This document shows positions 1 to 64,000 of a DNA stretch of 64,000 nt, piece after piece (within the stretch, counting starts at the first letter, position 1; the number at the start of each line of letters is the position of its first letter). Under the pieces are notes generated by a model, which was given only the letters and a program-made list of their open reading frames with translations, had not been told where the DNA came from and ran no database searches. The position numbers were made by a program, and so were the translations under genes. This DNA is from Alphaproteobacteria bacterium (GTDB lineage: Bacteria > Pseudomonadota > Alphaproteobacteria > Sphingomonadales > Kordiimonadaceae), in contig JABXIS010000042.1 in the NCBI GenBank assembly GCA_013372975.1, forward strand, positions 1-64,000, given 5' to 3'.

Positions 1-1103
1 GCCTCGAGAGCGAGCTGGACGTTGTTGAAGGCATGCAGTTTGACCGTGGTTACCTGTCCCCTTATTTCATTACCAACGCTGAAAAGATGACTGTTGAGCT
101 GGACAACCCGCTGATCCTTCTCCACGAGAAGAAGCTGTCCAACCTTCAGCCAATGCTCCCGCTTCTGGAAGCAGTTGTACAATCCGGCAAGCCACTTCTG
201 ATCGTTGCTGAAGACATCGAAGGCGAAGCCCTCGCTACTCTCGTAGTGAACAAGCTGCGCGGTGGCCTCAAGATCGCTGCTGTTAAAGCACCTGGCTTCG
301 GTGACCGCCGTAAAGCCATGCTGGAAGACATCGCAATCCTCACTGGTGGTCAGGTTGTTTCCGAAGACCTCGGCATCAAGCTGGAAAACGTTGGTATCGA
401 CATGCTCGGTACTGCGAAGCGCGTTTCCATCACCAAAGAAGACACCACGATCGTTGACGGCGTTGGCGCAGAAGACGACATCAAAGCACGTGTTGAGCAG
501 ATCAAAGCGCAAATCGAAGTTACCACTTCCGATTACGACAAAGAGAAGCTCCAGGAGCGTCTTGCCAAACTGTCCGGCGGTGTTGCTGTGATCAAAGTTG
601 GCGGTGCGACTGAAGTTGAAGTGAAAGAGCGCAAAGACCGTGTTGACGATGCGCTGCACGCTACTCGCGCTGCTGTTGAAGAAGGTGTTGTTGCCGGTGG
701 TGGTACTGCGCTTCTTTATGCAACGAAGGCTCTTGAAGGCCTGAAGGGTGCAAACGACGACCAAACTCGCGGTGTGGACATCATTCGCCGTGCGCTTCAG
801 GCGCCACTGCGTCAGATTTCTGAAAACGCCGGTGTTGACGGTGCGGTTGTTGTTGGCAAGCTTCTCGAGCAAGACGATGTAAACTTCGGCTTTGATGCAC
901 AAAACGAAGAATACACCAACCTTGTTGCCAAAGGCATCATCGACCCGACTAAAGTTGTTCGTACTGCCCTGCAGGACGCAGCTTCCATCGCTGGTCTGAT
1001 GATCACTACTGAAGCCATGGTTTCCGAAATTCCGGAAGACAAGGCAGCAATGCCTGCTGGCGGCATGCCTGACATGGGCGGCATGGGCGGCATGGGCTTC
1101 TAA
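1..1103 (+). CDS. groL: Chaperonin GroEL, C-terminal two thirds (5' end outside window)
   Basis: Cytosolic ATP-dependent chaperonin ring subunit, working with GroES to fold proteins. The frame is open from the first full codon at position 3 and reads [20 protein letters not shown], the conserved apical-domain entry, so the gene starts before the window. Visible are the apical domain, the VVAGGGTAL nucleotide-pocket segment near residue 235 of the visible part, and the flexible Gly-Met tail ([14 protein letters not shown]). Codon choice is strongly biased, as expected of an abundant protein. A good intrinsic terminator follows, and no second gene follows in the same unit, so groEL is the last gene of its operon. 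Confidence 0.98.
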
Positions 1104-1138
1104 GCCAGGCAACCCAACATATCTCAGTTTTGAGTATG

Positions 1139-1173
1139 GAACCCTCGGGGCAAGCGCCTCGGGGGTTCTTTTT
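1139..1173 (+). terminator. Intrinsic terminator after groEL
   Basis: A 13-bp stem (GAACCCTCGGGGC against GCCTCGGGGGTTC, with two G-T wobbles) closes a four-base loop AAGC and runs directly into TTCTTTTT. It begins 36 bases after the groEL stop. Confidence 0.88.
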
Positions 1174-1399
1174 ATGTCATGGCATCTCGAGTTAATACCT
1201 TGTTAATCACTATGACACTTTTGTTAAAATCGCTGTGGTGTCATATCGTTACCGAAAATTTAACCCTTCCAAGGTAACACTCTAACTGACCGATGATCAT
1301 CGGTTGGCGCGATTGAGGGGCCGCGCCGTTTTCAGTTTCAGAAATCAGAGCGAAACGGGGGTGAGCTGTCGGCGCAAGCCGTTAAGTGGAGGGAGCATT

Positions 1400-3451
1400 A
1401 TGCTTACTTGGCTGCAGAATAAACCTATTTCTCTGCGTGTATTCTTTTTAGCGGGATCCGGCATTTTCGGGCTTTTGTTGGTTCTTTTGTCTTATCTCGT
1501 TTCCAACAGTTCGATTTCATCCAGTCAGGAAAGTGCCGAGCGCTTCAATGATATTGCCCATCTTGAGAAAGCCCTTGAAGTGGAGGCGCTTCAGCTCAGG
1601 CGGCGGGAGAAGGACTTCCTGCTGCGCCTCGATACGAAATACAAGGACCGGTACGACGACAATATGGCTGAAGTAAAGCGGCTGCTGGCCGCGATTGAAG
1701 GCATGAGCGAAGATCGCACCATGAAGTCTGCCCTTTCTGAATTGAAACGTATTCTGCCGGCCCATCAGCAGCAATTCCACAAGGTGGTTTCCGATAATGT
1801 CACCCTCGGACTTGATGAAAAGTCCGGCCTGCAAGGCACGCTGCGGGGTGCCGTGCACGACATTGAAGAAATGCTGAAGGAACATTCGGATGATAAACTC
1901 CAGATCCTGATGCTGATGATGCGGCGCCATGAAAAAGATTTTATCATGCGAGTGGATGACAAGTATGTCGGGCGGATCGATAGCCGCCAGTCGGAGTTTC
2001 TGGAGCGGCTGGATGCTGTTCGTTTCTCCGATGACGTGAAAGAGGAAATGCGCGGCAAGCTCGCCAGCTATGTCTCGTCTTTCAAGGATTATGCTTCGCT
2101 TCGGAAACAGATCGTGGAGGATATTTCTGAGCTGAGCGCTATCTATGCGGAAACTGAACCCCACTTCAAGTCTGTGGCTTCTATTGCAAATCAAGGGAAT
2201 GAGGCGGCCCTCGAAGCAGCCCATGGCTCCCGGTCTGCAGCGTCTACGACCATCATTGTGATTATTCTCGTGGTGACGGGTGTGGCGGTTTTCGCGGCTT
2301 TCGCGATTTTGCGGACGACAGTGACACCTGTCCGCAACCTGGAAGAGGCCCTGAGCCGTATTGCAGATGGCGACTATGAAACAGCTGTTCCCGGCACTCA
2401 ATTCGGCGACGAGCTTGGCAGCATGGCGCGGGTTGCTGAAAGTCTGCGTGACAGTGCCGCTGAACGTGTGCGCCTGGAGGCGGAAGCGCGCGAACGGGCG
2501 GAATCACGTGCGCAAGCAGAGCGTGAAGAAGCAGAACAGCGTGCCCATGAAGAGCAGAAGAAAATGGATGCCGAACGTGCTGATATGGCCGCTCGGGAAG
2601 AGCGTGCGCAGCGAATGGATGCGCTTGTAGCCAACTTCGATACGTCGATCGGCAGCGTGGTGGGCGAGCTGGATACGGCCTCTGCCACCATGCGGGATAC
2701 TGCGGGTGAAATGGTTGATGTGGCCGATACCACTGGTCGTCAGGTAATGTCTGTAAGCGAAGCATCGCGCCAGATGCAGGAAAATGTATCTGCGATGGCG
2801 TCAGCCATTGAAGAATTCGCTGCGTCAATTGCAGAAGTGAACCAGCAGATGCAGAATGCCAACCAGATTTCCAAGGAAGCCATGGACGCGTCCGACAAGG
2901 GAGGCGAAGCGATTGACAAGCTTTCAACTTCTTCGCGCCAGATTGAAGAAGTGGTGAATCTGATCAATGATATCGCTGAACAGACCAACCTCCTGGCGCT
3001 TAATGCTACCATTGAAGCAGCGCGTGCAGGTGACGCAGGCAAGGGCTTTGCGGTTGTTGCGAGCGAGGTGAAATCGCTGGCGAACCAGACAGCGCAGGCG
3101 ACAGATCGTATTACCTCACAGATCGCCGATATGCAGTCCATGACATCGACGGCAGTCGAGGTTATCAAGACCATCGGCGTGGCCAACGAAAAATTGAACA
3201 ATGTGATGATCAATGTTGCGTCCGCGGTTGAAGAACAGCAGGCCACAACGAACGAAATCAGCCGCAGTGTTCAATATACCTCTGAGGGTACCCAGCGGGT
3301 GACGTCGGAAATTCATGAAGTGGCCAACGGTGCCGAGAAAACCGGCTCTGCGTCTGCTGATGTGATGACAGCGGCTGAACAGCTTGAAACTCTGGCAGCC
3401 AATATCAAGCGGGAAGTTGATGGATTCCTTGGCCAGGTTCGCGGTATGTAG
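1400..3451 (+). CDS. Methyl-accepting chemotaxis protein with HBM-type sensor domain
   Basis: Inner-membrane chemoreceptor signalling to CheA/CheW. The 683-residue product has TM1 at about 14-35 and TM2 at about 280-305. Between them is a helical periplasmic domain carrying two copies of an RRxEKDFxxR-like motif ([10 protein letters not shown] and [11 protein letters not shown]), the hallmark of helical bimodular (HBM) sensors that bind small organic acids. HAMP (about 304-360), a charged coiled coil and the MCP signalling hairpin follow, with tip [18 protein letters not shown] near 526-545. There is no CheR/CheB-docking pentapeptide at the C-terminus. The frame opens at a TTG at 1304, but ATG 1400 has GGAGGGAG just upstream and begins a proper membrane anchor, so 1400 is taken. 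The ligand cannot be read from sequence. Confidence 0.93.
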
Positions 3452-3491
3452 AAGCAAGCGCCCCCTTCTGGACGGATGATGAAGAAAACAG

Positions 3492-3523
3492 TGCAGTGTC
3501 CATCCTTTGGGCACTGCAATTCT
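3492..3523 (+). terminator. Probable terminator after the chemoreceptor
   Basis: TGCAGTGTCC and GGGCACTGCA form a 10-bp stem with one wobble around a 7-base loop, followed by a weak T stretch (ATTCT). It overlaps the earliest possible start (TTG 3507) of the next gene, which argues for a later start there. Confidence 0.6.
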
Positions 3524-3548
3524 CAATATGAGGAAGACAGCCTTGCGA

Positions 3549-4562
3549 ATGCCCAAAAAAATTTCGATCAATCAAATATTGAAGGGTGGCGCACTTTTGG
3601 CGGCAATGTTTCTGTGGTCTTGTGACACGAAGAAGCCAGCGCAGTATCCGCTTCAGCAGGCGGACCTCAGCAACCGTACATTACGTATAATGCATGATCT
3701 CTCAGCAGATGACATGCAAGGCCGTGAAGCAGGCGAGCCGGGTGGCGTGAAGGCGCGTACCTACCTGCTGAATACGTTGAAAGAAATGAATATTCCGGCC
3801 GGTTTCGCCAGGGGCTACGAGCAACCCTTTACGGCCGAACTCAGGAACTGGATCGGCTTTGCATACGACGCACCTGGCGTGAACCTGTTGGCAAAAATCG
3901 AAGGTGAAAGTGGTTCTGGCCAAAGTTTGCTCATAAGCGCCCACTATGACCATGAAGGCAAACGTTGGGGCAGGATCTATAACGGTGCCGATGATAACGC
4001 TTCCGGGGTCGCGGCCCTGTTTGCTATTGCGGAGGCCTTCCAGAAGGAAAAGCCCAAACACACCATGTATCTGGCCTTTCTTGATGCCGAAGAAGAAGGC
4101 CTTCAGGGTGCCTTTCACTTTGCGGAGCAAATGGAAAGGGAAAATCTGGGCTGTGTTGCTTTCAATATCAATCTGGACATGATCAGCCGCAATCACGACA
4201 ACGAACTGTATGTTGCGGGCGGCTATCACACACCAGAACTGAAACCCTATCTGAACAACCTCGCTGAAGAGGTACCTGTAACCTTGCTTCAGGGCCATGA
4301 TCGCCCGGAGGACGGCGGTGGCGACTGGACAATGCAGTCGGACCATGGTGCGTTCCATGATGCAGGGGTGCCGTTCCTGTATTTCGGGGTGGAAGACCAC
4401 CCGCACTATCACCAGCCAAGCGATGAATTTGAAACTGTGCCTTTCGATTTTTACCTCAGGGCAGTGGAAACAGTTGTCGCAGCATCAAAGATGGTTGACG
4501 AGAATCTCCCGGATATGGGGCGAGCTTGTGGAGAAAGCGCTACTAGCCAAAACGACGGGTAG
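3549..4562 (+). CDS. M28-family zinc aminopeptidase, predicted lipoprotein
   Basis: Secreted metallopeptidase anchored in the envelope. From ATG 3549 the product is 337 residues with a lipoprotein signal (hydrophobic stretch ending LWSC, lipid-acceptor Cys25). All five metal-ligand segments of M28 peptidases are present: AHYDHEG near 131, NGADDNASG near 146 (bridging Asp), DAEEEG near 178 (catalytic Glu pair), DMISRN near 209, and a final His in YHQPSDEFE near 286. An in-frame ATG at 3528 and TTG at 3507 are alternatives, but both sit in or against the terminator of the previous gene. Substrate is probably free or short peptides; this is inferred from the family only. Confidence 0.9.
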   Translation: MPKKISINQILKGGALLAAMFLWSCDTKKPAQYPLQQADLSNRTLRIMHDLSADDMQGREAGEPGGVKARTYLLNTLKEMNIPAGFARGYEQPFTAELRNWIGFAYDAPGVNLLAKIEGESGSGQSLLISAHYDHEGKRWGRIYNGADDNASGVAALFAIAEAFQKEKPKHTMYLAFLDAEEEGLQGAFHFAEQMERENLGCVAFNINLDMISRNHDNELYVAGGYHTPELKPYLNNLAEEVPVTLLQGHDRPEDGGGDWTMQSDHGAFHDAGVPFLYFGVEDHPHYHQPSDEFETVPFDFYLRAVETVVAASKMVDENLPDMGRACGESATSQNDG

Positions 4563-4675
4563 CGCAATTTTGAGTCGCGAAGGCTAGGTTTTCAGCAAAT
4601 CACTTGCTCCGCAGATTCCTGTGAAAACATAACAAAATCAGGGGCTTGATGTGCGTTAGGGAAATATGTACATGG

Positions 4676-4695
4676 CTGTCATAAAAGCGAAACAT
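4676..4695 (+). promoter_or_regulatory. Candidate PhoB box upstream of the porin gene
   Basis: The first half CTGTCATAA is identical to the classical Pho-box half-site and is followed after a short spacer by AACAT, a weaker second half. The site lies about 120 bases before the porin start in a 253-base gap that holds no gene. GCTAAAT at about 4705-4711 could be the matching -10. Phosphate control would fit an OprO/OprP-type porin; this is a by-eye match only. Confidence 0.45.
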
Positions 4696-4815
4696 AGATG
4701 ACGCTAAATGCGCGCGTCTCGGGCGGCGGGGCGTTTAAAAGAAAACCTCCGCTTGGCCTGAACCGGTAATTTTAACAATCGCAGTTGGGTGCGGTTGGAA
4801 TAACGATAGGATAAT

Positions 4816-6099
4816 ATGATGCTTAAAGGGAAACACCTCGCGGGTCTTATGGCTGCTACGGCGCTTGCAACTGCTGTTGCTGCACCTGCAAATGCCCAAT
4901 CTGTTGAAGAGCTGAAAGCACAGCTTTCTGCACTGTCCAAGCGTATCGAAGAGCTTGAGAAAAAACAGAAGAAATCAGACGTTGTAAAAAAGGCCGAGCC
5001 TGCTTTCGGTCTTGCAACTGATGACGGTCTGTTTGAGTTCAATATCCGTGGCCGTCTCTATGCTGACGCTGCATGGGCATCTGACGACGATGGCAACATG
5101 GACGTAGACGCAACTGAATTCCGTACTGCGCGCCTTGGTATCGAAGGTAAAGCCTGGAAAAACACAAAATACAAGTTCGAGGCCGATTTTGCTGGCAACG
5201 AAGTTGAAATTAAAGACGCCTACATGCAATACGCCAGCGAGATGGGCAAATGGACATTCGGTCAGTTCAAGACACCTAACTCCCTCGAAGAGCAAACGTC
5301 TTCCCGCCACACTACTTTCATGGAGCGCGCTTCCTTCACCGATGCGTTCGGCCTTGCGCGCATGATGGGTATCGGTTACGGCCACGGCGGCGATAACTGG
5401 ACATTCAATGCTGGTGTATTCCGCGGCGATGCTGGCGGCTCTGCTGACGATGCAGGCCAGGTTTTCGCTGCTCGCCTGACATATGGCGGCAAGTTTGACA
5501 ACGGTAGCTGGCTCCTGGGTGCTTCTGCTCGCGTTCGTGATAACGACGGTGAAGATGGCCTGCGTTACCGCCAGCGCCCACACAACCACCTGACTGACCG
5601 CTTTGTAGCAACTAGCCGTATCGCAGAAAAAGACAGCATGTTCGGCCTTGAAGCTGCGCTTCAGTATGGTTCCTTCCATGTGGCGTCCGAATGGGCAAGC
5701 CTGAACGCCAAAGAAGGTGGTGCCGGCGGCCGTGATGCAAACTTCTATGGTGGTTACGTAGAAGCTGGTTGGTTTATCACTGGCGAGAAGAAGCCACTGA
5801 AGCTCGACAAGGGCACTTGGGATCGCCCGAAGGTTAAAGCTCCACTGCATGAAGGTGGCATGGGCGCATGGCAGATCGCTGCCAAGTTTGACCGCATCGA
5901 CCTGACTGGCGACGGTGTATACGGCGGCGAGCAGGATACTGTGATCGTTGGTGTAAACTGGTACCTGAACCGTCACACACGCTTCATGGCCAACTACAGC
6001 CACAGCTCCATCGACAAAGCCTTTGACGTAGCTGCAAACGGTGCAGACGGCGAAAACGGTGTCGATGCACTGGGCCTGCGCTTCCAGGTTGACTGGTAA
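4816..6099 (+). CDS. OprO/OprP-family outer-membrane porin
   Basis: Trimeric beta-barrel porin of the outer membrane, in the family of polyphosphate/phosphate-selective porins. The 427-residue precursor has a signal peptide with cleavage after Ala27 (PANA/Q), then a short coiled coil (EELKAQLSALSKRIEELEKK), then a long Gly/Asp/aromatic-rich barrel. It ends in LRFQVDW, with the terminal aromatic expected of outer-membrane proteins. Typical family features are FNIRGRLYADAA at the start of the barrel and FRTARLGIEGK. Codon bias is strong, suggesting abundance. Start ATG 4816 follows GATAGGA. A candidate Pho box lies upstream and a strong terminator follows, so it is probably monocistronic. Substrate specificity is not proven. 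Confidence 0.88.
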   Translation: MMLKGKHLAGLMAATALATAVAAPANAQSVEELKAQLSALSKRIEELEKKQKKSDVVKKAEPAFGLATDDGLFEFNIRGRLYADAAWASDDDGNMDVDATEFRTARLGIEGKAWKNTKYKFEADFAGNEVEIKDAYMQYASEMGKWTFGQFKTPNSLEEQTSSRHTTFMERASFTDAFGLARMMGIGYGHGGDNWTFNAGVFRGDAGGSADDAGQVFAARLTYGGKFDNGSWLLGASARVRDNDGEDGLRYRQRPHNHLTDRFVATSRIAEKDSMFGLEAALQYGSFHVASEWASLNAKEGGAGGRDANFYGGYVEAGWFITGEKKPLKLDKGTWDRPKVKAPLHEGGMGAWQIAAKFDRIDLTGDGVYGGEQDTVIVGVNWYLNRHTRFMANYSHSSIDKAFDVAANGADGENGVDALGLRFQVDW

Positions 6100-6120
6100 G
6101 CCTTGAAATACACTATGGCT

Positions 6121-6155
6121 AACGGCGGCGGGGTTTTTTCCCCGCCGTTTTTTAT
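6121..6155 (+). terminator. Intrinsic terminator after the porin
   Basis: CGGCGGGG pairs with CCCCGCCG across a T6 loop and runs into TTTTTTATT, 21 bases after the porin stop. Confidence 0.9.
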
Positions 6156-6330
6156 TGTGTAAGCAGCCATTTTATCGTGTGTGAGACAGCAGTGTGCTGA
6201 AAAGGGGACATGGGCCGCGAAAGCTGTCCCCTCTGCGACAAGTGGGGTATAAGCCATTTTGTGATGTGATGGCTGTTATAGCCGTGGCGCATTTAACGAA
6301 ATCTGAAGGCCCGTAAGATATGGTGCAGAC

Positions 6331-7203
6331 ATGACAATCATGCCGAAAGCATATGATAGAGTTTTGCTCTCCCGCCTGTATGCCGGGTGGGCCGTAGTCT
6401 TTGCGGCGGCTTTCGCTTATTGCTATGTGAACAGTTACCTGTTCCCTGCAGGTGATTTGGGCCTGAAAGGCAAGATCGCCTGGACCGTCAGCCGGTGGGG
6501 CGCCTGGCCTTTGTTGTTGCCTCTATCGCTTTGGCTGTATGCATCGCTTGAAGGACACGGTAGAAAACTTGAGCGCTTTATCGTCCCGATTATACCGATA
6601 CTGATTTCCGCCCCTTTGTTTTCCTATCTCGTGAACATGCTGTTTGGCATGCCAGAGACCTTGCTTGTATCTTACTATCGGGTATTGCCTGCGGCAGCCG
6701 GGGGTATCGCCATTTTTTCCGGTATTGCCTATCGCTTTAAGGGGCAGATGGACGCTGGCAGCGTTAGGCAAGGGGCGGTGCATCTTTCTCTTGTCCCATC
6801 GTCCATGAAAATTGAAACGGCTGACGAAAAGTTCCTGAAAAAACTGTATGACACCATAGACGAAAACTTGGCAGACAGTGCTTTCGGCGTGAAGGAGCTG
6901 GCGGAGAAAACCGCCATGAGCCGACGTCAGTTGCTGCGTAAAACAGGTGCGCTTCTTGATCAGTCACCCAGCGAAATTTTACGCAATCGTCGCCTTGAAG
7001 CCGCCAAAAGGCTTCTGGAAGCCAATGCCGACACAGTATCGCAGATCAGTTACGCCGTCGGTTTTGACAGCGCCGCGAATTTCACCCGGCTGTTCAAGCA
7101 AAAGTATGGTGAACTGCCGTCCGTGTTCCGCAAAAACTGTTTGGACAGATGCAAGGACGAAGAGATTCCCGAAGGCGCATCGGTTGCGGCCTCCGCCAAG
7201 TGA
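6331..7203 (+). CDS. AraC-family regulator with multi-pass membrane N-terminus
   Basis: DNA-binding transcription factor whose sensor half is in the membrane. The 290-residue protein has about four hydrophobic segments (near residues 18-38, 50-68, 82-102 and 112-132). A short linker leads to a C-terminal AraC-type double helix-turn-helix of about 100 residues (ELAEKTAMSRRQLLRK ... ISYAVGFDSAANFTRLFKQKYG). This architecture is known for membrane-bound AraC-type regulators, but the signal is not predictable. Its neighbours are the porin upstream and, after a long gap, the molybdenum hydroxylase genes; either could be its target. An alternative start is ATG 6340. Confidence 0.85.
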   Translation: MTIMPKAYDRVLLSRLYAGWAVVFAAAFAYCYVNSYLFPAGDLGLKGKIAWTVSRWGAWPLLLPLSLWLYASLEGHGRKLERFIVPIIPILISAPLFSYLVNMLFGMPETLLVSYYRVLPAAAGGIAIFSGIAYRFKGQMDAGSVRQGAVHLSLVPSSMKIETADEKFLKKLYDTIDENLADSAFGVKELAEKTAMSRRQLLRKTGALLDQSPSEILRNRRLEAAKRLLEANADTVSQISYAVGFDSAANFTRLFKQKYGELPSVFRKNCLDRCKDEEIPEGASVAASAK

Positions 7204-7792
7204 ATTGACGCCTGTTCGCGCCGGCATCCACGTGGCGGGGACAGGAAACCATCCCATCTGAGACATACGTTTTTTTAAGTGGATTAGTTTCAGTTTGTCC
7301 CGTCATTCTGTGCCGGTCCACAGGGTCGATCCACTATCCCGCTACCTAATGTCAGGCCCTGCGGACAATCGCGTCGGGCATGACAGTCCTTCAGGGAAGA
7401 CCAGTTGAGCAATTTTGAACTTGCGAAAAATTGCCAGCTGGACGGAAGAGCTTTCTAGAAGGGCGGTTTGCCAACAGGCGTTTGGTTGGTGTCGTTCAAC
7501 TGAACGCTAATTCAGGGCCGCCGGGGAAGGTTGTTTCGTACCCCCATATTCGAATGCCGTACCCGGTGGCCCGTTCTTCTTTTTCCAAAATCCGCGATTC
7601 GAAAGCCGCCTTTGCTGCCACCCCCGGGTTTTGGTCGCAAACCACTCTTTGATGGCGCCGGGACAATAGCACGCGAGGAGGAGACATGTGTTCGTTTCCG
7701 CGCGACACGGCAAAGTTCGCGCGATCATAACTACTGGCATAACGACCGGCAGAAAACAGGCATCATGAACACACTAGTAAAAGGAGTTTTCC
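7204..7792 (+). other. 589-base intergenic region with a 14-codon upstream ORF
   Basis: No convincing gene is seen. Frames of 60-96 codons on both strands here lack ribosome binding sites and resemble no known protein. One short frame, ATG 7686 to TAA 7730 (MCSFPRDTAKFARS), is preceded by an unusually strong GAGGAGGAG. It ends 62 bases before the oxidoreductase start and could be a leader peptide. The oxidoreductase itself has AAGGAG at about 7781. Confidence 0.4.
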
Positions 7793-8272
7793 ATGCGGCG
7801 AGCGATCACAATCAACGGTAAGGATATGATCTATGACGGAGACGGCAGTACACCGCTACTGTGGTTTGTCCGGGAAACGGCCGACCTGCGCGGTACCAAA
7901 TTCGGCTGCGGTGCTGGCCTATGTGGGGCCTGTACAGTGCATTTGAATGGCATCACAGTTCGGTCATGCAGCACACCGATGGAAACACTGGAAGATGGTG
8001 ACGCGGTAACCACAATTGAAGGCCTTGGATCAGGCAACCGGCTGCACCCTGTTCAGGCAGCCTGGCTGGAATTGGATGTCGCCCAGTGCGGTTATTGTCA
8101 GGCGGGGCAGATGATGTCTGCCGCAGCGCTCCTCGCCGACACGCCCAATCCTTCAGATCAGGAAATCGAAGACGCGATGTTTGGCAATGTCTGCCGCTGC
8201 GGCACCTATGGACGCATTGCGAAGGCCGTAAAGCGCGCGGCAACAAAAATGGCGGAAGAGGCAGGGCAATGA
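7793..8272 (+). CDS. 2Fe-2S subunit of a molybdenum hydroxylase (IorA-like)
   Basis: Electron-transfer subunit of a xanthine-oxidase-family enzyme, of the isoquinoline 1-oxidoreductase alpha type. The 159 residues hold both [2Fe-2S] clusters. The plant-ferredoxin-like site is Cys39, 44, 47 and 59 (CGAGLCGAC ... C). The helical-bundle site is Cys99, 102, 134 and 136 ([12 protein letters not shown] and CRCGTYGRI). Length matches the family. The start has AAGGAG seven to eight bases upstream, and the stop overlaps the next gene's ATG (ATGA), so the two subunits are translationally coupled. The substrate is unknown; these two-subunit enzymes oxidise N-heterocycles or aldehydes. Confidence 0.93.
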
Positions 8273-10476
8273 AAATCGAAAAACTGAACAGACGGCAGTT
8301 CCTGGCTTATAGCGGCGCGGCAACAGGTGGATTGATCCTTGGCGGACAAATTGCGGCTTTCGCAAATGCAGAGGAAAGTGATGTCTTCTTCCCAAATGTT
8401 TGGCTGCAGATTGCTGAAGATGGCCAGATAACAGTTTGGGTGAAGCGGGTGGAGATGGGGCAGGGGACCCGGTCGTCTCTGGCTATGGTTGCTGCTGATG
8501 AACTGGGCGCCAACTGGGAAGATATTAAAGTTCGGCATGTGTCCACGGATTCAGAGGATTGGGGATATATCATCGTTGGTGGCAGCGGTGGGCTTTCTTC
8601 CGGATACGATCTGTACCGCGAGATGGCGGCACAGGCTCGCGAGATGCTTTTGGCGGCGGCGGCCGTTAAGGCTGGCGGCAGCAAAGATGATTACAACACA
8701 GAGAATAGTTTCGTTATCCACAGCACAACGGGACAAACATGGCCCTTTGCATCATTGGTTGAGATGGCCGCACGCATGCCCAAGCCCCAAAAAGCACCCC
8801 TCAAGGACCGATCTGAGCACAAGCTTATCGGCAAGAAGGATGTAAAGCGTAAAGAACATACGGATATTGTCGGCGGGACGGCAGAATATGGGATCGATGT
8901 CGTATTGCCCGGCATGCGGTATGCCACGATCATTCGACCACCTCATTTCGGGGCAAGACCAAGAGCAGATATGCTGGCCGCTTTCAGGGAGCAGCCGGGT
9001 GTGGAAGCTGCCTTTCTGCTGGATGAAAAGCCCTATCCGCAAATTCCTGTCGTGCGAGGTGGCATTGCGATTGTCGCGTCTTCAACATGGGCCGCGCAAA
9101 AGGCCCGGGCGAACGTTGAAGTGGAATGGGTACTGCAGGACCAGAATGAATTTTCCTCTGACGGAATTTTCGCCAAGATGGACAAGGCCTTGGCTGGCAA
9201 GGGCGACGTTGTTAGACAAGTAGGCAATTGGGAAGCTGGCCTTGAACAGGCAGACGAAATATTGGAGGCAGAATATCAATTGCCGTTTCTGGCTCATGCC
9301 CCCATAGAGCCAATGAATGCGGTTGCGGTGTTCAGGGAAGGCAAGCTTGAGGTTTGGACACCAACACAGGCCCAAACGCCGATGCAGCAACGCCTTGCAA
9401 CTCATTTTGGCATGCCTGAAAAGGATGTGGTGGTTCATTGTCCGCTGCTCGGAGGGTCATTCGGGCGCCGCCTGGATCAGGATTATGCATTTGAAGCAGC
9501 AATGATTGCTCACAAGGTTTCCTATCCCGTAAGGCTATTGTGGACACGTGAAGACGATATGCAATTTGGGTCTTACCGTAGCGCCAGCAAGCATAAGATG
9601 AAGGCCACGATAAGGAATGGTGGCCTTAGTGGGTGCGCGATCAAGGGAAGCCACATTGGTGTATGGTCCCAGTTCGAGCCGCATATGATGAATGGGCCGA
9701 TTGACTGGAGCGCTATTTCTGCTGCTGTGTCATGGCCTTATGGTGTCGATCATCTCTCTGTTTCCCAGCATCTGGTGCGTGAGGATGTTATGGTGGGCTG
9801 GTGGCGCGGTGTTTACGCCACCAATTATAAACTTGTGCAGGAATGCTGGATCGATGAGATCGCTCTGCACCTTGGCAAGGACCCTGTCGAATTCCGGCTG
9901 AGTATGTTGCAGCGGCAACCTGATGTTGTGATGATTCCCGATCACCCTGATTATGGCGACAAGGAAATGGATATCCGGCGATTTGAACGGTTGATTGAAT
10001 TTGCGCGTGACACGGCTGGCTGGAAAGAGAGGAAACGTGCAGGCAAAATCCTGGGATTTGGCAGTGACTATTATTCGGTGCGTACGCCGGTTGCTGTTAT
10101 CGCAGAGGTTTCAAACAGGGATGGTCGGGTGAGTATCGACCGTGTGGACTGTTTCATTGATTGTGGTATCGCTGTGAACCCTGATGCGATCGCGGCTCAG
10201 TTTGAAGGCGGCGTATTATGGGCACTTTCTTCGCTGACAAGTGAGATCACTTTTGAAAATGGGCAGGTGCAGCAATCAAACTTCGATGGCTTTCAGGTGC
10301 CAAGAATGGATGTTCGGCCTAAAGAGGTGAATGTGCATATCATGCCAAGTGATGTTTATCCTTCAGGTGTTGGCGAGCCTGCCGTTACGGCAACAATGCC
10401 TGCGCTTGCAAATGCCATCTCTGCACTCAAGGGTGAGCGGCAGCGGATATTCCCGATAGATCTTGATGTTGCGTAA
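8269..10476 (+). CDS. Molybdopterin-binding large subunit, Tat-exported aldehyde/heterocycle oxidoreductase (IorB-like)
   Basis: Catalytic subunit binding the Mo-molybdopterin cytosine dinucleotide cofactor. From ATG 8269 the protein is 735 residues and starts with a twin-arginine signal ([10 protein letters not shown], Arg8-Arg9, then a hydrophobic stretch), so the folded complex probably goes to the periplasm. The iron-sulfur subunit has no signal and would be co-exported. Family motifs are [20 protein letters not shown] near 57-76, [12 protein letters not shown] in the middle, and [17 protein letters not shown] near the C-terminus, whose Glu is the conserved catalytic base. The open frame extends upstream to 8086 inside the previous gene; the Tat signal fixes the start. 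No XdhC-type maturation factor or FAD subunit is adjacent. Confidence 0.92.
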
Positions 10477-10530
10477 CAGGCGAGTTGGCTCAAGAGCGTT
10501 GGCATCACATACCGGATTTTGATGTTCAGT

Positions 10531-10560
10531 AAAAAACTCCGTCCCAAAAGGGGCGGAGTT
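10531..10560 (-). terminator. Bidirectional terminator between the oxidoreductase and the Pmp3-type gene
   Basis: AACTCCGTCCC pairs with GGGGCGGAGTT (one wobble) around a four-base A loop. On the minus strand it is followed by TTTTTT and sits 46 bases after the small gene's stop, so it best serves that gene. On the plus strand the T tract is weak. Confidence 0.75.
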
Positions 10561-10605
10561 ATTTCATTGTGAACTACATGAAGCCATCGCTGGCGCCAGG
10601 CCTAG

Positions 10606-10764
10606 CTACTTTTTGGCGATGATATAAACGGCGTGAATGATGCCGGGGAAATAGCCAAATAGTGTCAGGATAATGTTGATCCAGAAATGCTTGCCAAGCC
10701 CTTCCTGCAGAAAAACACCAAGCGGTGGTAGCAGGATGGCAATAAGAATGCGGATAAGATCCAT
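10606..10764 (-). CDS. Pmp3/YqaE-family (UPF0057) mini membrane protein
   Basis: Very small hydrophobic protein of the Pmp3 family, linked in other organisms to membrane potential and stress tolerance. The 52 residues form two membrane helices with the family pattern ILLPPLGVFLQEG in the first half and ILTLFGYFPGIIHAVYII in the second. The start at 10764 (MDLIRIL) has GGGGAG eight to ten bases upstream; the longer frame to 10791 would include this ribosome binding site and is not accepted. It is expressed alone, with a terminator after it. Confidence 0.92.
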   Translation of the reverse strand: MDLIRILIAILLPPLGVFLQEGLGKHFWINIILTLFGYFPGIIHAVYIIAKK

Positions 10765-11043
10765 AGGAATGCTCCCCTTGTTCGCCCCCAACGGGCCATG
10801 GCCTCAGAGTAAATCATTATCTACCGAATAATCTGCAGAAAAAATATTCTATACAGAAGAAAATTTTGTTTGATGTTTTGTTTGCTGCAACATATATACC
10901 GCAAAACCGACACGAAAGGTTCACGGTAACAATGATAAAGACCACCCATATCAGGCTGCATTGCCACATGCGACGACGCTTAGCTTTTTAGTTCTGCCGC
11001 GTTATTTGTTTTTGGGTGCCTGGTGCACCAATGATATGGGAAT

Positions 11044-11595
11044 ATGTCGATGATCACGATTGATCGGGAACGGCCTTTTGACGGCGCCGCGATTGAGGCG
11101 CTTCTGGATTCAGCCTTCGGCCCTGAGCGGGTTACCAAATCTTCTTACGCCTTGCGGGAAAACAACCATCCTGTGCCAAGCCTCTCTTTTGTGGCGCGGC
11201 AGGATGAGCGCCTTGTTGGCACCATTCGCTTTTGGCCAATTCAGGTACAGGATATGCTGAGCGGGCGGCGGCTTGATGCGCTCCTGTTAGGGCCGCTCGC
11301 CATTGCACCTGACCTGCAAGGCAAGGGCACTGGCGGCCAGCTGATGGCGCGCGGTGTGGCAGCCGCCAATGCGGAAGGCCATCAGCGGATTCTCCTGGTG
11401 GGTGATATTGGCTATTATTCCAAATTCGGATTCGAGCCGGTTCTGCCGCGTTATATCACGTTGCCGGGTGGCAAAGATGCCCGGCGGTTGCTGGTGCGGC
11501 AGCCTGCGACAATCAGCTCCCTGCCGACTGTTGGCAAACTGGTGGTGCCTGCACCGGTGCCTGCCATTCACATGCCGGTGCCGCTTGTTGCCTGA
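11044..11595 (+). CDS. GNAT-family N-acetyltransferase (YhbS-like)
   Basis: Acyl-CoA-dependent acetyltransferase of unknown substrate. The 183 residues carry the GNAT fold with the acetyl-CoA pyrophosphate loop LQGKGTGGQLM near 97-107. A segment typical of YhbS proteins (VGDIGYYSKFGFEP) follows, then a C-terminal tail. Upstream, 10765-11043 is AT-rich with no gene. It does hold a 19-codon frame at 10932-10991 (MIKTTHIRLHCHMRRRLAF) with only a weak ribosome site. Confidence 0.85.
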   Translation: MSMITIDRERPFDGAAIEALLDSAFGPERVTKSSYALRENNHPVPSLSFVARQDERLVGTIRFWPIQVQDMLSGRRLDALLLGPLAIAPDLQGKGTGGQLMARGVAAANAEGHQRILLVGDIGYYSKFGFEPVLPRYITLPGGKDARRLLVRQPATISSLPTVGKLVVPAPVPAIHMPVPLVA

Positions 11596-11675
11596 GTGTT
11601 AGGCGAAACGATTGTTCCATCATGCCTTTTCATTGAAGGGGAAACCCCCATATAGTGAAGGGCATGGAGGAACCT

Positions 11676-12260
11676 ATGACAGAACCAGTGGCCCCCGGCC
11701 TTCGCCTTGAAGATATCCTGAAGCAGATAGACGGCCAGAAATTCCCGCCGGTTGACCGGTGGAACCCGGATTTCTGTGGTGATATAGATATGCGGATCGC
11801 ATCAGATGGCACCTGGTTCTATATGGGCACGCCGATCACGCGCGAACGTATGGTGCGATTGTTTTCCACGGTTCTGCGCAAAGACGAGGACGGCAAAACC
11901 TATCTGGTTACCCCCGTTGAGAAAATTGGCATTACGGTGGACGACGCACCGTTTGTGGCGACGCGTGTTGATATGCTGCAGGGCGATGCCGGCAAGGCCC
12001 TTAAATTTACCACTAATGTGGGTGATGAGGTAATCGCCGGCCCCGAGCATTGCATTCGGGTTGAGGTGAACGCCGAAACAGGCGAGCCAAGACCCTACAT
12101 CCATATTCGTGGCAGACTGGAGGCGTTAATCGCGCGTTCTGTTTTTTATGAACTCGTAGACCATGCAAGATCGGTAGAGAAGGGCGGCCAGACCAAGCTG
12201 GAACTGGAAAGCATGGGAGAATGTTTTTCCCTTGGCACACTGGAAAGTGAAGCTGGATGA
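11676..12260 (+). CDS. DUF1285 domain protein
   Basis: Conserved proteobacterial protein of unknown biochemical role. The start at 11676 is chosen because GGAGGA lies four bases before it; GTG 11655 and ATG 11664 are upstream alternatives that would contain this site. The 194 residues show the typical core WNPDFCGDIDMRIASDGTWF near residue 30-48, followed by MVRLFSTVLRKDEDGKTYLV and the TPVEK segment. The gene overlaps the NUDIX gene by four bases (ATGA) and heads a four-gene operon ending with the CCA-adding enzyme. This grouping is common in alphaproteobacteria. Confidence 0.9.
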   Translation: MTEPVAPGLRLEDILKQIDGQKFPPVDRWNPDFCGDIDMRIASDGTWFYMGTPITRERMVRLFSTVLRKDEDGKTYLVTPVEKIGITVDDAPFVATRVDMLQGDAGKALKFTTNVGDEVIAGPEHCIRVEVNAETGEPRPYIHIRGRLEALIARSVFYELVDHARSVEKGGQTKLELESMGECFSLGTLESEAG

Positions 12261-12880
12261 GGAACTGGCTTGCAGATGCGCTGGCAACAGACAATCCTGC
12301 CGCCAGGGGGAGGCGCAGTGATTATGATCTCAACCGGGACGCCAAGTTGGTGGAGCAATTGGGGAAGGCAGTCAGGCCGGCTGCGGTGCTTGTGCCTGTT
12401 GTCAATCATCCCGAGCAACCCACAATCCTTCTCACCAAACGCACGGACCATCTTACGAAACATGCAGGGCAGGTAAGCTTTCCCGGTGGTAAAGTGGATG
12501 ATACTGATACTGATGCCGTAGCGGCCGCCCTCAGGGAGGCCCATGAAGAGATCGGGCTTATGGCGGACAGGGTGGAGATATGTGGTTTTCTAGATACATA
12601 CCGAACGGGAACGGGCTTTGAAATTACGCCAGTCGTTGGGTTGGTATCACCGGGCTTTGAACTGGTGTTGCAGGAAAGCGAGGTGCAGGCCGCTTTTGAA
12701 GTGCCCCTTGATTTTTTCCTCGACCGCAAGAACCATCAGCGCCAGAGTGCCATGTGGCAAGGGGTCAGGCGCGAATATTATGCCATGCCCTATGGCGATT
12801 ATTTTATCTGGGGGGCAACGGCAGCTATGCTTGTAAATCTGTGTGATGTTATGGAAACCGTTAGGGAGAAGGGCAGATGA
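12257..12880 (+). CDS. NUDIX hydrolase, probable CoA pyrophosphatase
   Basis: Predicted Mg-dependent pyrophosphohydrolase acting on coenzyme A or related nucleotides. The 207 residues hold the NUDIX box, running from FPGGKVDD near 75-82 to ALREAHEEIGL near 91-101. The preceding LLTKRTDHLTKHAGQVSFPGG is the signature of the CoA-pyrophosphatase (NudL/PCD1) subgroup. It is coupled by four-base overlaps to the DUF1285 gene before it and the DUF6111 gene after it. Actual substrate is not shown. Confidence 0.9.
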   Translation: MRNWLADALATDNPAARGRRSDYDLNRDAKLVEQLGKAVRPAAVLVPVVNHPEQPTILLTKRTDHLTKHAGQVSFPGGKVDDTDTDAVAAALREAHEEIGLMADRVEICGFLDTYRTGTGFEITPVVGLVSPGFELVLQESEVQAAFEVPLDFFLDRKNHQRQSAMWQGVRREYYAMPYGDYFIWGATAAMLVNLCDVMETVREKGR

Positions 12881-13209
12881 TCGCAGCAATCCTGAGAATT
12901 GTACTGCTACTGGCCCCTCTGGTGGCGGTTATCATGTGGCTGCGCTGGCGCGTACGTGAAGACCGCACAGAAGAAGAACTGCAGGCTGACTTCGCGAAGA
13001 TGCGCATGTGGCTTGTTGCTATGCTTGGCATAACGCTGCTGGCGGCCCTTGGTTTGCGCTTTATGGATGATGGTACAGGGGATGCCCGCACCAAATATAT
13101 CCCGCCTCACACCGAAGACGGGGTTGTTGTGCCTGGTCGGTTTGTTCCGGCAGACGAGGACACAGGTAACGGCGGCAAGCAGGAAAAGCAGGACAGTGAC
13201 CAGAATTAA
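12877..13209 (+). CDS. DUF6111-type small membrane protein
   Basis: A 110-residue protein with two membrane helices (about 3-21 and 44-60) and a polar C-terminal tail containing YIPPHTEDGVVVPGRF, the conserved block of this alphaproteobacterial family. It overlaps the NUDIX gene by four bases and the CCA-transferase start by 14 bases, so all four are one tightly coupled operon. Function is unknown; the constant position between a NUDIX enzyme and a CCA-adding enzyme suggests a housekeeping role. Confidence 0.82.
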   Translation: MIAAILRIVLLLAPLVAVIMWLRWRVREDRTEEELQADFAKMRMWLVAMLGITLLAALGLRFMDDGTGDARTKYIPPHTEDGVVVPGRFVPADEDTGNGGKQEKQDSDQN

Positions 13210-14377
13210 CGCTGACTGGCTTGACCGGCGCTTATGCCAGAAGCTTGTGTTGGCACTAGGGGCAGATCGCGTCCGGTTCGTGGGTGGTGCCGTGCGTGAT
13301 ACTCTCGTGGGGCGCTCGATCAAGGATATTGATGCTGCGACGACCTGGCTTCCGGAAGAGACAAAGGCGCGCCTGGAAACGGCGGGTATTAAAGTCATCC
13401 CGACCGGCTTGCAGCACGGCACTGTAACGGCGGTGGCCGAAGGGGATGCCATCGAGGTGACCACGTTAAGGCAAGATGTGGAAACCGATGGCCGTCATGC
13501 CGTGGTTTCCTTTACTGACAGATGGGAAGAAGACGCAAAGCGTCGGGATTTTACAATGAATGCCCTTTACCTGTCGGCTGATGGCACGCTCTTTGATTAT
13601 TTTGGCGGCGCGGAAGATGCAGTGGCAGGGCGTGTTTGTTTCATAGGTGACGCCGCAGCGCGCATCGAAGAAGACGCACTAAGGATCATGCGGTTCTTTC
13701 GGTTTCATGCCCATTACGGCACGGGTGAAATGAACCCTGAAGGGCTTGAGGCCACACGGCGAAAGATGGCGCTTTTAGGCAAGCTTTCTGTCGAGCGCAT
13801 TCGTGACGAACTATTGAAGCTTCTGGCTGCCGATTGGCCGTGCGACGTTCTGAAATCTATGGATGATATTGGAGTATGGCCACATACCCCACTGGGAACT
13901 GTGGATTTGCACCTGCTACGAACTGTTATCGGAAACGAACGGCGGTTTGGATTCGAGGTGGATCCAATCGCTCGCCTTGCGGGTTTGGTTGGGGAAGGCG
14001 GTGATCCTGTGGGCAAAACCCTCAAGCTTTCCAATGACCAACGGGACAAGCTCTCTAAGGCGTGCCTCGGTTTGAGGTTGCGTGTGCCCGGCAATGTGCC
14101 GGCGATGAAATCCCTCATCTACCAATTTGGTCGAATGGCAGGAAAGATGACTGTTCTTATGGTTGTCGGTGACCTGGAGCGAGAAAAGGTCGATGTTGTC
14201 AAGGAATGGGAAATCCCAGAGTTTCCGATGAAAGGGCGCGACCTTCTAGCGCTTGGAATGCGGCCAGGGCCGGAGATTTCAAAGACGCTTCTGGTGCTCG
14301 AACAGGAATGGCTGAAAAGTGGCTTCAAGATTGGACGCGACGCGCTCCTTGAACGCGCCGCGGTTCTTATTGGCTAG
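13196..14377 (+). CDS. cca: CCA tRNA nucleotidyltransferase / poly(A) polymerase family
   Basis: Class II nucleotidyltransferase that adds or repairs the 3' CCA of tRNAs in the cytosol. The 393 residues start at GTG 13196, overlapping the previous gene by 14 bases. The catalytic core has the glycine-rich GGAVRD at 30-35 and the carboxylate pair Asp44/Asp46 (KDIDAAT). RRDFTMNALYL and IEEDALRIMRFFRFHAHYG follow as the head/neck motifs. The longer frame to 13049 runs through DUF6111 in another frame and is rejected. The stop lies four bases from the convergent SYLF gene. Confidence 0.93.
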   Translation: MTRINADWLDRRLCQKLVLALGADRVRFVGGAVRDTLVGRSIKDIDAATTWLPEETKARLETAGIKVIPTGLQHGTVTAVAEGDAIEVTTLRQDVETDGRHAVVSFTDRWEEDAKRRDFTMNALYLSADGTLFDYFGGAEDAVAGRVCFIGDAAARIEEDALRIMRFFRFHAHYGTGEMNPEGLEATRRKMALLGKLSVERIRDELLKLLAADWPCDVLKSMDDIGVWPHTPLGTVDLHLLRTVIGNERRFGFEVDPIARLAGLVGEGGDPVGKTLKLSNDQRDKLSKACLGLRLRVPGNVPAMKSLIYQFGRMAGKMTVLMVVGDLEREKVDVVKEWEIPEFPMKGRDLLALGMRPGPEISKTLLVLEQEWLKSGFKIGRDALLERAAVLIG

Positions 14378-14381
14378 AAAC

Positions 14382-14948
14382 TTATTCGCCGTTTAGCTTG
14401 TCATCTTTCCAGTATTTGGTGCCTTTGAGGGATGCCTGCAGGGCAAGGCCGGTCTTGGTCATCTGATAGATGCTCACCTTTTTGCTGAAGCCAGCGGCTT
14501 CTCCCAGATCGCCGCCTTTTTCGTTGGATTTGGCAGCGGCATCCGCTTCACCGGAGAAGTCCCAGCCTTTTTCGACAAAATCGTGCAGGCTGTCGCGGTC
14601 ATGGAAGATAAACACACTTCGGAAATCTTTGACGCCAAGGCCCAAACCAACGCTTGCGTTCCCCATTTTCATGAAAGTGTCGCGCCCGGTTTTCATGTCG
14701 CGCACCACACCACGGCCACCACCACCGCCAATCAGGAATACCTGGACACCGACGTTGGAAAACACGGCATACCCTTCGGAAACATCGATTTCAGCACGTG
14801 TCTGCGGGCGTTCTTTAAACAGCTCAGCCAACACTTCTTCGCGCATGTCCCGGATTTTATCGCGTTTCTTTTCTGCCTTATCGGCAAAACTTGGCATCGC
14901 AACAGCAAGGGCAAGCAAAAGGGAAACGGTTATTCGGGAAAAAGTCAT
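14382..14948 (-). CDS. SYLF-domain (YSC84-type) lipid-binding protein, exported
   Basis: Periplasmic or outer-membrane-facing protein with a C-terminal SYLF lipid-binding domain. Start at 14948 gives a 188-residue precursor with a clean Sec signal (SLLLALAVAMPSFA, cleavage near residue 23). The longer frame to 15008 would put extra polar residues before the signal. The SYLF core shows EGYAVFSNVGVQVFLIGGGG and MGNASVGLGLGVKDFRSVFIF. It converges on cca with only four bases between the stops, with no obvious terminator between them. Confidence 0.88.
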   Translation of the reverse strand: MTFSRITVSLLLALAVAMPSFADKAEKKRDKIRDMREEVLAELFKERPQTRAEIDVSEGYAVFSNVGVQVFLIGGGGGRGVVRDMKTGRDTFMKMGNASVGLGLGVKDFRSVFIFHDRDSLHDFVEKGWDFSGEADAAAKSNEKGGDLGEAAGFSKKVSIYQMTKTGLALQASLKGTKYWKDDKLNGE

Positions 14949-15029
14949 TGCAGATCTCGTTTGTTGTTTCAGATAGGGAATTGGATAGTCAGAAATCATG
15001 GCAGGCATGTGGCATTTCTGTCCTGATTG

Positions 15030-15476
15030 TCAGCCAACTGCAGTTTGGACGCCCAAAACGACAATAGCATAACGTGCGGCTTTACCAAGCGTAACCAACA
15101 CCAGAAAAATTGGCAGTGGCACCCTGAAAGCACCTGCCACCAACGTGAGCGGGTCACCAACAATTGGTAGCCACGCTAGCAGAAGAGACCATTTTCCGTG
15201 CCGGTGAAAGAAGGCGTGTGCCCGATCGTATTGTGCTTCTTTGAAGGGGAACCATTTTTTGTTGCGAAAGCGTGCAATGCCGTGCCCCAGCCACCAGTTG
15301 AGGACTGAACCTGCCACATTGCCTGTGGTGGCAGCCAGGAAAAGCCAAAGTGGTTGCCCTTCGCCAGCAGCCAGAAGTGCCGCCAGCGTAATTTCGGAAT
15401 AGGCGGGCAAGAGGGTTGCCGCCACAAAAGCGTTCAGGAACAGGCCAAAGTAGATTGCAAGTTCGGTCACGGCCAC
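15030..15476 (-). CDS. YqaA-family (SNARE-associated / DedA-like) membrane protein
   Basis: Inner-membrane protein of 148 residues, of the short YqaA branch of the DedA superfamily. It has four to five hydrophobic segments and the hallmark [14 protein letters not shown], plus [17 protein letters not shown], the conserved re-entrant segment with Gly-Asp-Pro. The gene starts (GTG 15476) ten bases before the hemF stop, so it is translated as the second gene of a hemF-yqaA unit. Larger relatives are undecaprenyl-phosphate or phospholipid flippases; the role of YqaA is not settled. Confidence 0.88.
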
Positions 15477-16333
15477 TTGGCTTCGGGCGGTAGCGACATC
15501 AGGATCGCCTCCACATTGCCCCCGGTTTTCAGGCCAAAGGTGGTGCCGCGGTCATAAACCAGATTGAACTCGGCGTAATAGCCGCGATATTCCAGCTGTG
15601 TTTCGCGTTCCTCCGCTGTCCAGTCTTCGTTCATGTGACGGCGAATAAGGGCTGGATATATGTCATCGAACGTGCGGCCCACGTCCTGAGTGAAAGCGAA
15701 ATCCTTTTCCCAATCGCCTGTATTCAACTGGTCGTAGAAGATACCGCCTTCGCCGCGCGCCCTGTTGCGGTGTTTGATAAAGAAATATTCGTCACACCAT
15801 TTTTTATACTTCTCATAATAGGCCGGATCGTGCCGGTCACAGCAGTCCTGAAGCGCCTTGTGGAAGTCGGCTGTGTCCTGTGCGTTCGGTAGCGGCGCGT
15901 TAAGGTCAGCACCACCACCGAACCAGCTTTTGGTCGTGGCGATAAAGCGCGTATTCATATGAACGGCGGGCACGCGCGGGCTGTTCATATGGGCCACAAG
16001 GGAAATACCGGTGGCGAAAAAGCGCGGGTCTTCATCGGCGCCCGGTATGTTCTTGGCGAATTCTTCCGTAAAGGTGCCATGCACGGTGGAGATATTGACC
16101 CCAACCTTCTCAAAAACGCGGCCCCCGCGCATCAGTGACATGGTGCCACCACCACCCTGAGCACCATCGTCCTGATTGGTCCGTTCCCAGGTCTTGCGTT
16201 CGAATCGGCCTGCTGCACGGTTTGCCATCGGGCCTTCATTATCATCTTCGATTGCTTCGAAACTGGCGCAAATTTGGTTCCTGAGTTCCTCGAACCAGCG
16301 TGCGGCGGTTTGTTTTTTGTCCTCTAGTGTCAT
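15467..16333 (-). CDS. hemF: Oxygen-dependent coproporphyrinogen III oxidase
   Basis: Converts coproporphyrinogen III to protoporphyrinogen IX with O2 in aerobic haem synthesis; cytosolic. The 288-residue length is normal for HemF. Conserved blocks include [37 protein letters not shown] and WFGGGADLN, and the late GIFYDQL and [20 protein letters not shown]. Placed upstream of yqaA on the minus strand with a ten-base overlap. Confidence 0.97.
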
Positions 16334-16362
16334 GGTCTTGCCTTCTATTGCCCTGATCGGTC

Positions 16363-16827
16363 TTATTTTTTGATTGGGAATTGCCTGGTTTGCCTGAGCG
16401 CTTCCCCGAGCACCATCGACAGCGACACAGCCACATTGATGGAGCGCGCGGCTGCCTGCATGGGGATTGTAACCCGTGCATCGGCGGCCTCATGCACGAA
16501 ATCCGGTGCGCCCGTGGACTCGCTGCCCACCATAAGGATGTCGCCTGTTTCAAAACTGAAGTCGGTGTACGGCGTGTCTGACTTGGTGGTCAAGAGAATG
16601 AGTCTGCCCCCTGCCTCTTTTTTCCAGCCCTGAAATGCCTCCCAATCCATGTGATGATGCAGCGTTACAATGTCTGCATAGTCCATGGATGACCGCTTCA
16701 GCGCGCGGTGGGAGAAAGGGAATCCGCAGGGTTCGACCACATGCACAGGCACGTCCATGCAGGCGCCAAGGCGCAGCATTGTGCCCGTGTTTTGGGGCTG
16801 ATCTGGTTGGAAAAGGGCAATATTCAT
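16363..16827 (-). CDS. trmL: tRNA (cytidine(34)-2'-O)-methyltransferase
   Basis: SPOUT-class methyltransferase that modifies the wobble ribose of leucine tRNAs. From ATG 16827 the protein is 154 residues: [20 protein letters not shown] at the N-terminus, then [11 protein letters not shown] and the knot motif [20 protein letters not shown] near the C-terminus. The frame could begin at 16863, but the family starts at this Met. There is no strong ribosome binding site. The gene is in line with hemF (29 bases) on the minus strand. Confidence 0.94.
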
Positions 16828-17131
16828 GCGGGCGAAGCTAATTCCATCGTGCGCAACGCGCAATGCAAAGCGTCAATATAATGTCACAGAAGGTGTTTTT
16901 TTTGGAAAATTGGCGGATAAATCCTTGCCTCTTGGTGCCCAGACGACTAAACAAATCCCAATTCGCTGGGCAGGGGCTGTCTGGCGATTGAATTTATGGT
17001 AAGCAGGATGCTGCGACTTCGTGCCGCAGGACTTTGCGTCCAAGCTCGGGTAGAAACACGCGACTGGAAACACACTTCGGGAAGCAACGATTGATCGCCT
17101 TTCGCATCGCGTTCCTGTCAGGGAAGATTAG
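16828..17131 (+). promoter_or_regulatory. Divergent intergenic region between trmL and petABC
   Basis: About 300 bases with no gene; it must carry the petA promoter and the trmL promoter. GGGAAG lies about six bases before the petA ATG. A long antisense frame (minus, 16994-17578) is a shadow of petA. No operator could be recognised. Confidence 0.5.
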
Positions 17132-17686
17132 ATGAGCACAATCAACAAGACAATTGACGGTGAAGAAGGCGCCACACGGCGCGATTTTCTTCATGTAGCC
17201 GCCACAGGACTTGGCGGCGTTGGCGCCGCTGCGGCCGTTTGGCCCTTTATCGACCAGATGAACCCTGCTGCTGACACATTGGCACTTGCCACTGTGGAAG
17301 TAGATCTCAGCGCCATTGGCGAGGGTGAAGCTGTGAAGGTGATGTGGCAAGGCAAGCCAATCTTCATTCGCCACCGTACCGCTACAGAGATCGAGGAAGC
17401 TCGGTCTGTTAATGTAGCTGAGCTGGTGGACAAGCAAACCGACGCAGAGCGAGTAACTGAAGGCCAGGAAAAATGGCTGGTTGTTACTGGTATCTGTACA
17501 CACCTTGGCTGTGTGCCAGTTGGTACATCCGATGGTGAAGATAAAGGTGAATTTGGTGGCTGGTTCTGCCCTTGTCACGGTTCACATTATGATACATCCG
17601 GGCGTATCCGGAAGGGTCCAGCGCCAAAGAACTTGCCGGTGCCGGTATATACCTTCCTCAGCGATACAACGCTGCAGATCGGGTAA
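17132..17686 (+). CDS. petA: Ubiquinol-cytochrome c reductase, Rieske iron-sulfur subunit
   Basis: High-potential [2Fe-2S] protein of the cytochrome bc1 complex. The 184 residues begin with a twin-arginine anchor ([12 protein letters not shown], Arg16-Arg17) that keeps one membrane helix. Cluster ligands are Cys122/His124 (CTHLGC) and Cys146/His149 (CPCHGSH), with Cys127/Cys148 as the stabilising disulfide. The typical [14 protein letters not shown] and [10 protein letters not shown] blocks are intact. First gene of petABC, 11 bases before petB. Confidence 0.98.
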
Positions 17687-17697
17687 GGGGAGCAATC

Positions 17698-18969
17698 ATG
17701 GCTGAATGGATTGATGCAAAGCCTAAAAACAAGGCTGCCGCCTGGTTGGAAGAACGCCTTCCGATTATTGGCCTCGTAAACAATGTTGTTGGTGTTGATA
17801 CGCCAACGCCACGTAACCTGAACTACTGGTGGAACTTTGGCTCCCTTGCGGGGTTGATGCTGGTTATCCAGATTATTTCAGGTGTTGTGCTTGCCATGCA
17901 CTATACGCCGAACACCCTGATGGCGTTCGACAGCGTTGAGCGCATCATGCGCGATGTAAACTATGGCTGGCTGATCCGCTACATGCACGCCAACGGTGCG
18001 AGCTTCTTCTTCATTGCGGTGTACATCCATATTTTCCGTGGATTGTACTATGGTTCATACAAGGCACCGCGTGAAGTATTGTGGATGCTTGGTATTGTGA
18101 TCTTCCTTCTCATGATGGCGACTGCTTTCATGGGGTATGTACTTCCTTGGGGCCAGATGTCCTTCTGGGGTGCAACAGTGATCACTAACCTTTTCTCGGC
18201 AATTCCGGTTGTAGGTGAAAGCATTGTGAGCTTGCTGTGGGGTGGTTTCTCTGTTGATAACCCAACATTGAACCGTTTCTTCAGCCTGCACTATCTTCTG
18301 CCGTTTGTGATTGCCGGTGTTGTGATCCTGCACATCTGGGCAAAGAAGGTATCCGATAGCGGCAACCCGCTGGGTATTGACGTGAAATCAAGCGCTGACC
18401 AGATCCCGTTCCACCCGTTCTATACGGTGAAGGACGCCTTTGGTGCTGCAGTATTCTTCGCGATTTTTGCTGCATTCCTTTTCTATATGCCGAACGCGCT
18501 TGGCCATCCGGATAACTATATTCCGGCTGAGCCTCTTGTGACGCCTGCGAGCATCGTGCCAGAGTGGTACTTCCTGCCATTCTACGCGATCCTGCGCGCG
18601 ATCGATTTCCCGCTCGGTATTCCATTCACTGACATCGTGTTTGTAGAAGCCAAACTTCTGGGTGTGCTTGCAATGTTTGCCTCTATCCTTGTTTGGTTTG
18701 GTCTGCCTTGGTTGGATACATCCAAGGTTCGTTCCGGCAAATTCCGTCCGATGTTCCGTTGGTTCTTTGCCTTCCTTGTGATCGACATGTTTGTGCTCAC
18801 TTGGCTTGGTGCACAGAAGCCAGAGGGTAACATTCCTTTCTACGGTAAAATCGCAACATTCTATTACTTCTCCTACTTCCTGTTGATCCTGCCGGTTCTG
18901 GGTAAGAGGGAAAAGACGTTGCCATTGCCGGAAAGCATTGCAAACCCAGTTGTTAAAGCTGCTGAGTAA
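17698..18969 (+). CDS. petB: Ubiquinol-cytochrome c reductase, cytochrome b
   Basis: Di-haem core subunit of complex III; eight membrane helices and both quinone sites. The 423 residues contain the paired haem histidines in [20 protein letters not shown] and in [18 protein letters not shown], the Qo-site PEWY motif ([12 protein letters not shown]) and [12 protein letters not shown]. It is a full-length bacterial cytochrome b, not the split b6/IV form. AAGGGGAG precedes the start. Strong codon bias matches its operon partners. Confidence 0.98.
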
Positions 18970-18981
18970 GGGAAAAGACCG

Positions 18982-19767
18982 ATGAAATTCGTTAAAAATA
19001 TCGCGATTGCCCTTACTGCTGTTGCTGGCCTTGCCGGTACAGCGATGGGCGCGGGTGCCGCAAAACACCCTATGCAGATGGAATGGTCCTTCAATGGCCC
19101 AACGGGTACATATGACCGTGCAGCAGCACAGCGTGGCTGGCAGGTATACAAAGACGTTTGTTCTGCGTGTCACAGCCTGAAATATTTCCGCTTCCGCAAC
19201 CTTGCCGATCTTGGTTACGAAGAGGACATGATCAAGGCATGGGCTGCTGAATACACTGTTGTTGATGGTGTAGACGACGCCGGTGACCCGAAAGAGCGTA
19301 GCGGTATGCCACAGGATGCATTCCCAAGCCCATTCCCGAACCCACAGGCAGCTGCGGCTTCAAACGGTGGTGCAGTACCGCCGGACTTGTCGCTGATCAC
19401 CAAGGCCCGTCACGACGGCGCCAACTATGTGTTCAGCCTGCTGACTGGTTATGAAGACGCTCCGGCCGATCATCCTATGCCTGCAGGCAAGAACTATAAC
19501 CCTTATTTCAAGGGTGGTAACATCTCCATGGCACCGCCGCTTTCGGAAGGTATCGTAGAATATGAAGACGGTACGCCTGCGACAACCGAGCAAATGGCAA
19601 AAGACCTGACCACATTCCTGATGTATGTGGCTGAGCCAAAGCTGGAAGCCCGCAAGCACATGGGCCTGAATGTTCTCTTGTACCTGGGCATCCTGATCAT
19701 CGTTCTTTATCTTTCGATGAAAAAGATCTGGAAGCCGGTTAAAGAAGGCAAGAATTTCTACGAGTAG
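18982..19767 (+). CDS. petC: Ubiquinol-cytochrome c reductase, cytochrome c1
   Basis: Membrane-anchored c-type cytochrome passing electrons to soluble cytochrome c. The 261 residues have a Sec signal (about 1-24), the haem-binding CSACH near residue 58, an axial Met in GGNISMAPPLSEG, and a single C-terminal anchor (LLYLGILIIVLYLSM). Twelve bases separate it from petB, and a strong terminator follows, closing petABC. Confidence 0.97.
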   Translation: MKFVKNIAIALTAVAGLAGTAMGAGAAKHPMQMEWSFNGPTGTYDRAAAQRGWQVYKDVCSACHSLKYFRFRNLADLGYEEDMIKAWAAEYTVVDGVDDAGDPKERSGMPQDAFPSPFPNPQAAAASNGGAVPPDLSLITKARHDGANYVFSLLTGYEDAPADHPMPAGKNYNPYFKGGNISMAPPLSEGIVEYEDGTPATTEQMAKDLTTFLMYVAEPKLEARKHMGLNVLLYLGILIIVLYLSMKKIWKPVKEGKNFYE

Positions 19768-19791
19768 GTTTTCCTACGAAAGGAAAACAGA

Positions 19792-19823
19792 AGGGCTGCG
19801 CCAAGGCGCGGCCCTTTTATTTT
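19792..19823 (+). terminator. Intrinsic terminator after petABC
   Basis: AGGGCTGCGCC and GGCGCGGCCCT form an 11-bp stem (one wobble) with a tight loop, followed by TTTTATTTT. Confidence 0.9.
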
Positions 19824-19879
19824 GCCTGTTGCCTAAAACCGAATGCCCTCTTAGACATTGAAACACGAGAGGATGTTTT

Positions 19880-20365
19880 GTGACGGACCAGATAACCCCG
19901 CCAGAGGATTTGGGTATCTCCCCTGAAAGCGCCAAGCTTTCGGATGCTGTACAGGCATTCTATCTCTATTGGCGGGAAAAACGGCAGGGGGCAATGCCCG
20001 CGAAGGCGGATCTTAGCATCGCAGACATGGCGCCCTACTTACCCAATCTTGTTTTTGTTGAACCCAGGTTTGATCCGGAAGACTTTCGCTTTCGTCTGAT
20101 TGGTACCGAGGTCGTACGTAAATCCCGCAAGGACCGCACAGGTCAATGTTTTGGCGATAATCCCAACATGGACAGAACATCGCAATTCTGGCGGCGTTAC
20201 GCTTGGGTGCGTGATAACCAACAGCCGTTGTTTTCAAAAGTTGAATATGTAGGTACTGATAAAGCAGTTCGAAACGTTGAAGATCTTATTTTGCCGTTAC
20301 GTGCGACAAAACACCAACCGATGTCTATCGTCACTTTCGTAAATTATATCGGTTTCGCCAGTTGA
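19880..20365 (+). CDS. PAS-domain (PAS_5-type) protein
   Basis: A 161-residue, single-domain protein of the PAS_5 type found in many alphaproteobacteria: AFYLYWREKRQG at the start, MAPYLPNLVFVEPRF, then FRFRLIGTEVVRKSRKDRTG near 68-90. Start GTG 19880 has GAGAGGA upstream. It carries no output domain, so its partner and ligand are unknown. Two further PAS proteins of the same general design lie at 21848 and 22471. Confidence 0.8.
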   Translation: MTDQITPPEDLGISPESAKLSDAVQAFYLYWREKRQGAMPAKADLSIADMAPYLPNLVFVEPRFDPEDFRFRLIGTEVVRKSRKDRTGQCFGDNPNMDRTSQFWRRYAWVRDNQQPLFSKVEYVGTDKAVRNVEDLILPLRATKHQPMSIVTFVNYIGFAS

Positions 20366-20411
20366 GTGTCCAAACAGCAGATAGCTTTCAAAAAAAGTCG
20401 GGGAGAGTGTC

Positions 20412-20837
20412 ATGATCAAAATGTTGGGAGCTATCATTGCATTAGTGATTAGTGGTAACCCGGTGGCCGCTGATGATCAGGCGTCCTTGCCCTTTTCCAA
20501 AGCTGTACGCGTTGGGGAGATGCTCTATCTTTCCGGCGAATTGGGGGCAAAGCCGGGCACGATGGAGCTTGTGCCAGGGGGCATTGGTCCTGAAACGCAG
20601 CAAACCATGGACAATATCAAGGCCACGCTTGAAGCCAATGGCTCTGATATGAACCATGTGGTCAAATGCCTGGTGATGCTTGCGGATATCGGCGAATGGG
20701 CCCAGATGAATGAGGTTTACCGGACCTACTTCAAGCCTGGAAAGTTTCCAGCTCGAAGTGCAATGGGGGCTTCAGGCCTAGCACTGGGCGCGAGGGTTGA
20801 AATTGAGTGCATGGCACGGATCAAGGCTGAACACTAG
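20412..20837 (+). CDS. RidA (YjgF/YER057c/UK114) family protein with signal peptide
   Basis: RidA proteins hydrolyse reactive enamine/imine intermediates, normally in the cytosol. The 141-residue product differs by an N-terminal Sec-like signal (LGAIIALVISGNPVAA, cleavage near residue 20). The RidA core is intact: LYLSGELGAKPGT, TMDNIKATLEANG, and PARSAMGASGLALGARVEIE with the substrate-binding Arg. It therefore probably acts in the periplasm. GGGGAGAG precedes the start. Its stop overlaps the convergent MazG-like gene by four bases. Confidence 0.87.
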   Translation: MIKMLGAIIALVISGNPVAADDQASLPFSKAVRVGEMLYLSGELGAKPGTMELVPGGIGPETQQTMDNIKATLEANGSDMNHVVKCLVMLADIGEWAQMNEVYRTYFKPGKFPARSAMGASGLALGARVEIECMARIKAEH

Positions 20838-21139
20838 CTTTTGACATGCCCGCCAGTTCCGTCGCCTTTTGCACGCCACTGCCGCGAGCGGTTCACTGCC
20901 ATCTTTGCATCGATTTCGGTGCCAAGATCGAGCCCGTTCAGTTCCATCAAGCGGTATAGGAGGATGGCAACATCGGCCGTTTCGCGGCCAATCTCCGGTG
21001 TATCACCCGCTTCTATCGCTTCCAAAAGTTCTGCCAGTTCTTCGGCAGCGCGCGCCACAAGGATGCTTTGGTCCGCGACCGGGCCAAAGGTTTCTTCGGC
21101 CCAATCTGCGATCGTTTTCTGTGTTTCCTGGCCGGTCAT
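20834..21139 (-). CDS. MazG-like nucleotide pyrophosphohydrolase
   Basis: Small all-alpha NTP pyrophosphatase of 101 residues. The metal-binding motif of the MazG/dUTPase superfamily is visible as EELAELLEAIE near 33-43, followed by ETADVAILLYRL near 53-64 (EExxE plus ExxD). This is a single-domain form, not the two-domain MazG. It lies two bases downstream of the carbonic anhydrase gene on the same strand, so the two are probably co-transcribed. Substrate unknown. Confidence 0.82.
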   Translation of the reverse strand: MTGQETQKTIADWAEETFGPVADQSILVARAAEELAELLEAIEAGDTPEIGRETADVAILLYRLMELNGLDLGTEIDAKMAVNRSRQWRAKGDGTGGHVKS

Positions 21140-21141
21140 GC

Positions 21142-21780
21142 CTAGCCCAGGCTTTCCACATCCAGTGAAATATGCTGCTTGGCTTTAACCTGCGAAAGGT
21201 CTCCGTTGTGGATGTCGAAGATGAAGCCGACGACTGAAAGATCGCCTGCTTCCACGCGTTCTTTCACAAATGGGAAGCTTTTAAGGTTCTGGAGGCTCAG
21301 GTGCACTGCAGCGCGTTCAAGCATGCGCTTGCTTTCGCATGGGTCAGCCTCATCAAAGCCTTCATTGGCCCGCAGCCATTCACGCAGTGGGCGCATCCAG
21401 TTATGGACAAAGCTGTCAGCCGGCATGCTGTGATCGATCACGCTTGCAACTCCACCGCATCCCGCATGGCCCATCACCACGATGTTGTCTACTTCAAGCA
21501 CAGTGACTGCGAATTCAATCGCAGCAGAGGTGCCGTGGTAACCACTGTCTTTTTCGTATGGTGGCACCATAGCAGCCACGTTTCTGACGACAAAAAGATC
21601 ACCGGGCCCCGCCGACAAAATTTGCTGGGGCAGCACCCGGCTGTCGGAACAGGCGATCAGCAACGTGTGAGGCTTTTGCCCCATGGTTGCCAGTTCTTCG
21701 TACAGGGAGCGGTCACTCTCGAAAACCGAGTCCCTGAAATGCTGGTAGCCTTTGACCAGCCGATCGTCGATCTTGCTCAT
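21142..21780 (-). CDS. Beta-class carbonic anhydrase
   Basis: Zinc enzyme interconverting CO2 and bicarbonate. In the 212-residue protein the zinc site is complete: Cys44 and Asp46-Arg48 in ACSDSRV, His105 and Cys108 in GHAGCGG. GDLFVVRNVAAMVPP and HGTSAAIEFAV are also typical. No signal peptide is seen, so it is cytosolic. It is followed two bases later by the MazG-like gene. Confidence 0.96.
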   Translation of the reverse strand: MSKIDDRLVKGYQHFRDSVFESDRSLYEELATMGQKPHTLLIACSDSRVLPQQILSAGPGDLFVVRNVAAMVPPYEKDSGYHGTSAAIEFAVTVLEVDNIVVMGHAGCGGVASVIDHSMPADSFVHNWMRPLREWLRANEGFDEADPCESKRMLERAAVHLSLQNLKSFPFVKERVEAGDLSVVGFIFDIHNGDLSQVKAKQHISLDVESLG

Positions 21781-21847
21781 AGCCCCTTAAATTGGTGATT
21801 TATTCGCGTCTTGCAAGCCTAATCTGAGGAAAATGGTCAGGAATATT

Positions 21848-22414
21848 TTATCCGGCCTTGTGAAACTCAAAATTACTGACGTATGCGGCTGGCGCACCAG
21901 TGCCCAGATCAAGGTAATGCAACTCTTTTATGTTGCGAGCATTGTGATTGCCCTGGCGTCTGGGCTCGTGATCCCCTACTGGTTTGTTGCCGAACCCGTA
22001 GATGAGAAGATAGCGCACCTCTCCTTTTTCATCCGAAAGGGGTAGGTGAACGGTTTGGTGAAGATAGCTACTACCCGATCCGCTGGTGATCATATCTGAA
22101 ACATAGGCGCCGCAGGGTGTACCCATAAGGCGGGAATGAAATTGCTCCGTGGTGTCCACAAACTGGGGTGGTAGCATGTCGTAATAGTTTTTCAGCTCAA
22201 TAGTGAAGCCTGCCAGGCGTTCAAACTCGCTCCCGGCGTAGCGGATTTGCAAGTTGCGGGGGCATACCAATTCGGTGATGCAAACCAGATGCAGAAATTC
22301 GCCAAACTGAATGGGATTGATATCTTTCTTCTGCGGCAGCGTCGGGTGTATGCCGCGCGGTAGTCTGTTCCACGCCTCCAGAAAAGGAGCAATTTCAGAG
22401 GGCAGCAAACTCAT
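21848..22414 (-). CDS. PAS-domain protein, tandem copy 1
   Basis: A 188-residue PAS_5-type protein with an N-terminal LEAWNRLPRGIHPTLPQKKD, a PAS core (LQIRYAGSEFERLAGF, then MGTPCGAY), and a C-terminal tail (NIKELHYLDLGTGAP). The neighbouring protein at 22471 has the same layout and almost the same tail (NIKEMHYVDLGAGTP), so the two are paralogues from a tandem duplication. There is no DNA-binding or enzymatic domain. Function unknown; sensing or regulation by partner binding is an inference. Confidence 0.78.
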   Translation of the reverse strand: MSLLPSEIAPFLEAWNRLPRGIHPTLPQKKDINPIQFGEFLHLVCITELVCPRNLQIRYAGSEFERLAGFTIELKNYYDMLPPQFVDTTEQFHSRLMGTPCGAYVSDMITSGSGSSYLHQTVHLPLSDEKGEVRYLLIYGFGNKPVGDHEPRRQGNHNARNIKELHYLDLGTGAPAAYVSNFEFHKAG

Positions 22415-22470
22415 CTTTTCATTCCATTCGTCCCATCGCAGTAGAATGTCGCGATATGGTTATTTTTCCT

Positions 22471-23034
22471 TTAATCACGGTGAAAGACGAAATTCTCTAT
22501 TCTGGCCTTGGGGGTGCCAGCACCCAGGTCGACATAATGCATTTCTTTGATATTCCCGGCGTTATGATCGCCAGCTGTTCGGCTGCTTGCGTCGTCCAAT
22601 TGTTTCCTGCCAACACCAAAGGCCATTAGGTAACGCACGTCGCCTTGATCGCTGCAAAGTGGTAGCTGTAGCGATTCGTGCAGATATTGATTGCCTTTGC
22701 TTGTGGTGATCACATCGCCGATGTAGGCCCCGCAGGGTGTGCCCAATATGTGTTCGTGAAAAATTGCCATTGGCTTGGCAAAGTCGGGCGGCAGGAGATC
22801 ATAGTAGTTTTTGCCGTTTACCTCGAAGCTGGCGCTTCTTTCATAGCCGCTGCCAGCATATATCACTTGCATATGAAAGGGCGCGACCATCTCGGCAATG
22901 CCGATCAGAGGCAAATAGGCTCCAAAGAGAACGGGGTTGATGTCTTTCCGGCGAGGTAGAACAGGATGATGGGTTCGTGGCAGATTACGCCAAAGCGCCA
23001 TGAATGGTTCAAAGTCTGGATCCGGTTGGTACAT
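22471..23034 (-). CDS. PAS-domain protein, tandem copy 2
   Basis: Paralogue of the protein encoded at 21848: 187 residues with the matching blocks ALWRNLPRTHHPVLPRRKD, MQVIYAGSGYERSASF and LGTPCGAYIGDVI, and the shared tail NIKEMHYVDLGAGTP. It lies 56 bases upstream of its copy on the same strand and 44 bases downstream of the MarR-type regulator, so all three may be one transcript. Divergence in the PAS core suggests different ligands. Confidence 0.78.
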   Translation of the reverse strand: MYQPDPDFEPFMALWRNLPRTHHPVLPRRKDINPVLFGAYLPLIGIAEMVAPFHMQVIYAGSGYERSASFEVNGKNYYDLLPPDFAKPMAIFHEHILGTPCGAYIGDVITTSKGNQYLHESLQLPLCSDQGDVRYLMAFGVGRKQLDDASSRTAGDHNAGNIKEMHYVDLGAGTPKARIENFVFHRD

Positions 23035-23078
23035 CCTGCCTCCTTGAGCCCGATCAGGCTATAGTGACAGGCTGGACG

Positions 23079-23567
23079 TTATTTTTCAATCTGACTCAAA
23101 ACGGTATCCCGCTCTTCTTCATTGACGATGTTCAGCAATACCTCCCAGAAACCCGAAACGGCTTCAGGACCAGCTTTTTTGTATGCCTCAGCGACGCGTT
23201 GTCGTTGGGTTGCAAAAAGCTCTTTCTCAAAAGTTTCACCCTTGTCGGTCAAATACAGAAGCCTTTGGCGTCTGTCCTCAACGCCAGACTCCTGCTTTAC
23301 ATAGCCTTCTTCGACCAACTGGCCCAGCACGCGAGACAGGCTTTGTTTTGTGATGCGCAGCAAACTGAGGAGGCCGGAAACCGTGGTGCCGGGGTTTCGC
23401 CCGACAAAATACAGGACACGGTGATGTGCGCGCCCAAACCCGGTCTCTGCCAATATGGCATCAGGATCGCGGGTAAAATCGCGGTACGCAAAATATAGGA
23501 GCTCAATGCCGCGCCGAAGCTCTTCTTCACGTAAATACAGGTTTGAATGTGGTAATTTTCTTTGCAT
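23079..23567 (-). CDS. MarR-family transcriptional regulator
   Basis: Dimeric winged-helix regulator, 162 residues. The winged helix is visible as TVSGLLSLLRITKQSLSRVLGQLVEEGYV near 61-89, with the wing VEDRRQRLLYLTDKG. The gene is divergent from ilvE. The 110-base gap carries a long palindrome with the half-site TGACATAATAT that fits a MarR dimer and probably controls both directions. The inducing ligand is unknown. Confidence 0.9.
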   Translation of the reverse strand: MQRKLPHSNLYLREEELRRGIELLYFAYRDFTRDPDAILAETGFGRAHHRVLYFVGRNPGTTVSGLLSLLRITKQSLSRVLGQLVEEGYVKQESGVEDRRQRLLYLTDKGETFEKELFATQRQRVAEAYKKAGPEAVSGFWEVLLNIVNEEERDTVLSQIEK

Positions 23568-23579
23568 CAGCCTAGCAAT

Positions 23580-23620
23580 ATATTATGTCAGTGATGTTGA
23601 CATAATATCGACATAATGTT
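23580..23620. promoter_or_regulatory. Candidate MarR operator: perfect 11-bp inverted repeat plus third half-site
   Basis: ATATTATGTCA (23580-23590) and TGACATAATAT (23598-23608) are perfect inverted copies with a 7-base spacer. GACATAATGTT at 23610-23620 is a third, direct half-site. The site is 12 bases from the marR start and about 60 bases from the ilvE start, right where a dual operator would sit. Confidence 0.72.
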
Positions 23621-23679
23621 ACATCGATCAAGCAAAAAGAGACATTTTCTTATTTGTTTTGTGTGTTTGGAGAACAAAA

Positions 23680-24561
23680 ATGGCATCTGCCCCTTATGAT
23701 GACCGCGACGGTTGGATCTGGATGGATGGAGAATACATCCCCTGGCGCGACTGCAAAGTCCACATGTTAACCCATGCCCTGCATTATGGCGGTGCCGTCT
23801 TTGAAGGGCAACGTGCTTATAACGGTAAGATTTTCAAACTGAAAGAGCATACAGAGCGACTTTTCAAATCCGCAAAAACGCTTGGATATGAAGTCCCGTA
23901 TACGCAGGACGAAATCAATGACGCCTGTAATACGCTTCTTGAAAAGAATAACCTGATAGATGCTTACTGCCGACCGGTTGTTTGGCGCGGTAGTGAGATG
24001 ATGGGTGTCTCCGCACAACAAAACACCATTCATGCAGCCATTGCCGTATGGGAATGGCCGTCTTACTTCTCGCCAGAAGCAAGAATGAAGGGGCTGCGCC
24101 TCGATATTTCAAACTGGCGCCGTCCGGCGGCGGATACAGCACCTGTGCACGCCAAAGCGTCCGGCCTATATCAGATATGCACCATGTCCAAACATGCAGC
24201 TGAAGCGAAGGGTTATGATGACGCTCTGATGTATGATTATCGTGGGCAGGTTGCCGAGGCCACTGGCGCCAACATCTTTTTTGTAAAAGACGGTGATCTC
24301 CACACACCTACACCTGATTGTTTCCTTGATGGCATCACGCGCCAAACAGTGATCGAGCTTGCGAAAAAACGTCAACTGAAGGTGATTGAACGGGCCATTA
24401 TGCCGGACGAGATGGAGGGCTTTGAGCAAGCTTTCCTGACAGGGTCTGCAGCAGAGGTGACTCCGCTTTCCGAAATCGGGCCTTACCGGTTTGAAGTTGG
24501 GGAAATCACCAAAACATTGATGTTGGATTATGATGCGTTGGTGAAAGGGGAAGCCCGCTAA
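23680..24561 (+). CDS. ilvE: Branched-chain amino acid aminotransferase
   Basis: PLP-dependent class IV aminotransferase catalysing the last step of valine, leucine and isoleucine synthesis. From ATG 23680 (GGAG eight bases upstream) the protein has 293 residues. Family blocks: HALHYGGAVFEGQRAY, the internal-aldimine Lys in PVHAKASGLYQ, EATGANIFFVKDG and TGSAAEVTPL. The longer frame to 23659 adds seven unlikely residues. It sits next to a divergent MarR gene across a shared operator. Confidence 0.95.
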   Translation: MASAPYDDRDGWIWMDGEYIPWRDCKVHMLTHALHYGGAVFEGQRAYNGKIFKLKEHTERLFKSAKTLGYEVPYTQDEINDACNTLLEKNNLIDAYCRPVVWRGSEMMGVSAQQNTIHAAIAVWEWPSYFSPEARMKGLRLDISNWRRPAADTAPVHAKASGLYQICTMSKHAAEAKGYDDALMYDYRGQVAEATGANIFFVKDGDLHTPTPDCFLDGITRQTVIELAKKRQLKVIERAIMPDEMEGFEQAFLTGSAAEVTPLSEIGPYRFEVGEITKTLMLDYDALVKGEAR

Positions 24562-24579
24562 GGCTTCCCGGAGAGCGCC

Positions 24580-24993
24580 CTAGGGCGTCAGCATCTTTGA
24601 TTCCTTGATTGCACGTACGAGATCGCTTAACGCATCTCGTACGTTTGCGTTTGGCAGGGTCTCCAGTTCAGGGATGATCAGGTCCATGTCGGTGATCCGA
24701 CCGCTGAGGATGCTGTCACCGTCGGGTAGGCCTTCATAGAAATAGGATACATCCGTCTTCATAATATGCCCCAAAAGATACAGGCGGCCCGCACTAACGC
24801 GGTTCTGGCCGCTTTCGTATTTCTGCACCTGTTGATAGGAAATATTGAGGATATTTGCGATATCCTGCTGGGACAAATCAAGCGCACGGCGCCTGTCCCG
24901 GAGCCTGCGGCCGACATGTTTGTCGATCAGGTCCGCTTTGCGCGCAGACAATAAATCCATATTGTCCTCATTTTTGTCATTTTGCCGCGCCAT
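24580..24993 (-). CDS. XRE-family helix-turn-helix regulator
   Basis: A 137-residue DNA-binding protein with a Cro/CI-type helix-turn-helix near residues 26-80 (LRDRRRALDLSQQDIANILNI, then SYQQVQKYESGQNRVSAGRL) and an acidic C-terminal part. AAGGAG five bases before ATG 24993 sets the start; the GTG at 24999 would be too close to it. It resembles the small SinR-like/phage-type regulators widespread in alphaproteobacteria. It converges on ilvE with 18 bases between stops. Confidence 0.88.
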   Translation of the reverse strand: MARQNDKNEDNMDLLSARKADLIDKHVGRRLRDRRRALDLSQQDIANILNISYQQVQKYESGQNRVSAGRLYLLGHIMKTDVSYFYEGLPDGDSILSGRITDMDLIIPELETLPNANVRDALSDLVRAIKESKMLTP

Positions 24994-25122
24994 AGACACT
25001 CCTTGTACCTGAAAGGTCTATTCCCCGTTGGCGCTCGCGACTTCCTGTGCTAGAGAATTCGCCTACGCTGAATCCAGTGCCGGGGGGTACCCTTCAGTGA
25101 TTGTTGAATTATACTATTAGTT

Positions 25123-25150
25123 GCATAAGGGCGAGATTAAAACCTTATGC
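25123..25150. repeat. Inverted repeat in the bamD 5' region
   Basis: GCATAAGG and CCTTATGC are perfect 8-base inverted copies with a 12-base spacer, 38 bases before the bamD start. It could be an operator or an mRNA stem-loop; no T tract follows, so it is not a terminator. Confidence 0.5.
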
Positions 25151-25188
25151 GGGAATTGCAAGCATGCATTTATGTTGTGCGGGAGTAA

Positions 25189-26007
25189 GTGGCTGATATG
25201 ACAGCGAAGTGGCTGAAAAATACTGTTCTGGGCATCTCTATGCTGGGTGTCGTTGCATGCAGTTCCAAAGACAGTGAAGACAGATATGTCGCTCGAGATG
25301 TAGAGGTGCTTTACAACTTGGGGCAGGATAACCTCGAGAAAGAGAATTTCCTGATGGCAGCCCTCGCGTTTGACGAGGTCGAGCGCCAGCACCCATATTC
25401 TGTTTGGGCGCGCCGGGCGCAGTTGATGGCCGCCTATTCCCACTATATGACCAATAATTATGACGATGCGGTTCTGGCTGCCGAGCGCTTCCTGCAGTTG
25501 CATCCGGGGAACCGTTCAGCGCCATATGCCTATTATCTGATAGCGATCAGCCATTATGAGCAAATCTCGGATATCGGCCGGGACCAGTCGCAGACGTTGC
25601 GGGCGCAAAACTCGCTTACGGAAGTGATCCGCCGTTATCCCGACAGCGAATACGCGCGGGACGCCAAGCTGAAGCTTGATCTGACGCTGGATCACCTTGC
25701 AGGCAAGGATATGGAAGTTGGGCGTTTCTATATGAAGCGGCAGGAATATCTGGCTGCTACGCTTCGCTTCCGCAATGTGATTGAAAATTACCAAACCACT
25801 AGCCACACGCCAGAGGCGCTGCACCGTTTGGCCGAAAGCTACATGGCACTTGGCATTTATGACGAAGCCAAGATGGCCGCTGCGGTTCTTGGGCATAACT
25901 ATCCGGGCAGCAAATGGTACCGCTATAGCTTTGCATTGTTGAATGGCCAGAATATGCGGCCTGAAGGCAAAAGCGGTTCCTGGCTTGGGAAACTGTGGCC
26001 ATTTTAA
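25189..26007 (+). CDS. bamD: Outer-membrane protein assembly factor BamD
   Basis: Lipoprotein of the BAM complex that inserts beta-barrel proteins in the outer membrane. The 272-residue precursor has a lipobox (LGVVAC, Cys24), then tetratricopeptide-like repeats: VLYNLGQDNLEKENFLMAAL, FDEVERQHPYSVWARRAQLM, and later FYMKRQEYLAATLRFRNVI and TPEALHRLAESYMALG. The gene could start at GTG 25189 or ATG 25198; GGGAG at 25181 is close to the first and far from the second. It is followed by recN after 19 bases, an arrangement usual in alphaproteobacteria. Confidence 0.93.
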   Translation: MADMTAKWLKNTVLGISMLGVVACSSKDSEDRYVARDVEVLYNLGQDNLEKENFLMAALAFDEVERQHPYSVWARRAQLMAAYSHYMTNNYDDAVLAAERFLQLHPGNRSAPYAYYLIAISHYEQISDIGRDQSQTLRAQNSLTEVIRRYPDSEYARDAKLKLDLTLDHLAGKDMEVGRFYMKRQEYLAATLRFRNVIENYQTTSHTPEALHRLAESYMALGIYDEAKMAAAVLGHNYPGSKWYRYSFALLNGQNMRPEGKSGSWLGKLWPF

Positions 26008-26026
26008 TCAGGGCGGGGAGAACGCG

Positions 26027-27697
26027 ATGCTGACCAGCCTCAGCATTCGTGACATTGTTCTTATTGAAAAGCTGAACCTTGCCTTCGGTGAGGGCCTTAC
26101 TGTGCTGACCGGGGAAACAGGTGCGGGCAAATCCATTTTGCTGGACAGCCTTGGCCTTGCAACCGGTGCCCGGGCCGACCGGGCTCTTGTGCGTCAGGGG
26201 CAGGACAAGGGGCAGGTTTCTGCGGCCTTTTCTGTGAACGCAGACCACCCGGCTTGCCTTCTTCTTGAAGATCAGGGCCTGGATGGTGGTGAAGGCATTA
26301 TCATTCTGCGTCGCCAGATCACCGCAGATGGTAAAAGTCGGGCCTGGGCCAATGATCAGCCCGTCAGCCAAGGGCTTCTTGCCGAACTGGGCGGTTTACT
26401 TGTAGAGGTGCACGGCCAGCACGATGATCGTGGCCTGCTGGATGCGGCTGGCCACCGGGACCTCCTCGATGCCTATGGCCGTTATGATGCTGAACTGAAA
26501 GCCGCTTCTGCCAAATACACTGAATACCGCGAGGCCACCAAAGCCCTCGCTGATGCCGAACGTATGCTCGAAGACGCCCGCAAGGACGAGGAGTTCCTGA
26601 AGCACGCTCTTGATGAGCTTGAGGCGCTCGGCATGGAAGTTGGTGAGGAAGAAGCTTTGGCTGAACGCCGCACCCTGATGATGCAGGGCGAAAAGTTGGC
26701 AGATGACCTCAAGGCCTATCAGGATGATCTGGCGTCAGACGTTGGTGTGGATGCCACTGTGCGGGGTGTTCTCCGGCGTATGGAACGTACAGAAGGTGCG
26801 GCAGGTGAGCTTTTGAGCCCTGTGATTGAAGCGCTGGACCGCGCCGCCATTGAGCTTTCCGAAGGCATGGCAGCGCTGGACCGTCTGGCACAGGATCTGG
26901 ATTTTGATCCGCATGAGCTTGAGCGCGCCGAAGAGCGCCTGTTTGAAATTCGTCGCCTTGCGCGCAAACACAGCTGTGCGCCAGACGCCTTGCCTGCACT
27001 TACGGACGATATTCGCAAGCGTTATGCCGCCGTGAGCGCGGGTGATGAGATGGTCGCAGCGGCCCGCAAGAAGGCTGAATCTGCACACACGGCGCTCTCA
27101 TTCGCGGTATCAGCCCTGCACAAAAAACGCACCGAAGCAGCCGAAGAGCTGGATACGTTGGTGATGGCGGAACTGCCACCCCTGAAGCTTGAAAAGGCCA
27201 TGTTCCGGACGGTTGTTGAGGCCCTGCCTGAAGGCGAATGGTCAGCCACCGGTGGTGACCGGGTGAGCTTTGAGGTGAAAACCAATCCGGGCACGCCGTT
27301 TGGCCCACTTGTCAAAATCGCTTCAGGCGGTGAACTCGCGCGTTTCATCCTTGCCCTCAAGGTCGTTCTTGTACGTGGTTCCAGCACGCCCGTGATGGTT
27401 TTTGACGAGGTGGACAAGGGCATCGGTGGTGCAACTGCCAGTGCCGTGGGAGAGCGTCTCAGGCGTCTTGCCGACGACGCACAGGTGCTTGTGGTAACCC
27501 ACAGCCCGCAAGTGGCAGCGCGAGGTGCCATTCAGTTCCAGATTTCGAAGGGCGATAAGGGCACCGAAACCCGCACCAATGTGGTCTCGCTTTCAAGCGC
27601 TGAGCGGCGGGAAGAAATTGCCCGCATGCTGGCGGGTAACGTTATTACCGATGCGGCTCGTGCGGCGGCAGACCAACTTTTAGAACTCGACGGATAG
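26027..27697 (+). CDS. recN: DNA repair protein RecN
   Basis: SMC-like ATPase in recombinational repair of double-strand breaks. From ATG 26027 (GGGGAG upstream) there are 556 residues. Walker A is GETGAGKS near 31-38, the ABC signature region is ASGGELARFILALK, and Walker B is VMVFDEVDKGIGG. A central coiled coil with many Ala/Glu/Arg residues lies between. The frame extends to 25943 inside bamD and is not used. Spaced three bases from ligA; no LexA-type box is evident before it, so it is probably read with bamD. Confidence 0.96.
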   Translation: MLTSLSIRDIVLIEKLNLAFGEGLTVLTGETGAGKSILLDSLGLATGARADRALVRQGQDKGQVSAAFSVNADHPACLLLEDQGLDGGEGIIILRRQITADGKSRAWANDQPVSQGLLAELGGLLVEVHGQHDDRGLLDAAGHRDLLDAYGRYDAELKAASAKYTEYREATKALADAERMLEDARKDEEFLKHALDELEALGMEVGEEEALAERRTLMMQGEKLADDLKAYQDDLASDVGVDATVRGVLRRMERTEGAAGELLSPVIEALDRAAIELSEGMAALDRLAQDLDFDPHELERAEERLFEIRRLARKHSCAPDALPALTDDIRKRYAAVSAGDEMVAAARKKAESAHTALSFAVSALHKKRTEAAEELDTLVMAELPPLKLEKAMFRTVVEALPEGEWSATGGDRVSFEVKTNPGTPFGPLVKIASGGELARFILALKVVLVRGSSTPVMVFDEVDKGIGGATASAVGERLRRLADDAQVLVVTHSPQVAARGAIQFQISKGDKGTETRTNVVSLSSAERREEIARMLAGNVITDAARAAADQLLELDG

Positions 27698-30061
<2,364 letters not shown>

Positions 30062-30130
30062 TAGCAACAGACTTGTCGCACAGGCAGCTCGCCGTTAGGC
30101 TGATTGTCAGCCAAGGGGGAGGAGCCAAAC

Positions 30131-31093
30131 ATGCCACTAAAAATGATTCACGTCATCCTGCCAGCTGCTGCCGAAAACCATATTCGGAATATAGCGGCAA
30201 ACAATAGCGTCATTTCTTGTGAAAAGGGTGACACACTTGACGGTGATCATGTGGAATATCACTTGCTGACCCAGCCAGGTGAACGGCAGATCGTGATTGA
30301 TTCCCTGCAAAAGCTGCTGGGAACCTCCAGCCGCTCTCGCATCAATATTATGCCTGTGGAAGCCACACTGCCTGACGTTGAGATTCAGGCCACGGGGGAT
30401 ACACGCGAGGAATTGATGATCAAGATGCGGCAGGGTGCTTCGCTGGACGGCAATTATCTGATGCTGACGTTCCTTTCCACCGTGGTTGCGCTCATTGGGT
30501 TGTTGCAGGACAATGTGGCAGTGGTCATTGGTGCAATGGTTATCGCACCACTTCTGGGGCCTAACCTGGCGTTTGCCTTCGGCACTTCGCTGGGCGACAA
30601 GAAGTTGATGACACAGGCGTTTACAACAGCGCTTGGCGGCATGGCAATGGCCATATCAATCTCTGCAATTGTTGGGTTTATCTGGGGTTCGGTACCGGAA
30701 AGCCGTGAGATGCTTGGCCGTACGGCTGTGGGCCTTGACGGTATGGCACTGGCGGCGGCATCCGGCATCGCGGGCGTCCTGTCGCTCACGTCTGGCTTAT
30801 CCATGACTCTTGTCGGGGTGATGGTTGCTGTAGCTTTGTTACCGCCTGCAGCCACGTTTGGGTATATGCTCGGCCTTCAGGAATGGAAGATGGCAAATGG
30901 GGCGTTATTGCTGCTTATAGTGAATGTGGTGTGTGTGAACCTTTCAGGCTTGCTCGTTTTCTTTGCCAAGGGCGTCAAGCCGCGCCTTTGGTTTGAACGC
31001 CGCATGGCCAAACCTTTCCTGCTGTCAGGCATGGCTATTTGGTCAGGTTTGTTGCTTCTTCTTATTTTTGTCATAGGCGTTACACCACGCTGA
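30131..31093 (+). CDS. DUF389 (TIGR00341-type) membrane protein
   Basis: Predicted inner-membrane protein of unknown function, 320 residues from ATG 30131 with a strong GGGGGAGGAG upstream. The N-terminal 100 residues are soluble; DUF389 follows with the typical FLSTVVALIGLLQDN, VVIGAMVIAPLLGPNLAFAF and TLVGVMVAVALLPPAATFG, giving about six to seven helices. A ligA-proximal position is not informative. Some relatives are annotated as hydrophobic-domain proteins near transport systems; no role can be assigned. Confidence 0.88.
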   Translation: MPLKMIHVILPAAAENHIRNIAANNSVISCEKGDTLDGDHVEYHLLTQPGERQIVIDSLQKLLGTSSRSRINIMPVEATLPDVEIQATGDTREELMIKMRQGASLDGNYLMLTFLSTVVALIGLLQDNVAVVIGAMVIAPLLGPNLAFAFGTSLGDKKLMTQAFTTALGGMAMAISISAIVGFIWGSVPESREMLGRTAVGLDGMALAAASGIAGVLSLTSGLSMTLVGVMVAVALLPPAATFGYMLGLQEWKMANGALLLLIVNVVCVNLSGLLVFFAKGVKPRLWFERRMAKPFLLSGMAIWSGLLLLLIFVIGVTPR

Positions 31094-31153
31094 CATATTC
31101 CTGCGACATTCTGATACAATTATTCGCATATCGGGACCCTTTGTCTTTTAAGC

Positions 31154-31170
31154 TATGCGTTTAACGCATA
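31154..31170. promoter_or_regulatory. Palindrome TATGCGTT-T-AACGCATA upstream of a small gene
   Basis: Perfect 8-base inverted repeat around a single T, 110 bases before the start of the glycine-tailed protein gene. A related TGCGTTTTTAACG lies about 16 bases later and a palindrome AATCATGATT sits at 31198-31207, so the region is a plausible regulator site. Confidence 0.5.
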
Positions 31171-31280
31171 CCTAGTTTGCGTTTTTAACGACTTCTTAAT
31201 CATGATTGATCGGCCTATCTAAGGCGCGTCAGCAGGGGCTGACATGCCAGAGAGGCAACAGTTGGTTAAGGAGAAAACCA

Positions 31281-31607
31281 ATGACAACGACAGCAAAAAC
31301 AAATGAAAAAATCGCTGCTTTCAGCTTTATGGGCCTGCTTGCAAGCGAAGGTAAAATTCCAGGCGTTGATAGCGCTTCCGCAGACAAAGAGTTCTTTCTG
31401 GTAGCAACTGAAGAGCTGGCTCGCGAAGCTGTATCCGACCTGACTGCTACTGGTGATTTCTTCAGCCTGATGGTTGAAAACGGCATGATGAGTGCAGAGG
31501 TTGCTCGCAAGCCACGTCAGTTCAAAATCACCCGCCCACGTGGCCTTGGTGGCGATTTTGGCGGCATGACTGGTGGTGCCTTCGGCGGCGGTGCATTCGC
31601 CCATTAA
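31281..31607 (+). CDS. Small unknown protein with glycine-rich tail
   Basis: A 108-residue protein that I do not recognise. The start at 31281 has TAAGGAG; the frame to 31206 is rejected. The first 85 residues look helical and acidic (NEKIAAFSFMGLLASEGKIPG, EFFLVATEELAREAVSD). The tail is Gly/Phe-rich (GLGGDFGGMTGGAFGGGAF). Codon choice is like that of groEL and the porin, pointing to high expression. It has its own upstream palindrome and its own terminator, so it is a single-gene unit. No signal peptide or membrane segment is seen. Confidence 0.8.
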   Translation: MTTTAKTNEKIAAFSFMGLLASEGKIPGVDSASADKEFFLVATEELAREAVSDLTATGDFFSLMVENGMMSAEVARKPRQFKITRPRGLGGDFGGMTGGAFGGGAFAH

Positions 31608-31611
31608 TTTC

Positions 31612-31637
31612 AGGCCGGTTTCAAACTGGCCTTTTCA
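31612..31637 (+). terminator. Terminator after the glycine-tailed protein gene
   Basis: AGGCCGGTTT and AAACTGGCCT pair over 8-10 bp (one wobble) and run into TTTT. A second hairpin at 31695-31719 (AAAGCACC/GGTGCTTT) near the prmA stop lacks a T tract on the minus strand. Confidence 0.7.
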
Positions 31638-31717
31638 AAGTTTCCCTGTGGGGCAGCCTTCCTTCTCCTGAAATAGGGCTGGCCCACCCTTCCCAAAGCA
31701 CCTTTTCCCGGGGTGCT

Positions 31718-32626
31718 TTATGGCTTGCGCAATGTAAGCGCGAGCCATTCCCCTTTCTCTACTCTGCCCAGAGATACTAGTCCTCGAGACCCATAGGCCT
31801 CGAGGACTTCTTTTTCCTGCGTTACAAGAAGCCCAGAAAGCACGAGTGTGCCGCCTGAAGCCAGTGCATCCACAATATCGCCAGCGAGACTGATCAGGGG
31901 CCCGGCAAGGATGTTGGCGGTGATCAGTTCAAAGGGTTTTTCGCCGTCAAAGGCCGGATTATCAAGGCCCGGTGCCGCGACGAGCGCCATGCCCGGCTTG
32001 TCCTCGCCTATGGCGCGGGCGATACCTTCATTGATATCGATATTCTCTGCCGTAACCTCAACGGCGATCGGATCAATATCGCTTGCCACAATCTTCAGGG
32101 CTGGCCATACCTTCTGGGCCGCCAGCGCCAGAACGCCAGAGCCCGTGCCCAGGTCCAGCATGGTGTTTGGCACGAGGTTGCCCGCGAGGTCGTCCAACAC
32201 TTCAAGGCAGGCCGATGTGGTTTCATGTTTGCCCGTGCCAAACGCCTGGCCAGCGTCGATCTGCAGATTGATAGCGTCTGGCTTTTTTTTGTCGGCGTCG
32301 TGGGAGCCATAAACAAAGAAACGGCCTGCTTCTACGGGGGCGAGCAGTTTCTGGCTTTCGCTGACCCAGTCTTTATTTTCCACCGCCGCGAAGTCATATG
32401 ACCAGCCAGCAAGTTTTGCGCGCTCCAGTATTGCAGTCAGGAAATCGTCTGCCGGTTTTTCAGCAAAAAACACTTCCACACGCCACATTGGGCTGCCGTC
32501 CTGCTCGAAATAGGAGAGCGTCGGCGGAAATTCGCCGCGTTCGTCTGCCACGGCTTCGAGGCAGTTTTCCAGCTTGAGGGCCTGATCCACATGCAATTCG
32601 CCGCTGAGGCACCAGATATCGCTCAC
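31718..32626 (-). CDS. prmA: Ribosomal protein L11 methyltransferase
   Basis: SAM-dependent methyltransferase that modifies L11. From GTG 32626, with GGAGAG eight bases upstream, the protein has 302 residues. The N-terminal L11-binding part is followed by QIDAGQAFGTGKHETT and the SAM loop MLDLGTGSGVLALAA, with IVASDIDPIAVEV and ITANILAGPLISLA as later motifs. The open frame reaches 32674, inside uvrD, and is not used. It follows uvrD by 16 bases on the same strand. Confidence 0.94.
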   Translation of the reverse strand: MSDIWCLSGELHVDQALKLENCLEAVADERGEFPPTLSYFEQDGSPMWRVEVFFAEKPADDFLTAILERAKLAGWSYDFAAVENKDWVSESQKLLAPVEAGRFFVYGSHDADKKKPDAINLQIDAGQAFGTGKHETTSACLEVLDDLAGNLVPNTMLDLGTGSGVLALAAQKVWPALKIVASDIDPIAVEVTAENIDINEGIARAIGEDKPGMALVAAPGLDNPAFDGEKPFELITANILAGPLISLAGDIVDALASGGTLVLSGLLVTQEKEVLEAYGSRGLVSLGRVEKGEWLALTLRKP

Positions 32627-32642
32627 ATTACTCTCCGTTTTT

Positions 32643-35009
32643 TCAGGCGCGGGTGACGAAACTATCAACCACACGCTTGCTTCCAGCCTTGTCGAATGCC
32701 ACGAGCAACTTGTTGCCCTCCACGTCTTCGATCATGCCGTAGCCGAATTTGTCATGGAATACCCGCTCGCCGACGGCGAAATCGCTCACTTCTGCTGGCT
32801 TCTTAGCCTTCTTGGGACGGCTGGGTTTCATGGTGATGGTTGTCGGTTCCTTGCGACGGTTGCGATAACCAAAATCTTTTTGTTCCTGTCGCCATGTCTG
32901 CGCGCGTTGCCAACCGGGGCCATATTTGTCGCCACCCGACGTGAAGTATCCCTCGTCGGAGAAATCTTCACCCCAGCCGCCACGGCTTTGGCGCTGGTTG
33001 CCGTACAGGCCCTGGTTCGATTCCATTTCGATATGGTCTTGGGGCAGTTCATCTATGAAGCGGCTTGGGAGGCTTGATTGCCATTGGCCGAACACCTGCC
33101 GGTTGCCAGCAAAATAGATGAGCGCTTTTTTCTTGGCGCGGGTGATGCCCACATAGGCCAGCCTGCGCTCTTCCTCCAGCCCCTTGACGCCGGTTTCATC
33201 CAGCGCGCGCTGGTTAGGGAACAGGCCTTCCTCCCAACCAGGCAGGAAAACTGTGTCGAATTCAAGCCCCTTGGCGGCATGCAGCGTCATCAGCGAAACC
33301 TTTTCGTTGGTTTCGTTGCTGTCATTTTCCATCACAAGGGAAATATGCTCCAGATAACCGCCCAGATTCTCGAACTCGCCCATGGCTGACACCATTTCCT
33401 TCACGTTTTCAAGCTTGCCGGGCGCTTCCGGGGATTTGTCGTTCTGCCACATCTCCATATAGCCCGATTCTTCGAGCATAATTTCGGCCACTTCCACATG
33501 GCTGTGGGTGTGCAGCATGGCGCGCCAGCGATCAAAATCATCCATCAGGCGGGCGAGTGTGTTGCGTGCGGCAGGTCTGAGCGTATCCATGCCACACAGT
33601 TGCCGTGCCGCATAGGGTAGGGACACATTGTGCGCCTGAGCCACCTGATGCACTTTCTGGATGCTGGCGGTGCCGAGGCCTCTTTTGGGCACATTCACGA
33701 TGCGCTCAAAGGCCAGCGCGTCATCCGGTTGGTTGATGACCCGAAGGTAGGCCATCACATCGCGGATTTCGGCACGCTCATAGAAGCGTGGGCCGCCCAC
33801 AACGCGGTAGGGCACACCAAGGGTGATCAGGCGTTCCTCGAATTCGCGCATCTGGAAGCCTGTGCGCACAAGGATCGCGATTTCCGAAAGCGTATGCTGT
33901 TTGCTTTGCAGGTTTTCGATTTCCTCGCAGATGGAGCGGGCTTCTTCGGGGCCGTCCCACACGCCTTTAACCGTTACCTTTTCGCCGTCGCCTGCGTCCG
34001 TCCAGAGGGTTTTACCTAGGCGGCCTTCGTTCGCAGTAATCAGTGATGAAGCGGCGGCTAGGATATGGCCGGTGGAGCGGTAATTCTGCTCAAGCCGCAC
34101 AACGGTGGCACCCGGGAAATCGGTTGAAAACTTCAGGATGTTGCCGACTTCAGCACCGCGCCAGCCATAGATAGATTGATCATCATCACCCACGCAGCAG
34201 ATATTCTTGCTGGCTTGTGCCAGAAGGCGCAGCCACAGATATTGCGAAACGTTGGTATCCTGATACTCGTCCACCAAAATATAGCGGAACTGGTTGTGAT
34301 AGTTTTTAAGCACGTCAGGGTGTGCCTGAAAGATCGTGATCACATGCATCAACAGGTCGCCAAAGTCACAGGCGTTCAGGATTTTTAGGCGCTCCTGATA
34401 GGAGCGATAGAGCTTGCCGCCAAGGCCGTTTGCATAGGCGAAGGATTCACCCTCTGGCACTTTCTCAGGCGTGAGAGCCTTGTTTTTCCAGCGGTCGATC
34501 AGACCGGCAAGCTGGCGCGCTGGCCAGCGCTTGTCGTCGATATTCTCGGCTTGAATAAGCTGTTTCAACAGTCTGATCTGGTCATCTGTATCGAGAATGG
34601 AGAAGTTGGATTGCAGCCCCACAAGCTCGGCGTGACGGCGCAGGATTTTTACGCAGATCGAGTGGAAGGTACCGATCCACATGCCTTCCACGGGGCGACC
34701 AATCACGCGGGCTACACGGTCCTGCATTTCCTTGGCTGCCTTGTTCGTGAAGGTTACCGCCAGAATGTTCCAGGGTGCGGCTCGGCCGGTGGTCATAAGA
34801 TGCCCCAGCCGTGTGGTCAGCACGCGTGTTTTGCCGGTGCCGGCGCCGGCAAGCACAAGCACAGGGCCATCGGCTGCCAAAACCGCATCTCGCTGTGGCT
34901 TGTTCAGCCCGTCAAGGTATGGCGGCTCCAGATCATAGGGATCGGCGGCGGGTGCGGCGGGAGCTGCAGGCGCAAGGTCATCAAGGTCAAAAGGATCGTC
35001 ACTCATCAT
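32643..35009 (-). CDS. uvrD: UvrD/PcrA-type ATP-dependent DNA helicase
   Basis: Superfamily 1A 3'-5' helicase for nucleotide excision and mismatch repair. The 788 residues show motif I GAGTGKTRVL, motif Ia VTFTNKAAKEMQ, motif II VDEYQDTN, motif III GDDDQSIYGWRGA, motif IV VRLEQNYRST, motif V MTLHAAKGLEFDTVFLPGWE and motif VI RRLAYVGITRAKK. The C-terminal 100 residues end in a Tudor-like block (GERVFHDKFGYGMIEDVEGN) as in PcrA. Two Met codons at the start (35007-35009, 35004-35006) are equivalent. Confidence 0.96.
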   Translation of the reverse strand: MMSDDPFDLDDLAPAAPAAPAADPYDLEPPYLDGLNKPQRDAVLAADGPVLVLAGAGTGKTRVLTTRLGHLMTTGRAAPWNILAVTFTNKAAKEMQDRVARVIGRPVEGMWIGTFHSICVKILRRHAELVGLQSNFSILDTDDQIRLLKQLIQAENIDDKRWPARQLAGLIDRWKNKALTPEKVPEGESFAYANGLGGKLYRSYQERLKILNACDFGDLLMHVITIFQAHPDVLKNYHNQFRYILVDEYQDTNVSQYLWLRLLAQASKNICCVGDDDQSIYGWRGAEVGNILKFSTDFPGATVVRLEQNYRSTGHILAAASSLITANEGRLGKTLWTDAGDGEKVTVKGVWDGPEEARSICEEIENLQSKQHTLSEIAILVRTGFQMREFEERLITLGVPYRVVGGPRFYERAEIRDVMAYLRVINQPDDALAFERIVNVPKRGLGTASIQKVHQVAQAHNVSLPYAARQLCGMDTLRPAARNTLARLMDDFDRWRAMLHTHSHVEVAEIMLEESGYMEMWQNDKSPEAPGKLENVKEMVSAMGEFENLGGYLEHISLVMENDSNETNEKVSLMTLHAAKGLEFDTVFLPGWEEGLFPNQRALDETGVKGLEEERRLAYVGITRAKKKALIYFAGNRQVFGQWQSSLPSRFIDELPQDHIEMESNQGLYGNQRQSRGGWGEDFSDEGYFTSGGDKYGPGWQRAQTWRQEQKDFGYRNRRKEPTTITMKPSRPKKAKKPAEVSDFAVGERVFHDKFGYGMIEDVEGNKLLVAFDKAGSKRVVDSFVTRA

Positions 35010-35081
35010 GAGGCGTCTATAGCACCGGGTGGGGCCGACGAAAAGCAGACAATGAGAACATTTTGTGAACGCGGCCCAAGT

Positions 35082-36887
35082 CTAGGCGCGGCGGCCCATT
35101 TTATGATCCTGCCCTTGGCTCTCAAGTAGCGCGCGATTGTATTCCTTCATCACGTCGCGGTGGCGAATCAAACCAACCACTACATTTTCCTGCTCTGGCG
35201 AGATCACAGGCAGCACGTCTTCCCCGCTCATTTCAAGGCGGTGCAGGGCAAGCTGGAGTGGGTCGGTTGATTTCACCCGCTGTGGCATTTCGCGCATAAA
35301 TTCGGCAACTGGTGTTCTTGCTGTTTCGGGGTTTTTGAAGATGTCTGGCGGTAATTGGCTGAAGGTGAGCCCGCCTGTCATATGCCCGGCTTCATCGGTG
35401 ACAACCAAGAGGCCTCCGCCTTGAGTAACCAGAAGCTCGCGCGCGGCTTCTGCGGGTTCCTGATCGCGTACAGTGAAGAAATCCCTTGTCATATGATCAG
35501 CTACACGGGCTGATTTCAGGAGATAAGTGGCTTTGCCACCCTCAAGCCGGACACCCCGGTTCGCCAGTTGCATCAGGAAGAACGATCGTTCGAAGAAAGC
35601 GCTGGTAACCATGCTGGAAATGGCAGATGCGATCATCACTGCAATGGTGACATTATAATCGCCTGTGATTTCGAACACGATCAGCATGGTAGAAATGGGC
35701 GCGCCCAAAACGGCACTGGCAACTGCCCCCATACCCACCACGGCATACAATCCGGGTGTGGAGGCCAGATCAGGGAAGATCGCAGCCGCGACAATGCCGA
35801 AAGCACCACCTGTCATGGCGCCCAGGAAAAGAGAAGGCGAGAAAACGCCGCCGCCAAAGCGGCCACTGTAGGAGATAACCGTGGCCGCCATTTTGGCCAC
35901 CATCAGCGAAATCAACAGATCCGCGCTATATTCGCCGTTCAGCGCCCGACTGGTGGCTTCATAGCCCACGCTGAGGACTTCAGGGTACCAAAGGGCGATA
36001 ATGCCAACAAAGAAGCCGGCCACGGCAGGCTGCAGCCAGTAGGGAATTTTACCAAGCTTGATCCGGAGCTGATCGCCCCAATTGAGGCCTGACATGAAGG
36101 TAACGGCAACAAAAGCAGCGACAATGCCCAGCAGGAAGAAGGCGGGGAACTCCCAAAAGCTGGCGATGATATATTCGGAGGTCTCAAATGCAGGGAAGTT
36201 ACCCAAGTGCGCCCGGCTCACCAGCGTGCCGGCGATGGCCGCAATCACGATCGGGGCAAAGGTATGCAGCGCATAATGCCCGATGATAACCTCGAGCGCG
36301 AAGAAAACCCCCGCAATCGGAGCATTGAAGGAGGCGGCTACGGCAGATGCCACGCCGCACCCCAACAGTGTACGCGCGGCAGAGGCATTCAGATGCAAAA
36401 CGCGGGTAATTGAGGAGGCCAGTGTTGCTCCTAAATGAACCACAGGCCCCTCACGGCCCATCGAGGCCCCGGAACCCAGGGAAACGACCGTGGTAATGGC
36501 GCTGAGGATTCCGCTTTTGAGGCCCAGACGCCCATTCTGCAAGGCGGCCGATTCAATAACGTTTGGGACGCCACGAGCCTGATGCTTGCCGATGAAACGC
36601 AAAAGCTGCCCTACCACCAGCCCGCCGCCCACGAGGGCAGCCATAATGTGCCAGGCGGGCAATCCCTTGGCGCCTGTGGCGAGCTCTGCTTCATTGAGAC
36701 CGTATATCAGTTCGAGAAGCGCACCAATGCCCAGGTAGAAGGCAATGGCGGCATAGCCCGCAACGACACCGACGATAATAGCAAGAACGGTGATGGCACC
36801 GAATTCATATCCACCGGCAGAGAAGAGGGTAGTCCGAACACGACGGCGCAAACGGGCCGCAAAGCCTTTTTTGTGCCCTTTTGCCAT
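35082..36887 (-). CDS. ClC-family chloride channel or transporter with CBS domains
   Basis: Inner-membrane ClC protein of 601 residues with C-terminal CBS pair (MTRDFFTVRDQEPAEAAREL and LALHRLEMSGEDVLPVISPE). Selectivity-filter segments are GSGASMGREGP (gate Glu146) and FNAPIAGVFFALEV. GRFGGGVFSPSLFLGAMTGG is also conserved. The position matching the internal proton glutamate of E. coli ClC (second Glu of FIIEEM) is Val200 here, and the central-serine motif GSGIP is replaced by ARGVP. Such replacements occur in channel-type ClCs, so it may be a channel rather than a Cl-/H+ exchanger. Divergent from the AsmA gene. Confidence 0.92.
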   Translation of the reverse strand: MAKGHKKGFAARLRRRVRTTLFSAGGYEFGAITVLAIIVGVVAGYAAIAFYLGIGALLELIYGLNEAELATGAKGLPAWHIMAALVGGGLVVGQLLRFIGKHQARGVPNVIESAALQNGRLGLKSGILSAITTVVSLGSGASMGREGPVVHLGATLASSITRVLHLNASAARTLLGCGVASAVAASFNAPIAGVFFALEVIIGHYALHTFAPIVIAAIAGTLVSRAHLGNFPAFETSEYIIASFWEFPAFFLLGIVAAFVAVTFMSGLNWGDQLRIKLGKIPYWLQPAVAGFFVGIIALWYPEVLSVGYEATSRALNGEYSADLLISLMVAKMAATVISYSGRFGGGVFSPSLFLGAMTGGAFGIVAAAIFPDLASTPGLYAVVGMGAVASAVLGAPISTMLIVFEITGDYNVTIAVMIASAISSMVTSAFFERSFFLMQLANRGVRLEGGKATYLLKSARVADHMTRDFFTVRDQEPAEAARELLVTQGGGLLVVTDEAGHMTGGLTFSQLPPDIFKNPETARTPVAEFMREMPQRVKSTDPLQLALHRLEMSGEDVLPVISPEQENVVVGLIRHRDVMKEYNRALLESQGQDHKMGRRA

Positions 36888-37119
36888 GAACTACCTCACC
36901 TAGCTGTGTGCCGCAGACATACAGATTGTTTCGCCAGCGTTACTACAATCTGCACAACTGAAATACAAAGATTTACCGTACCTTAGTGGCAGCGGATAAA
37001 AAGGTTAAGCAGATTCGCCCTACCCATGCCGCAATCTTTGCCCAAGATTCAATCACCCCTTGTAAATGCTGTTTGGTTTGCGCAGTGTGATGTGAGATTT
37101 GCCGAAATCGGAGCTTGGT

Positions 37120-40100
37120 GTGACCACAGGGAAAATTACAAAACTTCTCTATTGGATTGCGGGTAGCCTTATCGCGCTGCTGGTTGCGGCTTCTGTTGCG
37201 ATCAGTTTTGTCGATTGGAACCAATATCGGGGGCTACTGGCTGGGATGGCCTCTTCGCAACTTGGTATGCGCGTTGAACTGGGTGGGCGTGTTGGTGTTT
37301 CCCTGGTGCCGCGACCAGCTGTATCTGCTGAAACTGTTCGATTGTTTCCTGAAGGTGGCTCGGTGTCGGATGTGGTGGCGACAGCCGATCGCATTGAAAT
37401 GCGCCTTGGCCTTGGCGCCTTGCTGCAAGGTAAACTTGCCATTCAACACCTGGGTTTTGACGGCCTTGACCTTGCCCTGCAGGAACAGAATGACGGCTCT
37501 TGGGCAGTGCGTGGGTGGCCTGAACAGGGTGATGCTGGTTCCGATGCAGCCATTCAAATGGAGAGGCTGAATATCGTTGGGGGCACTGTCCATTTTATCG
37601 ATAAAGGGGGCAAGGCCCGGTCTGTCGAGGGGCTGTCTTTTGACCTGGAAGGCAGCTTGCCCACCGGGCCACTTGAATGGGATGGAAGCTTTGTGGTGGC
37701 TGGCCAGCAGGTAACCTCCAGCGGGCGCATGCGACCAAGCCTCAGAGAAGGCGTGTTGGCTTTAAAGACAGACATCGCCCTGCATGGGGGCGAACTGCAG
37801 GTTTCTGGCAGCCTGATGGATGGTGGCTTTTCTGGCCGGGTTCAGGCAAACGGAACGAGCCTGAGACAATTTGGATCATCCTTGAAATCTGTGATGGACG
37901 GGACAGCATATCAGCTACCTGTGCCTGACCAGCCCTTTTCCCTTGATCTTCAAGTAGATAGAAACGCAGGTATTTATAGCCTTGTCAGCAGGACCCTGTC
38001 GGTCGGAGAAACCCGAGGGAGATTGGATCTTTCCGTTGCTGAACGTGAAAAGAACTTTCATGTGGCAGGGACCGCGTCGCTTGGTATTGTGGACTTTTCG
38101 CACTGGTTTGGTGATCAGCCTGAAGTTGACGAGAATTCCAATGCGCAAACGACAGCTAAAACGGCGATCCTGACAGGGGCTCTCGATATTGCAGTCGAAG
38201 GAGTGCGTGTCAACAATGGGCTGGTGCAGCAATTGGATGCAGTGGTTTCGTTCAAGAATGATGGTGCACATATCACCAACTTGCAGGCCTTGTTACCCGG
38301 TGGTTCTGGTTTCTTCTTTGTTGGTAATCTAGGTGCGTCGGGGCAGGGGCAGGGCGCAGTGAAAATTGCGTCAGGAAACCTGCCGGAACTACTTCGCTGG
38401 GTTGGATATGATCCTAAAGGCCGGATACCGGCAGGCCGCCTTGCTACAGCGGAAGTGGAAACCAAGTTGTTGATGGAAGGCGGCTATTGGCAGCTTAGTG
38501 ATCTTGTCAGCCGTGTCGACACCACAAATATTACGGGCACACTTGAGGGGAAGATGGGCGCAGCCTGGCCTTCCCGAGTGGATCTGATTGCTGACACGAT
38601 CAACTTTGATGCCTATCTGCCTCAGAAGGCAAAACGAAAGCCTGTGTCAGACGCGCGGGTTGCGGAGCTGGAGCAGCCGGAAGAGGGTGCAACTTTCAGG
38701 ATCGCTGTAGGTGATATCCTGTTAGGTGGTGCGAAGTATAAGGAAACCAATTTGAAGGCGTCAGTCAGTGATGGTGCGTTCAAGTTTGAGGAGCTGTCTA
38801 CCCGGCAAGGCAATGGAGGGGCCTCATTCTCAGGTACATACAGACCATTTGACGAGGTCGCAGAAATCAATGGTGCTGCAAAACTAACAAATTGGTCCTG
38901 GTCCGTTATTCGATACCTCATGCCGGATATACGGCCTCATATTCGTTCTCTGGGTTTTTTGCAGGTCAATGGTGAAATAACTCTCGCCGGCAGGTTCGAT
39001 AACCTTCATATGTCAGCAGCGCTTGAAGGGCCAGGGAACAAGAAATTGACGACCAGTGGCAATCTAAGCGTTAAAAATGGTGCGCTTGCCGGAATTGATC
39101 TGCAAGGCGGTTTTGAGCACGACAATTTGCGGCGGTTTCTTGCTGGAAATGAACTGCAAGTTTTAAGACCTGTGCCGGTAAAACTGACCTATGCTTTGAC
39201 CAAAGGAGAAGCGAGCAGCGAGACCTTCAGAGTAAGCGGTGACCTGGCGGGCGGCCAATTGACGGCGGAAGGCCAGCGAACAGACGACGGCCGTGAAGTT
39301 GCGGTAACGTATGACCACCGGCGGGCAAGAGACGTTGCTGGCTTGTTAGGTATGCCTGCTGACTCGTTTGCGCAGAACCAGGCGATCCGAGGCACAGGTG
39401 TTGTTTCGTTGCAGGGTAGTGGTTGGGCCATACGGTCCATGGATGTTAGAAGTGGCAGTGCTCACATTCGGGGAAATCTTACTCATTCTGGTACGACAGG
39501 ACTTGATGGTAACCTTACATTGGAAGGACTTTCCTATTCGCGCGCGTTGAATGAACCAGAAAGCTCAGATTTCTCGGGTTCTCCTCAAATTTCGCCGACC
39601 TTGTTCCAATATGCGGGGCAGGTGGGGCTATCAGTTCAAGGAGCTCAATTGTTCGGCCAGACGATATCGGCTCCCAACGCCACCCTGGTAATGGGTGACG
39701 GAATTATTCGTTTTGACCTGGGCGAGAACGCGATCGTGAACGGCGCGGTGTCAAAGATAAAATTGGACCTGCAATCAGATAATCAGATCTTGGCTCGGGG
39801 CGAACTGGGCTTGCCCTCCATAGATATAGGCCGATTTATGGCTGGAGCTGGTTTGGCGACTGCTGTTGTTGGGCAGGCGGCGCTTGATTTTTCGTTTGAG
39901 GGAAGCGGGGCAACGGTTGACCAAATCCTTGCTTCACTGCGTGGACGTGGCACCATGAAGGGCAACGCAGGGACCTTGAACTTCCTAAGTGTACCATCCC
40001 TTGTCCGTAATATGTCTCAGGCACAGACCGCGAGCGCCTTTCTGGGAGGCGTTGGCAATTGGTTGCGTAACGGCAGCACCAGCTACAGCCAGCTAGAAGC

Positions 40101-40554
40101 AAGTTTTACTTTGGATGCCGGAACAGCACTGGTTGAAAAAATTGCTGCAAGCGGTGACTGGGGCCAGCTGTCGCTGGATGGTCAGGTAAACTTCCTCGAT
40201 CGTTTCCTTAGCCTCAAGGGCGGCCTTGATTTGGTGTCACCGCCTGATACGCCGCATATTCCGGTCGTATATGAAGGGCCGCTCAACCGTCCAGGGTCAT
40301 CTTGGGCAAGCACGGCTTTTGAGCGATTTGTGATTGCCGGCATCGAACGCCGACTAAGGGCAACGCTGCAACGCGATTTACAGCAAATTCAGGGCGACAA
40401 TGCGGGGCAAAGTGCAGGGGGCGCTGTTTTCGGCCGTGCGCTTGGTTTGCTTGATCTGTTGCGCCAGAAACAAGAGGCGGAAAAGAAAGCGGCTGAGGAA
40501 GCTGCTAATGCTCAGACTGCTGGTTCTCAAGGGTCTGAAGAACAAAAGCCCTGA
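37120..40554 (+). CDS. AsmA-family protein (envelope lipid-transport type)
   Basis: Large membrane-anchored periplasmic protein of about 1144 residues. One N-terminal helix (LYWIAGSLIALLVAASVAISF) is followed by the AsmA start motif WNQYRGLLAGMASSQLGMRVELGGRV. Beta-rich repeats fill most of the length, as in AsmA/TamB/YhdP bridge proteins. Near residue 950-1040 is the conserved AsmA-C part (GQAALDFSFEGSGATV ... LRGRGTMKGNAGTLNFLSV). GTG 37120 has CGGAG six bases upstream; TTG 37099 is an alternative. The last 50 bases overlap the convergent RHH gene. Role in outer-membrane homeostasis is inferred. Confidence 0.9.
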   Translation: MTTGKITKLLYWIAGSLIALLVAASVAISFVDWNQYRGLLAGMASSQLGMRVELGGRVGVSLVPRPAVSAETVRLFPEGGSVSDVVATADRIEMRLGLGALLQGKLAIQHLGFDGLDLALQEQNDGSWAVRGWPEQGDAGSDAAIQMERLNIVGGTVHFIDKGGKARSVEGLSFDLEGSLPTGPLEWDGSFVVAGQQVTSSGRMRPSLREGVLALKTDIALHGGELQVSGSLMDGGFSGRVQANGTSLRQFGSSLKSVMDGTAYQLPVPDQPFSLDLQVDRNAGIYSLVSRTLSVGETRGRLDLSVAEREKNFHVAGTASLGIVDFSHWFGDQPEVDENSNAQTTAKTAILTGALDIAVEGVRVNNGLVQQLDAVVSFKNDGAHITNLQALLPGGSGFFFVGNLGASGQGQGAVKIASGNLPELLRWVGYDPKGRIPAGRLATAEVETKLLMEGGYWQLSDLVSRVDTTNITGTLEGKMGAAWPSRVDLIADTINFDAYLPQKAKRKPVSDARVAELEQPEEGATFRIAVGDILLGGAKYKETNLKASVSDGAFKFEELSTRQGNGGASFSGTYRPFDEVAEINGAAKLTNWSWSVIRYLMPDIRPHIRSLGFLQVNGEITLAGRFDNLHMSAALEGPGNKKLTTSGNLSVKNGALAGIDLQGGFEHDNLRRFLAGNELQVLRPVPVKLTYALTKGEASSETFRVSGDLAGGQLTAEGQRTDDGREVAVTYDHRRARDVAGLLGMPADSFAQNQAIRGTGVVSLQGSGWAIRSMDVRSGSAHIRGNLTHSGTTGLDGNLTLEGLSYSRALNEPESSDFSGSPQISPTLFQYAGQVGLSVQGAQLFGQTISAPNATLVMGDGIIRFDLGENAIVNGAVSKIKLDLQSDNQILARGELGLPSIDIGRFMAGAGLATAVVGQAALDFSFEGSGATVDQILASLRGRGTMKGNAGTLNFLSVPSLVRNMSQAQTASAFLGGVGNWLRNGSTSYSQLEASFTLDAGTALVEKIAASGDWGQLSLDGQVNFLDRFLSLKGGLDLVSPPDTPHIPVVYEGPLNRPGSSWASTAFERFVIAGIERRLRATLQRDLQQIQGDNAGQSAGGAVFGRALGLLDLLRQKQEAEKKAAEEAANAQTAGSQGSEEQKP

Positions 40555-40741
40555 TGGTGCCCGAAAGGGACCCAGTTCTGGCCTCATCGAGCAATTTGAC
40601 CAGTTCATTGACTGAAATATCCCGCTCTTGAGCAATCATGCGCAGATGGCGCCAGAAGCAACGCTCCAGCGAAATGGATGTCCGGTGGCCCGATATGGTC
40701 ACGGAATGTTTCTGTAGCTTTGCATCTTCAAGGTCGATCAT
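40505..40741 (-). CDS. Ribbon-helix-helix domain protein
   Basis: Predicted DNA-binding protein of 78 residues with the alphaproteobacterial RHH_4-type core KHSVTISGHRTSISLERCFW, then LRMIAQERDISVNELVKLLD. The start at 40741 (MIDLEDAK) is chosen since the longer frame to 40819 runs through the terminator hairpin of the preceding minus-strand gene. No clear ribosome binding site is seen. Its 3' end overlaps the end of the AsmA gene by 50 bases on the other strand. It lies directly downstream of the giant adhesin gene but separated by a terminator. Confidence 0.83.
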   Translation of the reverse strand: MIDLEDAKLQKHSVTISGHRTSISLERCFWRHLRMIAQERDISVNELVKLLDEARTGSLSGTIRAFVLQTLENQQSEH

Positions 40742-40792
40742 GGAACCGGTTTTGCACTCTTGGCCTGATTGGTCAAGCAGCTTCCCGCAAAT

Positions 40793-40816
40793 AAAAACCG
40801 GGGCACTTGGCCCCGG
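40793..40816 (-). terminator. Terminator after the giant surface protein gene
   Basis: CCGGGGC and GCCCCGG form a perfect 7-bp stem with a 5-base loop; on the minus strand it is followed by TTTTTATTTG, 30 bases after the stop. Confidence 0.88.
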
Positions 40817-40845
40817 CATTGTTTGGTTTGCATGGTGATGCCTGG

Positions 40846-43800
40846 TTACAAAACAAAATCCACACTTGTCAGGTCTGCCAGCGTCAAGCCAACAATGAAG
40901 GCGGATTGGTTCCCGTCATCCCACACGATCAACACACCGCTGCTACCGTCTTTGGTTGTTAACGAGGCTGCCGCCTGAACATCTGCGACGGTGTTAAAGC
41001 CAGCACCGGAATATTGCAGATTGATCTGGTCATCGTCGATGTCGAAATCCCGGATGGTGTCATTGCCGGACACTGCCCCGAACATGAAGACGTCTTCGCC
41101 GTCACCACCAGACAAGAAATCGTCATCATTACCGGCCCAAAGGGTGTCATTACCTTCGCCACCGATAACCGTGTCGGTTCCTTCGCCGTTATAGAGCATG
41201 TCATTACCGGAGCCACCGTCAACGGTATCGGCACCAAAGCGCCCCCATAGCAGGTCGTCGTTATCCTCACCTTGCAACAAGTCATTACCGAAGCCGCCGC
41301 CAAGGCTGTCTAGGCCGCCGCCGCCGCTGACGACGTCATTCCCAACGTCGCCAAGGCCTGCAAAAACAAGGTCGTTGCCGAAACCGCCGATGACATTGTC
41401 GTTGCCGAGCCCGCCCCTGAGTAGGTCATCATCGCTGCCGCCATCGATGGTATCGTCACCATCGCCGCCGTCGATGGTATCCTCGCCGGAGCCGGAGTTG
41501 ACTTTATCGTTACCCCCCAAAGGCAGGATCAGATCATCATTGTCTGTTCCGTCAACGGTGTCCGGGTCGTTGCCTCCGGTGAATTCGGAGACATCAGTAA
41601 CGGCAATTGTGAAGCTTTCAGAATAGCTTGCGCCTTCGTCATCGTTGGCCGTGATGGTGACTGTTACTGAGGATTCAGTTTCAAAGTCGATTGACTGGCC
41701 AGCTTTGAGCTTAAGTTCGCCGTTCGCGTTGATTGTAAAGCGGCTGTCGGAGACAGACAGAGAATGGGTGTCATCATCTACGTCAGATACACTCACAGTA
41801 CCGATAACGGCACCAACCTTGTTCTCCGTGACACTCAGGCTGCTGACAGAGATGTCGTTCGGGGCATCATTCACCGATGTGACCTTCACCGTCATTGTAG
41901 CAGTGCTGGACGCAAAACCAGTGCCGTCATTCACCGTGTAGGTGAATGTGGTGTTACCGGATTGGTTGCTCACAGGCGTATATGTGAGGTTGCTGATATC
42001 TGCCACGGCGATCACATCTCCCGCGGTTACTGCAACGCCGGAGAGTTTCAAGGTGCCGCTGGAGGGCAGGGTATCGATACGCACGCTGACAAGTGCATCG
42101 CCTGTATCAACATCGCTGAAGTTGAAGTTGCCAGATGAGAATGTCTTGTTCTTGTCTTCGGCAGTTGAAACCGAGCCACCCGAGCTTGTCGGCAAGTCAT
42201 TCACACCGGTAATGGTAACAACAATGTCTTCTGAGGTGCCATCGGCTGATTCAATTGTGATCGTATCATCCAGCGTGTCACCCGCAGCAAGTGCTTGCAC
42301 ATCGCTGTCGCTATTGTCGATGGTGTAGGTCCAATCACCATTTGCAGCGATCACAAGGGTGCCGTTCGCGCCATCAATTGTGTCTGCATTGAAGGTGTTT
42401 TCACCAGTATCGGTGTCTGTGACCGTGGCTGTGCCGGTGTCTGTGGTGCCGTCTTCATTGATGGCACCGATAAGATCACCCGCAATTGTCGCTGCATCAT
42501 TCACGCCATCGATAGTGATAACAATATCTTGTGTCGTGCCGTCGTCTGCAGCAACGCTGATTGTATCCTGCAGGGTATCGCTGGCGGCCAGCGCCTGCAC
42601 ATCACCGTTGGCTTCGTCCAGGTCGTACACCCAGTCACCATTTGTTGCGATGGTAAGAGTGCCGTACGTTCCAGCAACAGTGTCAGCCGTGAAAGTATCG
42701 GCATCATCGACATCGCTCACTGTCGCGGTTCCGCCGACGGTATCAGTGTCCTCACCGATGCTGCCTGTCAGGTCACCGCCAAAGGTGGCGGCATCATTTA
42801 CCCCGGTGATGGTGATTATGATATCCTGGTTTGATCCATCGTCTGACTGAACCGTAATCGTATCCTGAAGCGTATCCCCGGCGTTAAGCGCCTGAACGTC
42901 ACTGTTTGCTTCGTCAAGGTCATAAGTCCAATCGCCATTGGCCGCGATCTGGATGTCACCGTAGGTGCCGCCGGGTGTGGCAGCATCGAAGGTGTTCGGG
43001 TTATCCACGTCCGTTACGGTGGCGGTGCCGCCAACCGTATCTTCATCCTCATTCATTGTGGCTGTCAGGTCACCACCGAATGAAGGTGCATCATTGACAT
43101 TGGTAATATCAATATTGGCAGTCCCCACATTCACATCGCCCGAGCCATTGTCGTCATTGGCTGTAATGGTCAAAGTGGCGGCATTGTCGCCGTTAGCGTC
43201 GGCCGCGCCAGTATACTGAACCGCGTCGGTATCATCGAGGAAAGTGTTGATGTCATCGGTGTTGCCGGTGAGTTCCAGTGTTGCAGTACCAGAGCCACTT
43301 ACGGTTACGCCGCCGCCTGTTGTGGCAGCCAGGGTACCTGCATCTACCGTGAAGGTAATAATCAGGTCGGTATCGTCACCATCCGAGAAGGTAACACCGG
43401 ACAGATCTACATTACTGGCAGTGTCCTCTGTAACTGTAATGTCTGTCGGAATGCCGGTTGCTTCAGGTGGTTGGCTTGTCACGCCAACTGTGAAGGTAGC
43501 AGCATGATCCTCATCACCGCCATTTGCTGTGCCATCGCCATCATTCAGGGTGAGGGTGAAAACCCTGTCCCCAATGCCCGAAGGTGGAGAATGCAGCAAA
43601 TTCTGAATAAGTGTCTGTATATTGGCATTAGTGGCGTTAGCGGTTGTGAAATTGATTGTCAGGTCGTTGCCGCCCTGTCCGTCATCGGTGGCATCCACCG
43701 TACCAATAGTAACACCGCTGACCTGAACAGTTTCACCAGCTGAAATAGAGCCGTCACCGCCTGAAGTTACGGTCGTACCGTCAACAGACCAGTCGCCGTT

Positions 43801-46800
43801 AGTTGTGCCGGACGATTGGTTTATGGTGATAAAGCCACCGTTATAGTCATCTGAGTCTGCGTTGGTAATTGTGACGTCATTGAGATCAGTGACATCCTGC
43901 GCACCGTCTCCTGCCACAATCTCGCTTGCGCTATCACCATTGAGGTTGGCAATTCCCGGTGCGTCATTCACTGCCGTGATGCTGACGGTAGAAGAGATCG
44001 ACAGTGTCGCCGTGTCGTCATTGCTGCCTGTATTGCCGCCACTGTCCGTGATCGATGTAATGGTTACAACACGGTTGGACCCGGTCGTCGGGTCATCACT
44101 GGCGTTTTGATACACCATGCCGTCGATCAGGGTCTGGGTTGCCGCTTCAGACATGGTGCCGCCCGAGAATGACACAGTCGCAGTGCCACTTGAAACGCTG
44201 ACACTATAGCTGAGGCTATTTGTAGCCGTTGTGCCACTGTTGCTGTCGGTGAGGGCAATGGCAGTGCCGTCGATCACCAATATTTCGTCTGACCCGTCGC
44301 TGACATTTGTGACTGTCATTGTCAGGTCGGAAATGGTTTGGCCGGTTTCGATGGTGTCTGCCGTAACGCTGGAGAAGAGATCAGAGTTTGCCCCGCCTTC
44401 TGTGAAGGTTGGGTCCTGGCCCGTTGCAGTCAGCGTTGGTTCGTCGTTGATGTCTGTGATGTCGATGTTGGATGTAAATACTGTTACATCGCCAGAACCA
44501 TCACCATCATTGGCTTGCACGGTCAGCGTTGCGGCGTCATCACCGCTGACATCCGAACCACCGGTGTATTGAACGGCACTTGCGGTATCCAGATAGGTTT
44601 CGATTTCATCAAGTGTACCAGAAAGGGTGAGGGTATCTGTGCCCGAGCCTCCGACAGTAACATCAGCACTGGACGTTGCGGCCAGTGTGCCACTGTCAAC
44701 CACCAGCGTAACTGTTGCATCTCCGTTTGAATCGGCATCGCTGAAGTCTGCACTTGAAAGATCAAGATCAGACGCTGTTTCTTCCAGCACAGTAATGTCG
44801 GTTGGGCCGCCAGTGGCAGTTGGATCGCTGTTGGTGGCAACAACAGTAATTGTGGAAGTTATCGAGAGGGTTGCCGTATCGTCGTTCGATCCAAAGCTAC
44901 CGCCATCGTCTGTCATTTCCGAAATGGTGACGACACGGTTGCTTGCGGTGGTTGGTGTGCTGCTGCTGTTGTGATACTCGATCGCATCGATCAGGGTTTG
45001 GGTCTGTGCTTCGGTCAGCGTGGCACCAACTAGTGTGATCGTTGCGGTGGAGCCACTCATGACAACGCTATAGGTGAGGCTGTTGGTGGCTGACGTGCCC
45101 GCATTGTCACTGGTGATGTCCACATAGGTGCCATCCAAGAGCAGGAATTCCGAGCCACTGTCCGAGACATTCGAGACCGACAGCGTAAGCCCAGTAATGG
45201 TTTGGCCAGATTCGATGGTATCGACAGTTACGCTGCTGAACACATCGCTGTTGGCGCCGCCTTCGGTGAAGGTAGGGTCTTCGCCGGTTGCCGTAAGCGT
45301 GGGTTCGTCATTGAAGCCGTTAATGTCGACATTCGCTGCGCCAAGGTTTACGTCGCCAGAGCCATCATCGTCATTGGCATAAATGGTGACGGTCGCTGCG
45401 TCATCACCGCTGACATTTGAGCCCGGTGTATATTGTATGGAGCTGGCAGTATCGAGATAGGTTTCGATTTCATCAAAGGTACCGGAAAGGGTGAGGCTAT
45501 CAGACCCGGAGCCACCGATGGTTACGTCAGCACTGGATGTGGCGGCCATTGTGCCGCTGCTGGCAACGACCGTTACCGTTACATCGCCTGAGGAATCCAC
45601 ATCAGAGAAGTCGATAGCAGAGAGATCAAGGTCACCAGCTGTATCCTCGTCAAACGCAACATCGGACACAATACCAGTTGCGGTCGGGTCGTCATTCACC
45701 GCGGTAATGTCAGCGTTCACCGTGCCGAGGGTAACGTTGCCTGAGCCTTCGCCGTCGTTGGCGATAACAGTAATGGTTGCTGCATCGTTGCCGTTGGTGT
45801 TGGAAGAGCCGGTATATTGAACGCTGGACGTTGTATCGAGGAAGGTTTCGATTTCGTCGAACGTGCCGGAAAGGGTGAGCGTATCACTGCCTGAACCGCC
45901 AACCGTTACATCGGCCCCATTGCTGGAGGTGAACGTACCACTGCTGGCCACCAGAACAACCGTCACGTCACCGGCGCTGTCAACGTCTGTGAAGTCTGCT
46001 GCCGACAAATCAACGTTTCCGGCCGTATCTTCAGAGAATGTTATGTCTGAAACCAGCCCGCTGATGGACGGGTTGTCATTGACGTCTGTAATATCAATAT
46101 TGACGGTGCCCAAATCTACATTGCCTGACCCGTCGCCATCGTTTGCACGAACTGTGAGCGTGGCGGCGTCATCGCCGCTTACGTCAGTAGCACCTGTATA
46201 TTGAACAGCAGACGCAGTATCCAGGAACGTGTTGATATTGCTGAAAGTACCGGAAAGCGACAGAGTGCCGGTGCCTGATCCGCCCACGGTGACGCTGCCA
46301 CCCGAAGTGGCGCTCAGAGTGCCTGTGTCAGCAATCAGATAAACCGTTACCGACCCGCTACTGTCAACGTCAGAGAAAGCGCTGGCAGAGATGTCCACAT
46401 TGCCTGCAGTTTCCTCGGTTACAGAAACATCGGTCACCAGCCCAGAAATGGTCGGGTCGTCATTCACGGCATTGACAGTGACACTTGCTGTATCTGACGC
46501 CGAAGAGAAGGCGGTGGAGCCACCGTTTGAAGACGCGTCGGCAGTGCTGCCCGCTGTGCCTGAGGATTCATCCCAAGCCCGGAACGTGATCGTGGCGCTG
46601 CCGTTATAGTCGGCATCCGGCACAAAGCGCACCATGTCCGCGCTGTCCAGGAGGCGGGCGGAAGATTCAATATCAACGCTCGTTCCTGTGGTGCCGGAGA
46701 AATTGTTCCAACTGGTGCCGCTATCGGTGGAATATTGCCACACACCATTGGTGTTATCGACAGTGGTGACGGCTATGGATTCAACAGCGCTGCCATCAAC

Positions 46801-48549
46801 ATCGGTAATGGAGCTGTCGACAACCAATGTGGCCACGGTCGTGCCAGTGTTGTTGGTGTTGTTGGTACCGTCATCATCACCATCGGCGCTGGAACCATCA
46901 TCATCGCCCGCATCTTCATCAATCGCCGTCAGGGTGGGCGATTGGCTATTATCCAAAACCGGCGCATCGTTCACAGCCGTGATGTCAATGTTGACATCAG
47001 TATTGCTGGCGCTGTCGGTTCCATCTGTCACAGCAATGGTCAATGTGGCGGCGTCGTCTCCGTTTGTGTTCGACGCCCCGGTGTATTGAACGTTTGACGT
47101 GGTATCGAGATAGGTGTTTAGGTCACTCGCTGACCCAACAAGTGTGATTGTAGTGCTGTTGACAAGCGTTTCAGTTACGCCGGACCCGACAGCGGCGCCG
47201 TCGCCGGGAGTTGAAAAAGTGCCGCCGTCAACCTTAAGTGTAACCGTAAGGCTGTCACCATCTGAATCTGCGAATGTAATGGCAGAAAGATCAACGTCTG
47301 ATGCGGTGTCTTCCGTGACGGATACATCTGTTGGGGCACTGCTCACGGTGGGCGCACTGTTGCTGACGGCAGCGGAGATTACGACATCGTCAATGCCCAT
47401 TAGGGCCATGCTCGAACCGTTGTCGGAATTGATCCTGAACTCAACCACACTGTTAAAATCCGACCCAAGCGTTCCATCGGACACGCTTAGATAACCGACA
47501 TTCTGGCCATTGTTGGTCGTCGTGGTAAAGCCGCTCAGGGTTACCGCAGAGCCAATCTGCGTGCCGCTGGCATCGTGGGCTGTTACGGTGAAGGTCGGGG
47601 TTGCTGAAGATGCATAGAAGAAAGAGAAACCGTCAAGGTTGAAGGCCCCATCGTCGTCCGCGCTCAGGGAGATATAGTCGATCTGCTGAACGGACCCTGT
47701 CGTTCCGCCGGAGCCAGCCGCGTGGGTAAAGATCAGAGCGTTATCCGAAACACCGAAGGCACTGTTTGTGTAGTTGCTGGTCGCATCGTTTGGGGTGCCG
47801 ATATAGATATCGACACTATCTGTGTTGCCCGAATAGGTGACCTCTAGGCCGGAAGCGCTGACATTGGATACTGGCCCGGCGTTATCGGTGGCGAGCAGGG
47901 TTACGCCATCGTTAAAGTTTTCGGTGCCATTGGACGGAGCCAGCACGGCGTCGAAACCCGACATGCTGATCTCGGAGAACGCCGCGCTAGTTTCGATTTC
48001 ACCGGTGTTGACTTCAAGGTCCCAGTCACCGCCCTTGGTGCTGTTGCCCGTCAGGTCATCAGAAGCTGCGACGTCGGCACCGGTTTCGGCTGCCAGCGCT
48101 TCAAGGAAATCAAGGCCTTCGCCACTGTCACCTATTCGGCAGCCAAAGAGCAGCATGTCGCCGCCGTCCGAAAGAGCATCACCAATAGCAGACAGTGCGC
48201 CGGAGAATTCACTGATGTTGTCAACTGTCAGCGCATCCTCGCCGAGATACAATTTGCCAACTTCCCCGTGAGACAAAACCTGAAGAGATGAAATTTCTGA
48301 GTAACCAGCGAGAGCCTCAGCCAACTCGTCAAAACCACCTTCACCGACCAAAATGATTTCTGCGTCCTGCGCGACGCCGTCCATCAGGGCCTCGTATCCA
48401 CTAACGGTGGTGTCAACGACTACAACCCTTGCGCCGTTGCCCGAAGTACCATCGGGCAATGCCGCCGCCGATGTGTCTGTGAGGCTGTCTTGAGGGCTGT
48501 CGCCGAAAGAACTGGTGGCGCCAAGGTCGGTCTTCAGGTCGTCGGTCAT
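40846..48549 (-). CDS. Giant DUF4347 / cadherin-like / VCBS / RTX surface protein
   Basis: Predicted type-I-secreted adhesin of 2567 residues, very rich in Asp, Thr, Ser and Gly. Order: DUF4347 (about 37-200, RVVVVDTTVSGYEALMDGVA, QVLSHGEVGKLYLG, MLLFGCRIG), then a jelly-roll-like segment (200-395). About ten Ig/cadherin-like repeats follow (396-1823), in two alternating types. Next come three VCBS repeats (1823-2123, each NGDWTYDLDEANSDVQAL-like), two cadherin-like domains (2123-2323), Ca-binding RTX nonapeptides (2330-2490, GGxGxDxx) and a C-terminal secretion tail (DGSSGVLIV, then FIVGLTLADL). AGGAAG six bases before the ATG supports the start. No signal peptide and almost no Cys, as usual for this class. 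No secretion genes are in the window. Confidence 0.9.
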   Translation of the reverse strand: MTDDLKTDLGATSSFGDSPQDSLTDTSAAALPDGTSGNGARVVVVDTTVSGYEALMDGVAQDAEIILVGEGGFDELAEALAGYSEISSLQVLSHGEVGKLYLGEDALTVDNISEFSGALSAIGDALSDGGDMLLFGCRIGDSGEGLDFLEALAAETGADVAASDDLTGNSTKGGDWDLEVNTGEIETSAAFSEISMSGFDAVLAPSNGTENFNDGVTLLATDNAGPVSNVSASGLEVTYSGNTDSVDIYIGTPNDATSNYTNSAFGVSDNALIFTHAAGSGGTTGSVQQIDYISLSADDDGAFNLDGFSFFYASSATPTFTVTAHDASGTQIGSAVTLSGFTTTTNNGQNVGYLSVSDGTLGSDFNSVVEFRINSDNGSSMALMGIDDVVISAAVSNSAPTVSSAPTDVSVTEDTASDVDLSAITFADSDGDSLTVTLKVDGGTFSTPGDGAAVGSGVTETLVNSTTITLVGSASDLNTYLDTTSNVQYTGASNTNGDDAATLTIAVTDGTDSASNTDVNIDITAVNDAPVLDNSQSPTLTAIDEDAGDDDGSSADGDDDGTNNTNNTGTTVATLVVDSSITDVDGSAVESIAVTTVDNTNGVWQYSTDSGTSWNNFSGTTGTSVDIESSARLLDSADMVRFVPDADYNGSATITFRAWDESSGTAGSTADASSNGGSTAFSSASDTASVTVNAVNDDPTISGLVTDVSVTEETAGNVDISASAFSDVDSSGSVTVYLIADTGTLSATSGGSVTVGGSGTGTLSLSGTFSNINTFLDTASAVQYTGATDVSGDDAATLTVRANDGDGSGNVDLGTVNIDITDVNDNPSISGLVSDITFSEDTAGNVDLSAADFTDVDSAGDVTVVLVASSGTFTSSNGADVTVGGSGSDTLTLSGTFDEIETFLDTTSSVQYTGSSNTNGNDAATITVIANDGEGSGNVTLGTVNADITAVNDDPTATGIVSDVAFDEDTAGDLDLSAIDFSDVDSSGDVTVTVVASSGTMAATSSADVTIGGSGSDSLTLSGTFDEIETYLDTASSIQYTPGSNVSGDDAATVTIYANDDDGSGDVNLGAANVDINGFNDEPTLTATGEDPTFTEGGANSDVFSSVTVDTIESGQTITGLTLSVSNVSDSGSEFLLLDGTYVDITSDNAGTSATNSLTYSVVMSGSTATITLVGATLTEAQTQTLIDAIEYHNSSSTPTTASNRVVTISEMTDDGGSFGSNDDTATLSITSTITVVATNSDPTATGGPTDITVLEETASDLDLSSADFSDADSNGDATVTLVVDSGTLAATSSADVTVGGSGTDTLTLSGTLDEIETYLDTASAVQYTGGSDVSGDDAATLTVQANDGDGSGDVTVFTSNIDITDINDEPTLTATGQDPTFTEGGANSDLFSSVTADTIETGQTISDLTMTVTNVSDGSDEILVIDGTAIALTDSNSGTTATNSLSYSVSVSSGTATVSFSGGTMSEAATQTLIDGMVYQNASDDPTTGSNRVVTITSITDSGGNTGSNDDTATLSISSTVSITAVNDAPGIANLNGDSASEIVAGDGAQDVTDLNDVTITNADSDDYNGGFITINQSSGTTNGDWSVDGTTVTSGGDGSISAGETVQVSGVTIGTVDATDDGQGGNDLTINFTTANATNANIQTLIQNLLHSPPSGIGDRVFTLTLNDGDGTANGGDEDHAATFTVGVTSQPPEATGIPTDITVTEDTASNVDLSGVTFSDGDDTDLIITFTVDAGTLAATTGGGVTVSGSGTATLELTGNTDDINTFLDDTDAVQYTGAADANGDNAATLTITANDDNGSGDVNVGTANIDITNVNDAPSFGGDLTATMNEDEDTVGGTATVTDVDNPNTFDAATPGGTYGDIQIAANGDWTYDLDEANSDVQALNAGDTLQDTITVQSDDGSNQDIIITITGVNDAATFGGDLTGSIGEDTDTVGGTATVSDVDDADTFTADTVAGTYGTLTIATNGDWVYDLDEANGDVQALAASDTLQDTISVAADDGTTQDIVITIDGVNDAATIAGDLIGAINEDGTTDTGTATVTDTDTGENTFNADTIDGANGTLVIAANGDWTYTIDNSDSDVQALAAGDTLDDTITIESADGTSEDIVVTITGVNDLPTSSGGSVSTAEDKNKTFSSGNFNFSDVDTGDALVSVRIDTLPSSGTLKLSGVAVTAGDVIAVADISNLTYTPVSNQSGNTTFTYTVNDGTGFASSTATMTVKVTSVNDAPNDISVSSLSVTENKVGAVIGTVSVSDVDDDTHSLSVSDSRFTINANGELKLKAGQSIDFETESSVTVTITANDDEGASYSESFTIAVTDVSEFTGGNDPDTVDGTDNDDLILPLGGNDKVNSGSGEDTIDGGDGDDTIDGGSDDDLLRGGLGNDNVIGGFGNDLVFAGLGDVGNDVVSGGGGLDSLGGGFGNDLLQGEDNDDLLWGRFGADTVDGGSGNDMLYNGEGTDTVIGGEGNDTLWAGNDDDFLSGGDGEDVFMFGAVSGNDTIRDFDIDDDQINLQYSGAGFNTVADVQAAASLTTKDGSSGVLIVWDDGNQSAFIVGLTLADLTSVDFVL
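43960..45690 (-). repeat. Tandem duplication of a two-domain (A-B) unit inside the giant gene
   Basis: Two consecutive units of about 860-870 bases, roughly 45690-44830 and 44830-43960. Each encodes a type-A domain (EDTAGDLDLSAIDFSDVDS-like) followed by a type-B domain (TLTATGxDPTFTEGGANSD). The B domains of the two units share almost identical starts. Boundaries are approximate, read from the translation. Confidence 0.75.
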
Positions 48550-49033
48550 CGTGTGCTTCCTATGAAATTGGTATCACTCAGGCTTGGCGCTGCCTTTAGG
48601 GGTGAAATTGGGTGCGCCAAGTCTGCATGTCTATAGTCCCCCAAAAATACACGTGCAGGTATAAAGAATACTTGTGCCATAGCTAGGCCCGGAACCGGGT
48701 GCTGCTATTCATTCACATTTAGCAAAATGTAATAGAGAAACCTAGGATGGGAAACATTAATTTTAGATAAATTAAGTGTTTATGCTGCCTGGTCAGATTA
48801 TCTGTCGAACGCCACAACTCTGGAATAACTAATCGCGCAACAAAAAGACGCCCCGTTTCTTGCACGCTATGGGGTAATTCCAGTGGCGGCTATTATATGG
48901 CCGTGGGAGCTGAAATAAAACTTTAAGCACTAATAGGTTGACTGATTTCAAACTTAAGGTTTCAATCAGATTTCTTGTTATGCGTGTTTTCCGAGTTTTT
49001 TTGCATCCATTCCAATCATTTAGGGGAAGACCT
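48550..49033. promoter_or_regulatory. 484-base divergent promoter region between giant adhesin and tail-collar operon
   Basis: AT-rich, no gene seen on either strand. AGGAAG at about 48556-48561 (minus) serves the giant gene and AGGGGAAG at about 49021 serves the collar gene. A run of A/T-rich boxes lies at 48715-48780, and the pair TGGAATAAC / GTAATTCCA at 48820-48883 is a near-perfect inverted repeat with a long spacer. The plus-strand frame open from 48938 has no ribosome site at its start. Confidence 0.5.
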
Positions 49034-49669
49034 ATGGAAGGCTATCTTGGAGTCATCGAAGCGCTTGGTTTCAATTTCACACCGCTCCATTACGGCGCTT
49101 GCGCGGGCGCACTGATTGCGATCTCTCAGAATACTGCGCTCTTTTCACTGCTGGGCACCGCGTTCGGGGGCGATGGTCGCAGCACCTTCGGCCTCCCGGA
49201 ACTCAGGGGCCGTGTGCCGATGGGCTTTGGTGCCGGGCCGGGGTTGCCACCCTTTGTCATGGGCCAGAAAACGGGCACCGAAACCGTGACACTCAATAGT
49301 ACCCATCTGCCGGCGCATACCCATGCGCACACTTATACCGCCAGTGGTGGTGGCGGCACGCCGGCGGCGGCCGTGGTCGAAGTGGCGTCCAACAGCGGCG
49401 GCAAGAAGGCGACGCCGGCTGACGGTGATTATATCGCGGGCCCAGGCAATGCCTTTGGTGCTGTACAGGATAATCTGTTTCTTGCCCCAACCGATGTGAC
49501 CTCAACGGCACTTATCGGCGGTGTCACCGTTACAGGCGGTGGCGGGTTTGATTCGGCTGCCTTCTCCATTCTGAGCAGTGGCCAGAACTATCCGTTCCCG
49601 ATCGTTCAGCCAAGCTCGGTCATCAATTTCGCCGTCTGCATGCAGGGTATGTTCCCAAGCCGCAGCTAA
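49034..49669 (+). CDS. Phage tail-collar domain protein (microcystin-dependent-protein type), copy 1
   Basis: A 211-residue protein of the tail-collar family that chromosomal bacteria encode apart from prophages. Start ATG 49034 has AGGGGAAG seven bases before it. The collar fold core is GVIEALGFNFTPLHYG, FSLLGTAFGGDGRSTFGLPE and LRGRVPMGFG near residues 5-75, then the HTHAHTYT histidine cluster. A long Gly/Thr block (ATPADGDYIAGPGN, FGAVQDNLFLAP) and the tail CMQGMFPSRS follow. The real role is unknown. It heads a five-gene block and has a close copy two genes later. Confidence 0.88.
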   Translation: MEGYLGVIEALGFNFTPLHYGACAGALIAISQNTALFSLLGTAFGGDGRSTFGLPELRGRVPMGFGAGPGLPPFVMGQKTGTETVTLNSTHLPAHTHAHTYTASGGGGTPAAAVVEVASNSGGKKATPADGDYIAGPGNAFGAVQDNLFLAPTDVTSTALIGGVTVTGGGGFDSAAFSILSSGQNYPFPIVQPSSVINFAVCMQGMFPSRS

Positions 49670-49723
49670 CCTCTCTCCAATGGGCACCAGATTTTCCAGC
49701 CCTTATACGAAGGAGGTATAGTC

Positions 49724-50167
49724 ATGCTGGACAAGGTAACATCGAAAAATTTCAAGGATATCGTGGGCACAAAAGCTACGATAACCATCATGGATGGACC
49801 CGACATTGAACTGACCGTGCAGGCAGTTCATGAGATCAAGCTCAAGAAGGACGATGAACGGCCGGATAGTTGCCGCAAAAAGCCCTTCAGTGTTGTTCTC
49901 AGTGGGCCCGAAGCGCATCAGGCCCCTGATGGCAGCTATGACATGACGTTTGAGAAGATCGGGCTTCTTGAACATGTCTATGTGGACAACAAGTCCGACA
50001 ATCCGGAAAGCGAAGACTTCAATACGAAGGCTGCCAAAGATGCGGCGGAGGCTATCAAGGCCGCCAAGAAAGCAGCAGCGGCAGGCAAGGAAGCCGATTC
50101 GGGTGATGATGCCGCGCCACGGAGCGAACCGGAGCCCAGTGTGCTCTATGAAATCAACTTCGGGTAA
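49724..50167 (+). CDS. DUF6916-like protein, copy 1
   Basis: A 147-residue protein with a compact N-terminal half (KNFKDIVGTKATITIMDG, FSVVLSGPEAHQAPDGSYDM), a low-complexity Ala/Lys segment (AAEAIKAAKKAAAAGKEA) and the terminal VLYEINFG. The order beta-strand block, SGPxxxxxxDGxY, then Y-x-I-N-F-G resembles DUF6916 proteins that accompany tail-collar genes. GGAGG lies eight bases before the ATG. The copy at 50911 is shorter and lacks the Ala/Lys insert. Function unknown; a partner or chaperone of the collar protein is a possibility. Confidence 0.72.
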   Translation: MLDKVTSKNFKDIVGTKATITIMDGPDIELTVQAVHEIKLKKDDERPDSCRKKPFSVVLSGPEAHQAPDGSYDMTFEKIGLLEHVYVDNKSDNPESEDFNTKAAKDAAEAIKAAKKAAAAGKEADSGDDAAPRSEPEPSVLYEINFG

Positions 50168-50187
50168 CGGGCGGCAGGAGACGTATC

Positions 50188-50823
50188 ATGTATGATCAAT
50201 ATATGGGTGTCATCAAGGCACTTGGATTTAAGTTCGTCCCGGCAGAGTGGGGTCTGTGTTGGGGCGGTATCTACGATATCGACCAGTTTACGGCCCTTTT
50301 CTCCCTGCTCGGGTGCCGGTATGGCGGCGATTGCCGCAGCAGCTTTGGCTTGCCGGACCTCCGTGGCCGCGTGCCGATGGGCTATGGACAAAGTCCGGGC
50401 ACATCTAATCGAATTCTCGGCACATTGCCCGGTTGGCACCAGCGCGTTTTGACCTACAGCTATATGCCCGAACACACCCATTCGCACACCTACACGGGTG
50501 GTAGTGGCGGTGGCCTTGATCTCACGGTTCGGGTGGCGTCCAAGAGCGGTGGCAAAAGCGCCACACCGGCCGATGGCGACTATATCGCGGGTCCAGGCAA
50601 TTCGTTTGGTGCGGTGCAGGACAATCTGTTCCTGGCCCCGGCCGATGTGACGTCAACGGCCAAGATTGGCGGCGTTACGATCGCGGGCGGTGGCGACTTC
50701 AACAATAATAATCTGGCCATCGCGTCGACACCGGACCTTACAAATGCTGTGTATGTGTTCCAGCCAAGCCAGGCCTTCAACTACTGCATCTGTATGGAAG
50801 GCCTCTATCCTTCTCGCAGCTAG
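50188..50823 (+). CDS. Phage tail-collar domain protein, copy 2
   Basis: Also 211 residues, with the same layout as copy 1: GVIKALGFKFVPAEWG, FSLLGCRYGGDCRSSFGLPD, LRGRVPMGYG, then HTHSHTYT. The Gly/Thr block is nearly identical (ATPADGDYIAGPGN, then FGAVQDNLFLAP), as is the tail CMEGLYPSRS. The stretch between VPMGYG and the histidine cluster is quite different, and this copy has extra Cys residues. Start has GGCAGGAG upstream, 20 bases after the previous stop. Confidence 0.88.
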   Translation: MYDQYMGVIKALGFKFVPAEWGLCWGGIYDIDQFTALFSLLGCRYGGDCRSSFGLPDLRGRVPMGYGQSPGTSNRILGTLPGWHQRVLTYSYMPEHTHSHTYTGGSGGGLDLTVRVASKSGGKSATPADGDYIAGPGNSFGAVQDNLFLAPADVTSTAKIGGVTIAGGGDFNNNNLAIASTPDLTNAVYVFQPSQAFNYCICMEGLYPSRS

Positions 50824-50910
50824 GACAGATCAAAACAATCGGGTGCCGCGTGCGCGCGGTGCCCATCCGCCCGGGAGGGCGATTTGGGGTGAACTTTATG
50901 GGAGACAAGT

Positions 50911-51258
50911 ATGACCAGCAGTGAAGTAACACCGATCCCGCTTGGCGAGGTGACCTCGCAGCATTTCAACTTGAATGACTCGGACTACCATTTCGTCGCA
51001 GGTGATCTGGCGATGCCGGTTCAGTTGATGGACTGCAAGGAAAAGCCGGAATCCGCGGGCCCAGACAGCACACGTACACCGTTCCTTCTGGTGTTCCGCG
51101 CCGATGTGGATGAGGCGCATCTGATGCAGCAGACGCTTGAGTTCAAGGGTTGTATCCACGGTCTTGAAGACGCGCGGATCGACGATCTTTTGATTCTACG
51201 CATGATGCGTCCGGCAAACATGCCCGAAGGCGCCTATTATCAGGTGATCTTCAATTGA
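50911..51258 (+). CDS. DUF6916-like protein, copy 2
   Basis: A 115-residue protein with the same fold signals as copy 1: a strand-rich start (PIPLGEVTSQHFNLNDSDYH), FLLVFRADVDEAHLMQQ in place of the FSVVLSGP block, and the terminal YYQVIFN. GGGAGACAAGT precedes ATG 50911. An 87-base gap to copy 2 of the collar gene holds nothing recognisable. Together they make a collar-DUF6916 unit repeated twice in tandem. Confidence 0.7.
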   Translation: MTSSEVTPIPLGEVTSQHFNLNDSDYHFVAGDLAMPVQLMDCKEKPESAGPDSTRTPFLLVFRADVDEAHLMQQTLEFKGCIHGLEDARIDDLLILRMMRPANMPEGAYYQVIFN

Positions 51259-51304
51259 TGTTTGGCAAAGCGATCACCGGCAAAGAGATTGAGGGAGGCA
51301 TAGT

Positions 51305-51865
51305 ATGATTGAAGGAACCGTTCACCTGCCACATGGCATCACGGCCCGCGCAGCGATCAAGGGCGACAAGGATTTCCTTGCCAAGATGTACAAGGACAAC
51401 CGGGACGATTTGCGCATGGCCGATGCGGAGAAGGACTATATCGAATCCGTGATCGAGATGCAGCTTGAGGCCCAGATGGGTGGCTATGGGGCGCAATTCC
51501 CGAATGCCATTTATCTGATTCTGGAAAAAAATGGCTCGCGTATCGGGCGCCTGACGCTGGATGTCCAGCCCGTTGAGCTCAGGTTGGTGGACCTCGATTT
51601 CATCAAGAAAGCGTCGGGAAAAGGCTATGGGTCTGCCATTCTTTTATGGTTGATGAAAGCTGCCGCAACCACCAGGAAGCCGCTTCTGGTACCCACGCGG
51701 CGCGATGATTTCGCCATGGGCAAGTTCCTGATGAAATATGGTTTCATCGAGGATGAAAGCATGTCTGACCAGGTTTTTGCCCGCATGAGCTGGATGCCAA
51801 CAGCTGACGAAATGGCAGGTATTGCCGATATCAGACCGCGAGCTGCCGCTGGCGGCGCAGTCTAG
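51305..51865 (+). CDS. GNAT-family N-acetyltransferase in the tail-collar operon
   Basis: A 186-residue acetyltransferase-fold protein; the acetyl-CoA loop is ASGKGYGSAILLWLM near 110-124, with FLMKYGFIEDE as the usual late motif. Start ATG 51305 has GGGAGG eight bases upstream. It closes the block just before a strong terminator, so it is most likely co-transcribed with the two collar proteins and could modify them. Conventional GNAT substrates cannot be told from the sequence. Confidence 0.82.
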   Translation: MIEGTVHLPHGITARAAIKGDKDFLAKMYKDNRDDLRMADAEKDYIESVIEMQLEAQMGGYGAQFPNAIYLILEKNGSRIGRLTLDVQPVELRLVDLDFIKKASGKGYGSAILLWLMKAAATTRKPLLVPTRRDDFAMGKFLMKYGFIEDESMSDQVFARMSWMPTADEMAGIADIRPRAAAGGAV

Positions 51866-51892
51866 TTCCAAATACATGCAGTGTTAGGGGTG

Positions 51893-51917
51893 AAGGGAGG
51901 TGAAAGCCTCCCTTTTT
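51893..51917 (+). terminator. Terminator of the tail-collar operon
   Basis: AAGGGAGG and CCTCCCTT pair perfectly around a 6-base loop and run into TTTTT. Confidence 0.92.
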
Positions 51918-51983
51918 GCGTTCAACCAACTTTCACATGAGCAGGGAGGGTGGTCTGGATTTGGTCTTGCATTCTACATTTAT

Positions 51984-52003
51984 ATATAGCAATTTAGCTA
52001 TAT
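51984..52003. promoter_or_regulatory. Operator-like palindrome overlapping the arsR start codon
   Basis: ATATAGC (51984-51990) and GCTATAT (51997-52003) are perfect inverted 7-base arms with a 6-base spacer. The second arm includes the first bases of the ATG at 52002. A TTGCAT/TATATA pair just upstream could be the promoter, which would put transcription start at or beside the ATG. Confidence 0.6.
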
Positions 52004-52316
52004 GAATATATCAATTGACATTGAAAAGGCGCTCAAAGCGTTGGCCAGCGATAAACGCCTGTTGGTGTTGTCGCTCCTTAAGGACCCGGTTGGCAATTTC
52101 CCACCTCAAGTGGATGGTGATCTAATTGAGGACGGGGTGTGTTCGAACTGGCTTACCGAGAAGATGGGGGTTGCGCAGCCAACGGCCACTAGGCACCTGA
52201 AAGTCCTTGCAGATGCCGGACTGATTATACCCACCCGAAAGAAAGGCTGGGTTTTCTATAAGCGTGACGAAGCGCACATTACAGCGATCAAAAAGTTATT
52301 TAGCGAGGAAGTTTGA
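52002..52316 (+). CDS. ArsR-type winged-helix regulator
   Basis: Small DNA-binding regulator of 104 residues. The ArsR pattern is EKALKALASDKRLLVLSLL near 7-25, then LTEKMGVAQPTATRHLKVLADAGLI near 50-74 as the recognition helix region, and KGWVFYKRDEAHI as the wing. There is no CxC metal-binding motif, so this is not a metal sensor of the classical type. No ribosome binding site precedes the ATG. It overlaps a palindrome, and the decarboxylase gene begins one base after its stop, so it is the likely regulator of that gene. Confidence 0.87.
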   Translation: MNISIDIEKALKALASDKRLLVLSLLKDPVGNFPPQVDGDLIEDGVCSNWLTEKMGVAQPTATRHLKVLADAGLIIPTRKKGWVFYKRDEAHITAIKKLFSEEV

Positions 52317-52317
52317 C

Positions 52318-53685
52318 ATGAAAGACATTTATGACGATGTGCTGGCGCATGCGCAAAAACATGGCCGCGCCTATCTGGCGCAAGTTCATGAACAGCCCGT
52401 TTTTCCGTCGGAGGAGGCGCTTTCAAATCTGAAGACGTTTGAAGAGGCCTTGCCCACCAAAGGGCAGTCTGCGATTGACACAATTGACATGCTGCATGCT
52501 ATTGGGAGCCCGGCAACAGTTGCTACAACGGGGCACCGGTATTTTGGATTTGTGGTTGGCGGAACCGTGCCGGCGAGTGTCGGCGCCAACTGGCTTGCTG
52601 GCGCCTGGGACCAGAGCCCATCGTCTTTCATGAACTCACCTGTAGGCACCAAGCTGGAAAGCGTGGCAGCGGGCTGGTTGCGGGACATTCTCGGCCTTCC
52701 CGATCACCTGGGAGTTGGCATGACCACTGGCGCCACAATGGCGAATTTCACAGGCCTCGCCGCCGGGCGGTCCGCACTTCTCAGGCGTGCAGGATGGAAC
52801 GTGGAAGAAGATGGCCTCTATGGCGCACCGGAGATCAAGGTGATTGTGTCTGAAGAGGTGCATGTGACTGTCGAGAAAGCTCTGGCGATGCTTGGATTGG
52901 GCAAAAAACGTGTCACACGTGTGCCGACCGATGCCAACGGTGCAATGAAGTTGGATGCCTTGCCTGAACTGGATGCTCTTACAATGGTTTGTACGCAGGC
53001 CGGGAACGTGAATACAGGGGCAATTGATCCCATTGGTGCTATCTGCGCACGCGCCAGAGAAGTTGGTGCGTGGGTGCATGTAGACGGGGCATTCGGCCTT
53101 TGGGGGCGGCTTCTGGAGCATATGACAGATGCTTTTGAGGGCATAGAACAAGCTGATAGCTTGGCGACCGACGCCCACAAATGGCTGAACACGCCTTATG
53201 ACTGCGGCATTGTACTAACCAGACATCCAGAGGCGCTGCACCATGCAATGGCGACAGTCGCCCCATATTTCAAGGCGGAAGAGGCCATGGCGCCGAAGGA
53301 TATGGTGCCTGAATTTTCGCGCCGTGCCCGTGGCGTGGAGGTTTGGGCGGCTTTGCGTTCGCTTGGGCGCGACGGTGTGACAGGTATGATCGAAGGCTGT
53401 TGTGTGCACGCGCGCCATTTTGCCGATGGCCTTCAGGCAATTGGTTTTGATGTGCTTAACGATGTGGTGCTTAATCAGGTCGTGGCAACAATCGGCTCCC
53501 CTGAGGAACTGGCCGACATTCGTGCTCTTGTAGAGGCGTCGGGAGAATGCTGGTTCGGCCCAACGGTATGGAAAGGCCGACACGCTGTGCGTATCAGTGT
53601 TTCCAGTTGGCGGACGACAGCGGAAGATGTGGAGCGGTCATTGGCGGCGATAGCGGCGGCCAAAGCGGCTATTCTGGGGGACTAG
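52318..53685 (+). CDS. PLP-dependent group II decarboxylase
   Basis: Amino-acid decarboxylase of the aromatic-L-amino-acid/glutamate decarboxylase superfamily, 455 residues from ATG 52318 (GAGGAAG upstream). PLP features are present: HRYFGFVVGG and WDQSPSSFMNSPVGTKLE early, GVGMTTGATMANFTGLAAGR near 137-156, the cofactor Asp in HVDGAFGLWG, and the Schiff-base Lys in TDAHKWLNTPYDCG. The frame can be extended to 52264 inside arsR, but the ArsR stop and ribosome site favour 52318. The substrate is not determined. It converges on a GNAT gene with a four-base overlap. Confidence 0.9.
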   Translation: MKDIYDDVLAHAQKHGRAYLAQVHEQPVFPSEEALSNLKTFEEALPTKGQSAIDTIDMLHAIGSPATVATTGHRYFGFVVGGTVPASVGANWLAGAWDQSPSSFMNSPVGTKLESVAAGWLRDILGLPDHLGVGMTTGATMANFTGLAAGRSALLRRAGWNVEEDGLYGAPEIKVIVSEEVHVTVEKALAMLGLGKKRVTRVPTDANGAMKLDALPELDALTMVCTQAGNVNTGAIDPIGAICARAREVGAWVHVDGAFGLWGRLLEHMTDAFEGIEQADSLATDAHKWLNTPYDCGIVLTRHPEALHHAMATVAPYFKAEEAMAPKDMVPEFSRRARGVEVWAALRSLGRDGVTGMIEGCCVHARHFADGLQAIGFDVLNDVVLNQVVATIGSPEELADIRALVEASGECWFGPTVWKGRHAVRISVSSWRTTAEDVERSLAAIAAAKAAILGD

Positions 53686-54143
53686 CCCGGAATAGCCTCA
53701 GGTGGCCACCAGCAGACGCCCTTTTCGCTGACACGGGCGCCAATCCGTTTGTAAAGGCGAATGGCGCCCTCATTCTCGGCCATTACTTCCCATTTGACAC
53801 CTGCGTCTTCGGCTTTCGCTTTTGCACCCAATTCCATCAGAAGCTTGCTGCCAACGCCGTGGCCCCGCGCGGTGGGGGAAACATAAAGATCGTCCAGCTG
53901 GAAGATATTGCTGTTGTTCCAGATATGGAACCGCGGCACCCACGTGGTAACGCCTACGATCGCGCCTTCCAGTTCCGCTACCATGAAGCCAATTTTGGCA
54001 GGGGATGAGAAAGCAGCCTTTTCAAAGCCTACTGCGTCGATCTTCAGGTCTGCCGCTGAATTCTCATGGGAGGCGAGGGCCTCGATAAGGCCGTAGGCCG
54101 CGGCGGCATCTTCGCGTGTGCCTTCGCGAATAATCAGGGACAT
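53682..54143 (-). CDS. GNAT-family N-acetyltransferase
   Basis: A 153-residue acetyltransferase with acetyl-CoA loop TARGHGVGSKLLMEL near 92-106, preceded by IFQLDDLYVSP and followed by ENEGAIRLYKRIGARV. It is the small diamine/spermidine-acetyltransferase-like type, but the substrate is not certain. It lies 47 bases downstream of the fumarase gene on the minus strand, behind a hairpin. Confidence 0.85.
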   Translation of the reverse strand: MSLIIREGTREDAAAAYGLIEALASHENSAADLKIDAVGFEKAAFSSPAKIGFMVAELEGAIVGVTTWVPRFHIWNNSNIFQLDDLYVSPTARGHGVGSKLLMELGAKAKAEDAGVKWEVMAENEGAIRLYKRIGARVSEKGVCWWPPEAIPG

Positions 54144-54164
54144 ACTATTCTCCGAGAAGGGGAA

Positions 54165-54183
54165 GGGCGGCTGCTAGCCGCCC
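54165..54183 (-). terminator. Hairpin between fumarase and GNAT genes
   Basis: GGGCGGCT and AGCCGCCC are perfect 8-base inverted arms around GCT. There is no uniform T tract on either strand, so it may only attenuate read-through from the fumarase gene. Confidence 0.45.
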
Positions 54184-54190
54184 TGCTGAC

Positions 54191-55801
54191 TTAAATGTCT
54201 TTGAAGAAATCGTTGCCCTTGTCGTCCACCACGATAAAGGCCGGGAAGTCTTCCACTTCGATTTTCCAGACAGCTTCCATGCCTAGGTCTTCAAAGTCCA
54301 GCACTTCCACCTTGCGGATATTGTCCTTGGCAAGTGCAGCAGCCGGGCCACCGATGGAGCCCAGATAAAAACCGCCGTGTTCGTCACAGGCCTTGGTTAC
54401 GTCGCGCGAGCGATTGCCTTTGGCCAAGCTAATCATGCTGCCGCCCAATTTCTGGAATGGACCAACGTAGCTGTCCATACGTCCGGCGGTTGTCGGACCA
54501 AAGGAGCCTGAAGCATAGCCTTCCGGCGTTTTCGCGGGGCCTGCGTAATAAATGATGTGATCCTTGAAGTAGGAAGGCATCTCGGCACCGTCCTCGATCA
54601 TTTTCTGGATACGGGCATGAGCCAGATCCCGTGCCACTACGATGGTGCCAGTGAGGCTGAGACGCGTCTTGATCGGATATTGTGTCAGCTCGGCGAGGAT
54701 TTCAGCCATCGGGCGGTTGAGGTCGATTTTTACCACTTCATCGGAAAGGTGCTCATCTGTCACTTCGGGCTGATACTTGGCCGGGTCGGTTTCCAGCTGT
54801 TCCAGGAAGATACCGTCCTTGGTGATCTTGCCTTTGGCTTGGCGGTCTGCTGAACAGGAAACGCCAATGCCAACAGGCAGGCTTGCGCCGTGCCGGGGAA
54901 GGCGGATCACTCGCACGTCGTGGCAGAAGTATTTGCCGCCAAACTGGGCGCCAATGCCCAGATTTTGGGTCATCTTGTGGATCTGTTTTTCCATCTCTAT
55001 ATCACGGAAGGCACGACCTGTTTCATCACCTGTAGTGGGCAAGTTGTCATAGTAACGAGCGCTGGCTTTCTTCACAGTCGCCAGATTCTGTTCGGCGGAC
55101 AAACCACCGATCACGATTGCAAGGTGGTAGGGTGGGCACGCCGCAGTGCCGAGCGTTTTGATCTTTTCCTCAAGGAACGTCAACATTTTGTCTTCGCGAA
55201 GCGAAGCAGGCGTTTGCTGGTACAGGAAGGTCTTGTTTGCGCTACCGCCACCCTTTGCCATGAACAGGAATTTATATTCATTGCCTTCGTTCGCGTAGAT
55301 ATCGATCTGAGCGGGCGTATTGTTCTTGGTGTTCACTTCCTTATACATGGAAAGCGGGGCCATTTGGCTGTAACGCAGGTTAGTCTCTGTATAGGTGCGC
55401 ATCACGCCTTTGGTCAGGGGCGCCCCATCATCGCCCGACGTCCAGACATACTGCCCTTTCGCGCCAACAATAATAGCGGTGCCAGTATCTTGGCATGAAG
55501 GCAGGACACGGCCAGCAGCGATATTTGCGTTTTTCAGAAGTTCTTTGGCAACAAACCTGTCATTCTCAGAGGCTTCGTCATCCTTGAGGATATCGGCCAG
55601 TTGCTGGAGATGGCCGGGGCGCAGAAGGTGCGCAATATCGGCCATGGCTTCGCGTGCGAGCAATTCCAGCCCTTCTTCTTCCACTTTCAGAACCGATTTG
55701 CCGTCAACCTCAATAGTAGAAACAAAATCGGAGGTGAGCTTGCGATAAGGGGTGTCATCCCCAGCCTGTTGGAACAGTTTGGAATAGGTCCAGTCACTCA
55801 T
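54191..55801 (-). CDS. fumA: Fumarate hydratase class I (4Fe-4S)
   Basis: Iron-sulfur dependent fumarase of the TCA cycle, converting fumarate to malate. The 536 residues hold both halves found in the single-chain form. The N-terminal alpha part has cluster cysteines in [25 protein letters not shown] and [10 protein letters not shown]. The C-terminal beta part carries [18 protein letters not shown] and [12 protein letters not shown]. The gene has the usual alphaproteobacterial neighbour sspB 47 bases upstream on the same strand. Confidence 0.96.
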
Positions 55802-55848
55802 GTTCTTATACCTTCTTCAGGTGTTTAGCCTGCGGAGTTGAAAAGGGG

Positions 55849-56361
55849 TTATTTTTTCCGGAATGCATCCAGCGTAACCACATTGTCACCATTCTGGTCC
55901 GGCGCCTCTACTTCAGGCTGATCGGAAATGATCTCGGGCAATTCGTCGGTCGTTTCCGCGCTGTTTTCTGCAACGCCGCCCTCTGAGCCTTCTTCCTCTT
56001 CTTCGGTATCGTCATGGAATTGAAGAGCAAATTGCACACTTGGATCAACAAAGCCGACAATCGCTGCAAAAGGAATGACCAGAAGTTCAGGGTTCTGGTT
56101 GAACGATAGCCCAACTTCGAAATAGTCTTCCTCAACCTTCAAGCCCCAAAATTTATGTTGAAGCACGATTGTCATTTCCTCAGGGAAGCGGCTTCTCAGG
56201 TGGTCAGGGATATCAACCCCTTCGGCCTGGGTTTTGAAGGCGATATAAAAATGGTGTTCGCCCTGAAGGCCTTCTTCGGCAGTTTCTGACAGGATAGTCC
56301 GCACAACGCCGCGCAACGCGTCCTGTACCTTGGCATCGTAATCGATGAAAATTTCTGACAT
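55849..56361 (-). CDS. sspB: SspB-alpha family ClpXP adaptor
   Basis: Adaptor that delivers ssrA-tagged proteins to ClpXP. From ATG 56361 it is 170 residues. The compact substrate-binding domain (FYIAFKTQAEGVDIPDHLRS, FPEEMTIVLQHKFWGLKV, FEVGLSFNQNPELLVIPFAAI) is followed by an acidic linker (EEEEEGSEGG). It ends in the ClpX-docking motif NVVTLDAFRKK. The TTG at 56373 is the earlier alternative start. Its presence fits with the split tmRNA found at 61.8-62.1 kb. Confidence 0.93.
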   Translation of the reverse strand: MSEIFIDYDAKVQDALRGVVRTILSETAEEGLQGEHHFYIAFKTQAEGVDIPDHLRSRFPEEMTIVLQHKFWGLKVEEDYFEVGLSFNQNPELLVIPFAAIVGFVDPSVQFALQFHDDTEEEEEGSEGGVAENSAETTDELPEIISDQPEVEAPDQNGDNVVTLDAFRKK

Positions 56362-56725
56362 GCTGATACTCAAGCTTTTCGTGAAAATGAGTTTGATCCC
56401 TTATAATGCCAAGGCAGGCCGGGGTGAAGGGGAAACCTGAGATTTTCGTGGCAATCTGGGCTATTGTGGGTTTCGGGCGGCGAAACTCTTTCTGAGCACG
56501 CTTTTTCTTTGCTGTCGGTTAAATGAAGAACGGCAAATTAACCGAATTACAGCCCAGTAAACGATTTGTTTTTAAAAGGTTAAATCATTATTAACTAAAG
56601 AAATCATATTTTTTAGATGGCTCATCCGAGATTTATTTTCTGAATTCTTTTGATTTGTGAGCCGGGGTTGAAACTGGATTGGGGGCGGCAGCTCTGACCT
56701 GCAGCAAGAGCAAGCCACATTATTT
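56362..56725. other. 364-base AT-rich gap between sspB and luxR
   Basis: No gene is seen on either strand. The stretch 56515-56660 is very AT-rich, and the region must hold the sspB and luxR promoters. I looked for a lux-box-like dyad (ACCTG ... CAGGT) and found none that is convincing. Confidence 0.5.
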
Positions 56726-57463
56726 GTGATGAATCTTCAATATTTTCAGCTGGCTATGGATTTTATCGAACGGTCGAAACAGGTTTCGTCGCTTGAGGAA
56801 CTGGGGGCCGCTTTTCAGGCGGCTACTAAATCTTTGGGCTTTGATTACTATGCCTGTGTTTCCTGTGTCGAGTTTGGGGCGTTGCCGGAAGGATCGGTTT
56901 TTCTGGCCGACTATCCGGATGACTGGACAAAATATTACCTTGAACAGGAATATGAGCGAACTGATCCAATTCTACAGGTTTCATTGAAAGAGCATATGCC
57001 TTTCAATTGGGATAATAAGATCAACCACCGTGTTCTGACGCCGGAGCAAACCGAAATGATGGGCGAGGCCGAAGATGCCGGTCTCTTATATGGTGTTACT
57101 GTGCCCATTCATATTGTTGGTGCGTTTCCGGGTGCCGTCAATGTGGTTGGCGATAACCGCGACATTGACCCTGCAGCTGAACACGCGATCCATCTTATGA
57201 GTGTTTATTTGCATGATGCAGCCTTGAGGGTTGCAACTCAAAATAATGCTCAGCCAAAAGCCGTGGCCAAGCTTACACCCAGAGAAAAAGAATGTCTTCA
57301 ATGGGTTGCTGCAGGTAAAACCGATTGGGAAATTTCTTCGATCCTGTCGATTGCTGAACGGACAGTTCACACCCATGTGGAAAGCGCGAAATCAAAGTTG
57401 GGCGTTAGCACACGGGTTCAGGCGGTTGTAAAGGCCTTCCTGACCAATCTGATACACCACTAG
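56726..57463 (+). CDS. luxR: LuxR-family acyl-homoserine-lactone receptor/regulator
   Basis: Quorum-sensing transcription factor of 245 residues (GTG 56726, or ATG 56729). The N-terminal autoinducer-binding domain keeps the ligand residues of TraR at a constant offset of ten: Trp67, Tyr71, Asp80, Pro81, Trp95 and Gly123. The C-terminal GerE-type helix-turn-helix is KLTPREKECLQWVAAGKT, then SILSIAERTVHTHVESAK. It stands directly upstream of luxI in the same direction, 107 bases apart. Expected ligand is an acyl-homoserine lactone made by the adjacent enzyme; chain length unknown. Confidence 0.94.
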   Translation: MMNLQYFQLAMDFIERSKQVSSLEELGAAFQAATKSLGFDYYACVSCVEFGALPEGSVFLADYPDDWTKYYLEQEYERTDPILQVSLKEHMPFNWDNKINHRVLTPEQTEMMGEAEDAGLLYGVTVPIHIVGAFPGAVNVVGDNRDIDPAAEHAIHLMSVYLHDAALRVATQNNAQPKAVAKLTPREKECLQWVAAGKTDWEISSILSIAERTVHTHVESAKSKLGVSTRVQAVVKAFLTNLIHH

Positions 57464-57535
57464 GTTTATTTTTACAATCTGTCTGCAAAACCTAGTCTAT
57501 TCGGCTGATATCCTGATGCACGTATATAAGGGACA

Positions 57536-57568
57536 ATTGCCTCAATCCTGAGATAGCGAGGAGGCAAT
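57536..57568 (+). promoter_or_regulatory. Stem-loop over the luxI ribosome binding site
   Basis: ATTGCCTC (57536-57543) and GAGGCAAT (57561-57568) are perfect inverted 8-base arms with a 17-base loop. The second arm ends two bases before the luxI ATG and includes the last half of the Shine-Dalgarno AGGAGG (57559-57564), so folding could block initiation. Confidence 0.65.
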
Positions 57569-57570
57569 CG

Positions 57571-58212
57571 ATGATCCATGTTGTAAGTGCTCTTAACAGG
57601 GCAGAGTATAGTGACTACCTGAGACAACTTTGGCAGCAAAGGTATGATGTCTTTGTAGAGAAGATGGGATGGAGCCTTGATTGCGCAAAAGGTATTGAGC
57701 GCGATCAGTTTGACCGTCCGGACACGGTTTATCTTCTGTGCATAGATGACGAAGGCCGTCTCAAGGGGGCGATGCGTCTGCTCCCCACCATGAAGCCGCA
57801 TCTAATGAGTGAAGCCTTTCCTGGCCTTTGTGCTTCTGGCGTGCCCTGCGCAGACAGTATCTGGGAAGTGTCTCGCTTTTATAGCCTGACGGGTCGCCAC
57901 ATGTTGCTGGAACGGGATCGCACCGTAAGTGAACTGGTGTGTGGCTTGTTCGAATTTGGCCTGATGAAGGGAATCGAGAGCGTCACCTGTGTTGCCAGCA
58001 TGGTATTGTTCCCCACCATTTTGAAAGCTGGCTGGAATGTTACCCCACTGGGGCTGCCTGCAGTGTCTGATGGTGAGGTAATTCTCGGCTTCCAGATTGA
58101 TCTGAGCTCTTCTGACTATCTGAAGGTGTGTGAAACCCGCAAAATTGAAGGCAGTGTCCTCCATACCGCGCCAACCGCCGAAGAAGTGCCGCTTCTGGAG
58201 GTTGCCGTATGA
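57571..58212 (+). CDS. luxI: Acyl-homoserine-lactone synthase
   Basis: Makes N-acyl-homoserine lactone from SAM and acyl-ACP. The 213 residues keep all invariant LuxI positions: Arg24, Phe28 and Trp34 (QRYDVFVEKMGW), Asp45 and Asp48 (ERDQFD), Arg69 (GAMRLLPT), Phe83, Glu99 and Arg102 (WEVSRF). The ribosome site AGGAGG lies six bases before the ATG within a possible stem-loop. Its stop overlaps the next gene's start (ATGA). A LuxR receptor is immediately upstream. Confidence 0.96.
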   Translation: MIHVVSALNRAEYSDYLRQLWQQRYDVFVEKMGWSLDCAKGIERDQFDRPDTVYLLCIDDEGRLKGAMRLLPTMKPHLMSEAFPGLCASGVPCADSIWEVSRFYSLTGRHMLLERDRTVSELVCGLFEFGLMKGIESVTCVASMVLFPTILKAGWNVTPLGLPAVSDGEVILGFQIDLSSSDYLKVCETRKIEGSVLHTAPTAEEVPLLEVAV

Positions 58213-58553
58213 CAATTCAGATCCAGATTCCTGAGCAGAAGGTTGCTGGCACCTCATCTTTGGATGGCGGTATTGGTAAACTGTTATTTCTGTTTCAGCA
58301 GCTCCAACCCTGGCAGGTGGAAGATATCGTTTTCAAGGTGAGGCGGGCACTACCCATTCAGGTGAAGCCGGAAAATGAAGAAGACAGGGATGCACCTTTC
58401 TCAAGGTCTGATGCCGCTCAAAAGGCAGTGGTGCAACTTCTCTATATGATCGCGCCTCAAACCTACCCGGATATTCTGTTTGCTCTTACCTACGCAGAGG
58501 CGCTTGCAATGATGCAAGGTGCAGAGCTGGATGAATTTGCGGTAGCACATTAG
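58209..58553 (+). CDS. Unknown protein coupled to luxI
   Basis: A 114-residue protein I do not recognise. It overlaps the luxI stop by four bases (ATGA), so it is translated with luxI and must be part of the quorum-sensing unit. It is predicted mostly helical, with LLFLFQQLQPWQVEDIVFKV and VQLLYMIAPQTYPDILFAL as the most regular helices. It has no signal peptide, no membrane segment and no known motif. A very strong terminator follows. Regulation of LuxI or of its acyl supply is one possibility, without evidence. Confidence 0.75.
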   Translation: MTIQIQIPEQKVAGTSSLDGGIGKLLFLFQQLQPWQVEDIVFKVRRALPIQVKPENEEDRDAPFSRSDAAQKAVVQLLYMIAPQTYPDILFALTYAEALAMMQGAELDEFAVAH

Positions 58554-58597
58554 AACTCTGGTGATTTTTTCCGGTAACAGGACCACCGGGAAAAGCA

Positions 58598-58645
58598 AAA
58601 CCACCGGGACGGGAGTGGTGACCCGTTCCGGTGGTTTATATTTTG
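58598..58645 (+). terminator. Strong terminator of the luxI operon
   Basis: A 16-bp stem (AAACCACCGGGACGGG against CCCGTTCCGGTGGTTT, one wobble) with an 8-base loop, followed by ATATTTTGTC. A further CCGGT/ACCGG arm just upstream can pair with parts of the same stem. Confidence 0.88.
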
Positions 58646-58774
58646 TCTTCTTACATGCGATCTGTCCGCTCTGAACACCTGTTGGTCGCAAAGCCATTGT
58701 GAAACCGATCTACCGAAATAGCGTAAGCGCGCGGAAGCGTCTGTTGCCTCCGCCATATATTTAGGAGGGGAGCA

Positions 58775-60226
58775 ATGCGCTTGTTTAATAAAACAGCGAC
58801 AGCCATGTGCGCGGTGTTGGCCGTGACGGCATCAAGTTGGGCTGGTGAAAAAGAAGATACACTGATCAATCAGGTAGTGGAGGCTTATGGCGGCGATGCC
58901 CTGACATCTGCGACTTCCATGACCATAAATGATCGTTTCAAGGTGTTGGCCGTGGGGCAGAGCTCCAATCCGGCGGTCATGGACATCGGGATCAATCATG
59001 TAACACTGACAGTTGATTTCGAAAATGGCCGCAAAAGCGTTACCAACTGGAACGAAAACCGTGGGGGTACCTTTCTGAACCAGGTGGTTCACAACGGCAC
59101 ATCTGCGCATAACATCAACCACCTGCTCAAGACGACAGCAGAGAACGGCAATTTACCTTATGCAGCTGTGGGCGGAGGCATAATCCGGACAACGGATGTT
59201 GCGCTTGTCAGGTTGCTTATGGACGCGCGGGATAGTGCTGTTCATGATGGCGAGGCCACTTATCGTGGACGCAAACACGAGAAATTGACTTTCAAGATGG
59301 AAGGCAGCCCGGATCTGACGGTTTTTGTTGATGCGGAAACCGGCCTCCTGAGCAAGATGGAAAGACAAAATCCGCAATTGGGTACACTCAGCTATCTTTT
59401 CGGGAAATATAAGGAGGAAGGTGGCATTACGTATGCCACAGACATGAACTTCCTTATTGCCGGACAGCCGAATATCATATCCGTTTCCCGTGACATCGAT
59501 TTCAATACCAAAATGGACGGTGCATTTGACGTGCCGGAGGGATATGCAAGCCAGGGCGGCAATATCGATACATCTGAAATGATCGCGCGAGATCTAGGCA
59601 ATGGTGTATATTATGCCGGTCAAAACAACGGCTTTTCAATTTTTGTCGATGCCGGCGACCACTATGTTGCGGCGGGCGGATATCCAGCGCTACCTGCAAG
59701 GCTGAAAGCAGTTCAGGAACTGGCTGGCAACGACAAGCCTCTTGGCAAGCAGATTGTCACTCACCATCATTCTGACCACCTGGGCGGCATGAATGAAGCA
59801 GCCGAACTGGGCGCAAACTTTGTAACGGTAGCAGACCATGTCGGGCCAGTTCGCGCCACGCTCAGTGGTGACGTCGGGGATGACAGATTTGAACTGGTGA
59901 ATGGCCGGGCGTCTTATGCAGATGGTAAGGTTCAGGTGATTGATATCTCCACCGCGCATTCCGAACATTATCTTCTTGTCTATGTGCCAAGTGCCAATCT
60001 TGTTTTCAGTGCGGACCATTTCAGTACGAATCTGGAAAGTGGGCTGCCACCAGCTAACAACAATATGGCGACCTTCCGTACTGCAATCGAGGCCCTGGAT
60101 ATGGGCGCGCTGAACTTCCTGGGGGCACACGGGTCTCGTATGCTGACCATGGATGATCTCAGGAAAGCTACAGACGGCTTTCAAGTGGCAAGTTGTCCGG
60201 CGGGTTTCGACATCTGTGCGGACTAG
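58775..60226 (+). CDS. Exported metallo-beta-lactamase-fold hydrolase
   Basis: A 483-residue secreted protein with a Sec signal (about 1-24). The N-terminal 230 residues hold strand-rich segments with no clear domain name. A C-terminal metallo-beta-lactamase fold follows, with the metal motif THHHSDHLGG (His330, His332, Asp334, His335), then ADHVGP, TAHSEHYLLVY, FSADHF and LGAHGS as the later ligands. The tail SCPAGFDICAD has two Cys. AGGAGGGGAG precedes the start. It lies 220 bases after the lux operon terminator. AHL lactonases use the same fold, but so do many other enzymes, so no substrate is assigned. Confidence 0.86.
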   Translation: MRLFNKTATAMCAVLAVTASSWAGEKEDTLINQVVEAYGGDALTSATSMTINDRFKVLAVGQSSNPAVMDIGINHVTLTVDFENGRKSVTNWNENRGGTFLNQVVHNGTSAHNINHLLKTTAENGNLPYAAVGGGIIRTTDVALVRLLMDARDSAVHDGEATYRGRKHEKLTFKMEGSPDLTVFVDAETGLLSKMERQNPQLGTLSYLFGKYKEEGGITYATDMNFLIAGQPNIISVSRDIDFNTKMDGAFDVPEGYASQGGNIDTSEMIARDLGNGVYYAGQNNGFSIFVDAGDHYVAAGGYPALPARLKAVQELAGNDKPLGKQIVTHHHSDHLGGMNEAAELGANFVTVADHVGPVRATLSGDVGDDRFELVNGRASYADGKVQVIDISTAHSEHYLLVYVPSANLVFSADHFSTNLESGLPPANNNMATFRTAIEALDMGALNFLGAHGSRMLTMDDLRKATDGFQVASCPAGFDICAD

Positions 60227-60308
60227 AAACTGTCTCTAAATTACGGAAAACATACTAAGTCTCGGGGCACATCAGTGGCCCGGGATCACTTTTTTGGGGG
60301 TGCGAAAC

Positions 60309-61745
60309 ATGAGAAAATTGAAAGAGTTGGCCACGAGTGTGGCCGTGGCCGTGCTGCTGGTCTCGCCAGTGGCAGCTGATCAGCTAGCCGACGAAGTTGT
60401 GGATCAGGTTGTGGCAGCCTATGGCGGAAAAACCTTGACTGACATGAAAAGCCTGTTTGTTCGGGATCGCTATAAAATGATCAATACTGACGGTGGAGCA
60501 GTTCCGGGTGAGGCAACTGTTTCCCGCCTCTATTCAGATCTTAGCGTTGACTTTGAAACGGGCCAGAAGAGCGTCAAGAACTGGACCATGAACCAAAATG
60601 GTAATCGCCTTGGGCAAATTATGTTTGATGGCGAGAAAGGCTGGAGTGTGAACCATCTACGTGGCTCCCATGTTAGACGAGATGACCTCAACGGTGACAA
60701 TGTGGGGGCTGGCATGATGCGGCTCCTTGATGCCACCGTTGTCCGCAGCTTGTTTGAAAACCGGAATTCGGCAGCCTTGAAGGAAGATGTGCAGTATCGG
60801 GGCGTCCCTCACTATCAGCTCACATTCGCAACTGAAAAGGGGCCCGAACAGCTTCTCTACATCGATAAATCAAGCGGATTGGTATCAAAAATGATCCGAG
60901 GCCGTGCTGTGTATGAGTTTGCAGACCATGTGTTTACAGACGGTATTGCTTATGCGAGGGACACTAACTTTCTCGCCAGCGGCCAACCCCGCTTGGTAAC
61001 AACCAGTCGGTCGATCCAGGTCAACGCAAACGTTGAAGACGCATTTTCTGTGCCCAAAGCGACAAAGGCACTTGAGGGCATGCGCGATACCAGCTCCATG
61101 GACGTCGTTTCTCCGGCTAAAGGAGTTTATCTGGCGGGCAAAGGCTTCTCTGCTTCAATTTTTGTGGATGCCGGTGATTATTTTGTCGGGGCAGGTGGCA
61201 TGGGGGGCATCAAGGACAGGCTTTCCGCTGTTCAGGAAATGTCCGGGTCTGATAAACCTTTGAGGTATCAGGTTATTCCAGAGCATCATCCGGGGCACAA
61301 TCGTGGTGCAAAAGATATTGCAGATCTGGGCGCCATCTTTGTAACCGTTGAAAACCATGTTGCTTCGATACAGGATCTGCTGGACGCACCGTTGCCTGAC
61401 GACCGTTTCTTGCTGGTTGACGGACAGCAAGAACTGGCTGATGGCAAAGTGGGTGTTTACGAGATTGCAACAATCCAGTCGGCGCAATATCTGATCTTCT
61501 ATGTGCCATCGGCCAAGCTTGTTTTTGGCGTTGATGACTTCGGCACAAACCTGTTGAACTCAGTACCGTCGCCTGACAGGCGCATGATTTCATTCAGGAA
61601 GGCAATTGAGGCGCTGGACCTTGACGTTGAACAGTTCGCGCACGTGCATGGCACCGGCTTGCTGACAATAGACCAATTGCGTGAGGTAACGGATAGTTAC
61701 CGGCACAGAAGTTGCCCGGCCGGGCACAGCATCTGCGCTGACTAG
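60309..61745 (+). CDS. Paralogue of the exported metallo-hydrolase with degenerate metal site
   Basis: A 478-residue paralogue of the preceding protein, same layout and tail (SCPAGHSICAD), signal peptide to about residue 23. The metal motif is broken: THHHSDH is replaced by PEHHPGH (Glu325, His327, Gly329, His330), TAHSEH by TIQSAQ, and SADHF by GVDDF; the ENHVAS and HVHGTG His residues remain. It therefore is probably not an active two-metal hydrolase. GGGGGTG precedes ATG 60309; TTG 60294 is an upstream alternative. It follows its copy after 82 bases. Confidence 0.84.
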   Translation: MRKLKELATSVAVAVLLVSPVAADQLADEVVDQVVAAYGGKTLTDMKSLFVRDRYKMINTDGGAVPGEATVSRLYSDLSVDFETGQKSVKNWTMNQNGNRLGQIMFDGEKGWSVNHLRGSHVRRDDLNGDNVGAGMMRLLDATVVRSLFENRNSAALKEDVQYRGVPHYQLTFATEKGPEQLLYIDKSSGLVSKMIRGRAVYEFADHVFTDGIAYARDTNFLASGQPRLVTTSRSIQVNANVEDAFSVPKATKALEGMRDTSSMDVVSPAKGVYLAGKGFSASIFVDAGDYFVGAGGMGGIKDRLSAVQEMSGSDKPLRYQVIPEHHPGHNRGAKDIADLGAIFVTVENHVASIQDLLDAPLPDDRFLLVDGQQELADGKVGVYEIATIQSAQYLIFYVPSAKLVFGVDDFGTNLLNSVPSPDRRMISFRKAIEALDLDVEQFAHVHGTGLLTIDQLREVTDSYRHRSCPAGHSICAD

Positions 61746-61759
61746 ATTCTAAAGGAGGG

Positions 61760-62107
61760 TAGTGGGCCGTTCTGTTGCTAGGTGGCCCAACCCCCACCTG
61801 AAAGAGTCAACTCTCAGGAATTTATAAATGTAGTAGCTATGACCGCTTACGCAGCAACAGCATACTCGACGTTGTTGTCGTTAGCATTTATTTTAGGTGG
61901 CCCATCACGGCGGTGCCATCCCGAGCGAAAAGCAACATCTTTCGATACACGTCGATCCTGGTTCGCCCCCATCAGCAACGGTCTGATGACCGTATGGCCT
62001 TGCTGTCCAGGCAAGCAGGCCGTTCCTGGTGGAGGCGCCGGGTACTGCCCCCGGGTCCGCAATAGCTACTCAATGCACCGTTTATCGCCATAGTCGCCGA
62101 AGCGACA
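61760..62107 (-). ncRNA. ssrA: Two-piece, circularly permuted tmRNA
   Basis: Trans-translation RNA on the minus strand. The acceptor piece comes first (about 62107-62027), with T-arm-like GGACCCGGGGGCAGTACCC and the 3' end CGCCTCC-A-CCA at 62037-62027. A spacer of about 56 bases follows. The coding piece begins GGGGGCGAACCAGGATCGAC at 61970. The two ends form a 7-bp acceptor stem with the G3-U wobble required for alanine charging. The tag frame at 61885-61847 reads ANDNNVEYAVAA followed by TAA. A pseudoknot-like GGGCC/GGCCC pairing lies at 61788-61763. Outer boundaries are approximate. This permuted form is typical of alphaproteobacteria. Confidence 0.92.
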
Positions 62108-62238
62108 CCCCTGATATAAGCAATTGTTCTCGCGATTTAAAGCCCAATAAAATCTTGTTTGAAGAAATTAGTACAGATTCGGGATTTTCCCGAAACTGTG
62201 TCATAATGCGCCTTTGATGGGCTTTTTGAAGGAGGCAA

Positions 62239-62832
62239 ATGATGCCAGACAAGGAGCATTGGGAATGGTCCGCCGAGACAGGGCCTAGGGGAAACCTGCG
62301 GGAAGCGGTGGCGCTTTTCAGCACCGAAGATGACTTGCAAGCAGCGGTTGACGATCTGGAATGTCACGGCTTTTCAAATGCTGCGGTGTCGCGGCCCTGC
62401 GCAATCGATGAGATCGAAAGGGCTGTTAACCATCCGGTTTCATCTGTTCAGGACCTGGAAGATGATGCTGCGGTTCCGCGTGAGGCCTATATTGATAAGG
62501 ATAGCCGCACCAGTGGCATGATGGTCATGATTGTGGTGCCTGTTTATATCCTGCTGCTTGCAGGGGCGGGTATTGCCGCGGGCCACGGGCTTGAAACGTG
62601 GCAGGCCATTGTTCTGACAGTAGGGCTTGGATTGATTGGCATGGTTGGCGGTGGCTATTACGCCATGCGCATGGCGCGCCGGTCAAAAGACCGGCTTCGT
62701 GAAGAACAGGCGCGCGGAGGGCTCCTCCTGTGGGTCCGTACAGGTAGTAGAACCCAGGAAGATCGTGCGCTTGAGATACTCAGGCGGCATGCTGGGCGCG
62801 ATGTTCATCTGCATGGCCCCGCCATACATTAA
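62239..62832 (+). CDS. Membrane protein of unknown function, two-helix
   Basis: A 197-residue protein. The soluble N-terminal part (VALFSTEDDLQAAVDDLECH, then GFSNAAVSRP) resembles the small domain of general-stress-protein-17M-like proteins. Two membrane helices lie near 92-115 and 121-143, and a C-terminal cytosolic part (RARGGLLLWVRTGSR, then EDRALEILRRHAGRDVHLHG) follows. GGAGG precedes ATG 62239. It is expressed alone with its own terminator. I cannot assign a function. Confidence 0.8.
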   Translation: MMPDKEHWEWSAETGPRGNLREAVALFSTEDDLQAAVDDLECHGFSNAAVSRPCAIDEIERAVNHPVSSVQDLEDDAAVPREAYIDKDSRTSGMMVMIVVPVYILLLAGAGIAAGHGLETWQAIVLTVGLGLIGMVGGGYYAMRMARRSKDRLREEQARGGLLLWVRTGSRTQEDRALEILRRHAGRDVHLHGPAIH

Positions 62833-62852
62833 CATGTCCCTGTGGGGAAAAG

Positions 62853-62879
62853 AAAAGGCGCCCGGAGGCGCCTTTTTTT
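62853..62879 (+). terminator. Bidirectional terminator
   Basis: AAAAGGCGCC and GGCGCCTTTT are perfect 10-base arms around CGGA, ending in seven T. The stop codon of the convergent minus-strand gene lies within the T tract. Confidence 0.93.
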
Positions 62880-64000
62880 AATCGATGAACTGCAGGTTAG
62901 CCAAATCGCCAAGTGATAGCCCGGCAAGGAAAATGCTGTTGCCGTCCCCTGTATCAATCAGCACCCCGGATGTGCCATCCACAGTTGTTTCAGTGGATGC
63001 ATTCTGGATGTCAGCAAGCGATGTGAAGTCTGTTTTTGTGCCGCTCAGGTCCAGTGTATCTTCGTCGATGCTGAAACCACTAACCTGATCATCACCATGA
63101 TCGCCCGAGAAGGCGAGGGTATCGCTGCCAGCGCCGGGATAGAGGAAATCATCCCCCGCACCGCCGTTCAGCAGGTCATTTCCGGCACCGCCATAAAGGG
63201 TGTCGTTGCCGCCATCACCGTAGACTGTATCATTATCAGTACCGCCATATAGCTCGTCATTTCCGTTGCCGCCACGAACAACGTCGTTTTCGGTACCGCC
63301 AAAAACAACATCGTTGCCGTTGCCACCGTTCAGGTTGTCGCTGCCAGACTTGCCAGCGTAAATCTTGTCATTGCCGCCAGCGCCATCAATGGTGTCGTTG
63401 CCTAGACCGCCGCCAAGGTTATCTATACCATTTGCGCCATAGACCAGATCATCCCCATCACCTGCCCACATGGAATTGCCGGTGCTTTCGGATGTGGTTG
63501 GGGCATTGTCGACCCAGTCACCACCAACCATTGTGTCGTCACCGCTGCCACCGAAGCCTGTATCATTGCCAGTTTGACCCACGATCAGGTCTCCACCTGC
63601 GCCGCCCGCAAGGATATCGCTGCCCGCGCCACCAAAGAGGGAATCATTCCCGGCATCGCCAGCACCAGCCCAAACGGTGTCGTTGCCAAGGCCCCCAAAA
63701 AACAGATCGTTTCCTGCGAAGCCCGTCAGCACATTATCGGCATCGTTGCCTGTGAGGGTATCGTCGCCAATTGAGCCTTTGGCATTTTCGATGATGGTGT
63801 TTGGCATGATCAGAAGCCTGCCTGGCTCGATGGCTACATTCTGCTGGCCATCTACATACCATTCATAAACAATATCGGGTCCGATGTCAGACCAGGCGCC
63901 TGGGGTCAGGTCGATATGAACCGCGTCGCCAGTGCCTGTGACCTGAATGGTATCTATGCCGCCTGCGTCAAAGATGGTTTCCAGGAACTTGGCAGACAGG
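62878..64000 (-). CDS. M10-C/RTX-type secreted protein (5' end outside window)
   Basis: The frame is open across the right edge: translation of 64000-63808 continues into the protein and shows FDAGGIDTIQVTGTG, then WSDIGPDIVYEWYV, then TIIENAKGSIGDDTLTGND, the pattern of the peptidase M10 (serralysin) C-terminal domain. RTX nonapeptides follow (GGxGNDxx, about 20 copies). The C-terminal tail is DGTSGVLIDTGDGN, then IFLAGLSLGDL, matching the tail of the giant adhesin at 40.8 kb. It is probably a type-I-secreted protease or other enzyme; the catalytic part is not in view. The apparent start at Met 63807 is internal. Confidence 0.9.
   Translation of the reverse strand, partial: LSAKFLETIFDAGGIDTIQVTGTGDAVHIDLTPGAWSDIGPDIVYEWYVDGQQNVAIEPGRLLIMPNTIIENAKGSIGDDTLTGNDADNVLTGFAGNDLFFGGLGNDTVWAGAGDAGNDSLFGGAGSDILAGGAGGDLIVGQTGNDTGFGGSGDDTMVGGDWVDNAPTTSESTGNSMWAGDGDDLVYGANGIDNLGGGLGNDTIDGAGGNDKIYAGKSGSDNLNGGNGNDVVFGGTENDVVRGGNGNDELYGGTDNDTVYGDGGNDTLYGGAGNDLLNGGAGDDFLYPGAGSDTLAFSGDHGDDQVSGFSIDEDTLDLSGTKTDFTSLADIQNASTETTVDGTSGVLIDTGDGNSIFLAGLSLGDLANLQFID

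Follow-up and report, generated by a model that had tools for sequence, protein, structure and literature searches.

We describe a bacterial gene set in which phage tail-collar proteins are linked to the small protein DUF6916 and to a GNAT-type acetyltransferase, repeatedly near giant surface-type proteins. The best reading of the set, to which we give a probability of about one half, is a domesticated phage tail-tip module acting with a giant surface adhesin.

The gene set in the window and its families

The window is the whole stretch of 64,000 nucleotides that was analysed, from an alphaproteobacterial contig; genes throughout are mechanical ORFs. Five genes follow one another on its plus strand: collar A (211 aa, 49034..49669), DUF6916a (147 aa, 49724..50167), collar B (211 aa, 50188..50823), DUF6916b (115 aa, 50911..51258) and a GNAT-family protein (186 aa, 51305..51865). 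All of these ORFs were found, in the order and on the one strand given by the sequence-only reading, as was the terminator that ends the series, a plus-strand hairpin with its T run on the 3′ side (51892..51915). The hairpin was called from sequence and folding energy (-22.5 kcal/mol over 65 nt, z -2.65) and is absent from the output of a consensus terminator scanner. For collar A the ORF lister gives a TTG start at 48938; the ATG at 49034 agrees with the family start. Divergent from the set, as had been noted, across a spacer of 484 bp (48550..49033), lies the minus-strand ORF of a giant surface-type protein of 2567 aa (40846..48549). Its Pfam matches are an N-terminal DUF4347 domain, VCBS/cadherin repeats (Cadherin_4) and RTX repeats near the C-terminus, a domain make-up that places it among the RTX giant adhesins of the cadherin/VCBS type with DUF4347. 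To our knowledge, the usual description of RTX giant adhesins includes no collar partner. None of the ten large window ORFs that were scanned is a type I secretion gene.

Pfam Collar matches the two window collars at 71.1 and 68.2 bits (cut-off 24). Pfam DUF6916 matches the first copy, which carries an Ala/Lys-rich insertion ahead of its last conserved stretch, at 37.5 bits, and the second at 25.3 bits, slightly below the cut-off of 27. The GNAT-family protein is a divergent member of its family: it scores 16.3 bits against Pfam GNAT, below the cut-off of 20.7, and is called a GNAT because its family matches Acetyltransf_1 (39 of 43 aligned cassette GNATs at E <= 0.01, the window copy not among them). 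The acetyl-CoA loop glycine G107 is invariant in the alignment of cassette GNATs and G109 nearly so; the sub-threshold window copy may be degenerate. NCBIfam was of no help with the small cassette proteins. Searching solved structures by sequence yielded no useful match for DUF6916; two hits were rejected as designed proteins that align to its Ala/Lys stretch.

The short tail fibre gp12 of phage T4 is part of a baseplate, and its HxH motif lies in a metal site. The cassette collars are homologous to gp12: the collar domain aligns, over profile positions 5-76, with the gp12 receptor-binding domain (PDB 1ocy, 1pdi, 5iv5), the collar profile matching 1ocy at E 1.7e-7 and the phage long tail fibre structure 8kec at E 2.1e-10. 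The HxH motif is shared as well (H95 and H97 of collar A, 49316..49324, plus strand), both histidines being invariant in an alignment of 53 collars and present at 100% and 99% in a larger one of 94. Unlike gp12, the cassette collars are stand-alone proteins of 165-215 aa with no other tail genes adjoining. Structure prediction, which the sequence-only reading had proposed for the collar and DUF6916 together, was run on monomers and gave low-confidence models, with mean pLDDT 51.6 for collar A (23 sequences) and 50.1 for DUF6916b (4 sequences), so that neither a collar trimer nor a DUF6916 fold is confirmed.

Conservation of the set and its giant neighbours

The neighbourhood survey covered 46 DUF6916 loci in 44 genomes, that of the window included (G012 and G238 contribute two loci each). 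Of the 46, 43 have collars within 6 kb and 39 have GNAT genes, the latter an upper bound because the GNAT profile also recruits, at 53682-54143 of the window, a RimI-like GNAT unrelated to that of the cassette. In 20 control stretches there were no collars and a single GNAT match, an 84-aa fragment. Four further DUF6916-seeded stretches (L070, L075, L077 and L084, of 50) were left out of the count since the profile gave no separate DUF6916 gene in them; all four have collars and GNAT. At the genome level a collar is found in 43 of 44 DUF6916 genomes versus 57 of 354 others (Fisher p 1.4e-28, kinship ignored). Named carriers of the set include Marinicella, Deinococcus, Ruegeria, Rhizobium, Paenibacillus and Aminobacter. 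Among 41 collar-seeded stretches, which had no DUF6916 in the first search, GNAT was found in 8, DUF6916 in 3 and a giant of at least 1400 aa in 10; thus some chromosomal collars stand outside the set.

Two natural fusions tie the three families together. At locus L091 (2095-3774, minus strand) collar, collar and GNAT are joined in a single frame of 559 aa, and at L077 (3398-4240, minus strand) GNAT is joined to DUF6916; in a Pfam scan one of 43 GNATs has a DUF6916 match. The expectation that the three families would co-occur elsewhere is thus strongly borne out, and so is the view of the set as free-standing. The set is not described in the literature titles and abstracts listed by our search, which left subscription papers mostly out of reach, and the name DUF6916 is absent from the literature searched.

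A composition filter picks out adhesin-like giants; one with 1400 aa or more lies within 9 kb in 24 of the 46 loci and in none of the 20 controls; at a limit of 700 aa the counts are 26 of 46 versus 3 of 20. The three control ORFs that passed the filter have 787-1062 aa, and one of 1795 aa failed it. Among 23 giants picked for scanning, 12 have DUF4347, 4 RTX repeats and 3 an autotransporter domain, and the neighbour of the Paenibacillus set has Ig-like repeats and SLH domains. In the other 22 loci no giant of that size is within range, and 8 of these stretches are shorter than 13 kb. The place of a giant is taken by asparagine-synthase-like genes in five stretches, and by HPr-kinase-like or sulfotransferase genes in some. 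The collar alignment has no conserved lysine, no lysine column exceeding 19% among 95 collars, which makes a fixed acetyl-lysine on the collar unlikely.

A block matched between the paired collars

Residues 117-165 of collar A (49382..49528, plus strand) and the corresponding block of collar B (50533..50679, plus strand) are identical at 44 of 49 positions, with the same codon at 23 of the 44. The sequence-only reading had called a Gly/Thr block and the tail nearly identical; this holds for the block and fails for the tail (11 of 24). Its picture of an invariant scaffold with a variable face has to be inverted, as the block that A and B share varies strongly between species. Over five genomes, A-B identity in the block is 0.79 within a genome versus 0.45 between genomes, and the true A-B pairing is the best of 120 possible ones. 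The limits of the block were set by eye on the window pair and the other four genomes are an independent test; on those four alone the true pairing is again the best, of 24. Compared as pairwise matrices, blocks A and B show a correlation of 0.89; with their own cores the values are -0.50 (A) and -0.17 (B), and with GNAT 0.24 and 0.31. As a query against its own genome, the block finds nothing beyond A and B. In other multi-collar loci, pooled, no matching was found (an excess of 0.02 in three sequence windows over the block), so that on present evidence block matching is a trait of the A/B type in this genus.

Known systems, competing explanations and proposed mechanism

RhiB of Rhizobium leguminosarum (COG4675) is, in the parts of the sources available, a collar-domain protein encoded with rhiI/rhiR in the quorum-sensing-regulated rhiABC(D) operon, which may matter in plant interaction (PMC13133039, PMC6969944, PMC5977203). 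Set against the cassette by descriptions alone, it is alike in being a collar-domain protein in a multi-gene set. The passage on RhiA and RhiC reports no Pfam domain in either (PMC13133039), hence no DUF6916 or GNAT there; RhiD falls outside that passage. In Acaryochloris marina, according to the part of the source available, a series made up of three 'phage tail collar' genes, one 'acetyltransferase' and conserved hypothetical genes close by (AM1_3684, AM1_3686-AM1_3690) changes as a group with light (PMC11633204). The likeness, compared by annotation, is that of collars beside an acetyltransferase. The toxin-activating acyltransferases of the HlyC type resemble the set in that a GNAT-like protein adjoins an RTX protein. 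They differ in family: the 43 cassette GNATs match 13 Pfam families, and HlyC is not one of them (0 of 43, E <= 0.01). In the two cassette fusions, moreover, GNAT is joined to collar or DUF6916 and not to a giant. HlyC-like activation was set aside.

The collar is a phage tail domain, and PHROGs tail profiles match both window collars, as would be expected if two tail-fibre genes had been left by a decayed prophage or tailocin, or were carried as prophage cargo. Two contigs of the viral collection, L160 and L161, have a GNAT with three collars each, and in L161 an integrase gene lies about 3 kb from the GNAT. However, the neighbour of 1273 aa in L160 is a giant with DUF4347, and the two contigs may therefore be of host origin; the DUF6916 profile matches none of the 80 viral-collection loci. 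A set of 50,697 phage records gave no match to DUF6916a and GNAT of the window or to DUF6916 and GNAT of Ruegeria; collar B has matches in 128 of these records, none over 80% of its length and at most 43% among the 20 listed. The ten flanking ORFs scanned are of chromosomal types, in agreement with the earlier statement that the window holds no other phage gene, and show no prophage context; ARAGORN found no tRNA gene in the window. With the same set kept in many lineages, we regard prophage decay as highly improbable and set it aside. The collars might instead serve as interchangeable fibres for a contractile injection system whose genes lie elsewhere. The Acaryochloris collar set is, in the available part of its source, induced under a condition that also induces a group of genes with a phage tail sheath protein among them (PMC11633204), and a sheath match was counted by hand in 13 of 44 DUF6916 genomes versus 61 of 354 others. 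Against this, the sheath family PF04984 has no match at E <= 0.001 in the genome of the window (G000), none in G012 of the same genus, and none in 31 of the 44 DUF6916 genomes. This explanation, too, is improbable, and was set aside for want of a tail sheath gene in the genome of the window.

A more serious competitor, though still rather unlikely, is a cytoplasmic module of collars, DUF6916 and GNAT, such as a complex that responds to metal or acetyl-CoA, with only its expression context in common with surface proteins. A simple pattern, a crude test, picks out a signal-peptide-like start in 1 of 96 cassette collars, and none is visible by eye in three collars of the Gram-positive Paenibacillus; the collar-collar-GNAT fusion, moreover, puts enzyme and collar in one compartment. 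The repeated linkage of the cassette to surface-type giants speaks against it, as do signal-peptide-like starts in the triple collars of the short IMG/VR contigs L157 and L158 (by eye) and, by the simple pattern, in 10 of 53 collars of the collar-seeded stretches. The matched block, for its part, could have been left behind by gene conversion between A and B, the match having no function. The two genes lie about 0.5 kb apart and the edges of the block are sharp, but its codons are as diverged as those outside (the same codon at 87 of 197 identical residues, 0.44, versus 173 of 413, 0.42), so no A/B pair looks recently converted, and the same segment is matched in all five genomes with 65-90% amino acid identity. 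We consider such a relic unlikely; an old conversion may have taken place, with both copies under strong selection ever since.

If the set is a tail-tip module acting with a giant adhesin, the collars would fold through HxH as metal-knitted trimers, as the homology to T4 gp12 suggests. A and B may co-assemble, or bind one common partner, via the species-specific block at 117-165, which in this genus would have to match within a cell. DUF6916 would serve as a dedicated small partner (chaperone, cap or adaptor), and GNAT may modify or mature the particle, perhaps by acetylation. The product would be exported and presented together with the adjoining giant cadherin/Ig-type protein, or at its tip, as a device for recognition or adhesion. 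More speculatively, and with considerable doubt, this might be a new class of surface organelle, in which phage-derived trimeric tail tips with a small partner and an acetyltransferase sit on a giant adhesin, and paralogues recognise each other by a fast-changing, genome-specific block, which would restrict co-assembly to matching subunits, or interaction to matching cells.

Bacterial records list such collars as stray 'tail fiber' genes. Taken with their linkage, their partners and the two fusions, these collars become one testable system in several phyla, and the gene set gives DUF6916 a functional context. What the collars bind can be approached directly through the matched block. If the surface reading is true, the set would represent an undescribed bacterial reuse of phage tail tips for adhesion or recognition.

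A collar, DUF6916 and GNAT gene set beside large surface-type proteins

Five plus-strand genes, called from ORFs and Pfam matches, form a cassette at 49034-51865: collar A (49034-49669), DUF6916a (49724-50167), collar B (50188-50823), DUF6916b (50911-51258) and a GNAT-type protein (51305-51865), with a terminator hairpin on the same strand at its 3′ side (51892-51915). On the opposite strand, 484 bp from the cassette, begins a giant of 2567 aa (40846-48549) that contains DUF4347 together with cadherin/VCBS and RTX repeats. The SHG and GC motifs of its N-terminal DUF4347 domain are conserved across giants, and we take them to recall the protease dyad of clan CD. Ten large window ORFs were typed, as chaperonin, chemotaxis-receptor, molybdopterin-enzyme, RecN/SMC-like, DNA-ligase, UvrD-helicase, chloride-channel, AsmA, decarboxylase and fumarase genes.

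Among 398 sampled genomes of the phylum, DUF6916 (PF21880) was present in 44 and the collar (PF07484) in 100; the collar occurred in 43 of the 44 DUF6916 genomes versus 57 of the other 354. Profiles from window and Marinicella seeds were used to score the window and 49 stretches around DUF6916 matches, and linkage was counted over the 46 stretches in which the profile reports a DUF6916 gene. Within 6 kb of DUF6916 there were collars in 43 stretches, GNAT in 39 and both together in 38; in 24 stretches an adhesin-like ORF of 1400 aa or more lay no further than 9 kb away. Twenty control stretches of 18.2 kb, drawn from 20 of the same genomes, held no collar, DUF6916 or adhesin-like giant of at least 1400 aa, and a single 84-aa GNAT fragment.

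A common arrangement runs three collars, then GNAT and DUF6916, and often adjoins the giant; four congeners (L086, L094, L095, L096) share the window's collar-DUF-collar-DUF-GNAT order, and in three further congeners (L267, L269, L270) the collars adjoin DUF4347-type or other large repetitive ORFs. Two fusions were found, of a kind classically read as evidence that separately encoded proteins act together: a single 559-aa collar-collar-GNAT frame (L091, a site that also reads as a 617-codon open frame without stops) and a 280-aa GNAT-DUF6916 protein (L077). Collar, DUF6916 and GNAT almost certainly constitute one conserved functional set. One congener stretch (L264, G001:C41:25500-45400) carries a run of collar genes with GNAT, including one ORF with three collar domains and one with two; its genome has 18 collar matches overall.

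Related sets occur in named organisms. In Marinicella pacifica three collars lie with GNAT, DUF6916-type proteins and a cadherin-type protein of 1741 aa. Plasmid records of Deinococcus sp. KNUC1210, Ruegeria sp. TM1040, Rhizobium bangladeshense, Paenibacillus amylolyticus and Aminobacter each combine GNAT and a large neighbour with a trio of genes annotated 'tail fiber'; the neighbour has 1683 aa with Big_2 repeats and SLH domains in Paenibacillus and, by annotation alone, spans 12,477 bases in Aminobacter. DUF6916 was confirmed in the three of these five records that were checked (Ruegeria, Aminobacter, Rhizobium), and the control genome Deinobacterium chartae matched both collar and DUF6916. 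Brevibacillus panacihumi has an Ig/cadherin-like ORF with three collars, a locus where a profile scan found neither GNAT nor DUF6916; Hymenobacter has, by annotation only, one collar adjoining two large genes. A 405-494-aa gene separates collars from GNAT in three stretches (L276 6688-7905, L279 6430-7914, L275 6735-7985), encoding a periplasmic binding protein in Deinococcus and giving only weak matches, of propeller, FG-GAP or tectonin-like type, in the other two.

Among 23 giants picked for scanning, DUF4347 was found in 12, Big_9 in 9, Cadherin_4 in 8, RTX repeats in 4 and an autotransporter domain in 3, and HlyD-type genes adjoin some cassettes; the partner is therefore a large surface-type protein of repetitive make-up, exported by routes that probably vary between lineages. 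In five stretches (L051, L053, L056, L067, L091), asparagine-synthase-like genes, a cluster of which representatives were scanned, replace the giant, some with HPr-kinase-like or sulfotransferase genes as well.

A block matched between the two collars within five congeneric genomes

Residues 117-165 of window collars A and B are identical at 44 of 49 positions. Over five congeneric genomes, mean A-B identity in this block was 0.79 within a genome versus 0.45 between genomes (A-A 0.45 and B-B 0.46 between genomes), and outside it A-B identity was similar within and between genomes. The true A-B pairing scored highest of the 120 possible for the block and was unremarkable for five other collar regions; G006 and G012 have similar blocks, making the effective sample four to five. 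Identical residues share a codon in 87 of 197 cases inside the block and in 173 of 413 beyond it, so recent gene conversion does not account for the match. The pairwise matrices of the A and B blocks correlate with each other (0.89) and not with those of the A and B cores (-0.50 and -0.17, each block against the core of its own gene). The block thus resembles a patch specific to each genome and common to both paralogues. G012 has a second, unlinked locus with one collar, whose block identities are 0.67-0.69 with A and B of G012 and 0.62-0.67 with those of G006. No such matching was seen in pooled multi-collar loci elsewhere.

Phage relationships and a possible device

A profile of 23 collars matched the solved structures of T4 gp12 (1ocy, E 1.7e-7) and a phage long tail fibre (8kec, E 2.1e-10), and the HxH motif keeps both His in all 53 aligned collars. 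Searching 50,697 phage records with DUF6916 and GNAT from the window and from Ruegeria gave 0 matches. In 80 viral-collection loci the DUF6916 profile found nothing and the GNAT profile found two genes, both adjoining three collars: L160, which additionally has a DUF4347 giant, and L161, where an integrase lies ~3 kb from the GNAT-collar set. These two sets may belong to the host, lie at the edges of prophages or be genuine cargo. In L161 (397-5390), adenylylsulfate kinase and aspartyl/asparaginyl hydroxylase genes also lie near the set.

Signal-peptide-like starts were found in 1 of 96 cassette collars (L092, its start possibly over-long) and in 10 of 53 collars of collar-seeded stretches. 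By eye, they also occur in the triple collars of L157 and L158, both short contigs of the viral collection, and in an unlinked third collar of the window genome (L006 5840-6559, G000:C56), whose fetched 8.7 kb held no GNAT or DUF6916. Twin-arginine-like starts were seen by eye on a DUF6916-like protein (L007 9604-9960; L058, L063, L064, L065).

In Acaryochloris marina, AM1_3688-3690 are annotated 'phage tail collar' and AM1_3686 'acetyltransferase putative'; for these genes, AM1_3687 and AM1_3684 the log2 values (white over far-red light) range from -3.2 to -4.0 in MBIC11017, and in strain MU13 four of the genes give -2.6 to -3.4 (PMC11633204). Two other reports give a positive-selection Z of 3.70 for Ca. 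Solibacter collar paralogues (PMC3174227) and detection of COG4675 proteins in a soil metaproteome (PMC5579227).

No Lys column exceeded 19% in 95 collars, so lysine acetylation is not favoured over other GNAT roles; a structural role, or modification at the N terminus, at Ser/Thr or of the giant, would be as likely. The most likely reading, to which we give a probability of about 0.5, is that the collars are a domesticated tail-tip device acting together with the giant surface protein. GNAT and DUF6916 would be maturation or assembly partners of this device, and the block may be an interface, through which A and B meet each other or a shared partner.

Follow-up and report, generated by a model that had tools for sequence, protein, structure and literature searches.

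The window analysed here, 64,000 nt in length, opens contig C54 in the 3.6 Mb genome of a marine bacterium, and the named members of the genus-level group to which this genome belongs are Kordiimonas species. Towards its right end are two co-directional genes, here called A and P, with P downstream of A and separated from it by a gap of 82 bp in which no terminator-like site was found. The encoded proteins share 41% identity over their whole length (483 columns), and both carry a putative Sec-type signal sequence at the N-terminus and a conserved Cys-Pro...Cys tail at the C-terminus. From the sequence, the best start codon for gene P is the ATG at 60309, and a TTG at 60294 is less likely. The features of the two genes are as follows, with metal ligands of the metallo-beta-lactamase (MBL) domain numbered as in protein A:

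58775..60226, + strand: gene A, an intact fusion of a LolA-like and an MBL domain, 483 aa, reading HHDHHDH at the seven ligand columns
59762..59779, + strand: residues 330-335 of A, where the HxHxDH motif is intact, from the sequence
60309..61745, + strand: gene P, degenerate paralogue, 478 aa, open frame, in a clade with L064, L167 and L169
60309..60377, + strand: putative Sec-type signal peptide of P (an n-region and a hydrophobic core are followed by an AxA-like end, with ...SPVAA the probable last residues)
60378..61058, + strand: N-terminal domain of P, LolA-like, spanning roughly residues 24-250 and matched by Foldseek to LolA3 9tp6 (E 8.9e-9)
60609..60758, + strand: segment 101-150 of P, with a pair of predicted helices where the LolA fold has its lid; conservation in the P lineage is unusually high here
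61092..61709, + strand: MBL-fold domain of P, residues 262-467 (Z 19.1 to CphA 1x8i)
61281..61298, + strand: altered motif 2 of P, E-H-H-P-G-H, with H330E and D334G, and H332 and H335 kept
61476..61478, + strand: H395Q in P, loss of the motif 3 ligand (family alignment)
61533..61535, + strand: D414 of P, kept, the bridging ligand, which aligns with the engineered Asp221 of BcII 2nxa
61647..61649, + strand: H452 of P, kept, the motif 5 ligand (family alignment)

A third family member, also intact, is found on another contig of the host genome (G000:C5). Beyond the pair, at 62878-63999 on the - strand, is a CDS for a protein with many glycine-aspartate-rich RTX-like repeats, which runs off the end of the window.

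AlphaFold2 models gave mean pLDDT values of 95.1 for P and 94.2 for A, and both proteins are predicted to consist of a LolA-like, lipid-binding-type domain joined to an MBL domain. The C-terminal domain has the alpha-beta-beta-alpha fold of the MBL superfamily in both models and is near to CphA, GIM, VIM and FprA (Z about 19); that of P superimposes on CphA (1x8i) over 194 residues with an rmsd of 3.1, and that of A reaches Z 18.8 with solved MBLs. The N-terminal domain was matched by Foldseek to LolA3 of Porphyromonas gingivalis (E 8.9e-9 for P and 9.2e-10 for A), a loose match (TM 0.50-0.53, rmsd above 6; 6.5 at TM 0.53) to a domain that was modelled within the whole chain, and Pfam and NCBIfam gave no match for this domain. 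In P, the predicted helices 134-138 and 141-150 sit between two strands at the position of the lid in the LolA fold. The score of A against subclass B1 falls short of the family cut-off (23.2 bits vs 200), and a search with P using the subclass B1 metallo-beta-lactamase model returned no match.

At the seven canonical MBL ligand positions (330, 332, 334, 335, 395, 414 and 452), A reads HHDHHDH and P reads EHGHQDH. The original prediction, made from the letters of this DNA, was that an intact HxHxDH gene lies beside a full-length copy with ExHxGH, and all of the motif differences it gave are borne out in the sequence (HHHSDH to EHHPGH, TAHSEH to TIQSAQ and SADHF to GVDDF, with SCPAG..ICAD kept). 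Its statement that most of the metal ligands had been lost was right about the loss itself but not about the extent, since three of the seven are lost (H330E, D334G and H395Q) and four are kept (H332, H335, D414 and H452). The changes at H398 and H415, which fall within the motifs it cited, affect positions that are not canonical ligands and are variable within the family (His in 56/86 and 41/86 members, respectively). The mapping of the ligands is backed by profile alignments to the Giardia flavodiiron protein 2q9u and to BcII R121H/C221D (2nxa), and in the latter D414 meets the Asp at position 221.

The canonical ligand set is intact in 83 of 110 family sequences, a sample that includes a few fragments and is biased towards intact members because the intact motif was one source of the patterns used in one of the scans. 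Nineteen columns are at least 90% conserved in the 80 other members, of which P retains 15; three of the four that it has changed are metal ligands, losses that look beyond random drift. As its ligand positions read EHGHQDH, P lacks the signature of an active metallo-hydrolase (HxHxDH plus a distal His, Asp and His) and is not filed as an active MBL hydrolase; like a pseudoenzyme, it combines the homologous fold with the loss of metal-binding residues. The sequence supports a secreted-type, full-length protein with a putatively disabled MBL site.

Three gammaproteobacterial proteins with a related altered site were retrieved by a scan with the family alignment and by a search of the Alteromonadaceae. 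They are L064, from the uncultured Alteromonadaceae isolate 271 (50% and 56% identity to P in two pieces), L167, from genome G602 (52% identity), and L169, from genome G702 (44% identity). Together with P they form a clade with a support of 100 when all columns are used, and of 100/100 when the ligand columns are left out. All four have an acidic residue at 330 (Glu or Asp) and Gly at 334, and all keep H335, D414 and H452, while the loop FGTNLLNSVPS of the MBL pocket is identical in three of the P-type proteins. In L169, there is Asp at 330 and Gly at 334, yet H395, ADHF and HGPR are present, and the protein looks like an intermediate form in which the motif 3 ligand is still in place. Motif 2 is one residue shorter in L064 and L167, which makes it ambiguous whether their His aligns with H331 or H332. 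The P lineage is rare, being found in four genomes among roughly 1,700 searched. A single-sequence scan of genome contigs with P as the query gave no match, wider samples of the host's class and of the order and class of the Alteromonadaceae contained no further P-type genes, and no conserved gene neighborhood was seen for this type.

In the trees, P falls among gammaproteobacterial proteins, apart from gene A. A recent local duplication of A is thereby ruled out, and P represents an old lineage that was not made by duplication in the host genome; it has probably moved horizontally between classes. Orthologues with intact motifs in the same position had been named at the outset as evidence that would count against a pseudoenzyme. 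The P-type relatives found are all altered, and none is intact. Intact genes do occupy the slot behind gene A in four sister Kordiimonas genomes, but they are B-type genes, which belong to another clade and are not orthologues of P, and the B-type relative of the host genome itself is on a different contig.

The original prediction also held that the frame of P is under constraint, and proposed dN/dS between orthologues as a check. Constraint is evident, but a finite dN/dS cannot be quoted because dS is saturated (pS 0.74–0.85 among the P orthologues). Between P and L167, pN is 0.33 and pS 0.85; pN is also 0.33 between P and L064, and the values for L064 and L167 are 0.18 and 0.82. In spite of the saturated synonymous change, 51% of residues are kept between the two classes (51–71% identity among the orthologue proteins), which indicates strong purifying selection on the P lineage. 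Both the pN and pS values and the occurrence of the altered motif in two classes are those of a gene kept by selection rather than one in decay. That P might be a pseudogene that has not yet acquired stops could be argued from its lost ligands and from L064, which has an in-frame TAA at codon 275 (L064:6823-6825) in an otherwise intact frame, the mark of a gene inactivated not long ago or else an error in the sequence of the uncultured assembly. The frame of P itself is fully open, however, and with so many residues held against a saturated synonymous background, including 15 of the 19 near-invariant ones, decay is highly improbable. Because similar altered versions exist in three bacteria of another class, P is probably kept for a new, non-enzyme job and is not dying.

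Conservation has shifted within the protein: in the P lineage the metal motif has become less conserved and the LolA-like lid segment more so. This can be seen by comparison with triples of gene-A proteins of similar overall divergence. The motif 2 region, which was of prior interest, is 30% identical among the three P orthologues and 70–75% in the gene-A triples (Fisher p 0.01–0.03), whereas segment 101-150, for which the comparison was exploratory, is 72% identical among the P orthologues and 24–40% in the gene-A triples (p 0.002 or below). When 50-column windows were slid along the alignment, 76 of them, starting between columns 28 and 119, topped all 20 gene-A triples.

In active MBLs, D334 is a ligand of the second metal and positions the water for attack. 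From this established chemistry, the loss of D334 together with two of the three first-site His would end ordinary MBL hydrolysis. We therefore favor, at a probability of about 0.55, the view that P is a conserved, non-hydrolytic, secreted or periplasmic binding protein built as a LolA-like and MBL fusion. Its ancestors would have been metal-dependent hydrolases like the product of gene A, and binding of some kind would be the reason for its retention. A lipid-like or acyl ligand may be held in the hydrophobic pocket of the LolA-like domain, under the conserved lid, and the MBL pocket, with its FGTNLLNSVPS loop and H335, D414 and H452, may provide a second binding or structural surface, in which case the protein could act as a carrier or a sensor.

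The main rival to the binding-protein reading is that P is still an enzyme, in which a remodelled one-metal site (H335, D414 and H452, plus the acidic residue at 330 and H332) uses Fe, Mn or Zn for a different chemistry. Residual activity is conceivable because the three kept ligands and the carboxylate at 330 could hold a metal, and these residues are present in 4/4 P-type proteins. The identical pocket loop in three of them fits this reading, as does the use of a motif 2 carboxylate by flavodiiron MBL domains (the Giardia protein 2q9u reads HAEGDH). It sits poorly, however, with Gly in place of D334 in all four proteins, with motif 2 being the very region where conservation was lost, and with the one-residue deletion inside the motif in L064 and L167, and on balance we consider a one-metal enzyme unlikely.

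A further question is whether P depends on A, either by forming a mixed complex with it or by competing for the same ligand. The adjacent, co-directional arrangement with a short gap is suggestive of a partnership, and pairs of active and inactive MBL proteins are known, such as INTS11 and INTS9 (PMC7980224). Elsewhere, in genome G602 (4.0 Mb, of which a single contig makes up 3.97 Mb), the P-type gene is accompanied by one other family member, and this too is degenerate (HHGNHER), while the P-type gene of G702 was the sole full-length family member detected there; in neither genome does the P-type gene adjoin an intact family gene, and in the Alteromonadaceae genome of L064 the other family member is distant. 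The P type therefore needs no active twin, and the idea that P generally serves as a regulator of its twin is weakened and finds no support in these genomes. A local partnership between A and P may still operate in the host genome, although as an explanation for P it is quite improbable.

A LuxR-LuxI pair with a 114-aa frame (56726-58553) is situated between sspB and gene A only in the host genome; in relatives, sspB is beside the family gene, and at the nine loci where a relative keeps the sspB neighborhood LuxR-LuxI had no match. After the pair, and before gene A, there is a 16-pair terminator-like hairpin (58598-58637). A quorum-quenching link by way of LuxR-LuxI is disfavored by the lack of a match to the pair at those nine loci and by the hairpin that separates it from A. 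There was no lactonase model among the matches listed for A or P, and nothing found here points to an esterase or lactonase activity in either protein, for which the original prediction had proposed an assay. In five other loci (L100, L115, L116, L123 and L126), intact family members are near an ABC permease/ATPase pair whose sequences resemble MacB/LolCDE on visual inspection, which may give a clue to the function of the LolA-like domain.

The Alteromonadaceae search also recovered a second degenerate clade (support 100) of ten proteins (L173, L181-L188 and L199). Their first half-site is kept, with H330, H332 and H395 in place and a carboxylate (Asp or Glu) at 414, but D334 has become A, G or R, H335 is Asn and H452 is Arg. 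In the P lineage it is the second half-site that remains (H335, D414 and H452), with an acidic residue at 330, so the two lineages have lost complementary metal half-sites, and G602 carries only two degenerate forms, one of each type. It is possible, if rather doubtful, that the family of secreted LolA-like and MBL fusions repeatedly gives up ordinary hydrolysis, in complementary ways, and that both lineages have become ligand carriers or one-metal proteins with a new chemistry.

Other deviations are scattered through the family. In gene A of genome G014 (L036:5420-6712), an in-frame deletion of about 52 residues removes motif 2, which may be an assembly error of that MAG. Glu replaces Asp at 334 in L035, L037, L038, L042 and L069 (HHEHHDH), and Asp replaces H395 in L043, L044 and L124 (HHDHDDH), which belong to a distant Kordiimonadaceae subgroup.

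Seen in the context of its family, the original observation is strengthened and was right in substance. The best-described inactive MBL-fold proteins come from eukaryotic RNA processing, where CPSF100 is the inactive MBL/beta-CASP partner of CPSF73. INTS9 is the corresponding inactive MBL/beta-CASP partner of the active INTS11 and has lost key metal ligands (PMC7980224). Like P, both are MBL-fold paralogues of an active enzyme that have lost key metal ligands; unlike P, they are nuclear RNA-processing scaffolds without a LolA-like domain, and they share a complex with the active subunit, whereas P-type genes occur without an intact paralogue. The inactive MBL domain of yeast tRNase Z (Trz1) has lost metal binding and hydrolysis and is kept for substrate binding (PMC7785958), a parallel to the reading favored for P, but it belongs to the same polypeptide as the active half, has an RNA substrate and is not secreted. 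In LprG and LolB, lid helices gate a hydrophobic pocket (PMC6363788). The N-terminal domains of A and P loosely resemble LolA3 9tp6, from the LolA/LolB/LprG superfamily of lipoprotein and lipid carriers, which have no MBL domain. The B1 and B2 metallo-beta-lactamases (VIM, GIM and CphA) are, by fold, some of the nearest solved structures to the C-terminal domain; they differ in that A lies far below the curated cut-off (23 vs 200 bits) and that A and P have an added N-terminal domain, and the B1 enzymes have Cys at the motif 4 position where A has Asp. The MBL domains of flavodiiron/FprA proteins are similarly close (Z 18.8–19.0), and the Giardia relative shares the motif 2 carboxylate, but these proteins have a flavodoxin domain and a di-iron redox site, and P is without Asp 334 and the motif 3 His. 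A literature search of partial coverage, comprising the titles and abstracts of the top matches, returned no bacterial secreted MBL pseudoenzyme. Beside these systems, P would provide a case that is bacterial and secreted, has orthologues in two classes of proteobacteria and comes with an adjoining intact paralogue and the intermediate L169, and its family would be a tractable system for following how an enzyme becomes a binding protein, and for asking whether the fusion of a lipid-binding and a hydrolase domain arose so that both could act on one ligand.
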